From: Chrysophaeum taylorii | Lineage: Eukaryota; Sar; Pelagophyceae; Pelagomonadales; Pelagomonadaceae | Length of the DNA: 64,000 nucleotides | Direction: 5' to 3' | Assembly (NCBI GenBank): GCA_029834535.1 | Contig: JAQMWT010000242.1 | Coordinates: 26,390-90,389 of the forward strand | Shown here: one piece after another, positions 1 through 64,000 of the stretch | Numbering within the stretch: position 1 is the first letter of the stretch | Layout of the letters: each line of letters opens with the position of its first letter | The notes under the pieces: generated by a model | Seen by the model: only the letters and a program-made list of their open reading frames with translations | The model's database searches: none | What the model was told of the DNA's origin: nothing | Made by a program: the position numbers and the translations under genes

Positions 1-2
1 TA

Positions 3-1765
3 AGCTCAACACATGCCTGTTATGCAACAATGCTTAAACTGTACAACGAGTACAATTTGCCCCTAATGACTACGCCAGGATATGCGGACACATGTGCTTC
101 TCAACATGTAATTAACTTTAAACGTTATCCTAACTACTAATCGACAGATGTTTGTCTGTCTGTCTGTTTGTTTGTTTATCCCTCGATTTAGGGTAAGGAT
201 CAGGTAGGCGCGAGAGTAAGGATCAGGTAGGCGCGAGAGCCAGCCAGTGATCCTCCAAGCCGTCTACGGCGACCTCGCAGACTATTTCCACGACCCGCGG
301 CGGCTCTTTCAGCGCGCCATTCTCACGCCCCGTCGAAACGATGTTGTCGATGCTGACAACGCGCGCGTGACCGCGGCCTTTTTTTCCCGGAGACGACGCG
401 TCGGAGTTCTTTTCGGCCGACTAGGTTGGGTCGGAAGACGACGCCTCGCTCTCAAGAGTCGAGTTTTGAACTCCCTGACAACCAACGGCATGCTGACTTT
501 GATCGCGAGCTTAAAGTCTTCGCAACCTCGACCCGTCGCTCGGCCACTGCAACGGTACCAGATACATGATCGATCGTGTCGTTGTCACCGAGGCTCCTCC
601 AACCTGTATCGCTTAAGGCCCGCCTACGCCAAACGATCAACAAGAGCCAGAGCCAGACGTCCCGCGAGGTCGGCGTCCTCTTTCCCAAGCCCGTCTTCTG
701 CCACGTCCAGCTCTACGTGGCTCTCTGTCGATCGGCATCCCCGAGGATATACTCATCTGGGTCGACGACTCCACCCTATCCCACACGTGCTGCGCAATAC
801 CGATAAGCCCCCTCACGGCGTCTACACGCGCACTGTAGGTGAACTTACTGGGACCAGGTGAACTTACTGGAACCAGGTGAACTTACTGGGGTTAGAGATT
901 GGGATTAGGTGAACTTAGTGACCAGGTGAACTTACTGAGACCAAGTGAAAATTTACTGGGGCTTTTAGAATAAACTCAAAGCTTAGCGGCGTGTGCGGGT
1001 CAAAGCAGCTTAGATTGGCGGGGGTGAGAGCGACGAGATCAAAGGAGAGTGGGGTGAGTGGGTGTGGGTTTACGCCGAACTATAGAGATTGGGTTTACGC
1101 CGAATTTACTGGGGTTAGAGATTGGGACTAGGTGAACTTAACGGGGTGAAAATGCTGGGGTTAGAGATTGGGACTAGGTGAACTTACTGGCCTGCACTTG
1201 TGCTGATCCTATCCACATCGTAAAGCTACCCGAGTCCTTATCACCTGCTATCCAGACTGCAACGGATACGCAGAGAATCACACATGCTATGATTATAAGG
1301 ACCGTCATTCCCGCTCTCCCAAAGCATCCAAATGCGGGGTATGTAAAGCTAGACGTTGCGCTTTTTCTACCCAAGCAAAACGACCATAACGATCCCGATC
1401 TGCACATCATCAGTATGACTCAATGGGGAGAAGATAAACTTGGTATACATCTTTATGGAGTTGAATTTAAAGGACTATCATCTATCCAGAGTAAAATTGA
1501 TGATAATGTCAAGATTACTTTGTTTAGACTCAGTAACCTGTTACCAACTCTACCAATTTACTCGCTACGACAAGCAAAAGCGCGTAAAATGGAACTTCGC
1601 TCACTACAGTTCAGACTATGTGCTTTTAATGAACAACGCGAAATGCTCAAACAATATTCCACCCTCATGGAACGAGTAATTTACGTCCCATGGCTTAAAA
1701 CCATCCTTGAGTCGGTGCATTCGCAGCTGCCTTACATACGCAAGCATTTCCCACCTCCTGTATGA
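3..1765 (+). pseudogene. 5' coding part of the copia-like element, split by a repeat insertion
   Basis: Positions 3-128 are open in one frame. Directly after the inserted repeat, coding resumes at about 1,202 and runs to a stop at 1763-1765, including an Asp-Pro-Ile-His-Ile segment. Composition matches the downstream pol. No CCHC zinc knuckle and no aspartic protease signature are visible, so I cannot say it is gag; it may be the N-terminal part of a divergent polyprotein. The reading frame changes before the next long ORF at 1,784. Confidence 0.45.
129..1201 (+). mobile_element. Helitron-derived non-autonomous repeat, copy 1
   Basis: It opens with the family's 5' terminus (CCTAACTACTAATCGACAGA) and a TGTC/TTTG microsatellite. 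It then carries a decayed fragment of the C-terminal part of a Helitron Pif1-like helicase (YGDLADYFHDP, RAILTPR, DADNAR; later INKSQ.QT.REVGVLFPKPVF and QLYVALCRSA). Next comes a tandem array of 19-32 bp units built on GGTGAACTTACTGG, and it ends with the shared terminus GCCTGCACTTGT. Helicase motifs fall in different frames, so nothing functional is encoded. It interrupts the copia-like element. Confidence 0.75.
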
Positions 1766-1783
1766 CGCAAGGTTACAACACGT

Positions 1784-4700
1784 TTGCTCCATACAGTAAC
1801 TTCATCTACTAGCCCACGAATACCTACAGAAACTTTACTTTGCTCTGGGATGTCCACTCCTGCATTCTTGGCTTGCGCTTCTAATGACTTGCAAATCAAC
1901 ATCAACGTTAAAGTTCTTGTTGAGAGCGACGACAATATCACGCACATGCTACGAAGACGTTTTGGTAATTCCATCGAAGTTTTCCCATCCTTACCTAAGT
2001 TTTTGACATATCACCATCGAGCATCGGACGTTGAACGTGCACGATATTACACTGACATAGTGGAATTGACATCACCATGCACAAATCGCAACATAATCAA
2101 TGGGAGATCCGTTTCCACCTTCGAGCGCGATATGGATGATTCCTTGTTCCCAAGTGCTCTAAGTGTACTTGAGCTTTTAAAGCCGCTTGTTCTCTTCATG
2201 GAAATGACTCCACCACACTCTGCATCGTATGAAGATCATATACGAGTTGCTAATCTCATCTTCTCAACGATGCACTATACGGTGGACATATGTGACCGAT
2301 TTCCATGCTATTTATGTGGAGATTATCAAGCCAGAGAAAGATGGATCCTTGTCGCACGCAAATATAACACCGGCCCTCTTGATCTGCTTTCATGGCCTAA
2401 TAAACGAGTCACTTCCTTTCTGGACATTGCAGACCACACTAATTCCATCAGTCGCAAGTTAATAGTCGACGAACCTTGGACGCAGGTCTTTCCTGACATA
2501 CCATTTGTGTCCACACCTAAAACCTACAATATTTTCAGTCGTACAGGATCCGTGCGCTTAACTGTGACTGAGCTTGAAACCTTAACTATGCTGTTCCTTC
2601 GTCTGCACTCTAATAAAACAGTCGAACATCCCAGTCAAGATGAAATGGAGGGCATTTCTAACTTTCGCCTGGGATTCTTGACTAATTCAAGAAAACCACT
2701 TGCTTGCATGAGATCTCCTATTGAACTCAAAGCTTTTGTGCTCCTCTACAATATTATGGGACGATTATTCCCTAAATCCATCACACTACCTGTGTCCTTT
2801 CGTATTACAACTATCGAATCTAACCAACCGTCTCACAGGTTATTCTTAAATAAATCCTCTACTTCATCCATCATTTACATCACTGGCGGAAGACATACAG
2901 GTGGAGACATAACAGTTTCTAACTCTTCTTCTAAATACCAGGCACACATAAATGCTTTTGGCGAAACCTACGCCCTTTTAACACACGACGCCGGAACCGA
3001 TAAGACTGCTTTTCTCGAACCAGTTACCGGTTTTCTTTGGCTTTGCAAAGCGTACCATAATAATAATGAAAATCAAGACACGCGTCGTCTAGTACAAGCA
3101 CTGGTTTCCTATACCTCTCCTGTATTTCACGATTCTTTTGTCTTCTACCCTCAGGAAAATCGTCTTGAATTTATCGACAAAATATTTGCTTTAAGTGACA
3201 TGCATTTGTCCCAAAGCAGATATTTGGGCTTTATAACATCAAGCGATAGGAAGATGGGTGCCAAAGTTCACTCTATATACACTCCCACTCCTACCATTCG
3301 TGGATTTGCTAATATGCTGGTGTACGATCCACGACTCGATCGCATTCGACACTACTCAACTCGCGAATTGGCACGCGCCAATAACTTCACAGCGTACCAA
3401 ATCAATTTTCTTTTGTCTTTGTCCCCTGACCTATGCTGTGATATCATCGCAAATGCTATTCCAGCTGGAACATATCATGCAATTTATAAACATTTGTGTC
3501 AGCTTGTCTATGACTTGCGTATATTAACACTATCACCATCGTTTGACCCTGATCACGCTCCTCTAACCAAAAACTATAGGTCAACCTTCTTCACAAATAT
3601 ATTCCCAACAGATACATCCTTAACATTACACCAGAGTTCCATTACTATGTTCTACATCTCCAATAAAAAACTCTTATGTTGTGATACTATCACTTCTAAC
3701 CACGAACTTCCTTCTTTTCATATTGATTCAGTAGCTCATGCTTTCCTCTCTAACATCTCATCCGCAGATATATCATCTCCTACTAAAGAAAAACAAATAC
3801 CCCTTATAACGCCAAGACAGCTCCATGAGAAGCATGCGCCCTTCGATAAGAAAGTCCATGCCAGGGGCACCCTCGCATTTCGAGATGCGCAACAACGAGC
3901 TACCAATTTTCACAACATTCACCATTCCAGTGATTCTCAAGCCATAAAAGCTGTTCAGGTTATTGCCAGTCCTGGACACCACCCATCTGACGTACCCTAC
4001 CGTAAGTTCTGTGTGGATTGTACGATTCATAAAAAACGCTTTCCTCATCCACACCACCTTATCAAGCAACCATCATTCGAAAAAATTTTTCAACCTGGTG
4101 AAGCCTGGGCATGTGACGGTGGTTACGTATCTGTGCTCTCGGAATGGGGATCCTTTCGACATATCATTGTTTTCAAGTGTCTCATTTCTAAATTTCTGTT
4201 AGTGTACTTTTGTCGTAGCACTAACTCCAGCGAATTTTGTAACGCCCTTGAGTTTGTCCGCAATTTTTGCTCTACTTATGTTCATGTACAACTAAAACAA
4301 ATCTATTGTGATTCCTTTAAACCCTATTTATCTCAGCATGTTACAACCCCCTTCCGTGTGGAACATGGTATTAATATGTCCGCGTTCCCCCCTTACTTAC
4401 ATGTCTTTAATCATGAAGTCGAAGCCGCTGTTGGTCACATAGCCACTGCCGCGTCTACACGACTCAGGCATATGCTTAATGTATCCTATAAAGGTCACCC
4501 CCTAACAGATCCGGCACCACACTACCCGTGGGCTGTTATACATGCTATCCAATCATATAATCTCCTCCCTAACGTTTCCCTCGAACGTATTTACAATAAA
4601 GTCCTAAGCCCCCAACAAGTTTTGTTAGACCAATGTAATGTTCCCCAACAAGACCACCTCAAACCTTTTGGTTCTGTTTGTTATTTGCATTTGGAACCTA

Positions 4701-6968
4701 ACGAATTTCATAAATATGAACCCCGATGTCGTCCCTACATCTACTTATGCGGTGCTAACGTTATAAACCCTTTAATAACACCCCATGTTAATCATTTAGC
4801 CGATGTTGTCCCTAATCCTGAAAACGGCCAAGTCCGTGTTTCCTCTAAACTGACTTTTCCCATCTTATTTCTAAATCTCCTCCTGATTATGAACAGCATC
4901 CACCTCCCGCACCTTCACCCGACATTCCCTTCTCTGTTCACAGCACCCCCAATGATGCGGCGCAGAGGGGGAATGCTATGCCTACCGACACTGACCATGA
5001 GAGGGGGGCTCCTTCTTCTCATCTCCATGCTCCCTCTCCCGCTCCCGCATTTGCTCCAGCTGCTCCTGCACCCGCTACTTCCACCACCAAACCTACATCT
5101 GAAGTGTCTCCCGACACTCTGCCACTTTTACCATCTTATCGGTCTCTCTATTCCCAGGATGTCCTCCGTCTCACCCGTGGTCCTCATCACCCTCAGCCTC
5201 GTCGCAAAACCAATCTCAAGGATGTTCTTACTCGTATTGCTTCGCCCACTGTTGCCGCTTATAAACAAGCCGGTGGTACGCTTGCCGACTTCAAGTATGA
5301 CCTCTCCAAGCAGTACATAACGTTCTGCGACCCCACCCTCCACTCCCTTCATATCGCTCATGGCATTCACTGGACGGCTATACCTCCAGAGGGGGAATTT
5401 ACACCATCCCTTCATCACCATGTGCACCAAGCGATTTCACAGTCCTCTTCAGTTATGTGTCATAGGAGCCATAGCCACCCATCGCCTGATGCTCCCCATG
5501 TTCACCTCTGCGACTTCCCGTCTACCATGTCGACGTCCCTAGCGCCTTTGTTCAAGCTCCCATCGATTCTCATGTCTATGTCAAACTGCCACAAGGCATT
5601 TATCTTCTCGATCCCGAAGATACTAAATACCAAGGCCGTCGTCTCCCAAAGCTACTTAAATCTCTGTATGGATTGCGTCAGAGCCCTGCCCTTTGGAATC
5701 AAACCACAAACGGCTTCTTTGATTCATTAGGCTACACACGATTTCGAACAGACACATGCATTTAGGCTAAAGTCCAAGCTGACGCTACATTTCTAATTTG
5801 CACGCTCTCAGTAGACGACGTCGTCATTACTTGTACTTCGAAAACTCTACGTCGTGAGTTCCAGCAAGCCCTGAAAAAGGAATACTCAGTCGACACCTTC
5901 GAGGAAGTCCATACTCGCCTAGGCATGCGCATAACGCGCACAACTGATGGTTCTATATCACTGGACTGTCAGGCTAAACTTGACGCATTGTTCGAAGAGT
6001 ACCCCATTTTAATGCAGTTACGTCCCACTTCCACACCGATGTCACCATCAACCACGTATAAAACTGGAGAGCCATCTTCTGATATGGACAAGTTTATTCT
6101 TCATACCTTCTCCACCTTACTCGGCAAACTTACTTTTGTGATTTATCCCAAAGCCTTAGTCGTTGCTCTCGAGGAATGCATAATCCAGCATTTCTGCATG
6201 TTCAAGTACCAACAGGAACGCTCCGCTACTTGCGCAAGCCCGAAAATCGTAATCTTCGCCTCTGGTACTACTCTGGTTCTTCCGCTCTAATGGACCATCT
6301 TCGACTTCTTATCGGTAATCGTACTGACATGGCCACCATGTTGGACTACACTAAAGAACAAGTTAATTCAGGTAATTTTGATCCACTTGTCGCATTCGTT
6401 GATGCCGATAATGCACCCTCTTATGAACAAGACCGCAAATCTACAACCGGTTACGCTTTCTTTTTGTTTGGTTCTCTCATCACTTGGAAGTCCAAGCTGC
6501 AACCTATCACAGCTACTTCTACGCATGAGAGTGAACTTATCGCCCTTAATATGTGCGCCGATGATGTGGTCTGGTTACGCAAATTGCTAACGGAAATGAC
6601 ATTCGTTATAAATCCTCACTTCTATCTCCGCCAACCTTCAGGGAAAGGCCTGTTACTAGATTATGATGCACACGACAATCCCCTCCCATCGGACATGTCG
6701 TTCATACGTAACAGTCCTATACTTGGAGATTCGGCCTCTGCTATTCATCTATCAAATAACCCCCGACAGCGCGACTAAGGCTAAAGCTATCAGCACACGC
6801 TGGTTCCGTATACGCGACTACGTACAGTTAAAACGAATACGTCTACATCATGTTCCCGGTACCCATAATATCGCCGATGGATTTACCAAACCCTTTGGAG
6901 CTCCACTCTTCAGCAGATTTCGCACGTTACTCGGCTTACAACAACCCATAGCTCAACAAGATGGTTAA
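1784..6968 (+). pseudogene. Copia-type Pol remnant: integrase, reverse transcriptase, RNase H
   Basis: The first long frame (1,784-5,320) ends in an integrase: a CVDC pair near 4,010, then catalytic-type residues in WACDGG (about 4,115), YCDSF (about 4,308) and NHEVEAAVG (about 4,415). RT is recognised by SLYGLRQSPALWN (about 5,660-5,700) and SVDDVVI (about 5,810), the copia form of the YVDD box. RNase H has DRKSTTGY, WKSKLQP and STHESELIAL (about 6,430-6,540), then SASAIHLSNNP and, in another frame, HHVPGTHNIADGFTKP (about 6,850-6,895). That order (IN before RT) defines Ty1/copia. There is a TAG at 5,763 within RT and at least four frame changes, so it cannot give an active polyprotein. About 650 residues before the integrase are unrecognised. 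Confidence 0.85.
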
Positions 6969-6998
6969 TCATCACCCATAGCTCAACAAGATGGTTAA
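6945..6998 (+). repeat. 27-bp tandem duplication after RNase H
   Basis: Two back-to-back copies of a unit containing CCATAGCTCAACAAGATGG, one inside the last RNase H codons and one just after. Probably replication slippage in the decaying element. Confidence 0.8.
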
Positions 6999-7111
6999 TC
7001 ATTACCCTCCATTATGTCCGAAATGACTTTAAACTAACCCTGCTATGTAAAGGAATACTGGCTCGCTAAAATGTGAAATGCTACAAAAGATGTGATGTGG
7101 AGATTCCTCTC

Positions 7112-7615
7112 ATGATGAATCCCCCTAAAAACAAAGATGCTGCGAGCCGACGCCACTCTACTCTGAACCGTGGTCGCGGTGGTGCACTGTCACTATCACC
7201 ACCTTTTAATGCTCTAACTCCAAGCGCTGCACCGACTAGTTCCCCTAATCGGAAACATCAAACCTATTTGTCGGTGGCGCAAGGACATCAATCTACGCCC
7301 GTGACGCCCAAGGCGCCCAAGGCAACTGCCCAACAACAGTCTAAATCGCAAGCAGCAAAGTCTGAGTATTTCCTGCTCAAACACTGTAAGTTTGACGTAT
7401 TAGCGATGATGTCCGGGAACGTTACTGCTCTTGGTTCATCGCCACCCAATTTTCTCATTCCGCAACATAAGGATCCCCAGTGCTGGCTTAAGTCTTTGCA
7501 GCAGCTGCTTACGGAAGCACAACAGACAGAGTTTGTAGATAATGTACAATATCTTAGTTCATTGCTGTGCGTCAAAGCAAAGCGTATTCGAAACGCCCCC
7601 CGCTATATCTCCTAA
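7112..7615 (+). CDS. Unknown ORF A downstream of copia RNase H (167 aa)
   Basis: The first ATG pair in this frame is at 7,112/7,115. The N-terminal half is basic and rich in Ser, Thr, Pro, Gln and Lys and looks disordered; the second half (from about SEYFLLKHCKFDV) looks folded. I recognise no domain. The frame ends at 7,615 while ORF B, in the +1 frame, opens at 7,542, so the two overlap by 74 bp and could be one protein joined by a frameshift. Base composition is the same as the adjacent retroelement and unlike the host genes. It could be an additional ORF of the retroelement or a separate passenger. Confidence 0.5.
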   Translation: MMNPPKNKDAASRRHSTLNRGRGGALSLSPPFNALTPSAAPTSSPNRKHQTYLSVAQGHQSTPVTPKAPKATAQQQSKSQAAKSEYFLLKHCKFDVLAMMSGNVTALGSSPPNFLIPQHKDPQCWLKSLQQLLTEAQQTEFVDNVQYLSSLLCVKAKRIRNAPRYIS

Positions 7616-9014
7616 TGAGGGGATACGTTTTCATCGCTTCCCACCCATTAAAGGGGTTGTCAAAGTACATGTGACGTGTACAAAGTGCTACAATAAAACT
7701 GATATGCCGGGCACACCAGTCGTGCTCATCATCTGTAATGAAGATGAACTTAAAACTGACAGGATTCGCCAAATTATTGAGGATCATCTCGCGTCTGAGC
7801 AACACGCATCGCACTGCTTTGACGTACCACGCCCTTTCTTTTTGTTGATTTGTGTGCTGTGCGATCGGTCACACCATGGGATAGCTTTAATTCGCAACAG
7901 TCAGCAACCATTCCAACTCTCTTGTTTTAATGATCCGGCTGCCCACACTAGAGCTATAATCCTCCGCCTTGGAAAGTCAATTGCTATTAACAAGCAGCTC
8001 AAAGAGGCAATCATGCAGACTGCGACATCCCTTAAAGTTGATGCCTCTAAAATCATTGTTAACCTTGACGATAGCGCCATGCTTTTACTTCAGCTGCCCT
8101 TTATTTCGAGTGTAAATCTTGAGATTCTTGTAGCAGCTTGGTCTTTGTTACAGTCTGTTGAAGATAAAGTATGTGTAGTGACCAACCCGGATGAGCTACT
8201 TAATGTGCTTGTCGAACGCTTCGTTAATGATGTTTCCCACCAATTTGACGCAATCTCTTCCGAGACGTTACCGCCAATGCTTAATTATTTTCGTCAACTA
8301 TCACTTGACCAGCAAACTGCCTTTAAAAATGTGCTAATCCAGGTTGGCTACCCTTCGGACATAATTGATGTCTTTTCAGATGATACTTCTTCTGAAGATG
8401 TTTCACCAGCGCCGATCGACAATCCACCCGCTGAACCCACGCCAGATAAAGCTAACGACAATATGGCTGAATCTTTACACCAATTAAAAGAAGAGGTTCG
8501 GTCTTTATCCTTACGTCTCACTAATACCGAACAGCAATTGATGGCGCGAGATCAACAACTATCGCTTGCACTAACATCTCTCACACAGATGCAAGAGACT
8601 TACGAAAATTTAAACACTCAAGTGATCGAGAACATCAAGCATGTGTCTCTGTTAGACAACATCTTGTCAAGTCTTCAGATGCATCAGGACACCATAATCC
8701 CGCCCTCTGCTGTATTTGTCCATATCATTTCTCGGTCGCTTATCTCATCTATTGGACAGCTCCCTCCAGATACGTATAATGAGGCACAGCAAGTTCAAAT
8801 CGACGCAGCAGCTCATCACCTCCACACAGCTATGTCTGATGCACATGATCGTGTTATTCCTGCATTGGATCTACACGCTCTTACACCCGATGCTGATGCT
8901 GTGCCGGTATTATCCGCACAAAGATATATTCAACACGATTACGAGCCACAATGGGTATGCGATGACCTGTATGAAGATTCTGGAGAAATTCACGGTCACT
9001 GGAACAATCAGTGA
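7542..9014 (+). CDS. Unknown ORF B, 490 aa, with coiled coil, downstream of copia Pol
   Basis: A clean open frame from an ATG at 7,542 to TGA at 9,012. It contains two CxxC pairs (CTKC at about residue 46 and CVLC at about residue 105), a helical middle, an acidic and Pro-rich linker (about residues 285-305), then a heptad-like coiled coil (LKEEVRSLSLRLTNTEQQ and following). I do not recognise a family. Unlike pol it is not broken, which suggests either recent arrival or a constraint pol does not have. Overlaps ORF A in the +1 frame. Possibilities are an extra retroelement ORF, a relocated gag, or an unrelated gene; the coiled coil fits a self-assembling structural protein but does not prove it. 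Confidence 0.6.
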   Translation: MYNILVHCCASKQSVFETPPAISPNEGIRFHRFPPIKGVVKVHVTCTKCYNKTDMPGTPVVLIICNEDELKTDRIRQIIEDHLASEQHASHCFDVPRPFFLLICVLCDRSHHGIALIRNSQQPFQLSCFNDPAAHTRAIILRLGKSIAINKQLKEAIMQTATSLKVDASKIIVNLDDSAMLLLQLPFISSVNLEILVAAWSLLQSVEDKVCVVTNPDELLNVLVERFVNDVSHQFDAISSETLPPMLNYFRQLSLDQQTAFKNVLIQVGYPSDIIDVFSDDTSSEDVSPAPIDNPPAEPTPDKANDNMAESLHQLKEEVRSLSLRLTNTEQQLMARDQQLSLALTSLTQMQETYENLNTQVIENIKHVSLLDNILSSLQMHQDTIIPPSAVFVHIISRSLISSIGQLPPDTYNEAQQVQIDAAAHHLHTAMSDAHDRVIPALDLHALTPDADAVPVLSAQRYIQHDYEPQWVCDDLYEDSGEIHGHWNNQ

Positions 9015-9284
9015 AGGCACGATAACCATGGGCTTTGCTATATATATATATATAGCTATGCTGATAATGATCCTAGGCGCATTTGGAACAAAAAGAGCTT
9101 GAGAAAGTTCATGAAACAACATCTCAGTGCTTGGACGAATAGAGGCAAAGTTGGGCCTGACTGACCAGCGCGCTGGCAAGAGAAGTTTCAGGGTGCCAGT
9201 AATTGAAGACTTAGATGGACCTCCCAAACTGAAAAGCGGCGTAGATATCATTACGTAAATCATGGAGCATAGATTGAGCGGGAA

Positions 9285-9525
9285 GTAACTAACTAACTTC
9301 AGACCTCTCCCGAGCATGGGAGCCAGGCCGGACCGACAGGAACCAGTCCAGAATCACGGGTCTGTAGACGAGGGGCGACGAAAGGTGGGTCGGCAGAGAG
9401 TGATCATCAGGCTTGTCGCCATGCGACGCGGACAGCGATGTGACTGACAACCAACTCGTCGATAACCTTCCGTCTGCGCCCCCCGACCATACCCCGTCCC
9501 ACTGCGAACGTTCCGGCTGCCAACC
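9285..9525 (-). repeat. Dispersed repeat family B, copy 1
   Basis: About 240 bp ending in an AGTT-type microsatellite next to a GCATGGGAGCCAGGCC segment, and matching 24,781-25,018 in the opposite orientation over its whole length. Shorter copies occur at 32,305-32,447 and 32,866-32,923. The simple-sequence tail at one constant end and the loss of the other end in short copies resemble a SINE or LINE tail. It truncates the gag/protease remnant beside it. Confidence 0.7.
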
Positions 9526-9954
9526 GGCCCGCCCGGGAGGCGAACAGATGCCAACCTACGCCGGGAGTGCGGATGCCCTCGCAAGGCTCAGGATTCATGA
9601 GGCACTGTCCTCCATCGCAACCATGCGGTCGGCGATCAGGGCGGGAACAACAGTCACAAAACTGCAGCCATCCAGAAGAACAGCCTGCATGTTGGCTTCA
9701 CGGAAAACACGTTGCTCCGATGGGGGAAAATCCGACTGTGGCAACGTCAACGTCACATACAAGGGGCGTGGGTTGAGCATTAAATCAAAAGAAGGGTTAG
9801 CAGCCCCGATTGCAGGAAAAGGTCGTTGATTTTGCTGTTGAGGCCGTTGAGGGTAAGTATAAAATTGTTGAGCCGTTGGCAAATAATAGGTTGAGCCGTT
9901 GGAATCCCAGTCGTGTTGGGAGCGTTGTCCCATTGACTCTGAACACTAGGCACC
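9526..9954 (-). pseudogene. Copia-type gag C-terminus/protease remnant, left of the hAT insertion
   Basis: On the minus strand this encodes a Gln/Pro-rich tract (TYPQRPQQQNQRPF) followed by a segment like the retropepsin start (VLLDGCSFVTVVPALIADRM). It is the continuation of the gag frame at 12,872-13,759, from which it was separated by the hAT element. The hAT target-site duplication lies exactly between them. Joining the parts appears to need one frame change near 9,930, so the element was probably already decaying. It stops at repeat B. Confidence 0.55.
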
Positions 9955-9962
9955 ATCATGAA
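9955..9962. repeat. Target-site duplication, left copy (ATCATGAA)
   Basis: These eight bases directly precede the hAT terminus and are identical to 12,864-12,871. Eight base pairs is the hAT superfamily length. Confidence 0.95.
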
Positions 9963-12863
9963 CAGCGTTGGGAATTCACTTCAGCAAGTGAACGTGAACC
10001 ACTTCACCAGCCACGCAATATTGGTGAAGTGATTTGAAGTGAACACGTCACCCTACGTGGCCATCGTGAACCTTTGTGAAGCGAACGCCACTTTTTTTTT
10101 TTTTTTTTTTAACGCCAGCGCCGGTCCCTGCCGCGCCCCGTCAGTTCCGTGCCCCCCGCGCGCTATTGCCTAGGTCTGGTGCTCTTAGATTCATTCGCGT
10201 TTCGGGACGAAGGAGGAGTTACCGTGGATGGGGTTCAGGGTTTCTTACTTTAGGCGATGTGAACGACCGACCTCGGTATCTTCGTCTGGTTCTTCCTCAT
10301 CAACCTCCATCTCCAAAGAATCTTCGGGGATGGTGATCTCGGCGTTTTTGAAAAACTCGGTCTCGTGGCCGAGGTCCCTGTACTTAATCCGGGCCGCCGC
10401 AATTAAATTCTTGTTCATGCGCAGTAGGGCAACTTTGTCCGTCTCGTCCGCGCCGAGCAACGTGTTTCCCTCGGTCAGGACAAGATTTCCAATGCTCAGG
10501 CAGCGCTCGCAGTAGCTCTGCGCGCCATGTGTACCAATTGAACCCTTAGAGGCTCTCGCCATGTCCGGAAGGTACCCATACTGCTCCTTGGTGAGCGGTC
10601 GATACAGCTTTCCAACGTCGAGCACAGCCAGATCTGTGAAGCCGACTTCATCCTTCTTCTCAAGTTGAGGATAATGCACTTTCCAGTTGGGCGATCTCGA
10701 GAGCCTGATCCATTGAGTGAAGACCTGTTCAAACACCACATTGAAATCGGGCATCTGGTTCTCAGGCATAGCAAAAGAAGGCACGTCGCCACTAATGTCG
10801 TCCCAAGCCGGGTGCGTCGAGTGCCGCCAAGAGACTGCGGGCAGGCGCAGGCTCGGAGGGCGGCGCAGACTCGGAGGAAGTCTTTACCTTTTCGTGGTGG
10901 AATGCAGTCCGTGCGTAAATCACATGTTCTTCCTTGAGCAACTTCCTGGCCTGAGCTCTCTGATTGGACGACAGGTGCCGACAGTTGATAGTCCGAAAGT
11001 CAAGAAGGAAGGCAATCAGCTCGCGATCGTTGAATTCGTAGTCGAAGTGACGCACGCAGTTTCATTATTCCCGCAAAACCGGCGCTCACATTCGAGTATA
11101 GCCCGTTGAAGACAGATTTTCCCGGTCTCGCTGAGGTCGTCAACATCGACAGTCTTGCGTAGCATGGATTTCGCAGTTATATTCGGGAGATCAATGACTT
11201 CTAGCGTCCCAGCTCGCAGAGAGTCGATCATGCTGTGCTTGATCAATGCGGCGTACGCCCCCAGGTATAAGTGTTCATGTTGCACGAAAACAACGGCCTC
11301 GTCCGTTAAATCGCCTCGAATTCAGCCAACGCCACCCATTGCTCCTCACTGATTGTCCAGGGGAGTCCAATGTTGGTAGCCGTGTACAGTTTGAGCACGT
11401 GGTGCATACGCAGCAAGGAACGAATAAGTTGGTATCGCGCCCGGAACCTCGTCTTATTGGGGTCGAGCTTGAGCTTGAGCTTCGGCGATTTCCCCGGCTG
11501 TAATGGCAAAAGCGCATGCTGATCCTTCAAACGTGTGCCGTAAGAAAAGAACTTGGCTCCATCGTGGGCACTGTTCAGCAGCTCCTGGCCAGCTGGGAAT
11601 GGATTGATCACCTGCTTGCCTCTGGATCGTGTCAAGTCGCCACATGCCGCTGCCGAGATTTTTGAGATATCATGCATGTCACACGCTTCGACCTCAACAA
11701 AAATGTCTTCAGCGACGCCAATTGCAGCCCGGTCTTGAACGATGGTTGCGGCTGCCAAATCGATATCGATTCTCGCACGCTCCGCGACCACAGAACGGAC
11801 CAGAGAAGCCGTGCCGGAGTCGGTTCCGTCGTCAGCTGGAACAAGGCCCACGCACACCGTCTCAACGCCACTCCAATCGGACAAGATGAAGGATAGGCCA
11901 ATGGCCTGTCGCTTGAACTTATCCTTGTGTGTCCCGCCGTCATGCAGCACCTGGGCGAATGGATTGCCGAAAGCCGCTTCATAACACTCCGTAACGACGT
12001 GCTTCAAGATTCGAACAACAAAACAACGATATTCAGCGTCCACCCATTCAGAGAGCGCCTTTCGAGTCATGAACGGGCACTTGCCCTTTCCGCCACCGCC
12101 GCGGTAGTACTACGCCTCGATTAGGTTGCGATGATCTTCGTCGTCAAACGTGCGCTTGGAAATCCGCTGCGACGTGTACCCGTAGTGCCGAGCCGAGAAC
12201 GCCATCAGGGAAGAGTGCTTTGCTTGGCTGGGCATGGCCATGAAGTATCTCGTAATATCCGACTTGCCCTTCGAAGCTGCCACAACGCCCACGGCCGTCA
12301 TAACGCCCTCCTTTTCTTGGTCTGTCTTCTGTTTCTTGGTGAGCTGTTGACGTCCCAGCTCGTCCTCCGGATGCGCAGCCTTGAAGTGGGTCCCAAGAAG
12401 GCTTGGTCGTCTGCCATGTGCCCTTTTCTTGAAGTCTCTCGTCCCCTTCAGGCGCGCCCAGCACCGGATACACACATGCGTCGTCGCCTTCCCACTGGTC
12501 AACGCGGTCAGGATGATTTTCCTTCAGTCGACGCACGCAGTCCCAAACCTTGGAAAAACCTGGTTGATCGTCCACTTTTGTTGCCGGGTGTGTTCCACGT
12601 CACAACATCGACGTCGCAATCGGCTCGTTCTTGTGAACTCCCCCCTTCTGTTCCGCGATTAAATTCCTCCTCATCATCAACATTATCCTCCACCTCCAGG
12701 TAGCGCGGTTCGACTTCGCTCATCAGACTTGGCCGTCTGCCAAAGTGAATGAACGTGAAGTGAACATTGGACTTCGGACAAAAATTTCGGTGAAGTGAAG
12801 TGGAGTGAAGTGAACCAAATTCAGTGAACCTAGTGAAGTGAGCCCAGTGAATTCCCAACGCTG
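9963..12863 (-). mobile_element. Complete hAT DNA transposon, 2,901 bp
   Basis: The ends are perfect 18-bp terminal inverted repeats beginning CAGCGTTGGGAATTCACT, flanked by an identical 8-bp duplication (ATCATGAA). Both subterminal regions hold clustered copies of GTGAA/TTCAC-type motifs (GTGAAGTGAA), as expected for hAT transposase binding. It encodes a decayed transposase on the minus strand and carries a long T run (about 10,089-10,110). It is inserted in a copia-type gag. Intact ends with a dead transposase mean it could be mobilised only in trans. Confidence 0.95.
10245..12575 (-). pseudogene. hAT transposase, inactivated
   Basis: Read on the minus strand. A BED-type zinc finger comes first (CIRC, then GTHFKAAH, about 12,480-12,385). 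A segment with ISKRTFDDEDHRNLIEA ends at an in-frame TAG (about 12,110) and continues in the same frame (MTRKALSEWVDAEYRCF). The catalytic core follows, with GLSFILSDWSG, a VQDRAAIGVA segment and CDMHDISKI (11,306-12,070). Two or three frame changes follow. The C-terminal hAT dimerisation domain is recognisable as YCERCLSIGNLVLTEGNTLL (about 10,430-10,510). The stop and frameshifts make it inactive unless some gaps are introns, which I could not show. Confidence 0.85.
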
Positions 12864-12871
12864 ATCATGAA
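12864..12871. repeat. Target-site duplication, right copy (ATCATGAA)
   Basis: Identical to 9,955-9,962 and abutting the right terminus of the hAT element. Confidence 0.95.
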
Positions 12872-13759
12872 CGAAGGATTCGGTTGCTGCTGAACAGGAT
12901 GAGCAGCGGGAACAGCAACGAAGGGCGCATATGGTGGCATACCGAACGGCGATGGCCCATACACATGATGAGTTTGATGGTCACAACGAGAGTGTTGGCG
13001 TTGGGTACGGAACGGGCAATACAATGCGTGGTGGCCCAAGTTGTGACAGTCGTCACATTCGACGGAATCGAATCGCTTGTCACGCGGGTTTAACCGAATC
13101 AGTAACTGCTGTTGATCATGGTGACGATCGATGTGGCGCGAACGGCCATCACGTCCACCACGTCCACGACCACGGCCACGTCCACGTCCACGCGAAAACG
13201 GACGTTCTCTCCCTCGCCAGCCACCTCGGTCTGGAGAATCACGAGATCCAGGACGGCCACGTCCGCGTCCACGATAGTGGGAACGGCCGCGAGCACTATA
13301 ATTGGTGACCGGAGGTGAGGCATTAGAGAATGGAAACATCGTCGTATTGTTGGTGGTCGTATTCGGATGGTGAAGCAAATAGTTGCTCGCTTGGGTGTCT
13401 AAGTAATTCCGGAGCGAACGTAAATCCGAACAAGAAGCTTCAGCAGCTTGGACTACGTATGCAAAGCTTGCATGGGAAAGTTTGCTAAGTATATACCCCC
13501 GAATTTCTTCGTCATGGAAAGGCACATCGGAATGCGAAGCATAATCACGTAGAAGAACAACATAATGATCAACTTCGGTGAGGAACGTATCGAGCTCCTC
13601 AAAACCATTGGGAGCATGGGGCTGATACATCGCGTTTTTGATAGCAAGCACGCGTTGAGCTCCAAAGCCTTCGAATGAGCCTTCCAGATGTTCCCATAGT
13701 GTGTGAGGGCCAGTCACAAAAAGTGGTGACCACGATGATGAAGCTGAATCAATGACACT
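12872..13759 (-). pseudogene. Copia-type gag with zinc knuckle, split by the hAT element
   Basis: The minus-strand frame opens after a TGA at 13,760 and has no clear ATG. It has the UBN2-type gag signature FVTGPHTLWEHLEGSF, then an LTEVDHYV/ILSKLSHASF helical part, a long Arg-Gly-rich tract (SRGRGRGRGRGRGG), and a retroviral-type zinc knuckle CDDCHNLGHHALYC (CX2CX4HX4C). A Pro/Ala-rich part is interrupted at the hAT duplication. The N-terminal end of gag is missing or frameshifted. Such Gag proteins assemble the cytoplasmic particle; this copy is truncated and inactive. Confidence 0.85.
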
Positions 13760-14054
13760 TCATTTAATTCAACGATCAGTTTGTCGCCGCAAGTAAGTTA
13801 AATTGCAAACCGACACGTAAGCAGTCACGTACGACACGTTCGTGGAGGGCGGAAAAACGATCCGATGCCCGTAGCTCTCGCGAACACTCAAGACACGTTC
13901 GGTGCGAAACGAACAGCCTGCTTCCATGCTGATGGTAGATTGATTGAGCAGTTTTACTTGTGGGATAAGTAATGTCATGTTCCGGTACAAGCCAAAGGTA
14001 CCGGACACACATTCGGAGGTACCGGAACCAATCTACCAACAATTATATCTAATA
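13760..14054. other. Non-coding stretch between gag remnant and Helitron repeat
   Basis: No gene recognised. It may be the 5' leader or LTR-proximal part of the copia element, but no matching LTR is present on the other side. Confidence 0.4.
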
Positions 14055-15158
14055 CAAGTGCAGGCCAGTAAGTTCACCTAGTCCCAATCTCTAACCCCAG
14101 TAAGTTCACCTGGTCCCAGTATGTTCACCTGGTCAGTAAGTTCACCTAGTCCCAATCTCTAACCCCAGTAAGTTCGGTGTAAACCCACTCGTGCTCACAC
14201 CCACTCACCCCACTCTCCTTCGAGCTCGTCGCTCTCACCTCCGCCAACCTAAGCCGCTTTTATCCGTACACGCCGCTAGCCTTTGCGTTCACTCTAAAAA
14301 CCCCAGTAAGTTCACCTGGTCCCAGTAAGTTCACCTAGTCCCAATCTACAACCCCAGTAAGTTCACCTGGTCCCAGTAAGTTCACCTACAGTGCGCGTCT
14401 AGACGCCGGGAGGGGGCTTATCAGTATTGCGCAGCACGTGTGGGGTAGGGTGGAGTCGTCGACTCAGAAGAGCATATCCTCGGGGTTGCCGATCGACAGA
14501 GAGCCACGTAGAGCTGGACGTGACAGAAGACGGGCTTGGGCAAGAGGACGCCGACCTCGCGGGGCGTCTGGCCCTGGCTCTTGTTGATCGTTTGGCGTAG
14601 GCGGGCCTTAAGGGATACAGGTTGGAGGAGCCTCGGTGACAACGACACGATCGATCATGTATCTGGTACCGTTGCAGTGGCCGTGCGACGGGTCGAGGTT
14701 GCGAAGACTTTAAGCTCGCGATCAAAGTCAGCATGCCGTTGGTTGTCAGTGAGTTCAAAACTCGACTCTTGAGAGCGAGGCGTCGTCTTCCGACCCAGCC
14801 TAGTCCGCCGAAAAGAACTCCGACGCCTCGTCTCCGGGAAAAAAGGGCCGCGGTCATGCGCGCGTTGTCAGCATCGACAACATCGTTTCGACGGGGCGTG
14901 AGAATGGCGCGCTGAAAGAGCCGCCGCGGGTCGTGGAAACAGTCTGCGAGGTCGCCGTAGACGGCTTGGAGGATCAATGCCTGCCTGGCTCGCGGGCCTA
15001 CCTGATCCTTACCCTAAATCGAGGGACAGACAAACACACACCCCCCTCTTAGTAGTCGACATTTAAAGACAGACAAACAGACTCTCCTCACACACACCCC
15101 CCCTCTTAGCAGTCGACATTTAAAGACAGACAAACATCTGTCGATTAGTAGTTAGGAT
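14055..15158 (-). mobile_element. Helitron-derived repeat, copy 2
   Basis: Full-length family member in reverse. It starts at the array terminus (ACAAGTGCAGGCC), runs through the tandem TTCACCTGGTCCC-type array and the same decayed helicase C-terminal fragment (INKSQGQTPREVGVLLPKPV), and ends in CTGTCGATTAGTAGTTAGGA. Near 15,035-15,135 a block with TTTAAAGACAGACAAAC is duplicated. Confidence 0.75.
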
Positions 15159-15921
15159 TACGAATATCGTTCGGATTGGTTCGCACGACAGTCTACGATG
15201 CCCTGCATTATAATTCCCAACCACGAAGAGTATTATCGCTTGTTACATCGCGCGCGCCTGAACCAAGCCGGAAAATAGTTGATAGGCACCGTTTCAATAA
15301 CGGCTCTCCCGAGCACCGTAGACGGCTTCCAACACTCTAGGAGCCCGCGCGGGTGCACGGTAGGTGTGTTCCGTGCGTAGAGTGGTTTCCGACGTACTTT
15401 GCCCGTGCGGAGCCAGCGCGGTTCGGGCATAGAGGCACGTGGCCGGATTTATCCATTCTCTCTTACTCAGAGCGCGTATGGTCTTATATACTAATGAATC
15501 CGCGAGCTTGTTGTTTTCTATCCCCAAGCTGACTTTGCGGTGCGAAATCGCTCACGCTAGCCTCCAATAACTTCCCACTTTCCCGCTTGACACCGGGCCG
15601 CAGGGGCAGGCGTTCCTCCGCGCTCCTGGGCGACGCGAAGGGCGGCGCGGTCGTTTGACATAGGGTTCGGCCTACCGCACCCAAGAGGAACGAGAAAGCA
15701 GGACGCAGAGTAAAAGACAAAGCTGGAAGTGCGCGCACAAAGCAAGAGGACCCAACAAGGGAGCAGTGTATTCAGCAGGATGGGGCGGCAGCTCAAGAAA
15801 GATTTGCCCGGTGCCCGATGGCTACTGAAGCAGGCTCATCATTTGTACTCGACGTTTCCGCTGCGCGGGACCTCACGGTCCAGGGTGGCACAGACAGATC
15901 TGAAAGAGGAAAGTCGAGTGG
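15159..15921. other. Intergenic stretch without recognised gene
   Basis: About 760 bp between a Helitron-derived repeat and the 3' end of the dipeptidase gene. Short open frames on both strands match nothing I know. No tRNA or repeat unit is visible. Confidence 0.5.
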
Positions 15922-17793
15922 CTAGGTGGTGCGCGAAGGCTTGACGCATCGGGCCAGGAGAAATCCAAGGACGAGGCCTAGCAGGAGAGCCGGTATGAAG
16001 GTCGCGTGATGTTGAGGGGGATGTTGGGGTTGCTTGTCTTCCTTGAGAACGTAGTACTTGGCGGGATTGACCGGTAAGTAGTATCCGACCTTCTTGAGCC
16101 AGCTGTCGGGGTAGAAGACTCGGCGGACGTCGGGGACGGTGTAGGACGCGGCCAAGACGTAACCGTCTCGGTACTTTGCCACGAGTTTATCGAAGAGCGA
16201 GCGCCACGCGTCGAGGACGTAGGGCCCAACGTAAGCGTGCCACTCGTCTTTGTCCAATTCGCCATGCCAGTAAGGTTCGACTCGAGCGTAGAGCTCAGCT
16301 TCGATTTGTTGCGCTTGCTTGACGTCCTCCGACGCGAGCTTGAAAATATTCGCTCGCATCCAATTCGCCACTTTTGTCACGGCCCACCACATCGAGTCGT
16401 TTGATACCTGAAACAACGAGCCGCGGCCCAAAGGCGTCGGCACCGCGGCGACAACAACGGGCGTGTAGAGCGACGCGTGCGGCGCGCCGGGCGCGAACCA
16501 GCTGATCGTCTTATTCCCGGAGCTCTGACTTGCCACCGAATACGAGGTTCGAAACATAGAAATTGCTCGTTCAAACCTTCCCGAGTTTAGCTCGTCGTGC
16601 GAGGGTAGTTCGGGTCGAATTTCGTCTTCAGTAGTTGGTCCTGCTCGCGCGGCGCCGTCGAAGCGAGTTGGATCTCCCCACGGTCCAGCCGCTAGGCCTT
16701 TTGTCAAATCAAACGGCGTGCCTTCGTAGTGGTCTCTCTGAATATTCAGGATATCCAGAAGCGAGAGTTGTCTTTCGGCGCGAACACTGAAAGGTAATTC
16801 GGAACCGAGATAATCCGCCTTTCGGTGTCGGAGGTGTCGCTCGATTGCCTTTGGAGCCGTGAGTGACATGACGCGCCATACGCGGTGGACGCTGTAGGGA
16901 AAGAGTGTGTTGGGTCGCGGACCAAAAGTTTTCGCGAAATCGAGGAGACCATTTCGGTACGCGGTTATTCCGTTTCTCTCGGCGATGGCGACAGCGTTCG
17001 ACGACAGATTTCCTTGCTCTCTGATCACAAACGAGTTGGCACAAACACCCACGTGATCGTCAGGGATCTGTTGCGCTGCCCAAATCGCGGACAGGCCCGT
17101 ATCATCCGGAAGAATGTGAAACATCCACGTCTCCTTTCCGTCGGCGATCGTCAACGCCTCGCCGGCCTCGGGAGGTGTGGCCTCGGCGCCGTAATACCCG
17201 TACTCCTCTGCGATTTCGCCAATTGTAGAGATTGCGCAGCGTGCGGTGGCGCATTTCCGCATCACGAGCTTTGAAAGTGCAGCGACGTCGAAGAGTGGTC
17301 CTTCGCACGTCGGACATTCGCGCACGGGCCGACCTACGAAGTGCGCTTCGCACGTTGACTCGCCCATCGTCAACCCATGATTGTTTGCAATCCCGTAGAG
17401 ACTTTCGAGGCTCTCGAAATCGCCGCCCACGTCGAGCTCTCCCGCTATCCACTCAGATTGCCACTCGTCCGACGTCCACGCCTTTTTTTGCTCTTTCGCG
17501 ACAGCCGAATTTCCAGGAGGCCAGATGTCGACGTCGAGCGACGAGTACTCGAGATTGTCCGGGCTCCACACGGCCGCGCGCTCGCTCACTTCCAATGGAT
17601 AGTGCGGTTTGTACTTGCGAATAAGATTGTCTTGACGCGCGACGTGGGCGAGACGGAAATCGCAGTTGTAACAGTCAGCAGTATGAGTGACGACCGTCCT
17701 CCCATCGCGCATCGCCCGATGCCCGATCGCGATCGTCGTGCACGCGCTGACCATCATCGGCAACATCATGGCAATCGTCACCGGAAACAACAT
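15922..17793 (-). CDS. Secreted/membrane-anchored C69-family dipeptidase (623 aa)
   Basis: Peptidase family C69 proteins are Ntn-hydrolases whose N-terminal Cys, exposed by processing, is the nucleophile. I start at the ATG at 17,793, which gives MLFPVTIAMMLPMMVSA followed by CTTIAIGHRAMRDGRTV. That is a signal peptide whose cleavage would leave Cys18 as the new N-terminus, matching the family's CTT(I/L)..G..A..DG start. Further family blocks are GESTCEAHFVGRP, an EEYGYYG stretch, ETWMFHIL.DDTG..AIWAAQQIPDDHVGVCANSF and SLYTPVV. The C-terminus has one hydrophobic helix (IPALLLGLVLGFLLA, about residues 599-618) and a short basic tail, so it is a predicted type I membrane ectoenzyme of the secretory or lysosomal system. 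No intron is seen. Substrate is unknown. The frame is also open 39 codons upstream, but without an ATG. Confidence 0.85.
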   Translation of the reverse strand: MLFPVTIAMMLPMMVSACTTIAIGHRAMRDGRTVVTHTADCYNCDFRLAHVARQDNLIRKYKPHYPLEVSERAAVWSPDNLEYSSLDVDIWPPGNSAVAKEQKKAWTSDEWQSEWIAGELDVGGDFESLESLYGIANNHGLTMGESTCEAHFVGRPVRECPTCEGPLFDVAALSKLVMRKCATARCAISTIGEIAEEYGYYGAEATPPEAGEALTIADGKETWMFHILPDDTGLSAIWAAQQIPDDHVGVCANSFVIREQGNLSSNAVAIAERNGITAYRNGLLDFAKTFGPRPNTLFPYSVHRVWRVMSLTAPKAIERHLRHRKADYLGSELPFSVRAERQLSLLDILNIQRDHYEGTPFDLTKGLAAGPWGDPTRFDGAARAGPTTEDEIRPELPSHDELNSGRFERAISMFRTSYSVASQSSGNKTISWFAPGAPHASLYTPVVVAAVPTPLGRGSLFQVSNDSMWWAVTKVANWMRANIFKLASEDVKQAQQIEAELYARVEPYWHGELDKDEWHAYVGPYVLDAWRSLFDKLVAKYRDGYVLAASYTVPDVRRVFYPDSWLKKVGYYLPVNPAKYYVLKEDKQPQHPPQHHATFIPALLLGLVLGFLLARCVKPSRTT

Positions 17794-19350
17794 GTTCAAC
17801 CAGGATTGAATGACTAGGAACAAGGCGTTAACACACATGTACCCAGGTACTAAATGTAGACGAGTGGCTCTCCTTAAACCAAAGATTCCGAACATTCGCT
17901 GTATTCTCACACTTGAGGTAGGTGGGGAGTGGGGAACTTTTTTGAGTGGTGGCTGCCCTACCCCACCCCACAGAAGTGATCATAGTCTCCTCTAGGAGAT
18001 GGCGCACCTCTCGTCCAGCCTGCGGACGCTCGCGCGAGGTAGTTGATATCCGTCGCCGAGTCGCGGAGTGTTCACTCGCCCTATCCGCGGCGGTGCTGCT
18101 GCGCAGGATCGATTCGCACGCGTGCACCGAGCCTACTGGCAACGCCAGCACGCCTCGGGATGCTTGATCAATACATGGATTGGACGCAGGAGTCGCTGCT
18201 CCTCGTGCGACGACGCCGCTCGAGACAGACAAGGGCAGCGCGTGCGGTAGGGGCCTATGCCGAAGTCTCGCTGAGCACAATTCGCTGCGGGTATTTATTT
18301 AACGCAGCATACCCAGCTAAATTGGGCGCGCCCATTTTGTTTGTTGGACCACACGCGACGCCGACCCAAAGCGGACGAGTTCCACTACGCGCGACGTTTT
18401 GATCTTGTGGCCAATGCATGTAGAAATCGGGAGCCGAATTGGCCGTCTCGACGCTCGGGCAAGACGCCGGGACTCCAAAAGGTCCAACCTTGAATACGGT
18501 CAAGGGCCGGACCAGCATGATGGCGTTTTGGCACACTCGCCGCTCGAGTGGCTCGCAGCGCACATTTCAAGTTCCCAGGGCGGCCGGTTCAGTAATCTCA
18601 TATGTCACGCTCAATCACGCCCCTAAGGACCATAACGAAGTCCTAAAAAGCCGCCATTCTCTCTTGAATGAATGCGGGCTGGTGTTTGGGAACATGGAGG
18701 CCACTTTGATGCGGGCCGACATCATCTCATATTCGCCTAATCTAAGAGCACCACCGCCCGCCAGCTGCAGAAGGGTGGCTCTCTGACGTGCCGTGGTTTC
18801 CGTCGGTGGGGCTGACCCGTGACATCATCCTCGGTGATTCGCGCTCGCAGCGGCCCAGTCAGAAGCTCGGAAGACGACGAAGAGTATAGTATATGCCGCT
18901 GATCGTTCAAAAAGAGGGCTCGGGCAGCCCGTTTGTGACCAGGAGAGTGCCCTGCAGCTGAGGGAAGGCGCCGCTCCTGCATGTATACCGAGTGTCGCAA
19001 GCTTGGTCGCATTCTTAGAAACCATGCTTCTCGTAGAGTCCCGACGACGATATTGATGTGCCACGACGTCACGGATCGCCATAAAAATATCCTCGTTGTC
19101 ACTGACGGGGCTGCGAGGGCGACCTCTCCAATTCGCAGTGCAGCCGGGAGGGGTCTCGCATGTTCGCGTCAAGCCTGTTCCTCGTCGCGTCCACCACCAA
19201 GCTAGGGACGTTTGCTGGCTTCGATACTCGAACGGAGCGTCTCTACTTAGTTCGAGGTGGGTGTGTGCCCGCGAGCGAACTGACTCTCGAGAGGGTGGTG
19301 CTCATGGTCGAGCCAAAACTGTCGTCCGAGATGCGAAGCCAGGGCGAGGC
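17794..19350. other. Intergenic stretch, no recognised gene
   Basis: About 1.55 kb. Several short open frames on both strands (for example minus strand 18,255-18,563) show no family signature. It must hold the promoter of the dipeptidase gene near 17,800-18,000. I see no RNA gene and no copies of the repeat families. Confidence 0.4.
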
Positions 19351-19896
19351 TCAGCATCGTCGTTTCTTTTGCTTCGTCTTCTTCTTTTTCTTCTTCCTTT
19401 TCTTCTTCTCCTCCTCCTCTTTGCCAGGGGACTCGTCGCGGGCGAGGCTCTTGAGGAGGAGCTTTTGTCTTTCCTTGGAGCTGAGTGAGGCGAGAAATGC
19501 ACCGTCGTGGTCCTCCTCCTCCTCCTCGTCGTCCTCCTCGACGAGGCTATAGCCCTCGTTGTGCTTGCCGTGCGCGGGCGCGCAGCCCGGAGCGGCGGCG
19601 TGGAGATTTGCCTTAAGGACGAGGCGTTCCTCGGCCTCGTGCGCCGCGGCGAGGTCGCGCGTCGGGACCGGACGTCGGCGTTTCTCTGGTCGTTCGGGCT
19701 CCTCGTCGTCGTTTCGGTTGTCGAGTCCCGGTGGCGGCGGCGGGGCGTATATGAAGCCAAGCGAGTCCTGCGGCTCGAGGACGCAATCGCGCCGCAGCTC
19801 GTCGAGCGATCTTTCCTGGGCCGAGACGCGCTCCTTCTCGCGGTCCTCGGCGAGGCGGACGGCCTTGCGCGTCTTTTCGCGGAGGCGCTTGTGCAT
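19351..19896 (-). CDS. Lysine-rich nuclear-type protein, possibly CIR/CWC25-like (181 aa)
   Basis: Starts at an ATG at 19,896 (MHKRLREKTRKAVRLAEDRE). The N-terminal 45 residues are a charged helix, followed by DSLGFIYAPPPPPGLDN. That resembles the motif (charged helix, then LxFMYxxPPG) in Cir_N-type proteins linked to splicing and corepression. The middle is acidic (EEDDEEEEEDHD), then a helix ASLSSKERQKLLLKSL, then a long Lys run at the C-terminus that looks like a nuclear or nucleolar signal. It is shorter than CIR1 or CWC25 and lacks their typical N-terminus, so the family link is tentative. Divergent from the TTC5 gene, 27 bp away. Confidence 0.6.
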   Translation of the reverse strand: MHKRLREKTRKAVRLAEDREKERVSAQERSLDELRRDCVLEPQDSLGFIYAPPPPPGLDNRNDDEEPERPEKRRRPVPTRDLAAAHEAEERLVLKANLHAAAPGCAPAHGKHNEGYSLVEEDDEEEEEDHDGAFLASLSSKERQKLLLKSLARDESPGKEEEEKKKRKKKKKKTKQKKRRC

Positions 19897-19923
19897 ACCA
19901 CCGCCCTAGCCCTAGTAGTCGTG
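19897..19923. promoter_or_regulatory. 27-bp divergent intergenic region
   Basis: The only sequence between the two opposed start codons (19,896 on minus, 19,924 on plus); it contains GCCCTAGCCCTAGTAG. If both starts are right, the two genes' promoters or 5' UTRs must overlap each other's coding sequence, or transcription starts within a few bases of the ATGs. Confidence 0.5.
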
Positions 19924-21171
19924 ATGATCAAAAGTGACCTCGCGGCGTTGTGGGAGCTGCGCGAGAAGTACTTTGGCGAGGACAAGGAGAAGGAGATCGA
20001 GGCGAGGATCGCGCGTCTCCTCGAGGCGGCCTCGGCGCTGGCACCGCAGGAACGCGCGCTCGCCGCGCTGGTACGGGGTCGCGCGCTCGACGCCCGGTCC
20101 GAGTACTGCGCCGAGGCCGAGGCGGAGCTATCTCGCGCGGTGAAGCTGAGTCCGTCGAGCGTGGATGCCTGGTACGGTCTGGGGCACGTGTTCTGGAAGA
20201 AGCGGGACCTGCGGTCGGCGAAGGAGTGCTTCGCAAGCGCGAACGCGCGCCGCGCGAACGGTCCGTCGTCGCGCGCGTTATCGATGCTCGCCCGGCCGCG
20301 GGACTACGACGAGTCCGTCGCGCTCGCGCGTTCCGCGATCGAGCTCGACCTCGACGACCCCGAGTCGTGGTACGTGCTGGGAAACGCGTGCCTCTCCAGG
20401 TACTTTGCCGGCGCCGAAGGTCGAAATCCGAGCGACCTCGAGGACGCGCGCCGCGCCTACGGGCTCGCCGAAGCGAGGTTGCGCGATCCGCAGGTTGAGA
20501 CCAACCTCGAGTTCGGCCACCCCGATCTCTACTTTAACCGCGGGCACCTGCGCCGCTACGTCGAGGACTACGCGGGCGCCTGCGACGATTTTCTGAAGAG
20601 CGCCCTCCTCGATCCGTCTCTCGGCGGCCGGGAGACGGCCGATGATGTCCAGCGCTGGGCCAAGCGCGTGCACGACCTCGTCGTCAGGAAGCGCGGCGGC
20701 CTCAAGCCCAAGCGCCGCGCCGAGCTCGCGGCAAAAATCAAAGACCGATCAACGCCCTTCAACGTCCTGGCCAAGGGCGATCGCTCGCGTTGTCTACACG
20801 CCTCGAACAACCGGGGCGCCCGGCTCCACCTCGTCATCGCCCTCGAGATCCGCCGCGCCTCGCTCCCGCCGGATATCTTTCTCGCGCTCGCTCCCGCGAC
20901 CGACGCCGACGACGGCTTGACTTGTGTCGCGCTCGCCGTCTACGACGCCGACGCGGCCGGCCTCGCGCCCGGCGTCGCCTGCGTCGTCCTCGACCCGACC
21001 GTTTCCACGGTGGCGGTTCCTCCTCCTCCCATGGGGGGGGAACACGAGAATGAGCTGGCGACGTACGACGTCGTCCGCGTCGCTGCCCACGACCGAATCC
21101 TCGTCGACGGCACGACCCCCCTGCCAAAGGCCCTCCGAGCCGTCGCGATCTGCGGTGCCAGATCATCCTAA
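19924..21171 (+). CDS. TTC5: TTC5/Strap-like TPR protein with OB-fold C-terminus (415 aa)
   Basis: TTC5 (Strap) in animals is a p300/p53 cofactor and also recognises nascent tubulin for autoregulated mRNA decay. Here, from the ATG at 19,924 (MIKSDLAALWELREKYF), the protein shows the TTC5 order. A helical start is followed by TPRs (AEAELSRAVKLSPSSVDAWYGLGHVFWKK; RSAIELDLDDPESWYVLGNACLS; PDLYFNRGHLRRYVEDYAGACDDF), then a linker with KPKRRAELAAKI. The C-terminal domain of beta character contains CVALAVYDADAAG and HDRILVDGTTPLPKALRAVAICG, corresponding to the Strap OB fold. Length is close to animal TTC5 (about 440 aa). The open frame extends upstream, but that part is antisense to the neighbouring gene and does not look like TTC5. 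Single exon; stop at 21,169. A Helitron-derived repeat begins 12 bp after the stop. Confidence 0.85.
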   Translation: MIKSDLAALWELREKYFGEDKEKEIEARIARLLEAASALAPQERALAALVRGRALDARSEYCAEAEAELSRAVKLSPSSVDAWYGLGHVFWKKRDLRSAKECFASANARRANGPSSRALSMLARPRDYDESVALARSAIELDLDDPESWYVLGNACLSRYFAGAEGRNPSDLEDARRAYGLAEARLRDPQVETNLEFGHPDLYFNRGHLRRYVEDYAGACDDFLKSALLDPSLGGRETADDVQRWAKRVHDLVVRKRGGLKPKRRAELAAKIKDRSTPFNVLAKGDRSRCLHASNNRGARLHLVIALEIRRASLPPDIFLALAPATDADDGLTCVALAVYDADAAGLAPGVACVVLDPTVSTVAVPPPPMGGEHENELATYDVVRVAAHDRILVDGTTPLPKALRAVAICGARSS

Positions 21172-21182
21172 AATAAATAAAT

Positions 21183-22256
21183 ACAAGTGCAGGCCAGTAA
21201 GTTCACCTACTCCCAATCTCTAACCCCAGCATTTTCACCCCATTAAGTTCACCTAGTCCCAATCTCTAACCCCAGTAAATTCGGCGTAAACCCAATCTCT
21301 ATAGTTCGGCGTAAACCCACACCCACTCACCCCACTCTCCTTCGAGCTCGTCGCTCTCACCCCCGCCAATCTAAGCTGCTTTGATCCGCACACGCCGCTA
21401 AGCTTTGAGTTTATTCTAAAAGCCCCAGTAAGTGTGCACTTGGTCTCAGTAAGTTCTCCTGGTCACTAAGTTCACCTAATCCCAATCTCTAACCCCAGTA
21501 AGTTCACCTGGTTCCAGTAAGTTCACCTGGTCCCAGTAAGTTCACCTACAGTGCGCGTGTAGACGCCGGGAGGGGCTTATCGGTATTGCGCAGCACGTGT
21601 GGGGTAGGGTGGAGTCGTCGACCCAGAAGAGGATATCCTCGGGGTTGCCGATCGACAGAGAGCCACGTAGAGCTGGACGTGGCAGAAGACGGGCTTGGGA
21701 AAGAGGACGCCGACCTCGCGGGGCGTCTGGCCCTGGCTCTTGTTGATCGTTTGGCGTAGGCGGGCCTTAAGGGATACAGGTTGGAGGAGCCTCGGTGACA
21801 ACGACACGATCGATCATGTATCTGGTACCGTTGCAGTGGCCGTGCGACGGGTCGAGGTTGCGAAGACATTAAGCTCGCGATCAAAGTCAGCATGCCGTTG
21901 GTTGTCAGGGAGTTGAAAACTCGACTGTAAAGAGCGAGGCGTCGTCTTCCGACCCAGCCTAGTCAGCCGAAAAGAACTCCGACGCCTCGTCTCCGGGGAA
22001 AAAAGGCCGCGGTCATGCGCGCGTTGTCAGCATCGACAACATCGTTTCGACGGGGCGTGAGAATGGCGCGCTGAAAGAGCCGCCGCGGGTCGTGGAAATA
22101 GTCTGCGAGGTCGCCGTAGACGGCGAGGATCACTGTCTGGCTCTCGCGCCTACCTGATCCTTACTCTCGCGCCTACCTGATCCTTACCCTAAATCGAGGG
22201 ACAAACAGACAGACAAACAAACAAACAGACAAACATCTGTCGATTAGTAGTTAGGA
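21183..22256 (-). mobile_element. Helitron-derived repeat, copy 3
   Basis: Complete family member in reverse orientation: array terminus ACAAGTGCAGGCC, tandem array, helicase fragment, then CTGTCGATTAGTAGTTAGGA. It lies 12 bp downstream of the TTC5 stop codon, so it probably supplies that gene's 3' UTR. Confidence 0.75.
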
Positions 22257-22257
22257 A

Positions 22258-22982
22258 ACAAGTGCAGGCCAGTAAGTTCACCTAGTCCCAATCTCTAACC
22301 CCAGCATTTTCACCCCGTTAAGTTCACCTAGTCCCAATCTCTAACCCCAGTAAGTTCGGCGTAAGCCCACTCGTGCTCACACCCACTCACCCCACTCTCC
22401 TTCGAGCTCGTCGCTCTCACCTCCGCCAATCTAAGCTGCTTTGATCCGCACACGCCGCTAGCCTTTGCGTTCACTCTAAAAACCCCAGTAAGTTCACTTG
22501 GTCCCAGTAAGTTCACCTGGTCACTAAGTTCACCTAGTCCCAATCTCAAACCCCAGTAAGTTCACCTGGTCCCAGCAAGTTCACCTACAGTGCGCGTGTA
22601 GACGCCGGGAGGGGGCTTATCGGCATTGCGCAGCACGTGTGGGGTAGGGTGGAGTCGTCGACTCAGAAGAGGATATCCTCGGGGATGCCGATCGACAGAG
22701 AGCCACGTAGAGCTGGACGTGGCAGAAGACGGGCTTGGGAAAGAGGACGCCGACCTCGCGGGGCGTCTGGCCCTGGCTCTTGAGAATGGCGCGCTGGCTA
22801 AAAGAGCCGCCGCGGGTCGTGGAAATAGTCTGCGAGGTCGCTGTAGACGGCTTGGAGGATCACTGTGTGGCTCTCGCGCCTACCTGATCCTTACTCTCGC
22901 GCCTACCTGATCCTTACCCTAAATCGAGGGACAGACAAACAAACAGACAGACAGACAAACATCTGTCGATTAGTAGTTAGGA
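22258..22982 (-). mobile_element. Helitron-derived repeat, copy 4 (internally deleted)
   Basis: Directly abuts copy 3 in the same orientation. It shares both termini but lacks about 260 bp of the helicase fragment; the sequence jumps from CTGGCCCTGGCTCTT to GAGAATGGCGCGCTGG. Confidence 0.75.
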
Positions 22983-24394
22983 TAAATAAAGATCAGCGCT
23001 AGGTTATCTATAATTGAGCCGTTTTTTCGCGATCACGCCCGACCCCGAGAAAACACCCAAGAGGTCGACCCCGGGCGCCGCCGAGCCGGCGACACGGCCT
23101 CGACATCTGCACCCACGCGTGGGAACAAGCCCGAGCGAGACCCGTAGGAGTCGCTGCCGCTACAAGGTGTCGCGCCAAAGTCGAGTCTTTCTAAGGCGAG
23201 ATTTAATTTTGAGCCACTTTGCAAGAAAGTGGCCTTTTTCGGGACGAGGCGGTCGAGCAGACGATGGAGACAGGCTGGGCGATATTCGAGGAAGGTTAGG
23301 GCCACGACAAGCCCCACCGTCGAGCCCGGATGGCCTTTGGGGCGTGTCTAGGGTGGTGACTAGGAGCTGGTGCGGGTTGGGATTAACGGGACGAGCCCGC
23401 AGCGCGCGGGCAAGAATCAAGCATAGACTTCGGAGTCAGCGCCAAGATCGCCGAAGAAACCGGCAATCTCGCTCTCGGCCAGGCTCTCTTCGTCGTCGGC
23501 GAGGGCGGACTCGGCGGGCTCATCTTTGGGGGCAGCAGCACGTTCGGCCGCGGGGTTGTCTTGAGCTGGTGCTGGCGTCGGAGGCAGAAGCAGGGGCTTG
23601 TCGACGGGGGAACGGGCTTCTTCGAAGGGAACATTCTCCTTGTTATTCTTGGCCTTGGCGACCTTGCCGGCGCGGCCATAGATGAAGGACTTGAGCTGGC
23701 CAGGACGGAGCTTCGAATGCGCCCCGAAAGCGGCGAAGGGCGCGGAATATTCTCGGAGCGGCGCTCCTCCCAGGCGTCGGCCTGCTTCTGCTCCTTCGCC
23801 GTGACTGCGGCCTTGCTCTTCTCGTTGGCGGCGGCGGCCTCCTCGTGCACGGAAATCTCGTACTCGACGTTGGTGATGCACGCCAAATTTGTTCCTGGAC
23901 CTGCGACAGCGCTTGACTGAGAGTGAGGGCCGCTGGACCACCGGAGCCGTCGCCGTCAGCAGTGCCCCCTCCGCCGCCTTGACTTCTTCCTCCATCTTTC
24001 GGGCGGCCTTGTCCCGGGTGGTGTCGTAGGAGCCGCGGACCTTGACCTTGAATGTCTCGACCCGGAGAGCTCCACCAGATCATGCGACGGTGCGTCCGTC
24101 GCCACGCGCTGCTGCTACGCCTTGTCGTTCGGTCCCACCGAGGCGTCGCCGGCCGCCGGCTGGTGTGCCGTCGCAACCGACGCGTTGTCAGCGTTCAAGT
24201 CAATGGTCGCCAGGACGGCTCGAGCCACGCGCTGCAAGCACCCACCTCTCGAGTGAGCGTCACTCTTCGCCTTAGCGGCGGCAATGGCTCGGCCGTACTT
24301 GTCGCCCTCCCGCGTAATGCCCACGGGTTAATTTGACGCTCTTGTTGCGCCGGCACGTCATCGACTTCCACTTGCCGCGACTTGTGATGCATCC
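22983..24394. other. Region with possible minus-strand gene debris
   Basis: No family recognised. On the minus strand, 23,417-24,000 has an open frame ending in an acidic tail (ADDEESLAESEIAGFFGDLG) after a Pro-rich part. An overlapping frame (NVEYEISVHEEAAAANEKSK and following) looks like the same protein before a frame change near 23,740. This suggests a broken or intron-containing uncharacterised gene. 22,983-23,400 holds nothing I can name. Confidence 0.3.
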
Positions 24395-24682
24395 TCAGCG
24401 CTCAAAGCGAACCGTGGACGCGCGTTTTCCCACGAGACAATTCGCATCCTTGACCATGACGGCCGCGCGCGCGGAGGGAGAGCATAGGTCGCGTACAGGC
24501 ACGTCGCCACCCTCAACCGCTGCTCGATCGTGCTCGTAACACGAGAACTTCGGATTGGCAACGCAGACTGGCTCAAAAATAAGACCTAGAGGCGGGTCGA
24601 CACTAAAAATTACTGTTTTGTTGCAAGGGCCGTACCATGGTCCGAACTCGACCAACGAGCGATTTGAGACGCTCAGGAGCAC
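24395..24682 (-). pseudogene. Possible PDZ-like coding fragment
   Basis: The minus-strand frame reads KTVIFSVDPPLGLIFEPV and then CVANPKFSCYEHD, resembling the carboxylate-binding start of a PDZ domain (xPLGLxFE). The rest of the domain cannot be followed. No ATG context, and the neighbours are repeats. Could be an exon or a gene fragment carried by a transposon. Confidence 0.25.
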
Positions 24683-24780
24683 TCCCGACCACTCTCCTTT
24701 CGGACCTGCTGCACGCCATACCCCAGTTTAGCGTGATCGTGGCATGGTGTGGGGTAGTGTCTAGCTGCACCCGACACTCG

Positions 24781-25018
24781 GTTGGCACCCGGAACGTTCG
24801 CAGTGGGACGGGGTATGGCCGGGGGGCGCAGACGGAAGGTTATCGGCGAGTTGGTTGTCGGTCACATCGCGGTCTCCTCGTCGCATGGCGACAAGCTTGA
24901 TGATCACTCTCCGCCGACCCACCTTTCGGCGCCCCTCGTCTACAGGCCAGTGATTCCGGGCTGGCTCCTGTCGGTCCGGCCTGGCTCCCATGCTCGGGAG
25001 AGGTCTGAAGTAAGTTAG
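24781..25018 (+). repeat. Dispersed repeat family B, copy 2
   Basis: Matches 9,285-9,525 inverted over its whole length, with modest divergence. The constant end (TGCTCGGGAGAGGTCTGAAG) is followed by AGTT-type sequence. Confidence 0.75.
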
Positions 25019-25038
25019 TTATCACCCGTCACTAAAAA

Positions 25039-26369
25039 TTACCAGGCATGAGGAAGGGGAGGATGGCTCACTAGGGGCACTAGGTGTCGAAATAAGCATG
25101 ACCGTAGCTCCCGAAGTGTCGGTGGGGACCCTGGGAGCTGCTTTAGGCGGGTCTCAGGTAGCTGGTTGCTTCGTGGCTGGGGTCGCCGATGGCGGCGACG
25201 ATCGTTACCGATCTCGCGCTCGAATTCGGGGTTGCCGTCCTCCTCCTCCTCCTCCTCCTCATCTTCAGCATCAGCATCATCCGGCACGGCAAATGCAAGA
25301 TCCTCCAGCGCCTTTTTGCATGCCTTCTTACTGCACCGCTTCCATCTGAGGTCCCCGCAGATCTCGCAGTACTTGAGTTTGCTGGCGTCGCACATGGCGC
25401 CGTTGTCAAGGCCGCAGACGCAGCCGTCCTTGCAGCGCTGCCACGCCTCGAAGCATGCCGAGACAGCCGCGTCCATCGCGGCCCGCACAGGCCCCAGCAC
25501 ATCATGACAGTGTTGCACTCGCGGTAGTCATAGGCCTCGGCCCAGCAGACGTCACCCTTGCCGGCCCCAAACTTGGTCTTGGCGTTCCCTTTGTTGTCGG
25601 CGTAGTCCACGAACTGGGGCGTCTCGTCGAGTTTCAGGACAAGGTGGGGGTCAGATATGGCGCCGTGCTCGTCTATAATCCCCGCGGCCTCGATCTCGGC
25701 GCGAAGTCCGTGGGTGCCCGCAAAGTACTCCTCGACCATCTCGTCGCAGTTCACGGCGGCACGCTTCGCATCGATTATTTTGCTTGATCTTCGTGCTGAT
25801 CCGGTGCGAGTTGCGGGCGAAGAAACCTATGAATAATTCTTCCGAGGGCGAATGGCCGCACACAAGTTTGTAGTTGGCGTTGTTGAACGGGACTTTCTTG
25901 CGTCCGCCGCGCCGGTTCTGAAGTCGACGATTGAGTAAAATATGGCGCACTTTGACTCCAATCTCTTCGCAGCTTGGCGCGGCGCGGGCCTTGTTGCTCT
26001 CAACAATCCATTTCACAGGTGCCAGCTCCTCCTTCGGCGTGAGTGACATCCGGTCCGAGCGAGTGTGCGTCGCGGCTGTTTCATCAAACAAACATGCTCC
26101 TTCAGTCAATCGTCGAGCTGTCTCCAGGTGATGAGCTCAATCCACTCTGGGTGGTCAGTCATGCACTTCTTGGCCCCTAATCCTTCCTTCTCGCAATACG
26201 CTAAGGCCTCCGCGAAGGCTTTCTGCTGCTGGCGTTTCTTTTCCGCGTCCAACGTAGCCGTTATCTTGTTGAAAACTCGCTTCGGAGCCGTTTTTTCTTG
26301 CTGCCGCTTCTCCCGGGCTGTCATAGGGGCCCGCCCAGGCTCCCTCCGTGCCTTGGGGCGCTTCGCCAC
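25039..26369 (-). pseudogene. pogo-like (DDE_1-type) transposase remnant
   Basis: Minus strand. A basic N-terminus (REKRQQEKTAPKRVFNKI, 26,106-26,369) is followed by a helix-turn-helix-like part with SLTPKEELAPVKWIVESNKA and FFARNSHRISTK. A frame change near 25,780 leads to NCDEMVEEYFAGTHGL and VLKLDETPQFVDYADNKG, where the first catalytic Asp of DDE_1 transposases is expected (LDET). A further frame change near 25,520 leads to a Cys-rich tail with CEICGDLRWKRCSKKACKKAL and an acidic run. The remaining DDE residues are not visible, so the core is deleted or scrambled. No terminal inverted repeats found. Alternatives are a divergent CENP-B-like host protein or a Tc5-type element. Confidence 0.5.
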
Positions 26370-26566
26370 CTTCGGCTTGGCTCTGGTGGCCTTCCTAGCT
26401 GCGGAAGCTGAGTTTCGAAAGAGCGGGTAATTTTTGGTGTCAAGGCGAATTTAGTGGTGCTCTAGAAACTTTCACACACCGTCGAATTGGATCTTCGCGA
26501 TTTTTCTGAGCGTGGACGCGTCGTTTGCATAAAACCCACCTGGGGTGGGTTGGGGTGGGTTGGGTC

Positions 26567-29500
26567 TCACCCCGCATCGTCCTCTTCCGACGACGACGAC
26601 GATGACGACGCGGATGACGCCTTTTTCTTCTTCTTCCGAGAGGTTGAGGATGCCGACTGCTTTGCTTGGAACTTTACGAGGTATGCGGGGTAGGCCTGGA
26701 AATCGGAATAGGTGACGTAGATGGACGGCTTTTCCATGTTGTCGACGGTCGTGTCGAAGCGATGATGGGGCCTGTCGACGCGGAGCGGCGGTAGGGTCGT
26801 CTCCTGATTGCCGATGCAGTAGCACCCAACGAGGATACGCGACACGAGGACGTGCTGGATGCCCTCGTCGTCGGGCGGCGAGTACTTGGGAAAACAGGAA
26901 TACTCCGAGTTGGTGGCAAAGTAGACGCCGCGGCCGTGCTGGGCCGCCGTCGAGCAGAAGTCCCGGTTGAATCCTTGGGCGACGATGCGCGCGGAGCTCA
27001 CCTTGGTCGTCCCGTGGAAGACGGGCCAGCGCTCGACGCGGTCGAGGTCGCGCGTGCCTTCCTGCTCGAGCATCGTGAGGCGGTTGGCCGTAAACGCGCG
27101 CCAGAGCGAAAGATTTTGAACTCGGTCGACTGCGAGGACCTTGAAATAGCGGCGGTCGAAGAAGTCGGCGATCTGCCGGTGTTCCTTGTGGCCGTCGGCG
27201 AGAGGGACGAGGCCCTCGGCCTGGGTCCACGACTTGGGCGGCAGTAGGAATTTGAAGTCGGCGGGTTTGGCGGTGGGTAGCATGTCAAGCACGTCTTCGC
27301 ACTTACGCACGCTCGACAGCGGAAACCACCCGGCGTTATCGAGAACTTCGGCCACGTTGCCGCGCGAGAGCTCGCGCCCAAACGCCCACTCGCCGCTATC
27401 GTGCTCGACGACGATCGAGACAAGCATGCCGGGAACTAGCCGCATCGGGTTCCCCTGGATGTCGGTTGGCATGCCGCGAACCACCGGCACGCCGCGGACG
27501 ACGCGGGTCGGCTCGGCCTCGCTCGCGACTTCCTCGATCACGACGCACACGGGACGCTGGAATCCCGTGTCGACGCGGCGCTGCCACATCTTCTTGACGT
27601 CGACCTCGTACTTGGCGTCTGCGAGGCTCGACTCGGTGTCGTCCATGAGCTCGTTGAACTGGTCGAGCCATAGTCGCGGGCTGGCGTTCGAGTCGCTGCG
27701 AAACGCGTAGTACAGCTCGGAGAGCCGACGTTGCACCTCGGCCAACTCGTACTTGATCCAGAGAGATCCCTGACGCGTCATGTTCTGGCTCCACTTGCCC
27801 ATGTGCCGCTGGTGCTCGCGCCAGTACCACGTGAGGACGACAGCCCGCCCGCTGTCGACGCGCAGCACGCGCCGCGTGCTTTTGGTCTTTATGTTCCGCT
27901 GGATCATGATCGCGACGTCGATCTCGAGCTGCTTGTCTTTGCTCACGTGAATCTTGAGCTTGTGCAGCGAGGCCTTGGGCATCCCGCCCGCGACCGCGGC
28001 GTCGGCCGCTTGCAGCCGTAGTTTCTCCTTGGTTGCCGGAGGCAGCTGGAGATATTTATGCCAAAGTTCCGAGAGCTGGTCTTGGACGAGGCTGTCGTAT
28101 GGCGCCCATTTCGTGACCCCGTCCTTGTCGATCAGCACGCGATCCCTCTCCCCGCCGGCGTCGTTGGTGCACTCCCAGTACCAGAGGCTTTCGTAGTACA
28201 CGTCGCCGGGATCCTCCTCTTCTTTGAGCTCCTCCTTGATCTCGCCGTCCGAAGACGAACGACGGTGATTCTGCTGGAACGACGTACTCGTCGTGCCTAG
28301 CGGTGCCGTCTCGACGACGGCCTGATCACTACTGTTTTCGTCGTCGTCGTTCGACTGGAGTGCGTAGACAACCACGTTATTCTGCGAGCCCTGACTAAAG
28401 AGGTCGCCGGCACCGCGCTTTTCGATCACGCTGCTGATCGTGCGGCGCGTCTCGTGCGCCGTCGGATCAAACGCCTCGACGACCTCGTAGGCGTTGAGCG
28501 AGGCCACCAAAGCGCGGCGGTGGCGTTTCGTTTGGCGGCTAAACGCTCTGCACATGCAGCAGCACATGATGAGAACGAGCGTGCTGAACCCAACGCCAAA
28601 CGAGACGAAAATGCGCATATTTCGGCGGTCGTAGCGACGGGCGGAAGTGCCGTCCTCGCTCGCGTCCGCAATAGCCGGCGGCTCGTCGTCAGGCGGCTGC
28701 GTCAATTCTCCCGGCCAGATTATTTGGTTTTCCCAGACGACGAGCTGATGTGTTGAAGCGGGATACTCTCCCGCGACGACGAACTCCGCGAAAGAAAAGA
28801 ACAGCGGTAAGGACAAAAGCATTCGCTTGCCGTCGCCGTTGACGAGCTGAAGGTTGACCAACTCCAAAGTGCCGAGGCGATCGCCGTCGGGCGCCAGCGT
28901 CACGTTGCCAGAGGCGCCCTCGAAGCGCGGCAGCTCGAGGATCGCGTCGAACGCGCTCGCCGTGCTGTCGCCCGCGGCATCGACGCCTTTGGCATACGCG
29001 AGAACCGCGTCGCTCCAAAATAGAGAGACGCGCGTCGACGTGAGAGGGTCGCCGTCGACGTCGCAGTAGTGGTAGTTGTCACTACTCGTGGCGATTTCGG
29101 CCTCGATGTCGTCGTCGTGGACCTCCTCCATCGGGCGGATGCTGTACCCCGTTTGCTGGAGCGCATCTTCGTCGTCCTCGTTCTTGACGAAGTCGTAGCT
29201 TATGCCCGGAGCGTACGACCGGTCGACGCACGATTCTGCCGTCGGACCGTGCGCCGCCCAGGCGTCCACGTAGGTGGTGGTCGCCGCGCCGCCGCTCTCG
29301 TAATCGGGATAGTGATCCAAAAAACCAAGGCTGCCGCGCTGGCCATAAAATGCGTCGTAGTCGACGGCTTCGCCCTCTGACGAAGACGAGATCAGTGCAT
29401 CTTGCGAGGGGAGATGGTTGAGCCACGCGTAGCCGGCGCCGTTCAGCACGCCCGTGCGGTACGACGCCGCGAACAGAGAGCGCTGGACGCGGGGCTGCGC

Positions 29501-32032
29501 GACGAGCAGCACAATCCTGGCACCAGTCGCATCGACCACGTCGAGAACATCTTCGGCGCTCACGTCTTGCCTGTCGAAATCTTGGAGGGAGATAGCAACG
29601 CCGCCCGCGTCGATCTCGCGCCGGCACGCGTCCCCGACGCACGCGCCCCCGCCGAGGACGTCGTACGCGTAGACGTCGGCGAAGGCGGCGGCCGCCGACG
29701 CTGCCCATTGCGAGTCGTCGTGGACGATCGCGACGTGTTGCCAGCCGTAGTAAGCCACGAGATCTCCGAGCGCATGCGCGATCTCGTTTTCGGGCGTCGC
29801 CAAGCGTACGAGAAACGGATACGTCGCGTCGTCTTCGAGAATACTCGCCGTCGTGCTCGTCGCGATGACGACGTACGCCTGGGTCTGACCTGTCGCTTCT
29901 GAAAATCTCGCTCGAATCGCCTCGTCGGCAAGCTCCGCGGCATCGTCCGAACAGCCCGTGATGACGGCGTCGACGCGAATTTCGAGCTCTCGCGCGATCT
30001 CGACGAGGGCTTCGTACGCGAGCGCGCGCGCGCATCCGACCGAGAGGTCGTATCCGATGAATTGAATTGACGGAGCGAGATCGTCGTAGTAGCCGTCGTC
30101 GCGGTCGTTCAGCATGTCCACCGTGAACAACGCGTGGTCGCACTGCTCGCGTGCCGACTCCGAGTCGGCATCGCACAGCACGACGATGTTTGCCAACGCG
30201 ACGTCGGCCGTTTGCGAGATTCGCGTCTCGAGAGGGTACTCGACGTCCGGACGCAACGGGGCGTCGGGGTCACTATAGAATTCAGAGAGGTAGGCCGACA
30301 CCGCCCGGAACGCCGTGACACCCGAATAATACACGTTGGTGGCGTCGTCGACGTCGATGATGTCGGCGAACGCAAAGTCGTCGCCGAGGAAACGCGACGA
30401 CACGGCGAGCGAGTACTTCGCGGCCTCGGCGTCGTCGCTCAGCAGCTCGCCGTCGAAATAAATTCGTTCGCCGACGGTTGGCGTCTCCCCCAAGTAATAC
30501 CAGGTCACTTGGAGCCGCGACGAGATCTGGAGAAAGAAGCGGTCGCCGTAGAACTCGGAGGAAGACGAATCGTCCGCTTGGAGCGAGTGCGACTCGATGA
30601 CGAGGCGCTCGAACGAATGCTGGAGCAGGACGCGCAGGGCCGGTCCGGTGATGCCGTCAAGGCGCACGATTTCGTCGCCGATGTCGGGCAACATCTCGAG
30701 AAGATGCGAGTCGAGGACATCGAACTTGAACAACGAGGCCTGGATGGCGCCGCACGGCACGAAGCCGACGTCGGCGGCGACGTACCACGCGAGGGCGTCG
30801 GCGACGAGGTCACCTGCGGGGCACTCGGCTACAGCGCAGCCGCACATCGAAACGCCTTCGACAGCGAGACTCGTACACATCTGCCCGGGAATGAGGTGGG
30901 AGCCATCGACGGTGTCCCAAACGTAACCGGCGAGGCCGAGGTCCCAGTCGCCGAGTTTGTTGTCGATCTCCTGCTTGTACGCGTCAATCACCTCTCGCGT
31001 CACCGCGTCCTCGTCGGCGTAACAGTCCAGGTCGGTGCGGTTGATTTTTGACAGCCCAGGTTGAAGGAACGGTAGCTCCTCTTTGACGCCGATCGTCACG
31101 TTCGTGAGCGCTGTTCCGTGCTGCGAGTCGTCGATCGACGCGATCGCCACCGTTTCGTCAGCCCAGTTTGGGAGCTCGTGAACGACCGACCTCTCGCCGA
31201 CCAGCGCGCCGTCTACAATCACGGCAGTCGTGGAGGGATATTGGTACACGAACTGAAGACCGGGTGCGCCGAGCAAGTCTTCCTCTTGGTCGCCAGACAT
31301 AGTGACGACGATGATTTGCGGCGGGTACGACCATCGACTCATCTCGCGAAATGCGCGAACCATGGCCTGCTCGGGGGAAATGAGGCGGTCCGCGTAATAG
31401 GGCGAAACCGTGCGGAGCTCCATTTCGTCAATCATCGTCAAAATGGCCGCTATCGGGGCTTGATAAACGTCGGGATAGCCCGAGTCATCGCCTCGATCAA
31501 ACAGCGTGATGTTGGCAATCTGCGCGACCGTGTCGTTCAAGTACGGCTCGTTCGAGAGGTCGAGGTTGGTCGCAATCGCGGGGGGCCCGCCGCGCCTCAA
31601 GTACTCGCCCAACAGGACACCCCCCGTGGGATCGTCATCGTTGACGCCCGCGGCGAAATCCCTCGGCGAGAGTGCGCGGACATCATAGCCCGACGACTCG
31701 AACAGCTCGGCCGCGACCTCCCCTTCGAAGGCTGGGAAGAACAAACCCGACCCGGAGAAGAAGCCGCCGAGGTCCAAGGCGATGATTGCCGACTTGCCCT
31801 CCGCGATGGCCTGAGTCTTCCGGGCTTTGATGGCCTCGACTCGTCGCGCTGCTCCGCCATCGCACTCGCACGGCTGGGAAGCGTACTTGTCGAGCGAACA
31901 TTCGCCCAACCCCGCCACGTCGACGGGATACTGGGCGCCCAGCACGTCATTTGTGACCACAAACTCCACCTCGTACGCGACTGCCACCGTCCAGAAGATG
32001 TGAGCAATGACCCTCCAGCCATTTCCTTTCAT
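26567..32032 (-). CDS. Receptor-like transmembrane PARP: 5'-nucleotidase-like + ANF receptor + TM + WWE x2 + SH3-like + PARP (1,821 aa)
   Basis: Intronless. The first ATG is at 32,032 (MKGNGWRVIAHIFWTVAVAY, a signal peptide); the upstream 19 codons lack an ATG. Domains (residues from that Met): metallophosphoesterase-like half of a 5'-nucleotidase, about 22-340; its C-terminal half, about 365-565 (GDLVADALAWYV; SRFLGDDFAF); periplasmic-binding/ANF ligand-binding domain, about 606-1070 (YYGWQHVAIVHDDSQW); membrane helix, 1139-1160; WWE domains at about 1283-1394 and 1399-1498 (WYW openings, IMIQRNIKT and VDVKKMWQRR endings); SH3-like, about 1531-1577 (NAGWFPLSSV); PARP catalytic domain, about 1598-1789 with FHGTT, GRGVYFATNSEYS and SDFQAYPAYL; Lys/Ser-rich tail. 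Triad His1673, Tyr1704, Ile1771 (H-Y-I) fits a mono-ADP-ribosyltransferase like PARP10-12/14. Nucleotidase metal ligands are missing (see findings). Predicted type I membrane protein: extracellular sensing, cytosolic NAD-dependent ADP-ribosylation. The domain calls are firm for WWE/PARP and the membrane helix, good for ANF and nucleotidase, moderate for SH3. Confidence 0.88.
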   Translation of the reverse strand: MKGNGWRVIAHIFWTVAVAYEVEFVVTNDVLGAQYPVDVAGLGECSLDKYASQPCECDGGAARRVEAIKARKTQAIAEGKSAIIALDLGGFFSGSGLFFPAFEGEVAAELFESSGYDVRALSPRDFAAGVNDDDPTGGVLLGEYLRRGGPPAIATNLDLSNEPYLNDTVAQIANITLFDRGDDSGYPDVYQAPIAAILTMIDEMELRTVSPYYADRLISPEQAMVRAFREMSRWSYPPQIIVVTMSGDQEEDLLGAPGLQFVYQYPSTTAVIVDGALVGERSVVHELPNWADETVAIASIDDSQHGTALTNVTIGVKEELPFLQPGLSKINRTDLDCYADEDAVTREVIDAYKQEIDNKLGDWDLGLAGYVWDTVDGSHLIPGQMCTSLAVEGVSMCGCAVAECPAGDLVADALAWYVAADVGFVPCGAIQASLFKFDVLDSHLLEMLPDIGDEIVRLDGITGPALRVLLQHSFERLVIESHSLQADDSSSSEFYGDRFFLQISSRLQVTWYYLGETPTVGERIYFDGELLSDDAEAAKYSLAVSSRFLGDDFAFADIIDVDDATNVYYSGVTAFRAVSAYLSEFYSDPDAPLRPDVEYPLETRISQTADVALANIVVLCDADSESAREQCDHALFTVDMLNDRDDGYYDDLAPSIQFIGYDLSVGCARALAYEALVEIARELEIRVDAVITGCSDDAAELADEAIRARFSEATGQTQAYVVIATSTTASILEDDATYPFLVRLATPENEIAHALGDLVAYYGWQHVAIVHDDSQWAASAAAAFADVYAYDVLGGGACVGDACRREIDAGGVAISLQDFDRQDVSAEDVLDVVDATGARIVLLVAQPRVQRSLFAASYRTGVLNGAGYAWLNHLPSQDALISSSSEGEAVDYDAFYGQRGSLGFLDHYPDYESGGAATTTYVDAWAAHGPTAESCVDRSYAPGISYDFVKNEDDEDALQQTGYSIRPMEEVHDDDIEAEIATSSDNYHYCDVDGDPLTSTRVSLFWSDAVLAYAKGVDAAGDSTASAFDAILELPRFEGASGNVTLAPDGDRLGTLELVNLQLVNGDGKRMLLSLPLFFSFAEFVVAGEYPASTHQLVVWENQIIWPGELTQPPDDEPPAIADASEDGTSARRYDRRNMRIFVSFGVGFSTLVLIMCCCMCRAFSRQTKRHRRALVASLNAYEVVEAFDPTAHETRRTISSVIEKRGAGDLFSQGSQNNVVVYALQSNDDDENSSDQAVVETAPLGTTSTSFQQNHRRSSSDGEIKEELKEEEDPGDVYYESLWYWECTNDAGGERDRVLIDKDGVTKWAPYDSLVQDQLSELWHKYLQLPPATKEKLRLQAADAAVAGGMPKASLHKLKIHVSKDKQLEIDVAIMIQRNIKTKSTRRVLRVDSGRAVVLTWYWREHQRHMGKWSQNMTRQGSLWIKYELAEVQRRLSELYYAFRSDSNASPRLWLDQFNELMDDTESSLADAKYEVDVKKMWQRRVDTGFQRPVCVVIEEVASEAEPTRVVRGVPVVRGMPTDIQGNPMRLVPGMLVSIVVEHDSGEWAFGRELSRGNVAEVLDNAGWFPLSSVRKCEDVLDMLPTAKPADFKFLLPPKSWTQAEGLVPLADGHKEHRQIADFFDRRYFKVLAVDRVQNLSLWRAFTANRLTMLEQEGTRDLDRVERWPVFHGTTKVSSARIVAQGFNRDFCSTAAQHGRGVYFATNSEYSCFPKYSPPDDEGIQHVLVSRILVGCYCIGNQETTLPPLRVDRPHHRFDTTVDNMEKPSIYVTYSDFQAYPAYLVKFQAKQSASSTSRKKKKKASSASSSSSSSEEDDAG

Positions 32033-32103
32033 CTTCCAGTGCTTCTGCCCCGGATGGTCTTGGTCTGTGTACCGCCGAATCCTGTACACTTTCGCAACAC
32101 CGC

Positions 32104-32156
32104 TGGCAGTATGTGTGATTCAGAAAGTACTGGCAGTATGTGTGATTCAGAAAGGT
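32104..32156. repeat. 27-bp tandem duplication upstream of the receptor-PARP gene
   Basis: Two copies of a unit containing GGCAGTATGTGTGATTCAG, 27 bp apart, 72-125 bp upstream of the ATG at 32,032. It lies in the probable 5' UTR or promoter; role unknown. Confidence 0.8.
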
Positions 32157-32304
32157 ACAAGACGCATCCCTAAATAACTCCGACAGCATTCCTGCAACGT
32201 GTAATAAATTCGAGGAAGATTCTCAATTGGTTCATTCGTTCGTGGGACGTCCGTCACCCCATACTAATTAAATTTTCCTTTATTCTCTGAGTATATTAGT
32301 GGAC

Positions 32305-32447
32305 ATGGCGACAAGCTTGATGGTCACTCTCCGCCGACCGACCTTTCGGCGCTCCTCGTCTACAGGCCCGTGATTCCGGACTGGCTCCTGTCGGTCCGGC
32401 CTGGCTCCCATGCTCGGGAGAGGTCTGAAGTTAGTTAGTTAGTTAGT
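32305..32447 (+). repeat. Dispersed repeat family B, copy 3 (truncated)
   Basis: Keeps the constant end (ATGGCGACAAGCTTGATGGT to the GCTCGGGAGAGGTCTGAAG segment) plus an AGTT tail. The distal part seen in copies 1 and 2 is missing. Confidence 0.75.
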
Positions 32448-33123
32448 CTATTAGTGGCCGTTGGAAGCTTATTGCGCAGAAGGGCCTTTGGTCCGTTGGA
32501 CGGTCGGGGGACTAAACCCTCCCATGGGGTGGGGGTCGCGACCCCACCCCAGCGACTTGGTGGAAGAAGGCAGTTAAAGCTTAAAAGTTAAGTAACAACA
32601 AGCAACGACAAAAGAAGAAGAAAACGAGGACGTGCTGCGCAGCAGTAGCTACAACAAATAGCAATACAAAAAATAGTATGAGAAAAGAAGACGGAGGGAG
32701 ACGGAGGCTTCAAGTTCACTTCGCTATCGCGATCTGCGCGTTCTCGGTAAAGGTGTTGGGGTTGGCAACAGTATCGCGCGGGGCACGGCGGATGGCCTCG
32801 GAGGCTTTGGTTGAAACAACAACTTTTATTTAATACAGGGTTCAAGATCAGTAGCGCTTCGAGGTCCAGCCTGGCTCCCATGCCCGGGAGAGGTCCGAAG
32901 TTAGTTAGTTAGTTAGCGCTTCGAGGTCAAGGTTCGTCTGCGCGAAGTCGCGTAGACGCTGGGAGTACCGGGGCAAGCTGCTGCACCTCCCAAATCAGGT
33001 GCTTTTCTGCGGCCGATGCTCCTTTCGACCCCTCTTCACGACGATCGGCAACACCATGTCGAACTGCTCGCCCTTCACGATCATCCCGGCGGTCCCGTAT
33101 TTCATTTTCGCCTCTATTACTAA
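32448..33123. other. Intergenic stretch with a GC-rich palindrome and a short repeat B piece
   Basis: No gene recognised. At 32,526-32,550 there is a near-perfect palindrome centred on GTCGCGAC, flanked by GGGGTGGG and CCCACCCC. At 32,866-32,923 the tail end of repeat family B occurs again (copy 4). Confidence 0.5.
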
Positions 33124-34397
33124 TCCTTACTACTAATCGACAGATGTTTGTCTGTCTGTCTGTCTGTCTCTTTCTTTCTTTGTCTTTAAATGTCGACTGC
33201 TAAGAGGGGTGTGTGTGTGGGGGGCATGAAGGATGTGGGTGGGTTTGTGGGGTATGAGGGATGTGCCTGACGGGCGGAGATAAGTACGCGGGACCTAGTC
33301 GGGGTCATCGCCGAGGCGTGGGGCAGGCGAAGAGGGGGCGGGCCCGCCCGTAGGTCGTACGCATGCTGCCGCCGGACGTATGTGCGACGAAGGGTGACTG
33401 TTTGTCCCTCGATTTAGGGTAAGGATCAGGTAGGCACGCGAGCCAGACATTGATCCTTCAAGCCGTCTACGGCGACCTCGCAGACTATTTCCACGACCCG
33501 CGGCGGCTCTTTCAGCGCGCCATTCTCACGCCCCGTCGAAAAGATGTTGTCGATGCTGACAACGCGCGCATGACCGCGGCCTTTTTTCCCGGAGACGAGG
33601 CGTCGGAGTTCTTTTCGGCAGACTAGGTTGGGTCGGAAGACGGCGCCTCGCTCTTTACAGTCGAGTTTTCGACTCCCTGACAACCAACGGCATGCTGACT
33701 TTGAGCGCGAGCTTAAGGTCTTCGCGACCTCGACCCGTCGCACGGCCACTGCAACGGTACCAGATACATGATCGATCGTGTCGTGTCACCGAGGCTCCTC
33801 CAACCTGTATCCCTTAAGGCCCGCCGACGCCAAACGATCAACAAGAGCCAGGGCCACAAGAGCCAGGGCCAGACGCCCCGCGAGGTCGGCGTCCTCTTGC
33901 CCAAACCCGTCTTCTGCCACGTCCAGCTCTACGTGGCTCCCTGTCGATCGGCAACCCCGAGGATATAATCATCTGGGTCGACGACTCCACCCTACCCCAC
34001 ACGTGCTGCGCAATACCGACAAGCCCCCTCCCGGCGTCTACACGCGCACTATAGGTGAACTTACTGGGACCAGGTGAATTTACTGGGGTTAGAGATTGGG
34101 ATTAGGTGAATAAAGTGACCAGGTGAACTTACTGGGGGTTTTAGAGTGAACTCAAAGGTTAGCGGCGTGTGCGGATCAAGGCAGCTTGGATTGGCGGAGG
34201 CGAGAGCGACGAGCTCGAAGGAGTGGGTGTGAGCACGAGTGGGTTTACGCCGAACTTACTGGGGTTAGAGATTTGGACTAGGTGAACTTACTGACCAGGT
34301 GAACTTATTCAAAAAAATTTCAAGAAACTTACTGGGACCAGGTGAACTTACTGGGGTTAGAGATTGGGACTAGGTGAACTTACTGCCCTGCACTTGT
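33124..34397 (+). mobile_element. Helitron-derived repeat, copy 5 (long form)
   Basis: Complete plus-strand copy with an extra 5' block absent from copy 1: TTTAAATGTCGACTGC, a GT-rich stretch, CTGACGGGCGGAGATAAG and GCTGCCGCCGGACGTATG. Then comes the decayed helicase fragment, in which a 12-bp CACAAGAGCCAG-type unit is duplicated near 33,850, then the GGTGAACTTACTGG array and terminus GCCCTGCACTTGT. Confidence 0.75.
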
Positions 34398-34856
34398 CTA
34401 TCAAAAAAAAAACTTCGTGGTTCGCGAGGGGTGGCCCGCCACCATTACCCATGCAGGAGAAAGCACGACGGTTAGATTCTTAGAATGGACGGGAGGGAGG
34501 GAAAATGGACTTTATCGCCAGCACGAACTTGATGGAGACCTTGAGGAGAGCTTAGATCCGAGATTCGTAAAAAACAGTTAGTTTTCTCTGGCAACCAGCC
34601 TTTCCTTCGAAACCGAGCAGCCCCCGTGTGTAAGAAAAAGACACTCGGCGGGATCTCTCTCGCATAATATATCGACGCGGGATCCGGACAGGGCCCCCCC
34701 CCCCCCTTGTCATCGTCACCGTCACCGTCACCGTCGTCAATATGAAGGTCACCCCCTCGCGCGTCGCCCCCATGCTGCCCTGAAACCCTGTCTCGCTTTC
34801 GCGGCGGCGGCGGAAACGGCCCTTGTATGGGCAATAAGAGGTCGGTCCTTCGATAC
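34398..34856. other. 3' flank of the PfkB kinase gene
   Basis: No gene recognised. Contains a run of about 14 C (around 34,695) and a short CACCGT-repeat tract (around 34,717-34,735). Confidence 0.4.
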
Positions 34857-35822
34857 CTAGTGGAGCCGGAGCACATTGGTGTCGGCGCGGAGCTGGCGCG
34901 CGAGGGCGATATCAAAGGCCGCATTGTCTGGCGTGAGACAGCTGGCGGCGCCGCAAGCAAGGCCAAATGCAAAGGCGGCGAGGATGCGCGGGAGACGGTC
35001 ATCGCGTTGGGGTCGAACAAAACCGGCGAGCGTGGCCCCCGCGACGGCGTCTCCGGCACCGATGGGCGAGGAAACGGACCCGGGCAAGGCAGGCAATCGT
35101 AACGAGTACAGCGCGCCGTCGACGAGGGCGCCCGCAGGGAACTTACTGTCGGTCCAGAGGACCGCCTCGAAGCCGAAGCGGCGCGCGACGAGGGCCGCGG
35201 CGTTTCCGAGCTGGTCCGCGTCGCGCGGGGCGGCGCTGTCCGAGCGGTGATCATCGTCGATTCCCGCGAGTCCGAGGAGCTCGCGCGCGTTGACCTTAAG
35301 CACGGCGCCGCGCCAAGCGCCTTCTCGGAGGCCGTGCACGGTGTCGAGGAGCACGAGTTGCGAGGGCGCGCAGTGGTCGACGATCGTGCGGTAGGCCGAC
35401 GCGTCGAGGCCGGGTGGTATCGATCCCATAACCAGGACCGCCGCGGCGCGAGGCAGTCGCCGCAGCAACTCGTCGAACTCGGCGCTCTGGATTTCGCCGC
35501 TCGGCTCGACGATCTCCGTCGCGTCCTCGTCGTCGACGAGCGTCGTGCAGACGCGCGTCTTCGAGGCCACGCGCACCCAAAGCCCTTCGTCGCACCCCGG
35601 GGCCCGTCGTCGCAGGAGCGTTTCCAAATCGTCGTCGCAGAACTGGGCGAGAAGAGCATCTCCGAGGCCTGCGGCGCGGGCAGCGAGCCACGCGCCTTGG
35701 CCCTTGCCGCCAACCCCTGTCGAAGCCTCGACGCCTCGATTCACGGTCCCCGGCGCGAGCTTTGTCTTGAGCCGTACGCGTCGTTGCACGGCCCCGTTCA
35801 ATCCGACGACGACCACAACCAT
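34857..35822 (-). CDS. PfkB-family carbohydrate kinase (321 aa)
   Basis: PfkB (ribokinase-like) enzymes phosphorylate sugars or nucleosides with ATP. I start at the ATG at 35,822 (MVVVVVGLNGAVQRRVRL); the frame is open further but with no ATG. Family features are the N-terminal sugar-binding GVGGKGQGAWLAARAAGLG, VLVMGSIPPGLDASAY, VLLDTVHGLREG, and near the C-terminus PIGAGDAVAGATLAGF, the GAGD motif carrying the catalytic Asp and anion hole. The GVGGKG.. start and GS.PPG block are most like 1-phosphofructokinase or tagatose-6-phosphate kinase, but substrate cannot be settled from sequence alone. Length is typical. Single exon, no transit peptide evident. It lies just left of the inverted-repeat left arm as far as the window shows. 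Confidence 0.85.
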   Translation of the reverse strand: MVVVVVGLNGAVQRRVRLKTKLAPGTVNRGVEASTGVGGKGQGAWLAARAAGLGDALLAQFCDDDLETLLRRRAPGCDEGLWVRVASKTRVCTTLVDDEDATEIVEPSGEIQSAEFDELLRRLPRAAAVLVMGSIPPGLDASAYRTIVDHCAPSQLVLLDTVHGLREGAWRGAVLKVNARELLGLAGIDDDHRSDSAAPRDADQLGNAAALVARRFGFEAVLWTDSKFPAGALVDGALYSLRLPALPGSVSSPIGAGDAVAGATLAGFVRPQRDDRLPRILAAFAFGLACGAASCLTPDNAAFDIALARQLRADTNVLRLH

Positions 35823-36454
35823 TGTGGGAGGGACTTCACCATTTATTATTAATCCTTCTTTCGGATTCTGAAAATGAACAGAAGTGAAATACATTAATGC
35901 ACTTCGGCAAATAAATCGACCCAGTTCACCAGCTACGGCGACGCCGCTCGTGCCGTGCGCGCCCGAGAAGACGGCAAGTCAGCAGTTCTGGAGCTTGCTC
36001 GCCGTCCGGAGCCAACGAAAGCGAGCTTCCCTAGGCCGAGCATTCAACGCAGCGACGACCTCTGCTAGAGGGTCTTATTTGGCGGTGGCCACTCTTGGAC
36101 CGCGTGCAGACGATCCGGCGCTTGATGCCCGATCTCGTCCGATGCCACCGCCGTCGACAACGGCTGGCAGGAGGCCCTCAAATGGCCCCGCTTGATCGCG
36201 ATCGACGGCTGCCATGGCAGGAGTTCAAGTCGATCCCCCGTCCACAACCATCGAGCCTCGAACTTTGACGCCTTTTTTGCGCACGCCAACCCTAATATCG
36301 CTCGGCTCGACGAATTCCGCCTTATCGCCTACTATCTCTGCGTCTTTGCGCGGCAGACTTGCCACTCTGCCGAAGAGATCGAAAAGGGCATCATATTATT
36401 CATGTCAAAGAGACGACGACGTCGACGACCAATCTTTCGCCGGAGAAGTATCGC
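35823..36454. other. Intergenic stretch between PfkB and EF-P genes
   Basis: No gene recognised. It contains the promoter side of the PfkB kinase gene. From about 36,200 rightwards the sequence has a counterpart at the right end of the window in reverse complement. Confidence 0.5.
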
Positions 36455-37126
36455 TTAGTTTTTCTTCACGCGCTCCATGAAGGTGCGCTCGCCGCAATTG
36501 ACCTTGACGCGGTCGCCGATTTCGACGAAGAGCGGAACCATGATTTCGGCGCCAGTGTCGAGTGTCGCGCTCTTCGACGTGACGGACGTCGAACCGGGAT
36601 TCTTGACGGCTGGCTCGGTGTAAGTGACTTCGTACTCCTCGCTGCTCGGGAGAATCACGTCGACGACCGTGGTGCCCCAGCTCACGATCTGGACAGTCAT
36701 GCCGTCCTTGAGGAGGTCGGCCGTCTCAAGATCGCCTTGCGGGATTCGGACCTCCTCGAAGGTCTCCGAGTCCAGGAAGACGACCGAGCCGTCGTCGACG
36801 TAACTGTAAATCGCCTCCCTCTTCTCGACGTTAGCCGTCTGGAGCTTCTCCGAGATCCGAAAGGTCTGCTCGACGGTCGTCCCTGACACTAAGTTTTTCA
36901 TGCGAGTCCGGACCATCGCCGCCTGTCGCGCCGACTTCGTCTGTTGAAAGCTGATGATTTTCCACACGCTGTCCTGGTACTCGATCGTCAGCCCGTTCTT
37001 GAAGTTACCGGGCTCCACGACGGCCATTCGCACCACGCTTTGCCTTGCCCAAAGGGGCTGTTGCGGCGGGCAGAACCCCCGCACGCCGACGACAAAAAAT
37101 ACAAACGTCAACGTGGGGCGCCGCAT
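36455..37126 (-). CDS. efp: Plastid-targeted translation elongation factor P (223 aa)
   Basis: EF-P enters the ribosomal E site and relieves stalling on polyproline. The ATG is at 37,126. MRRPTLTFVFFVVGVRG is a signal peptide with Phe18 just after the predicted cleavage site (G/FCPPQQPLW), then an Arg-containing transit-peptide-like stretch to about residue 34. That is the bipartite presequence of red-derived secondary plastids. The mature part has the three EF-P beta-barrel blocks: EPGNFKNGLTIEY, FQQTKSARQAAMVRTRMKN, REAIYSYVDDGSVVFLD, VTYTEPAVKNPGSTS and MVPLFVEIGDRVKVNCGERTF. The loop-tip residue normally Lys34 (PGKG) is Arg67 here (KSARQA). Intact in this copy; a broken inverted copy lies at 63,083-63,746. 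Divergent from the ankyrin gene. Confidence 0.93.
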   Translation of the reverse strand: MRRPTLTFVFFVVGVRGFCPPQQPLWARQSVVRMAVVEPGNFKNGLTIEYQDSVWKIISFQQTKSARQAAMVRTRMKNLVSGTTVEQTFRISEKLQTANVEKREAIYSYVDDGSVVFLDSETFEEVRIPQGDLETADLLKDGMTVQIVSWGTTVVDVILPSSEEYEVTYTEPAVKNPGSTSVTSKSATLDTGAEIMVPLFVEIGDRVKVNCGERTFMERVKKN

Positions 37127-37336
37127 CTTTCTTTCTGTTTCCGCCCACAACACCGTATAACCTTACCCTAATTCTTTCTTTCACAAGATACGTATCACGG
37201 ATCTCGTTGGTTTTCTGTGAGTCGAGAAGGCGCATAAAACCAAGACGACACCGAGCCCGTCAGCGTGTCGGTTTTCGATAACAAAAAAGGCCCCCCCCCT
37301 CGTGCACACAGCACCCTACACTACTGTCTCGCGAGA
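37127..37336. promoter_or_regulatory. Bidirectional promoter region between EF-P and ankyrin genes
   Basis: 210 bp between two opposed ATGs (37,126 minus and 37,337 plus). Contains TTTCTTTC-type pyrimidine tracts, a run of A followed by a run of 9-10 C (about 37,284-37,299), and no recognised core element. Confidence 0.5.
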
Positions 37337-39121
37337 ATGCCCAGGTCCAGATTCGTCGAGATCGATATGCGGGCGTGGAAGCCGCTGCCCGAGAACCAAC
37401 GGCTCGACGCTTACTACATGCACTGCGAGCTGTCTGGCGCCAAGCAACTGCGCGACGAGGCCAACGAGGCGCAGAAGCAGCATCAGCAGGACCCCACGCT
37501 CCTCATTTCGGCCGAGTCATTGAGCGAGCTCCCGGCGACGGGCCAGCAGTTTCTGGCCGAGCATGATCTGCACCAAAAGAGCGCTCCGGCACTCTTAGCG
37601 TCGCCGCAGAGCGCGGACGTCGTCGCACCGCCGGCCGAAGACATCGCTGCAAGGGGCGTCCTCGTCACGCAGCAGCCAAGCGAGACCACGGCGGACGACC
37701 CGTCGTCGCCGATGGCTTCGTCTCGAAAGGGTCGCAAAAAGAAACGGCGGCCGTCGACGGCGCACCCTTCTAGGCGAGTGGTTCCCACTGCAGACGATGA
37801 CGCCACGCCGCGGCCGCAGAGTGCGCCGGCACGACTCGTGAACCGACCGCCGATAAAGGTGTACGCGACCCACTTTGAGGACGAGGTTCGGGGCCCTCCC
37901 GACGTGCCGAGCGCGAGATGCGAGCCCAAGCCGGGCACGCGCCGCGGGCACCACAACACGGTCATCTCGGACGAGAAGGAGAACCCCTCTACGATGACGC
38001 GGTTTTCGCGTGTCGTGCCGTTCGCGAGCCCCGACTACCACGAGCCGCCCGCCGAGCAGCGGATTGTCTCGTTTACCGGCGCGGTCCTCGTGACGCTTGC
38101 TTCGGCGACGCCGTGGGCGACGGTGCGCTACACGCTCGATGGCGGCGCTGTGACGCGCTTTTCGCGCATCTTCCGGCATGCCGTCGAGATCTCGTCCCAC
38201 GTGACGCTTCGGGCGCGCAGCTGTAAGCGCGCCTGGCTGAGTGGAGAGATTGAGATCCAGTTCGTAAGAAAGGTTGATTCCAAGGGCGTGCGCGAGCGGA
38301 TCATGCGCGCCTCGAACACCGCAAATCTCACCAAACTTCTGCGTCGGGGCGATAAGCTCGAAACAACTACGCCGCGCGACAAGACGGCCACAGCGCTCCT
38401 TGAAGCAATCCGCCGAAGAAACGCCGTCCGGGTCCGCAAGCTCCTCGAGGCAGGAGTCAATCCCAACGAGCCCGTGGTTGACGAAGACAAGCGCCCGTGC
38501 AATCTTCTCGTCGAGGCGTGCGAGACCGGCGACGCCATCATTGCATCGCTCCTCCTGAGCCACGACGCGCCCGCCACCGGTGCCGCCCTCCTCGCCGCTT
38601 GCGAAGCCCGTGCGCACCAATGCTGCCGTCTGCTGTTAAGCAAGGGTGCCGACGTCGAGACTCCAAACGCCGCCGGCCGTCGCCCGCTCCACGTCGCCTG
38701 CGAAGTCGGCGCCGCCCGCTGCGCTGACATGCTCCTCAAGGCAGGCGCCGACGTTGAGCGGTCCGCGCCGGATGGGGAGCAGCCGCTTCACACCGTGTGC
38801 AGGTCTCTGGGTGCTATGCCCTCAACCGCAGCATCGCCGTGCCACGAAAAGCCTGACCACTCGCACTGCGCGCGCCTCCTCGTGGACGGCGGCGCGAAGC
38901 TCGACTCGAAGTACAAAAACCGAAGACCAATCCAGTACGCAGTCGCGGCAAACGCCCCGAGCGTCATCAAGCTCCTCCTCGACGCCGGCAGTAAACCGCT
39001 TCCCATCCCCAAAGCCAAGGCAGACAACAAGTCCGCCGCGCGGGCTCCTGCACGAGGAAAGGCTCGTCTTGCGACTCCTGGGGCCCATTCGGCCGCCAAG
39101 GAGAAAAAGAAGAGAGCCTAG
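37337..39121 (+). CDS. Ankyrin-repeat protein with an FN3-associated/CHB_HEX_C-like domain (594 aa)
   Basis: First ATG at 37,337 (MPRSRFVEIDMRAWKPL). The N-terminal third looks disordered, with a Lys/Arg stretch (SRKGRKKKRRPSTAHPSRR) that could be a nuclear signal. A segment around residues 240-310 (SATPWATVRYTLDGGAVTRFSRIF, SSHVTLRARSCKRAWLSGE) has the pattern of the chitobiase/FN3-associated fold (xVxYTxDGxxP...IxxRA). From about residue 370 there are ankyrin repeats (TALLEAIRRRNAVRVRKLLEAGV; GAALLAACEARAHQCCRLLLSKGAD; RRPLHVACEVGAARCADMLLKAGAD; RRPIQYAVAANAPSVIKLLLDAGS). The C-terminus is basic. Ankyrins are binding modules; no enzyme is present. Intact here; broken in the inverted copy at 61,115-62,880. 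Confidence 0.85.
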   Translation: MPRSRFVEIDMRAWKPLPENQRLDAYYMHCELSGAKQLRDEANEAQKQHQQDPTLLISAESLSELPATGQQFLAEHDLHQKSAPALLASPQSADVVAPPAEDIAARGVLVTQQPSETTADDPSSPMASSRKGRKKKRRPSTAHPSRRVVPTADDDATPRPQSAPARLVNRPPIKVYATHFEDEVRGPPDVPSARCEPKPGTRRGHHNTVISDEKENPSTMTRFSRVVPFASPDYHEPPAEQRIVSFTGAVLVTLASATPWATVRYTLDGGAVTRFSRIFRHAVEISSHVTLRARSCKRAWLSGEIEIQFVRKVDSKGVRERIMRASNTANLTKLLRRGDKLETTTPRDKTATALLEAIRRRNAVRVRKLLEAGVNPNEPVVDEDKRPCNLLVEACETGDAIIASLLLSHDAPATGAALLAACEARAHQCCRLLLSKGADVETPNAAGRRPLHVACEVGAARCADMLLKAGADVERSAPDGEQPLHTVCRSLGAMPSTAASPCHEKPDHSHCARLLVDGGAKLDSKYKNRRPIQYAVAANAPSVIKLLLDAGSKPLPIPKAKADNKSAARAPARGKARLATPGAHSAAKEKKKRA

Positions 39122-39299
39122 TCTACTTGTGGCCGCTTCGGAAGCAATGAGAGCAGTTACAAATGACGCACCACCAGTGCGCGCGCAGTGGTCAGATTAG
39201 TGGCCATCAGACTAGTTACGTATAAGTGCAGGCCAAGTAGACGAGGGTCACCAGAAGTAGACGAGGGTCAGGACACCCGCGGTGGGTTCGAATCACCCA

Positions 39300-39480
39300 C
39301 CGATCCTCCCAGTCCTTCAATCTCTCGCGGCGCGTCTGCGCCTTTCCGGAATTTTCGATCTTGTACAACGAGTACCAGCCCTCCAGCATCCAACGGTAGA
39401 GCTTGACGGTCTCGTGTAACGATGGGTCTTTTTTGTAGTCGTCGTCGTCTTCTTCGTCGTCACGCCCTTTCCCCCGGCGC
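39300..39480 (-). pseudogene. Minus-strand coding fragment, uncharacterised
   Basis: The minus strand reads an acidic lead (GRDDEEDDDD) then YKKDPSLHETVKLYRWMLEG and WYSLYKIENSGKAQTRRERL, which looks like genuine amphipathic protein, but I know no family. A hairpin (39,281-39,301) follows. It may be the last exon of a gene whose upstream part is at 39,480-39,600 in another frame. Partner copy near 60,780-60,960. Confidence 0.35.
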
Positions 39481-39607
39481 TTGTGCCGGAGATTGGTCCG
39501 TTCTGGTGGTCTTTGACGAACTGATTATATGACCTGCCGGACACTGTGCAAAATACGGGGCTTTTGGCGCCGTCCCTCAAATTCCGAGGTCGCTTGACCC
39601 GGTGACG

Positions 39608-39868
39608 ATGGGCGACGAGCGTGGCGGATGGTGTCGAGCGAGACGTCGTGAGTTGCGGTGGCTCGCATGCGTGGCGATCCTGGCGCAGCCGACAGTTGGG
39701 TTTAGGGTGATCGCCCCGTCGGTCGCTTCTCGAGTGGGGCTTGCGCGACGCGGGCCGAGGCCTCTAAAGTCGCTCGTCGACGTGAGCGACTTGGTGCTGA
39801 GCAGCGCGAGCCTGCCAGCCAAAGTCGATCTGACAGGGCTCCCCGACTGGGTGCAACGGAACCTTTAG
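39608..39868 (+). CDS. Truncated plastid-targeted protein, N-terminal part (86 aa)
   Basis: ATG at 39,608. The N-terminus has basic residues, then LACVAILAQPTVGFRVIAPS, a signal peptide with Phe after the predicted cleavage site, as in heterokont plastid presequences. Next comes SVASRVGLARRGPRPLKSLV (transit-peptide-like), then SDLVLSSASLPAKVDLTGLPDWVQRNL before TAG. Within about 15 bp after the stop the sequence becomes Helitron-derived repeat (GTACTTATTTCCGCCCGTC), so the gene was most likely cut off by that insertion. The mature part is too short to identify. A degraded inverted copy is at about 60,390-60,639. Confidence 0.6.
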   Translation: MGDERGGWCRARRRELRWLACVAILAQPTVGFRVIAPSVASRVGLARRGPRPLKSLVDVSDLVLSSASLPAKVDLTGLPDWVQRNL

Positions 39869-39879
39869 GATTCCGGCGT

Positions 39880-41586
39880 ACTTATTTCCGCCCGTCAGGC
39901 ACATCCCTCCTACCCCACAAACCCACCCACATCCTTCATGCTCCCCACACACACCCCCCTCTTCGCAGTCGACATTTAAAGACAAACAAACAAACATCCT
40001 TCATGCTCCCCACACACACACCCCTCTTAGCAGTCGGCATTTAAAGACAAACAAACAAAGAAACATCTGTCGATTAGTAGTTAGGAAACCCCAGTAAGTT
40101 CACCTGGTCCCAGTAAGTTCACCTGGTCAGTAAGTTCACCTAGTCCAAACCACTAACATCAGTAAGTTCGGCGTAAACCCACTCGTGCTCACGCACACTC
40201 CTTTGAGCTCGTCGCTCTCACCCCCCCCAATCCAAGCTGCTTTGATCCGCTCGCGCCGCCAACCCTTGAGTTTACTCTAAAACCCCCAGTAAGCTTACCT
40301 GGTCCCAGTAAGTTCATCTGGTCACTATAATCACCTAGACTAGGTCCTAGTCCCAATCTCAAACCCCAGTAAGTTCACCTGGTCCCAGTAAGCTAACCTA
40401 CAGTGCGCGTGTAGACGCCGGGAGGGGGCTTATTGGTATTGCGCAGCACGTGTGGGGTAGGGTGGAGTCGTCGACTCAGAGGAGCATATTCTCGGGGTTG
40501 CCGATCGACAGAGAGCCACGTAGAGCTGGACGTGACAGAAGACGGGCTTGTGGGCAAGAGGACGCGGACCTCGCGGGGCGTCTGGTCCTGGCTCTTGTTG
40601 ATCGTTTGGCGTAGGCGGGCCTTAAGGGGTACAGGTTGCAGGAGCCTCGGTGACACGACACGATCGATCATGTATCTGGTACCGTTGCAGTGGCCCTGCG
40701 ACGGGTCGAGGTTGCGAAGACTTTAAGCTCGCGATCAAAGTCAGCATGCCGTTGGTTGTCAGGGAGTTCAAAACTCGACTGTAAAGAGCGAGGCGTCGGC
40801 TTCGGCCCTGGCTCTTGTTGATCGTTTGGCGTAGGCGGGCCTTAAGGGGTACAGGTTGGAGGAGCCTCGGTGACACGACACGATCGATCATGTATCTGGT
40901 ACCGTTGCAGTGGCCGTGCGACGGGTCGAGGTTGCGAAGACTTTAAGCTCGCGATAAAAGTCAGCATGCCGTTGGTTGTCAGGGAGTTCAAAACTCGACT
41001 GTAAAGAGCGAGGCGTCGGCTTCCGACCCAACCTAGTCGGCCGAAAAGAACTCCGACGCCTCGTCTCCGGGAAAAAAAGGCCGCGGTCATGCGCGCGGCG
41101 TTCTCAGCATCGATAACATCGTTTCGACGGGGCGTGAGAATGGCGCGCTGAAAGAGCCGCCGCGGGTCGTGGAAATAGTCTGCGAGGTCGCCGTAGACGG
41201 CTTGGAGGATCACTGTCTGGCTCGCGGGCCAACCTGATCCTTACCCTAAATCGAGGGACAAACAGTCACCCTTCGTCGCACATACGTCCGGCGGCAGCAT
41301 GCGTACGACCTACGGGCGGGCCCGTCCCCTCTTCGCCTGCCCCACGCCTCGGCGATGACCCCGACTAGGTCCCGCGTACTTATCTCCGCCCGTCAGGCAC
41401 ATCCCTCATACCCCACAAACCCACCCACATCCTTCATGCTCCCCACACACACCCCCCTCTTAGCAGTCGACACTTAAAGACAAACAGACAGACTCCGCCC
41501 GTCAGGCACATCCCTCATACCCCACATACCCACCCACATCCTTCATGCTCCCCACACACACCCCCCTCTTAGCAGTCGACATTTCC
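39880..41586 (-). mobile_element. Helitron-derived repeats, copy 6 (reverse; with an extra 5' fragment and internal duplication)
   Basis: 39,880-40,087 is a stand-alone 5' end (to CTGTCGATTAGTAGTTAGGA). A second copy then begins inside its array (40,088), runs through the helicase fragment and reaches the long-form 5' block at 41,255-41,584. Inside it, about 240 bp of the helicase fragment is present twice (40,575-40,800 and 40,805-41,040). Confidence 0.75.
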
Positions 41587-42717
41587 TAACTACTAATCCA
41601 CAGATGTTTGTCTGTTTATCTTTAAATGTCGACTGCTAAGAGGTGTGTGGGGGCATGAAGGATGTGGGTGGGTTTGTGGGGTATGAGGGATTGTCCCTCG
41701 ATTTAGGGTAAGGATAAGGTTGGCCCGCGAGCCAGACAGTGATCCTCCAAGCCGTCTACGGCGACCTCGCAGACTATTTCCACGACCCGCGGCGGCTCTT
41801 TCAGCGCGCCATTCTCACGCCCCGTCGAAACGATGTTATCGATGCTGACAACGCCGCGCGCATGACCGCGGCCTTTTTTTCCCGGAGACGAGGCGTCGGA
41901 GTTCTTTTCGGCCGACTAGGTTGGGTCGGAAGACGACGCCTCGCTCTTTACAGTCGAGTTTTCGACTCCCTGACAACCAACGGCATGCTGACTTTGAGCG
42001 CGAGCTTTAGGTCTTCGCAACCTCGACCCGTCGCACGGCCACTGCAACGGTACCAGATACATGATCGATCGTGTCGTGTCACCGAGGCTCCTCCAACCTG
42101 TATCCCTTAAGGCCCGCCGACGCCAAACGATCAACAAGAGCCACGGCCAGACGCCCCGCGAGGTCGGCGTCCTCTTGCCCAAGCCCGTCTTCTGCCACGT
42201 CCAGCTCTACGTGGCTCTCTGTCGATCGGCAACCCCGAGGATAAACTCATCTGGGTCGACGACTCCACCCTACCCCACACGTGCTGCGCAATACCGATAA
42301 GCCCCCTCCTGGCGTCTACACGCGCACTATAGGTGGGCTTACTGGGACCAGGTAAACTTGCAGGAACCAGGTGAACTTACTGGAACCAGGTGAACTTACT
42401 GGAACCAGGTGAACTTACTGGGGTTAGAGATTGGGACTAGGTGAACTTAGAGACCAGGTGAACTTACTGAGACCAAGTGTGAACTTACTGGGGCTTTTAG
42501 AGTAAACTCAAAGCTTAGCGGCGTGTGCGGATCAAAGCACCTTAGATTGGCGGGGGTGAGAGCGACGAGCTCAAAGGAGAGTGGGTGTGGGTTTACGCCG
42601 AACTTACTGGGGTTAGAGATTGGGTTTACGCCGAATTTGCTGGGGTTAGAGATTGGGACCAGGTGAACTTACTGGGGTTAGAGATTGGGACTAGGTGGAC
42701 TTACTGGCCTGCACTTG
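41585..42717 (+). mobile_element. Helitron-derived repeat, copy 7 (head-to-head with copy 6)
   Basis: Starts with CCTAACTACTAATCCACAGA immediately where copy 6 ends, so the two 5' ends meet and form a large imperfect palindrome. Contains the helicase fragment, the array, and terminus GGCCTGCACTTGT at about 42,716. Confidence 0.75.
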
Positions 42718-42955
42718 TTTGTAACTATCCAAGATATTGAACTAACGATCAAAGCGCCTTAGATTGACGGGGGTGAGAGCGACGAGCTCAAAGGAGAGTG
42801 GGTGTAGGTTTACGCCGAACTTACTGGGGTTAGAGAATGGGTTTACACCGAATTTGCTGGGGTTAGAGATTGGGACCAGGTGAACTTACTGGGGTTAGAG
42901 AGTGGGACTAGGTGAACTTACTGGCCTGCACTTGTTTGTAACTATCCCAGCGATG
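42718..42955 (+). repeat. Tandem duplication of the Helitron-repeat 3' end and flank
   Basis: After the terminus and flank CTTGTTTGTAACTATCC, about 200 bp of array is repeated and ends again in the same terminus plus the same flank (CTTGTTTGTAACTATCC). Including host flank in the duplicate shows that it happened after insertion. Confidence 0.8.
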
Positions 42956-43075
42956 ATGCTTTCGTCGTGCCCCCCAATCCTTAACCATCCGATTCCCTCA
43001 ACGGACCGTGGACGGCTGCAAGCGAGTCGCTAAAGACCAACACAAAGCGCGCCGACTCCTAGTGGGTGATTGGCG

Positions 43076-43412
43076 ATGGTGAAGGTACGGCTTGTCGGTG
43101 TGTGGAATCCTTACCAGACGCGTCGCAGCAAAAAAACCACACCGCTCGCAACAAGACTGTGCGGGAGCACGCGAAGGGGATCCGCAAGGTGCCAAACTTC
43201 CGGTACAAGCCGCTCAAGGGGGTGCGTTTGTTGTCGTGACTGCTTGTATTTCGTGCTTGTTTGTGTGACTCAACGTGCAGATGGATCCCAAGTTCCTCCG
43301 GAATCAGCGGTACGCCAAGAAGTGGCAAAAAGGCGGACGGCATGCAGACGAGGAAGACAAGTCGGAGGAGGATGTCGAAGAGGAAGAGGAAGAAGAAGAG
43401 GAAGACGACTAG
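43076..43412 (+). CDS. RPL29: Ribosomal protein eL29, three exons with 44- and 59-bp introns (77 aa)
   Basis: A small basic protein of the cytosolic large ribosomal subunit. Exon 1, 43,076-43,084 (Met-Val-Lys). Intron 43,085-43,128 (GTACGG...GCAG). Exon 2, 43,129-43,221 (QKNHTARNKTVREHAKGIRK, then VPNFRYKPLKG). Intron 43,222-43,280 (GTGCGT...GCAG). Exon 3, 43,281-43,412 (MDPKFLRNQRYAKKWQKGGR, then an acidic tail). MVK.KNH at the start and KGMDPKFLRNQRYAKK are the conserved eL29 signatures, and both splice joins restore the frame exactly. The acidic Glu/Asp tail is longer than in animals or plants. The inverted copy (56,903-57,233) has lost the start codon and frame. Confidence 0.92.
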
Positions 43413-43918
43413 ACTCTCCGTTGTGCCGACCTGTGTCCGCAGTGGCTTCTCGAGTCTTCTCGCGTATCTTAACCCCTACGACAATCTAGATAAATATCCT
43501 CGCGCGGCTGGCGCGTGGTCGAGGCGAACATGGTGTCCGGAGTACACGCTCGCGAGGATCGCTGCGGGGCCAGTGGGTATCAGGAGAGGGGTGGGTGTTG
43601 CGAAAGTAGAACCGCGTTTTGATTGGGCAGTTGGTTGGCTTGTCCAGTAAAGAGCCTCGTGTCACTAATTAAGGTTTGCGACGACATTCACAAATCACTC
43701 GCGCGGTTACCCCGTCGTCGGCGACTCACAAGCGGCATATGCCATCCTCGAATTTATGAGAAACGCGCTTCGTACTACCCGCACTATCTCCTCGAATCAC
43801 GCATCTGCCTCGATTTAGTGAGATAGGACTGCGGCCACGTGGGATCCGGGAGCGCCTCTTCTCGAAGAGGATCGTCCCTGCTGCCCTCTTCGAGAAGTTG
43901 GCATAATAAGGCCACGCC
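43413..43918. other. Intergenic stretch between eL29 and the CCCH gene, with a hairpin
   Basis: No gene recognised. At 43,858-43,870 and 43,885-43,897 there is a perfect 13-bp inverted repeat (CTTCTCGAAGAGG / CCTCTTCGAGAAG) with a 14-nt loop. It lies 22-61 bp downstream of the CCCH gene's stop on its own strand, so it would form a stem-loop in that mRNA's 3' UTR or mark its end. Confidence 0.5.
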
Positions 43919-44323
43919 TTAGCTAGATCGCCGGTCGAGAATGTGCCGAAAGATTTGGAGGATTAGTGCGGTCTCTGCCTGGATCTCTGGCTCGCGGCCT
44001 CGATGGTCGAAATGCGCGTTCTTACAGCGATTACCATGACGGCAGCGGCCGCGCTGGAAGTAGTTACACAGCGGCACGTCGCGGACGTTGTGGCTGTAAT
44101 TGCACTTCGGCCGCGTGCAGGTGCCCGTGTGGAGAAACTTGCGACACTTCTTGATCTCCTCGTCACTCTCGTAGTCCGCGACGAGGCTCCGCTTGCGCGG
44201 GTAATTCGTCCGTCGCTCCGCACGCCAGGCCTCGACGTCCGCGGGGTCGTTTCCCACGAGAATCCGGTACGCCTTCCCCTCGACAACCACATCTTTGAAA
44301 GCGCCGCCGCCAGAGTCGAGCAT
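43919..44323 (-). CDS. CCCH zinc-finger protein with NUFIP1-like motif (134 aa)
   Basis: ATG at 44,323. After a short lead comes VEAWRAERRTNYPRKRSL, matching the conserved NUFIP1-type block (W..eR..nyP), known in box C/D snoRNP assembly factors. Two CCCH fingers follow: CRKFLHTGTCTRPKCNYSH (CX8CX4CX3H) and CNYFQRGRCRHGNRCKNAHF (CX7CX5CX3H). Such paired fingers bind RNA. The protein is much shorter than animal NUFIP1 but similar in plan to small CCCH/NUFIP1 proteins, so a role in snoRNP assembly or mRNA binding is inferred. Intact here; a frameshifted inverted copy is at 55,995-56,390. Confidence 0.82.
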   Translation of the reverse strand: MLDSGGGAFKDVVVEGKAYRILVGNDPADVEAWRAERRTNYPRKRSLVADYESDEEIKKCRKFLHTGTCTRPKCNYSHNVRDVPLCNYFQRGRCRHGNRCKNAHFDHRGREPEIQAETALILQIFRHILDRRSS

Positions 44324-44381
44324 TTAGTGGGAGGATTAAGAAAAGGGACGTTGAGGCCTAGATCCCTCGATTAGTAGTTAA

Positions 44382-46319
44382 GACAAGTGGAGGCCAGTAA
44401 GTTCACCTACTCCCAATCTCTAACCCCAGTAAGTTCACCTAATCCCGTTAAGTTCACCTGGTCTGTAAGTTCACCTAGCTCACACCAACTCCTTTGAGCT
44501 CGTCGCTCTCGCCTCCGCCAATCTAAGCTGCTTTGATCCGCACGCGCCGCCAACCTTTGAGTTTACTCTAAAAACCCTTTACTCTAAAAACCCCAGTATG
44601 TTCACCTGGTCCCAGTTTCACCTGGTCGCTCAGTTCACCTAGTCCCAATCTCAAACCCCAGTAAGTTCACGTGGTCCCAGTAAGTTCACCTATAGTGCGC
44701 GTGTAGACGCCGGGAGGGGGCTTATCGGTATTGCGCAGCACGTGTGTGGGGTAGGGTGGAGTCGTCGACCCAGATGAGTATATCTCCTCGGGGTTGCCGA
44801 TCGACAGAGAGCCACGTAGAGCTGGACGTGGCAGAAGACGGGCTTCGCCAAGAGGACGCGGACCTCGCGGGGCGTCTGGCCCTGGCTCTTGGTGATCGTT
44901 TGGCGTCGGCGGGCCTTAAGGGATACAGGTTGGAGGAGCCTCGGTGACAACGACACGATCGATGATGTATCGGGTGCCGTTGCAGTGGCCGTACGACGGG
45001 TCGAGGTTGCGAAGACATTAAGCTCGCGATCAAAGTCAGCATGCCGTTGGTTGTCAGGGAGTTGAAAACTCTACTGTAAAGAGCGAGGCTTCGTCGTGGA
45101 AATAGTCTGCGAGGTCGCCGTAGACGGCTTGGAGGATCACTATCTGGCACTCGCGCCTACCTGATCCTTACTCTCGCGCCTACCTGATCCTTACCCTAAG
45201 TCGAGGGACAAACCCACCCCCATCCTTCATGCTCCCCACACACACCCCCCCCTCTTAGCAGTCTTTCTTCTTCTTAACTACTAATCGACAGATGTTTGTT
45301 TGTTAGTTTGTTTGTTTGACATTGAAACAGTTTGTTTGTCTGTCTGTCTGTCTTTAAATGTCGACTGCTAAGAGGGGGGTGTGTGTGGGGAGCATGAAGG
45401 ATGTGGATGGGTTCGTGGGGTATGAGGATGTCCTGACGGGCGGAGATAAGTACGCGGGACCTAGTCGGGGTCATCGCCGAGGCGTGGGAGCGAGCGAAGA
45501 GACGGGCCCCGCCCGTGGTCGTACGCAATACTGCCGCCGGACGTATGTCGACGAAGGGTGACTTCCTGCTGGGATCGGGCGGCCTGGGTGGGGTTCCCCG
45601 CGGCGGCGACGTGGGTGAGGCAGTGAGGGCGCAGCGAGCCCGGCTAATGCGTTGGCGATCCCCACTCACGGTAGATGCGGCGACTTTGGGCTGCCACGCC
45701 TCTGCGAAGTTGGCGCAGCCGCTTGTCACCCAGGTTCGCCCAGCGGTACGCTCTGCGCATGTTTGGGCGAGGCGTGGCACGCCGCGCTGGCGGCCTCACC
45801 GAAGGCACCAAGGCGAGGCCGGCGACGGTGCCGTGTACGTAGCCGCTGTTCGACAGGGCCCAAGAAGCCCGGGCTTTCCCTCGATTTAGGGTAAGGATCA
45901 GATAGGCCCACGCGAGCAGACAGTGATCCTCAAATGATCTACGGCGACCTCGCGAGCTGTTTCACGACCCGCGGCGGCTCTTTCAGCGCGCCATTCTCAC
46001 GCCCCGTCGAAACGATGTTGTCGATGCTGACAACGCGCGCATGACCGCGGCCTTTTTTTCCCGGAGACGAGGCGTCGGAGTTCTTTTCGGCCGACTAGGT
46101 TGGGTCGGAAGACGACGCCTCGCTCTTTACAGTCGAGTTTTCAACTCCCTGACAACCAACGGCATGCTGACTTTGATCTCGAGCTTAAAGTCTTCGCAAC
46201 CTCGACCCGTCGTACGGCCACTGCAACGTCACCCGATACATCATCGATAGTGTCGTTTAAAGACAAACAAACAGACAGACAAACAAACAGACAAACATCT
46301 GTCGATTAGTAGTTAAGAA
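44382..46319. mobile_element. Helitron-derived repeats, copies 8 (reverse) and 9 (forward), head-to-head
   Basis: Copy 8 runs in reverse from ACAAGTGGAGGCC (44,382) to about 45,275. Copy 9 starts there in forward orientation (TAACTACTAATCGACAGATG) and carries the long-form 5' block, plus an extra 45,560-45,880 segment, and the helicase fragment. It is cut at about 46,255 by another reversed 5' end (to 46,319, TCTGTCGATTAGTAGTTAAG). Neither copy encodes an intact helicase. Confidence 0.7.
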
Positions 46320-46693
46320 GAAGATAAATCTCCAGGCACTCCTGCTTGTAAAAAAACTGACCGTGCGCGTGGTGGCGACGAGAGAGGCGGTTGGTGCTAT
46401 TGGGGTGCAATGTGCAAGAGTAACCAGGGCGGAGACATGCGGAACATGGGGGCGCAGGTACGCCGTTCGTGAAGAGACTCAGTGCTTCAAGCTGCGGTGG
46501 GTTTGCGTGCTCGATGAGATATTAAAGCAAGCTGGGAGAGCAGTGGGTTTTTGAAGGTCGACTGCTAATAATAAGAGGGGGGTGGGTGCTTAATTCCCGA
46601 CAACAGGACCCTGTCGCCAAATTACCCCCTGTTGAGAATCTTCTCACAAAAAAGAAAGAAGAAAGAAAGAAAGTTCGGCAAGGAGACAGGCGA

Positions 46694-47425
<732 letters not shown>

Positions 47426-48150
47426 GACGGTTCTTCTAGGAGCGTCGGAGTTCACCACAATTCATAATCATCATCATCATCATCATCAGGACTATGACCC
47501 GCTCCCCCCGAGCTCCTCCTCCTCCTCCTGTTTTCCCAAAGTTGGCCGCCGCGCTTGCTCGACAGCAGCAGGCTACATGAGAGCATGACGTCCACCCCCT
47601 TTGCTAGCACGTATTGTCCCTGTTGTGGCTAAAAAAAATGGCTTCGTGTGTGTTACGGTGTTAAATCAGGAGGTTATTTATTTGGCTAGTTTAGGTTTAG
47701 TTACCTCCGCCAAGAGGAGAGGTAGTAACATTACGCATAAAGTGGCCCGAGAGGGCGAGAGGCGGTCGCACGGCGCAATGCGCATAAGACGCCTTGCGGT
47801 CATGCCCGCCATGAGGCGATAGAGCGGAAGCGACGCGAGAAATAGGGGTGTTTTCGCAAGGAAGGGGGATGAGAAGGGTCTTGGCACAAAAAATGAGGGT
47901 CATGGGCTGACCGCCGCATGGGCATATCAAAGGGAGTCGTCGCCGCCGTTGAGCGAGGCGAAACAAAGGATGATGCCGATGACACAACAACAAGGAGTTA
48001 TTATGGATCCGGGAGCCATGCCGTGCCATGCCATATGCCACACGCCACGTGCCACATGCCAGGCCAAACCATGTCGTGAGGAGGTTGTCGATGACGGTGA
48101 TATTTTTCCCAGATTGAATGAACGAGTGAGTGAATGAATGAATGAATGAC
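47426..48150. other. Intergenic stretch between WW-protein and B55 genes
   Basis: No gene recognised. Contains ATC and CTC microsatellites (about 47,465-47,525), overlapping GTGCCA/CATGCC-type short repeats (48,018-48,064) and a GAAT run (48,117-48,148) near the B55 stop. Confidence 0.45.
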
Positions 48151-49424
48151 AGGTACCGGTTTAGGAGGCGAGGCCGTGCAGGCCGAATCGTCGTCGATTG
48201 GGTCGAAGACGACGCGCGGGGAGATCGTTGGAAGTAAGAGAGTGTCGTGGGTCGCGAAAGCCAGTTTGGTGTCGGTGGCGGCGAGGGTGAAGGACGCGTT
48301 TTCGAGAAGTCGACGGTGGTGGGGTGGGGTTTGGAGAGCGTAGCCTTGGTCTGAATCGAAGACGAAGCAGTGGTTCGAGTAGGAGCCGGTGAAGAGGTTC
48401 CCCGCGGCGGCGCTCGAACTTGTCAGAATTCTGTCCGAATCGTACAAATCTTAGAGTCAGGGTTTCAAATGGTCGTGGACGGGGACGGTCCAGGTGGGCT
48501 CTGGTAGCCCGGAGGTCCCAGCATCGAAGAGCGAAGTCTCGCGAGGACGCAGTGATCGGCGGCAAATTTCGCGTCGAGACCGAGACTACGATTTCTGAAA
48601 AGAAGCTCTCCGAGGTGGATCCGCCCAAAACGACGCACGGAGAGGGTCGTGCGGCGAGTCTGAGGTCAAAGAGGTTGACGGTCCCCTTGGAGCTCTCGCG
48701 TACATGAGCTGAAAGCAACGGTCGGGGGTGGAAGGTCGTCGAGGTGATGACCTCGGCGAGGTCCTCCATGTTTGGGGGTTTGAGGTCAATGATGTTGAAG
48801 GCGCGCGTCGGGATGTCGAGGTTCAGAGGTTGACCCGGAGATCGTCGGAGGACGCGAACGTCTCGCCGTCGGAACGAGCGAGATCGAGTTGACGTTGTAG
48901 GCGTGCGCGTTGCCGAAGACGCTTGAGGGGTCGTCGAGCTCGCTGCGCTTCTGGCGGTCCGCCGAATATGTCGCCGTTTCCCCGACGCGCCAGAGCTTGA
49001 TGGTCTTGTCGTTGGTCGTCAGGAGCAACGTCGCGGGCGACAGGCAGAACTTGACCTTGTTGATTTTCCTCGATCTCGAGCGACTTGAGGTAGTCGAACT
49101 CAGGATCGTGGCTCTGAAGGTCGTCACCTTGTCCATGCCCTTGAGCAACACGACGCGCCCCGACTTGTCGCCGACGGCGCAGGTCTCGCCGTCGGCGTCG
49201 AACTCGACGCACGTGATTTCGGCCTCGGCCGACACCGACGGCAGCCTCCGGTGTTCGACCGTCACGGTCGGGTCACCGTCGTCAGCATCGTCGTCGTCAG
49301 CGCCGTCAACATCTCCTTCGTTGTTCTGCGTCCCGATCGTGTCGTCGTCGTCGTTGTCGTTTGGGCCACACGCGATGCTTTTATTACCTGTTGTTTTTGG
49401 GACGACGGCGGCAGATGAAGACAA
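48150..49424 (-). pseudogene. PPP2R2: PP2A regulatory B55 subunit (WD40), frame-broken as sequenced
   Basis: B55/PR55 is the WD40 subunit that directs PP2A to substrates. On the minus strand, spread over at least three frames, are unmistakable B55 blocks: [111 protein letters not shown] and NLFTGSYSNHCFVFD. Conservation of each block with frame changes between them points to sequence errors rather than decay of such a central gene. The N-terminal start is unclear; the inverted-repeat left arm ends within the gene at 49,081. Confidence 0.88.
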
Positions 49425-50690
49425 AGCGCGCGTTACTGTTGTGGTGCCGCCGCGCCCCCAAAGGACCTCGAGGACTGCGGGAGGCGCTTCTGCGATGGTG
49501 GGACCGGGGCCACCGGTCCATGCTCTGGCACCGCGGGCCCGCTCGCCGACCGGTTCCAGTGGGCCTACAAGTCTGGTCTCGGAGGTGATGCTCCAGCAGA
49601 CCCAGGTCGACCGGGTGGTGCCGTACTACGGGTGGTTGGCCAAGTGGCCGACCGTCGACGCGCGCCGAGGCCTCCATCGACGAGGTCCGCGCCCTGTGGA
49701 CGGGTTGGGATACTATCGACGCGCGGCGTTCCTCGTCGAATTGGTGCCAAGCAGATCGTCGCGATGGACGCGCCCCAAAACGCGCGATGCCTGGCTCAAG
49801 GTCGGCGGCTTGTTCGTTGTTGTCATCAAATTTGTCGAGGTCAGGGCGTCGGGCCCTACACGGCCGCCGCGATCGCTTCGATATGCTTCGACGAACGCGT
49901 ACCCGTCGTCGACGGCAACGTCGTCCGCGTCCTCGCCTCGGCTCCGCGCCGTCGAAGAGGCAAACGAAAAATTGTGGTGGCGCCTCGCTGGCGAGATCGT
50001 CAACTGCCTGCGACCGTCCGGGCGACGCCAACCAGGCCTTGATGGAACTCGGGGCCACCGTCTGCACAGCGAACCCCTCTTGCGACGCGTGGGCCCTTCC
50101 GAGACGAGTTATCGCGACGGCGCCGATAATCCGGAGAGATATTATCCTTTCAAAAAGAGTAAAACCACCAAGCCTAAGCGCGTCCGCCTCCCTCGTGTGC
50201 GTGCTCCCAGCAGACCGCCGCCACCGTGCCGACGACCGAGACCTCTGGACCAACGGCGATTTGCCATCTTGCGCCGACCGGGACGATGCTCTCCTTTCAG
50301 GCCTCTGGCAGCTTCCCTCGCGGCTTCTCGAGACGACGACATCGACGCCGAGATCGATGCTGTACTCGAGGACCTTCTCCCGTCGGTTGGGGGTGGGGCT
50401 GCTACAACAACAACAACAACAACAGCGACGCGGTGCTGCGTCGCGCGCCTCACCGACGACAAACCTTCGCCCATTCCATCACGAACCGCCGCTACGACAT
50501 CCACGTCGCCTGGCTCGTCGTGGAACGCTGCCGCCACCACAAGTGGAACCACCTCCTCCTCCTCGCTCGAGTGGCGCGACGAGGGCCGGCCTCGCCGCCA
50601 GGGCGCCTCTCTATTCTCGCCAAGGCTCTCGGCAAGGCGCGCTCCTTCGCGCTCGCAGCACCCCCCGAAAAAGAAAGGGTTAGGGAACAA
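49415..50690 (+). pseudogene. MUTYH: A/G-specific adenine DNA glycosylase (MutY), frame-broken as sequenced
   Basis: MutY removes adenine mispaired with 8-oxoguanine. Family blocks appear in order but in changing frames. ATG at 49,415 with LREALLRWWDRGHRSMLWHR; then LVSEVMLQQTQVDRVVPYYG (catalytic Glu in SEVMLQQ); WLAKWPTV; GLGYYRRA; VGPYTAAAIASICFDERVPV followed by VDGNVVRVLA (catalytic Asp in VVDGN); ALMELGATVCTANPSCDAWA (first cysteines of the Fe-S loop); and a C-terminal NUDIX-like part with LLSGLWQLPSRLL and TFAHSITNRRYDIHVAWLVV. A CAA microsatellite interrupts at about 50,402. Motif conservation with frame breaks suggests uncorrected indels. Divergent from B55. Confidence 0.85.
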
Positions 50691-50704
50691 CATTTTGAGT
50701 TCTT

Positions 50705-51493
50705 ATGAGCATGATTCGCTGGTGGTGTGTTTTGGAGGCGTCGTGGGCCGGCATCGCGATCGCGCAGCGCGTCGCGTGGGGCGTGCTCGTGGAGGACGAC
50801 GGCGAGGCGTCCGGTGCGCTTCGCTGCCGGGGCGTCGTTGCGGGCGGCCGGGACCGTCGGGCTCTGGTCGCGCTGACGGGGCCCGGGGCGGCGACGCGCG
50901 CTGCTGGCCTCGAGCTCGCGGGGTGGGAGGTGGTTGTTTCGGAAGGCGTGGTGTTGGGAGCCGGTTCAGGCGATGCCATTGGAGCTCGCGTCAAGCTGAG
51001 TTCGACAAGGTGGTCATCGTAGAGACGTACACGATCGCGCTCGAGAACGTCGACGAGCTGTTCTCGCTTGTCCCAGGACGTGCGCGGCGCACGATGTCTC
51101 GCTCGACGCCCCCCTTCCGGCGCCGATCGTGGTGACCCCCGGAAAACGGCGACCCTCGACCACCTGAGTCGGTGCGATTTCTTCGATCCTCTCGATGGTG
51201 GCTCGAACGCGTCGAAAGTGCCACCGATTGCCTACGCGGTACTCAGCGTTTGGCTTGTGGCTCACTCTTGAACGCCGACCTGCGACGACCCCACGCGACT
51301 CGTCAGATACGCCAACCCACCGTCCTCCCGCCTGGCTCGCGAGACGGGGCTAGGCTTCGCGCACCTCGCGCTCGGCCCCACTGCGCCCTGGCACTGGTGG
51401 GCCGCCTCGCTTCTCCCGCTCGCGAGCCGCTGGCGCCGCGCGAGATTTGGCCCTCGAGACTATTTCGTTGGATACGGCCCACGAACGCTCATT
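50705..51493 (+). pseudogene. GT8 (glycogenin-like) glycosyltransferase fragment, frame-broken
   Basis: Pieces in three frames resemble GT8 enzymes. A Rossmann start (GRDRRALVALTGPGAATRAA, then GLELAGWEVVVSEG); FDKVVIVETYTIALENVDEL, where GT8 proteins have YDKVVYLDADTLVLxNIDEL, so the metal-binding DxD looks like ETYT here; APIVVTPGK; FFDPLDGGSNASKVPPIAYA; and a C-terminal TAPWHWWAASLLPLASRWRR. It runs into the inverted-repeat junction and its end is missing. Product and sugar are not determinable. Confidence 0.5.
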
Positions 51494-52432
51494 GCTCGAG
51501 ATCGAGGAAAAATCAACAAGGACGAGTTCTGCCTGTCGCCCGCGACGTTGCTCCTGACGACCAACGACACGACCATAAACTACTGGCGCGTCGGAAACGG
51601 CGCCATATTCAACGGACCGCCAGAAGCGCAGCGAGCTCGGGACGACCCTCAAGCGCACACGTCTTCGGCAACGCGCCGCCTACCACGTCAACTCGATCTC
51701 GCTCAATTCCGACGGCGAGACGTTTCGGTCCTCCGACGATCTCCGGGTCAACCTCTGGAACCTCGACGCATCTCGACGCGTCGCCTTCCAACATCAGTGC
51801 CCTCAAACCCCCAAACATGGAGGACCTCGCCGAGGTCATCACCTCGTTGACCTTCCACCCCGCACCGTTGCTTTCAGCTCATGTACGCGAGCTCCAAGGG
51901 GCCGTCAACCTCTTTGTCCTCGAGACTTGCCGCACGACCCTCTCCGTGCGTCGTTTTGGGCGGATCCACCTCGGAGAGCTTCTTTTTCGAAATCGTCGTC
52001 TCTCGGTCTCGGACGCGAAATTTACCGCCGATCACTGCGTCCTCGCGAGAGACCTCCCTCGCTCTTCGACGCTGGGACCTCCGGGCTACCAGAGAGCCCA
52101 CCTGGACGTCCCAGTCCACGGCCATGAACCCCGACTCCAGATTTGTACGATTCGGACGAATCTTCGACATGTTCGGGTGCGCCGCCGCGGAGAACCTCTT
52201 CTTCACCGGCTCCTACTCGAACCACTGCTTCGTCTTCGATTATAAGACCAAGGCCACGCTCTCAAACCCCACCCCACCACCGTCGACTTCGAAAAACGCG
52301 TCCTTCACCTCGCCGCCACCGACACCAAACGGCTTTCGCGACCCAAGACACTCTCTACTTCCAGATCTCCCCCGCGCGGCGTCTTCGGCACCAATCGACG
52401 ACGATTCGTACTGCCGGCCTCGCCACTCCTAA
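51494..52432 (+). pseudogene. B55 inverted copy, lacking the N-terminal part
   Basis: Mirrors 48,150-49,081. Recognisable [35 protein letters not shown] and TGSYSNHCFVFDYKTKA blocks in changing frames. The N-terminal WD40 repeats are absent because the arm starts inside the gene. Confidence 0.9.
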
Positions 52433-53159
52433 ACCGGTACCTGTCTTCATTCATTCAGTCCTCCTCGTTCATTCAATCTGGGAAGCGATACCACTCGTCA
52501 TCGACAACCTCCTCACGCATGGCTTGGCCTGGCATGAGGCACGTGGCGTGTCGCATATGGCATGGCACGGCCTGGCTCCCCGGATCCATAACCCCTCTTG
52601 TTGTTGTGCCATCGGCATCATCCTTATGTTTCGCCTCGCTGAACATGCTCGACGACTCCCCCCTTTTGGATACACCCATGCGCCGGTCAGCCACGACCCT
52701 ACATTTTTGCGCCAGGACCCTTCTCGTCTACCAGCCTTGCGAAAAACACCCCAGCTCGCGTCGCTGCCGCTATCGCCTCATGGCGGGCGCTGACTCACAA
52801 CGGCGTCTTATGCGTACGCGCCGTGCGACCGACTCTCGCTCCTCTCGGGCCCTTTATGCGTAATGCTACGACCGCCTCCTGGTGGCCAGGTAACTAAACC
52901 TAAACTAGCCGATGAATAACCTCTGATTTAGACACCGTAGTAACACACACGAAGCCATTTTTTAGGACAACAGGGACAATACGCTAGCAAGGGGGTGGAC
53001 GTCATGCTCTCATGTAGCCTGCTGCTGTCGAGCAAGCGCGGCGGCCAACTTTGGGAAAACTGGAGGGGAGGAGGAGCTCGGGGGAGCCGGTCATCGTCCT
53101 GATATTGATGATGATGATGATTTGGTGTGGTGAACTCCGACGCTCCTAGAAGAACCGTC
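52433..53159. other. Inverted copy of the WW-protein/B55 intergenic region
   Basis: Mirrors 47,426-48,150, including the CATATGGCATGGCACGG-type short repeats. No gene. Confidence 0.8.
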
Positions 53160-53877
53160 TTACTATACGGGCGCTCCCAGTGCGTCGTCGTCGTGTTGTG
53201 GTCGACGTAGTAGGCTCGGCCATCTGGCGCAACCTTTTTCCTCCCCAGCCCGGCGGAGGGGCCTAACCGACGTAGGCTGGACGGTGGACGCTGCTGAACG
53301 GGCGCGGCGACGGAAGGCGTCGCGACGCAACCTGCGAAGCACCGGGGCCGACGCACGTCGACGAGTCGGCACCGTGCAGAAAATAAGGTCCCTCCGGGAC
53401 GCCCTGAGGAATCGGACGTAGTAGTTGCGACCCTCGATCTCACCTCGATGAGGGCGGCGGCGCGCCCGCCGGGACGCGGCTGGAGCTGCACCATCCTGTT
53501 CGGCGCTAGCACGACGTCGGGGGCGGCTGCACGACGACGACCAGTGACGCCAACGATGATAGCCGGCGGCAGCGATTCGCCGCGATGACCGCGCCGCCGG
53601 CAGCACCCACGACGACGGCACCGGTCGACGAGACCCGGTCAGAACCCCCACGGCCCAGGCCCATGACCCCAACCTGGGCCCCACCCTGACCGGGAAAGCC
53701 GCGAGCCACCGAACCGTGCCCATGAAAACCGTGACCTGCGACCGAACTCAACTTCATAGGTGGCAGCGTTCGTCCGTCAAATAGCCACGTTCTTACAGTC
53801 GGGGATCTGAGGTGAAACGGCAGTCCACCAAACAACGTCACCCAAATGCGGGCGCAGTCAACACCTCCACGACCCAT
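53160..53877 (-). pseudogene. WW-domain protein inverted copy, frameshifted
   Basis: Mirrors 46,694-47,425. [20 protein letters not shown] is still readable, but the coding sequence changes frame several times and the first Trp of the WW domain is lost to an indel. Confidence 0.85.
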
Positions 53878-54229
53878 TCGCGTGTCTCCTTGCCGAACTT
53901 TCTTTCTTTCTTCTTTCTTTTTGTGGAGATTCTCAACGCGGTTTTTGGCGACAGGGTCCTGTTGTCGAGAATTAACACCCACCCCCTCTTATTATCGAGC
54001 GGTCGACCTTCAAAACCCACGCTCTCCCAGCTTGCTAATTCTCATCGACACGCAAACCCACCGCAGCGGGAAGCACTGAGTCTCTTCACGCCGGCGTACC
54101 TGCGCCCCCATGTCCACTGAGTCTCCCGCCCTGGTTACTCTTGCATTGCACCCCAATAGCACCAACCGCCTCTCTCGTCGCCACCACGCTCGGTCAGTTT
54201 TTACAAGCAGGAGTGCCTGGAGATTTATC

Positions 54230-55950
54230 TTCTTCAGAACTACTAATCGACAGATGTTTGTCTGAGCCCCTGTCTGTCGGCACGTTTGTCTTTAAACGAC
54301 ACCATCGATGATGATCGGGTGACGTTGCAGTGGCCGTACGACGGGTCCATGTTGCAGACTTGAAGCTCGAGATCAAAAGCATGCCGTTGGTTGTCAGGGA
54401 GTTGAAAACTCGACTGTAAAGAGCGAGGCGTCGTCTTCCGACCCAACCTAGTCGGCCGCAAGAATTAGACGCCTCGTTTCCGGGAAAAAGCCGCGGTCAT
54501 GCGCGCGTTCAATCGCGCATCGACAACATCGTTTCGACCGGGCGTGAATGCGCGCTGAACGAGCCGCCGCGGGTCCTCAACAGTCTGCGGGTCGCCGTAG
54601 ACGGCGGAGGATCACTGTAAGGCTCGCGGGCCTATCTGATGCGTACGTGAATCGAAGGAAAGCCCGCTTCTTGGGCCCTGCGAACAGCGGCTACGTAGCT
54701 GCAGCACCGTCGCCGGCCTCGCCTTTGCAATTGCCTTCAGTGAAGACAGCGCAGCGTGCCACGCTCTCCTTAAACATGCACAGAGCGCATCGCTGCGCGA
54801 ACCTGGGTGACAAGCGGCTGCGCCAGCCTCGCGAGGCAAAGGCAGCCCGACGTCGCCACAGCTACCGTGAGTGGGGGATCGCCAACGCATTAGGCCGGGC
54901 TCGCTGCGCCTCTGTTTACCCATGTCGCCGCCGCGGAGACCCCGCAGGCCGAACGATCCCAGCAGGAATCACCCTTCGTCGCACATACGTCCGGCGGCAG
55001 CATGCGTAGGACCACAGGCGGGGCCCGTCTACTTACCTGCCCCACGCCTCGGCGCTGACTTCGACTAGGTCCCGCGTACTTATCTCCGTAATCAGGCACA
55101 TCCCTCATGGCCCACGAACCCATCCACATCCTTCAGCTCCCCTCACCCCCCCTTAGCAGTCGAATTTAAAGACAGACAGACAGACAAACAAACTGTTTCC
55201 AATGTCAAACAAACAAACTAACGTCAAACTCTGTCGATTAGTAGTTCCACGAAGAAAAGACTGCTAACAGCGGGATATATCTTCAAGAAGGCTGCGACGA
55301 AGGGCTCGGTGGTTTGTCGACTTAGGGTAGCGATCAGGTAGGCGCGACGGTAAGGATCAGGTAGGCGCGAGCGTGCCAGATAGTGATCCTCCAAGCCGTC
55401 TACGGCTGACCTCGCAGACTATTTCCATGACGCCTCGCTCTTTACAGTAGAGTTTTCCAACTCCCTGACAACCAACGGCATGCTGACTTTGATCACGAGC
55501 TTAATGTCTTCGCAACCTCGGCCAGTCGTACGGCCACTGCAACGGCACCTCGATACATCATCGATCGTGTCGTTGTCACCGTGGGAAAACTCCCTCCAAC
55601 CTGTATCGGTTAAGGCCCGCCGACGGCACGCGCACTATAGGTGAACTTACTGGGACCCGTGAACTTACTGGGGTTGAGATTGGGACTAGGTGAACTGAGC
55701 GACCAGGTGAAACTGGGACCAGGTGGTACTGGGGTTTTTAGAGTAAAGGGTTTTAGAGTAAACTCAAGGTTGGCGGCGCGTGCGGATCAAAGCAGCTTAG
55801 ATTGGCGGAGGCGAGAGCGACGACTCAAAGGAGTTGGTGTGAGCTAGGTGAACTTACAGACCAGGTGAACTTAACGGGACGAGGTGAACTTACTGGGGTT
55901 AGGGTGGGAGTAGGTGAACTTACTGGCCTCCACTTGTCATAACTACTAAT
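54230..55950. mobile_element. Inverted copies of Helitron-derived repeats 8 and 9
   Basis: Mirrors 44,382-46,319 and is somewhat shorter (about 1,720 against 1,940 bp) because of dispersed deletions. Confidence 0.8.
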
Positions 55951-55994
55951 CGGGGATCTAGGCCTCAACGTCCCTTTCTTAATCCTCCCACTAA

Positions 55995-56390
55995 ATGCTC
56001 GACTCTGGCGGCGCTTTCAAAGATGTGGTTGTCGAGGAGAGAGGCGTACCAGTTCTTGTGGTGAAACGACCCCGCGGACGTCGAGGCCTGGCGTGCGGAG
56101 CGACGGACGAATTACCCGCGCAAGCGGGCCTCGTCGCGGACTCGAAGGTGACGAGGAGATCAAGAAGTGTCGCAAGTTTCTCCACACGGGCACCTGCACG
56201 CGGCCGAAGTGCATTACAGCCACAACGTCCCGGGACGTGCCGCTGTGTAACTACTTCCAGCGCGGCCGCTGACGTGCATGGTAATCGCTGTAGAACGCGC
56301 ATTTCGACCATCGAGGCCGCAGGCGGAAGTCCAGGCAGAGACGCACTTGCGGACCAAATCTTTCGGCACATTCTCGACCGGTGATCTAGC
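55995..56390 (+). pseudogene. CCCH/NUFIP1-like inverted copy, frameshifted
   Basis: Mirrors 43,919-44,323. MLDSGGAFKDVVVEE at the start is kept (one Gly fewer); the frame is then lost, so the second zinc finger is not in frame with the first. Confidence 0.88.
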
Positions 56391-56902
56391 TCGGCGTGGC
56401 CTTATTATGCCAACTTCTCGAAGAGGGCAGCAGGACGATCACTCTTCGAGGGGGGCGCTCCGGATCCCACGTGGCCGCAGTCCTATCTCACTAAAGTCGA
56501 GGGCAATCGGCATTGTTCAGGAGATAGTGCGGGTGATACGAAGCGCGTTTCTCATAAATCGGGATGGCATGACGGTCGATCGCCGACGACGGGGGTAACC
56601 GCGCGAGTGCTTTGTGAATGGCGTCGCAAACCTTAGAGAGTGACACGAGGCTCTGGACTGGACAAGCCAACCAACTGCCCAATCAAAACGCGGTTCTACT
56701 TTCGCTACTTTTTCCCCCTCTCCTGAGGGCCACTGGCCCCACCCCAGCGATCCCTCGCGAGCGTGTACTCCGGACACCGTTTCGCCTCGACCACGCGCCA
56801 ACCGCACGCGAGGATATTTATCTAGATTCCTCGTAGGGGTTCAGATACGCGAAAGGTTTACTCGAGAAGCCACTGCGGACACAGGTCAGCACCACGGAGA
56901 GT

Positions 56903-57233
56903 CTAGTCGTCTTCCTCTTCTTGTTCCTCTTCCTCTTCGACATCCTCCTCCGACTTGTCTTCCTGGTCTGCATACCCGTCCGCCTTTTGCAGTTCTTGGC
57001 GTACCGATGATTCGGAGGAACTTGGGATCCATCTGCACGTTGGAGTCAGACAAACAAGCTCGAAATACTGGCAGTCACGACAGCAAACGCGGCCCCTTGA
57101 GCGTGCTTGTACCGGAAGTTGGCACCTTGACGGATCGAGGCGCGTGCTCCCGCACAGTTTGTTGCGGCACTGTGGTTTTGCTGCGACGCGTCGGTAAGGA
57201 TTCCACACACCGACAAGCCGTACCTTCAGATCG
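56903..57233 (-). pseudogene. eL29 inverted copy, start codon and frame lost
   Basis: Mirrors 43,076-43,412. Bases around the start have become ATCTGAAG instead of ATGGTGAAG, and both the basic exon and the MDPKFLRNQ exon carry indels. Confidence 0.88.
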
Positions 57234-57364
57234 CCAATCACCCACTAGGAGTCGCGCGCTTTGTGTTGGTCTTTAGCGACTCGCTTGCAGCCGTCCACGG
57301 TCCGTTGAGGAATCGGATGGTTAAGGATTGGGGGGCACGACAGAAAGCATCATCGCTGGGATAG

Positions 57365-60300
57365 TTACAAACAAAGCAGGCAAAGTTCACCTAGTCCCAC
57401 TCTCGCAGCGGTTCACCTGGTCCCAATCTCTAACCCCAGCAAATTCGGTGTAAACCCCCTTCTCTGGCGATAAGTTCGGCGTAAACCTACACCCACTCTC
57501 CTTTGAGCTCGTCGCTCTCACCCCCGTCAATCAAGGCACTTTGATCGTTAGTTCAATATCTTGGATAGTTACAAACAAGTGCAGGCCAGTAAGTCCATGC
57601 CTGGTCCCCCAATCTCTAACTTAGTAAGTTCACCTAGTCCCAATCTCTAGCACAAATTCTGCGATAAACCCAATCTCTAACCCCAGTAAGTTCGGCGTAA
57701 ACCTACTCCCCACTCTCCTTTGAGCTCGTCGCTCTCACGCCATAATCTAAGGTGCTTTGATCCGCACACGCCGCTAAGCTTTGAGTTTACTCTAAAAGCC
57801 CCAGTAAGTTCACACTTGGTCTCAGTAAGTTCACCTGGTCTCTAAGTTCACCTAGTCCCAATCTCTAACCCCAGTAAGTTCACCTGGTTCCAGTAAGTTC
57901 ACCTGGTTCCTGTAAGTTTACCTGCCTGCAGACCTGGTCCCAGTAAGCCCACCTATAGTGCGGTGTAGACCCAGGAGTTTATCGGTATTACGCAGCACGG
58001 TGGGGGTAGAGATTGGAGTCGTCGACTTAGAGAGTTTATCCTCGGGGTTGCCGATCGACAGAGACCACGTAGCAGCTGGACGTGGCAGAGAAGACGGGCT
58101 TGGGCAAGGGACGCCGACCTCGCGGTCGGTGACAATATGATTGATCGTTTGGCGTCGGCAACGCCGGACTACAGATTGGGCCTCGACACGACACGATCGA
58201 TCGTAACATCTGAGCACCGTTGCAGTGGCCGTGCGACGATTCGAGTTGCGAAGACCTAAAGCTCGCGCTCAAGTCAGCATCCGTTGGTTGTCAGGGAGTC
58301 GAAAACTCGACTGTAAAGAGCGAGGCGTCGTTCCGACCCAACGTAGTCGGCCGAAAGAACTCCGACGCCTCGTCTCCGGGAAAAAGGCCGCGGTCATGCG
58401 CGCGGCGTTGTCAGCATCGACAACATCGTTTCGACGGGGCGTGAGAATGGCGCGCTGAAAGAGCCGCCGCGGGTCGTGGAAATAGTCTGCGAGGTCGCCG
58501 TAGACGGCGGAGGATCACTGTCTGGCTCGCGGGCCAACCTTATCCTTACCCTAAATCGAGGGACAATCCCTCATACCCCACAAACCCACCCACATCCTTC
58601 ATGCTCCCCACACACACCCCCCTCTTAGCAGTCGACATTTAAAGATAAACAGACAAACATCTGTGGATTAGTAGTTAGGAAATGTCGACTGTCTGAAAAG
58701 CAGACGAACCAATGAAACTGAAGGATGTGAGGTGAACTGTGAACATGAATGTACTGGACGGGCGGAAGTCTGTCTGTTTGTCTTTAAGTGTCGACTGCTA
58801 AGAGGGGTGTGTGTGGGGAGCATGAAGGATGTGGGTGGGTTTGTGGGGTATGAGGGATGTGCCTGACGGGCGGAGATAAGTACGCGGGACCTAGTCGGGG
58901 TCATCGCCGAAGACGTGGGAGCAGGCGAAGGGGACGGAGCCGCCCGTGGGTCGTACATGCTGCCGCCGGACGTATGTGCGACGAAGGGTGACGTCCTGCT
59001 GTTTGTTTGTTTGTCCCTCGATTTAGGGCAAGGATCAGGTTGGCCCGCGAGCCAGACGGTGATCCTCCAAGCCGTCTACGGCGACCTCGCGAACTATTTC
59101 CACGACCCGCGGCGGCTCTTTCAGCGCGCCATTCTCACCGCCCCGTCGAAACGATGTTATCGATGCTGAGAACGCCGCGCGCATGACCGCGGCCTTTTTT
59201 CCCGGAGACGAGGCGTCGGAGTTCTTTTCGGCCGACTAGGTTGGGTCGGAAGCCGACGCCTCGCTCTTTACAGTCGAGTTTTGAACTCCTGACAACCAAC
59301 GGCATGCTGACTTTTATCGCGAGCTTAAAGTCTTCGCAACCTCGACCCGTCGCACGGCCACTGCAACGGTACCAGATACATGATCGATCGTGTCGTGTCA
59401 CCGAGGCTCCTCCAACCTGTACCCCTTAAGGCCCGCCTACGCCAAACGATCAACAGAGCCAGGGCCGAAGCCGACGCCTCGCTCTTTACAGTCGAGTTTT
59501 GAACTCCTGACAACCAACGGCATGCTGACTTTGATCGCGAGCTTAAAGTCTTCGCAACCTCGACCCGTCGCAGGGCCACTGCAACGGTACCAGATACCAT
59601 GATCGATCGTGTCGTGTCACCGAGGCTCCTGCAACCTGTACCCACTTAAGGCCCGCCGCCAAACGATCAACAAGAGCCAGGACCAGACGCCTTGCGAAAC
59701 CAACGTCCTCTTGCCCACAAGCCCGTCTTCTGTCACGTCAGCTCTACGTGGCTCTCTGTCGATCGGCAGCCCGAGAATATGCTCCTCTGAGTCGACGACT
59801 CCACCCTACCCCACACGTGCTGCAATACCAATAAGCCCCCTCCCGGCGTCTACGCGCACTGTGAGTTAACACTGGGACCAGGTGAACTTACTGGGGTTTG
59901 AGATTGGGACTAGGACCTAGTCCCTAAGGTGATTATAGTGACCAGATGAACTTACAGGACCAGGTAGCTTACTGGGGGTTTAGAGTAAACTCAGGGTTGG
60001 CGGCGCAGGCGGATCAAAAGCAGCTTGGATTGGGGGGTGAGGCGACGAGCTCAAAGGGTGTGCGTGAGCACGGTGGGTTTACATGAACTTACTGATGTTA
60101 GTGGTTTGGACTAGGTGAACTTACTGACCAGGTGAACTTACTGGGACCAGGTGAACTTACTGGGGTTTCTAACTACTAATCGACAGATGTTTCTTTGTTT
60201 GTTTGTCTTTAAATGCCGACTGCTAAGAGGGGTGTGTATTGTGGGAGCATGAAGGATGTTTGTTTGTTTGTCTTTAAATGTCGACTGCGAAGAGGGGGTG

Positions 60301-60390
60301 TGTGTGGGGGGCATGAAGGATGTGGGTGCCAGGTTTGTGGGGTAGGAGGGATGTGCTGACGGGCGGAAATAAGTACGCCGGAATCCTAAA
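57365..60390. mobile_element. Inverted copies of Helitron-derived repeats 6 and 7
   Basis: Mirrors 39,880-42,955, including the array duplication (57,365-57,600), the head-to-head junction near 58,680 and the internal helicase-fragment duplication (59,290-59,640). Confidence 0.8.
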
Positions 60391-60639
60391 GGTTCCGTTG
60401 CACGCAGTCGGGAGCCCTGTCAGATCGACTTTGGCTGAGCTCGCGCTGCTCAGCACCAAGTCGCTCACGTCGACGAGCGACTTTGAGGCCTCCTCGGCCC
60501 GTCGCGCAAGCCCCACTCGAGAAGCGACCGACGGGGCGATCACCCTAAACCAACTGTCGGCTGCCAGGATCGCCACGCATGCGAGCCACCGCAACTCACG
60601 ACGTCTCGCTCGACACCATCCGCCACGCTCGTCGCCCAT
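60390..60639 (-). pseudogene. Inverted copy of the truncated plastid-targeted gene
   Basis: Mirrors 39,608-39,868. MGDERGGWCRARRRELRWLA is intact; small deletions then alter the signal and transit region (ILAADSWFRVIAP). Confidence 0.85.
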
Positions 60640-60779
60640 CGTCCTGGGTCAAGCGACCTCGGAATTTGAGGGACGGCGCCAAAAGCCCCGTATTTTGCAC
60701 GGTGTCCGGCAGGTCATATAATCAGTTCGTCAAAGACCACCAGAACGGACCAATCTCGGCACAAGCGCCGGGGGAAAGG

Positions 60780-60960
60780 GCGTGACGACGAAGACGACGA
60801 CGACTACAAAAAGACCCATCGTTACACGAGACCGTCAAGCTCTACCGTTGGATGCTGGAGGGCTGGTACTCGTTGTACAAGATCGAAAATTCCGGAAGGC
60901 GCAGACGCGCCGCGAGGTGAAGGACTGGGAGGATCGGTGGGTGATTCGAACCCACCGCGG
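60780..60960 (+). pseudogene. Inverted copy of the uncharacterised coding fragment at 39,300-39,480
   Basis: Mirrors the left copy with indels; the LYRWMLEGWYSLYK block is still readable. Confidence 0.6.
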
Positions 60961-61114
60961 GTGTCTGACCCTCGTCTACTTCTGGTGACCCTCGTCTACT
61001 TGGCCTGCACTTATACGTAACTAGTCTGATGGCCACTAATCTGACCACTGCGCGCGCACTGGTGGTGCGTCATTTGTAACTGCTCTCATTGCTTCCGAAG
61101 CGGCCACAAGTAGA

Positions 61115-62880
61115 CTAGGCTCTCTTCTTTTCTCCTTGGCGGCCGAATGGGCCCCAGAGGTCGCAGACGAGCCTTTCCTCGTGCAGGAGCCCGCGCGGCG
61201 GACTTGTTGTCTGCCTTGGCTTTGGGGATGGGAAGCGGTTTACTGCCGGCGTCGAGGAGGGCTTGATGACGCTCGGGGCGTTTGCCGCGACTGCGTACTG
61301 GATTGGTCTTCGGTTTTGTACTTCGAGTCGAGCTTCGCGCCGCCGTCCACGGAGGCGCGCGCAGTGCAATTGGTCAGGCTTTCGTGGCACGGCGATGCTG
61401 CGGTTGAGGGCATAACGCAGAGACCTGCACACGGTGTGAAGCGGCTGCTCCCATCCGGCGCGGACCGCTCAACGTCGGCGCCTGCCTTGAGAACATGTCA
61501 GCGCAGCGGGCGGCGCCGGCTTCGCAGGCGACGTGGAGCGGGCGACGGCCGGCGGCGTTTGGAGTCTCGACGTCGGCACCCTTGCTTAACAGCAGACGGC
61601 AGCATTGGTGCGCACGGGCTTCGCAAGCAGCGGCGAGGAGGGCGGCACCGGTGGCAGGGCGTCATTGGCTCAGGAGGGCGATGCAATGATGGCGTCGCCG
61701 GTCTCGCACGCCTCGACGAGAAGATTGCACGGGCGCTTGTCTTCGTCAACCACGGGCTCGTTGGGATTGACTCCTGCCTCGAGGAGCTTGCGGACCCGGA
61801 CGGCGTTTCTTCGGCGGATTGCTTCAAGGAGCGCGCTGTGGCCGTCTTGTCGCGCGGCGTAGTTGTTTCGAGCTTATCGCCCCGACGCAGAAGTTTGGTG
61901 AGATTTGCGGTGTTCGAGGCGCGCGTCCGCTCGCGCCCTTGGAATCAACCTTTCTTACCGAACTGGATCTCAATCTCTCACTCAGCCAGGCGCGCTTACA
62001 GCTGCGCGCCCGAAGCGTCGTGGGACGAGATCTCGACGGCATGCCGAATGCGCGAAAAGCGCGTCTGTACCGCCATCGAGCGTGTAGCGCACCGTCGCCC
62101 GGCGTCGCCGAAGCAAGCGTCACGAGGACCGCGCCGGTAAACGAGACAATCCGCTGCTCGGCGGGCGGCTCGTGGTAGTCGGGAGCTCGCGAACGGCACG
62201 ACACGCGAAAGCCGCGTCATCGTAGAGGAGGTTCTCCTTCTCGTCGAGATGACCGTGTTGTGGTGCCCGCGGCGCGTGCCCGGTTGGGCTCGCATCTCGC
62301 GCTCGGCACGTCGGGAGGGGCCCCGAACCTCGTCCTCAAAGTGGGTCGCGTACACCTTTATCGGCGGTCGGTTCACGAGTCGTGCCGGCGCACTCTGCGG
62401 CCGCGGCGTGGCGTCATCGTCTGCAGTGAACCACTCGCCTAGAAGGGTGCGCCGTCGACGGCCGCCGTTTTCCTTTGCGACCCTTTCGAGACGAAGCCAT
62501 CGGCGACGACGGGTCGTCCGCCGTGGTCTCCACGCTTGGCTGCTGCGTGACGAGGACGCCCCTTGCAGCGATGTCTTCGGCCGGCGGTGCGACGACGTCC
62601 GCGCTCTGCGGCGACGCTAAGAGTGCCGGAGCGCTCTTTTTGGTGCAGATCATGCTCGGCCAGAAACTGCTGGCCCGTCGCCGAGAGCTCGCTCAATGAC
62701 TCGGCCGAAATGAGGAGCGTGGGGTCCTGCTGATGCTGCTTCTGCGCCTCGTTGGCCTCGTCGCGCGCAGTTGCTTGGCGCCAGACAGCTCGCAGTGCAT
62801 GTAGTAAGCGTCGAGCCGTTGGTTCTCTGGGCAGCGGCTTCCACGCCACATATCGTCTCGACGAATCTGGACCTGGGCAT
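61115..62880 (-). pseudogene. Ankyrin protein inverted copy, frameshifted
   Basis: Mirrors 37,337-39,121, 19 bp shorter. Ankyrin blocks survive only as short frames (for example SPKPRQTTSPPRGLLHEERL in a non-native frame), so no protein can be made as sequenced. Confidence 0.9.
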
Positions 62881-63082
62881 TCTCGCGAGACGGTAGTGTA
62901 GGGTGCTGTGCACGGGGGGGGCCTTTTTGTTATCGAAAACCGACACGCTGACGGGCTCGGTGTCGTCTTGGTTTATGCGCGCTTCTCGACTCACAGAAGC
63001 CAACGAGATCCGTGATACGTATCTTGTGAAAAGAAGAATTAGGGTAAGGTTATACGGTGTTGTGGGCGGAAACAGAAGAAAG

Positions 63083-63746
63083 ATGCGGCGCCCGATTGAC
63101 GTTTGTATTTTTGTCGTCGGCGTGCGGGGTTCTGCCCGCCGCAGCAACCCCTTTGGGCAAGGCAAAGCGTGGTGCGAATGGCCGTCGTGGAGCCCGGTAA
63201 CTTCAAGAACGGGCTGACGATCGAGTACCAAGGACAGCGATGTGGAAAAATCATCGGCTTTTCAACAGACGAAGTCGGCGCGACGAGCGGCGATGGTCCG
63301 GACTCATGAAAAACTTAGTGTCGGGACGACCGTCGACAGACCTTTCGGATCTCGGAGAAGCTCCAGACGGCTAACGTCGAGAAGAGGAGGCGATTTACAG
63401 TTACGTCGACGACGGCTCGGTCGTCTTCCTGGACTCCGGAGACCTTCGGGAGGTCGAATCCCGCAAGGCGATCTTGAGACGGCCGACCACTCCTCCAAGG
63501 ACGGCATGACTGTCCAGATCGTGAGCTGGGGCACCACGGTCGTCGACGTGATTCTCCCGAGCAGCGGGAGTACGAGTCACTTACACCGAGCCAGCCGTCA
63601 GAATCGGTTCGACGTCCGTCACGTCGAAGAGCGCGACACTCGACACTGGCGCCGAAATCATGGTTCCGCTCTTCGTCGAAATCGGCGACCGCGTCGAGGT
63701 CAATTGCGGCGAGCGCACCTTCATGGAGCGCGTGAAGAAAAACTAA
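63083..63746 (+). pseudogene. EF-P inverted copy, frameshifted
   Basis: Mirrors 36,455-37,126, 8 bp shorter. NFKNGLTIEYQGQRCGKII and the C-terminal GERTFMERVKKN sequence can be followed, but at least five frame changes separate them. Confidence 0.9.
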
Positions 63747-64000
63747 GCGATACTTCTCGGCGAAAGATTGGTCGTCGACGTCGTCGTCTCTTTGACATGA
63801 ATAATATGATGCCCTTTTCGATCTCTTCGGCAGAGTGGCAAGTCTGCCGCGCAAGAACGCAGAGATAGTAGGCGATAAGGCCGGAATTCGTCGAGCCGAG
63901 CGATATTAGGGTTGGCGTGCGCAAAAGGAGCGTCAAAGTTCGGGCTCGATGGTTGTGGACGGGGGGATCGACTTGAACTCCTGCATGGCAGCCGTCATTC
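63747..64000. other. Inverted copy of the EF-P downstream flank, to the window edge
   Basis: Mirrors about 36,200-36,454 and is still matching at the last base, so the inverted repeat continues beyond the window. Confidence 0.9.

Follow-up and report, generated by a model that had tools for sequence, protein, structure and literature searches.

A predicted single-pass receptor with a cytosolic mono-ADP-ribosyltransferase in the pelagophyte Chrysophaeum taylorii

A gene of the pelagophyte Chrysophaeum taylorii probably encodes a type I single-pass receptor mono-ADP-ribosyltransferase, in which a ligand bound outside the membrane would control a PARP enzyme inside it. The gene lies in a stretch of 64,000 nucleotides of contig JAQMWT010000242.1 (positions 26,390 to 90,389 of the forward strand), here called the window; positions in the window are counted from its first letter. 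Comparisons with related sequences support the assignment of this gene to a family of receptor mono-ADP-ribosyltransferases with shuffled ectodomains, rather than its being an isolated fusion.

Reading frame, domain order and paralogues

The frame runs without interruption on the minus strand from an ATG to a stop (Table 1), as claimed in a preliminary description of this DNA. At 62.3% GC the chance of a random open run of that length is about 8e-24, and third-position GC is high along the whole frame, at 0.72-0.88 per 130-codon bin. Pfam finds 5_nucleotid_C, ANF_receptor, WWE (in two stretches) and PARP in the 1821-aa protein, each above its curated cut-off, so that the ANF and PARP domains named in the preliminary description were recovered by domain search. 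The public protein P0001 (CTAYLR_008929; 1775 aa) is 100% identical over 97% of the query, and this gene model covers both the ectodomain and the inner half. Towards the 3′ end this model no longer follows the open frame; the models of two paralogues, P0002 and P0003, retain that end. Because P0001 leaves the frame there, it lacks the third residue of the PARP triad and the end of the PARP fold.

A search of the C. taylorii genome gave 53 matches, among them seven further single-frame relatives with the same domain order (L009, L010, L011, L012, L014, L015 and L016). Pfam scans of five of these, leaving out L014 and L015, returned the same four families, although two of the matches, WWE in L012 and 5_nucleotid_C in L016, fell short of the cut-off; the L012 frame, cut at its first methionine, is without the first ~85 aligned residues. 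Pairwise dN/dS ratios (Nei-Gojobori) for L009/L010 and for the three pairs of L014-L016 are 0.28, 0.29, 0.32 and 0.36, and these five paralogues are under purifying selection. The layout proposed in the preliminary description thus recurs within the genome, as it does in other organisms (see below).

The long frame might instead be an artefact, joining two genes or the two sides of an assembly error, or a pseudogene. This is what the deviating 3′ end of P0001 would suggest, together with several genome copies (L013, L017 and the C439 cluster, L018-L020) that are split or broken as read, and in which introns are possible. Codon use is uniform, the same order is found in paralogues and in other organisms, the paralogues are under purifying selection, and two transcript-derived relatives (MMETSP P0075 and P0097) have all the parts, ectodomain, helix, WWE and PARP, within a single frame, all of which argues against an artefact. 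On codon use, recurrence and dN/dS this explanation was rejected, and we consider it highly improbable.

Neither Rfam (gathering threshold) nor a tRNA scan gave a match in the window. A 1184-aa frame on the plus strand of the window (1766-5320), within the lower-GC first 10 kb, has a sub-cut-off retroviral-polymerase SH3-like match and is probably a retroelement. Elsewhere in the genome, a small fragment (G000:C526:348925-349131) with 96% identity to residues 490-558 of the window protein is a partial duplicate.

Table 1. Features of the receptor gene, in positions of the window
Feature	Residues	Position	Strand	Basis
Whole frame, receptor with cytosolic PARP	1821 aa + stop	26567..32032	minus	open reading frame, ATG at 32032, stop at 26567
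Signal-peptide-like N-terminus (ends ...VAVA|Y)	1-19	31976..32032	minus	by eye on sequence
5′-Nucleotidase-like region, degenerate catalytic motifs	~21-600	30233..31972	minus	profile matches 2z1a, 3ivd, CD73; Pfam 5_nucleotid_C 393-533
Venus-flytrap ligand-binding domain (ANF_receptor)	~609-1119	28676..30208	minus	Pfam, profile, predicted fold
Single membrane helix	1141-1159	28556..28612	minus	hydropathy 2.31; model helix from residue ~1149
Juxtamembrane helix, then linker	1160-1275	28208..28555	minus	model: helix runs on to ~1179
First WWE domain	~1276-1400	27833..28207	minus	WYWE and QRNIKT..TRRVLR motifs; Pfam WWE
Second WWE domain	~1396-1503	27524..27847	minus	Pfam WWE, best stretch 1463-1496; motifs
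SH3-like region (contains GWFPLSSV)	~1525-1580	27293..27460	minus	GW[FLY] tripeptide in relatives
PARP catalytic domain	~1597-1790	26663..27244	minus	Pfam, sequence and fold matches
PARP triad	H1673, Y1704, I1771	27014-27016, 26921-26923, 26720-26722	minus	alignment
Low-complexity C-terminal tail, K/S/E/D-rich	1791-1821	26570..26662	minus	sequence

Ectodomain, membrane helix and enzyme

The signal peptide of the window protein is weakly hydrophobic, and the paralogue P0002 has a clearer one. The 5′-nucleotidase-like ectodomain that had been claimed was found with Pfam 5_nucleotid_C and with a 12-sequence profile, which matches the 5′-nucleotidase 2z1a over both its parts (2.6e-39), and it is catalytically degenerate. 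The metallophosphatase motifs are absent at the aligned places, GD being replaced by GG and GNHE by SPRD. The GGIR-type motif, which has a role in substrate binding, has glutamine in place of its arginine. An active ecto-nucleotidase was rejected for the window protein on this loss of motifs; the same loss, with that of the GGIR-type arginine, disfavours the sensing of extracellular nucleotides suggested in the preliminary description. Some relatives, such as P0010, retain GG.R- and GGDGY-like stretches in the second nucleotidase part and may bind nucleotides.

The ectodomain matches mGluR7 by sequence alone (4.4e-4), and the 12-sequence profile matches GABA-B receptor 1 (9.9e-18). A two-lobe flytrap fold is present in the predicted structure, which is GABA-B/mGluR-like by fold search, and these matches, with that of Pfam, confirm the ANF ligand domain. 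Its ligand would be a small solute, amino-acid-like by fold relationship.

The window protein has one hydrophobic segment at or above 1.8, in agreement with the single pass first proposed for it, and 7tm_3, the seven-helix domain of class C GPCRs, was not matched by Pfam at E up to 1. In 96 of 97 relatives classed by ectodomain, the best hydrophobic window ahead of PARP reaches 1.6 or more. The mean number of lysines and arginines per 15-residue flank of the helix in these receptors is 5.6 inside and 1.4 outside, with an excess on the C-terminal side in 87, on the outer side in 4 and ties in 6; this positive-inside pattern supports the proposed orientation. In the window protein basic residues flank the helix on both sides. 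N-glycosylation sequons are not enriched in the ectodomains (295 observed, 347 expected) and exceed expectation in the inner halves (365 observed, 229 expected), where the conserved PARP stretch often contains NRS and NAT; low outside and high inside, these counts therefore give no support to the topology. Just inside the membrane a hydrophobic period of 3.5 residues is the strongest of seven tried across the 97 relatives (z 10.6, inflated by relatedness), and a period of 2.5 is likewise elevated (z 5.4). The linker of the window protein has pLDDT values below 50 at ~1196-1274 and so is mostly modelled with low confidence.

The same protein could reside in the ER, the vacuole or another internal membrane and sense luminal solutes with its flytrap in the lumen, which differs from the receptor reading in place alone. 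PARP16 is an ER-anchored transferase. A C-terminal membrane region is described for the human protein in the portion of a PARP survey drawn on here (PMC4245714). Against this location, the ectodomains of the family are for the most part of kinds known from receptors for nutrients and transmitters, and a paper on diatom class C GPCRs depicts these with comparable domains, namely PBP1, 5-nucleotide-C and Cache (PMC3727952). We regard the endomembrane location as unlikely.

The PARP catalytic domain of the preliminary description was confirmed by Pfam, by the match of this part to human PARP14 on sequence alone (1.3e-31), and by its predicted fold, which matches PARP15, 14, 10 and 12. PARP10, PARP14 and PARP15 are mono-transferases, as their deposited names also state. 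Of 139 proteins, all except L027, which has no PARP domain, were aligned over the catalytic triad; the resulting 138 include the window protein, and three genes are counted twice, P0001 being the public model of the window gene, P0002 that of L010 and P0003 that of L009. The triad reads H-Y-I in 106, H-Y-L in 13, H-Y-V in 5 and H-Y-M in 4 (128 of 138 in all). Four of the other ten are gapped at the third place, and the remainder are one each of H-Y-T, H-Y-R, H-Y-S, gap-Y-I, E-Y-L and R-R-V, the H-Y-T belonging to the public model of the window gene. Glutamate was found at the third position in none of the 138 aligned proteins. PARPs with a hydrophobic third residue carry out mono-ADP-ribosylation, and because this residue is isoleucine in the window protein, the transfer of single ADP-ribose units, and not of chains, is predicted for it.

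The triad is degenerate at two loci of the C. taylorii genome. L024 shares the domain layout and reads E-Y-L, and L021 (L021:3621-5720) consists of a helix, a pair of WWE domains, an SH3-like region and a PARP-like end with R-R-V, with no ectodomain in frame; judged from its sequence, it is possibly an inactive partner of the receptors. Probably inactive versions therefore exist in this genome, and they lend some weight to a receptor whose PARP fold binds partners or ADP-ribose and performs no transfer. PARP13 has a PARP fold without transfer. RCD1 is described likewise in the portions used here of two PARP surveys (PMC2964712, PMC4245714). Against such a pseudo-enzyme, the window protein retains H-Y-I, nearly all of the aligned proteins retain H-Y with a hydrophobic third residue, and the closest folds are those of the mono-transferases PARP15, 14 and 10. 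We find a pseudo-enzyme quite unlikely and prefer an active mono-transferase.

Pfam WWE scores 29.2 bits against a cut-off of 21.1 in the window protein, in two stretches that, together with the motifs, bear out the two WWE domains proposed earlier. Counted without a control, 93 of the 97 relatives match a lax pattern for WWE, Q.[NKR]..[TSK]...R, in their inner halves. WWE domains can read ADP-ribose, and the presence of the pattern would suit such reading. A lax tripeptide pattern for the SH3-like region, GW[FLY], is found in the inner half of 94 of the 97; Pfam lists no SH3 for the window protein, and the SH3_2 match of the paralogue L010 is below cut-off (6e-4, 19.8 bits against 21.8), which leaves the SH3 assignment marginal. 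WWE and SH3 structures are missing from the fold-search rows because PARP filled the list. Three macro-domain loci were found in the genome search, and could remove or read an ADP-ribose mark.

In receptor guanylyl cyclases and class C receptors, closure of the flytrap moves the dimer, which activates an intracellular enzyme or helix bundle. In the window protein a small solute would close the flytrap and shift a receptor dimer, and the membrane helix and juxtamembrane linker would relay the signal inward. The cytosolic PARP would then transfer single ADP-ribose units from NAD+ to itself or to nearby proteins, with the WWE and SH3-like domains recruiting partners or reading ADP-ribose. Swaps of ectodomain near the helix would retune the ligand and leave the output unchanged.

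Relatives and exchange of ectodomains

The first homologue search found four proteins, including the window's own; it scored 8000 candidates, a limit that probably kept other relatives out, and the two later searches reached further. P0004 is 38% identical over 98% of the query and has precomputed Pfam matches to 5_nucleotid_C, ANF and PARP, with WWE not listed. L023 as query gave 13 proteins, including ANF-PARP proteins from Seminavis robusta and Cylindrotheca fusiformis, some of which have WWE listed. A query with the P0009 inner half gave 392 proteins at E up to 1e-10; the organisms among the matches listed (120 of 392) include Aureococcus anophagefferens, Cylindrotheca closterium, Nitzschia inconspicua and S. 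robusta. P0119 comes from an MMETSP set under an organism name beginning Tiarin. The relatives bear database names such as TCDD-inducible poly [ADP-ribose] polymerase, receptor family ligand binding protein and platelet-activating factor acetyltransferase, which do not treat them as one class.

The inner half was found under at least seven kinds of ectodomain. Classes were assigned, mostly from precomputed Pfam lists, to 86 of 122 matches listed (P0005-P0126): ANF or Peripla_BP_6 in 45 (three rows, P0019, P0020 and P0043, with Peripla_BP_6 and no listed ANF), NMT1-like and/or CUB in 18 (CUB alone for some rows, and P0108 on a sub-cut-off NMT1 match), 5′-nucleotidase with ANF in 8, Cache in 8, PBP_like_2 in 3, Bmp in 2 and LRR in 2. 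All members of the Bmp, Cache and LRR classes, and those of PBP_like_2 outside Chrysophaeum, are records without an organism name or P0119. The 36 left unclassed, and out of the helix, pair and tree comparisons, are P0084 (multi-pass), P0018 (EGF-like only) and 34 without an ectodomain in the precomputed list. Within C. taylorii, L022 and L023 carry a PBP_like_2 (phosphate-binding-type) ectodomain on helix-WWE-PARP, and L027 (L027:852-5003) carries one on a class C seven-helix domain; one kind of ectodomain thus serves two outputs in one genome.

The LRR, CUB or EGF-like ectodomains of some relatives would fit a membrane-bound mono-transferase that is constitutively active, its ectodomain serving adhesion or self-recognition and its enzyme free of control by a small ligand. 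Most of the 97 classed ectodomains are nevertheless solute-binding folds (ANF/Peripla_BP_6, PBP_like_2, Bmp, Cache and part of NMT1/CUB), so we give a constitutive enzyme little credence and favour a ligand-controlled receptor.

P0084 (1722 aa, metagenome) has the WWE-SH3-PARP half on a multi-pass body with six hydrophobic peaks, a 5′-nucleotidase and ephrin-receptor-like repeats; an ephrin-like/TRP-like body also occurs with ANF in L028 and L030. A viral origin was rejected, as 56 pattern matches in viral contigs contained no relative by tblastn. A scan for a prokaryotic origin gave 34 pattern matches in genome contigs and one confirmed relative, L031 (33% identity), in a metagenome-assembled genome labelled Opitutaceae (PAUB01000026.1), which could be contamination or transfer.

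Exchange of ectodomains was examined in pairs of the 97 classed receptors whose inner halves share 40% identity or more across 350 or more residues, with ectodomain similarity defined by BLASTP at 1e-3. Ectodomain similarity was lacking in 384 of 389 pairs of different class; it was found in 266 of 305 pairs of the same class and lacking in 39. In the 384 pairs the alignment has its median starting point 26 residues past the first residue of the helix (quartiles 19 and 91). In one of the five exceptions, the pair P0106 and P0101, identity is 77% from a point ~70-80 residues outside the helix through to the end, and the preceding parts are dissimilar.

The best tree of 90 inner halves requires 20 changes of ectodomain label, compared to 41.7 with shuffled labels, and 15 when ANF and 5′-nucleotidase with ANF are merged; counting no more than the well-supported branches, the merged ANF-type label must change 9 times. 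An earlier tree of 96 rows, from which P0114, P0124, Ct_L011, Ct_L012, Ct_L014 and Ct_L016 were later dropped, gave 22. Some label changes may reflect truncated contigs; P0025, for example, can be aligned to P0010 along its full length.

A switch near the helix can be located in a tandem array of L014, L015 and L016 on C. taylorii contig C323 (G000:C323:1-31000). The middle copy, L015, is L016-like up to base 5088 and L014-like from 5106, and its helix begins near 5191, placing the switch ~85-100 bases outside the helix. By sequence, L015 is a recombinant that joins the ectodomain of one type to the inner half of another.

Taken further, it seems rather more probable than otherwise that ochrophytes possess a receptor class with ADP-ribosylation as the first output, in which a helix-WWE-SH3-PARP cassette is combined with many solute-binding ectodomains, similar in kind to those of their class C GPCRs, and retuned by recombination near the helix between tandem copies. 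It would form an expanded chemoreceptor-like repertoire, with PARPs in the place that kinases hold in plant and animal receptors.

Relation to known receptors and PARPs

The portions of two PARP surveys consulted report no PARPs in the diatoms searched (PMC2964712) and later finds in T. oceanica and E. siliculosus, Thalassiosira oceanica being the sole diatom named (PMC4245714). Since these surveys reported no or one diatom with PARPs, the receptor-PARP class has probably been overlooked. The genes of C. taylorii were annotated from RNA-seq and homology evidence, and the terms parp, adp-ribos and receptor are absent from the main text of the genome paper (PMC10366177). No description of a receptor PARP was found among the papers listed, for some searches their best-ranked part, from the open-licence PMC literature, and the preliminary description, which knew of no such receptor, stands within that scope.

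If true, the receptor reading adds a new kind of transmembrane output, in which NAD+ is consumed to ADP-ribosylate proteins. It would operate in marine primary producers, the diatoms and the pelagophytes including the brown-tide alga Aureococcus, and it makes directly testable what algae sense with receptor PARPs and what ADP-ribose marks inside their cells.

The window protein resembles PARP10/12/14/15 (clade 3) in catalytic sequence and fold, in its H-Y-I/L-type triad and in WWE, which several of them have. To our knowledge none of these has a ligand-binding ectodomain and none is a single-pass receptor. In the part of the survey available to us, membrane helices are reported in PARP16, in clade 3 proteins of a sponge (N-terminal) and of Rhizaria (membrane or H-lectin domains), and in one rice protein, none of them as a receptor (PMC4245714). 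Both parts of ecto-5′-nucleotidase (CD73, UshA family) align by profile, but in the window protein GD and GNHE have become GG and SPRD, and the region is fused to a receptor. Compared to class C GPCRs (those of diatoms, and animal GABA-B and mGluR), it has one helix and not seven, an enzyme replacing 7tm_3. No kinase or cyclase domain is among its Pfam matches at E up to 1. The enzyme-linked receptors known to us use kinases, phosphatases, cyclases or proteases. Natriuretic-peptide receptor guanylyl cyclases are type I single-pass proteins with ANF outside and cyclase inside, and the window protein, likewise type I and likewise pairing an external ANF flytrap with an internal enzyme, would work like one, with the difference that its output is a PARP and not a cyclase. 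A PARP as the enzyme of such a receptor is new as far as we have searched.
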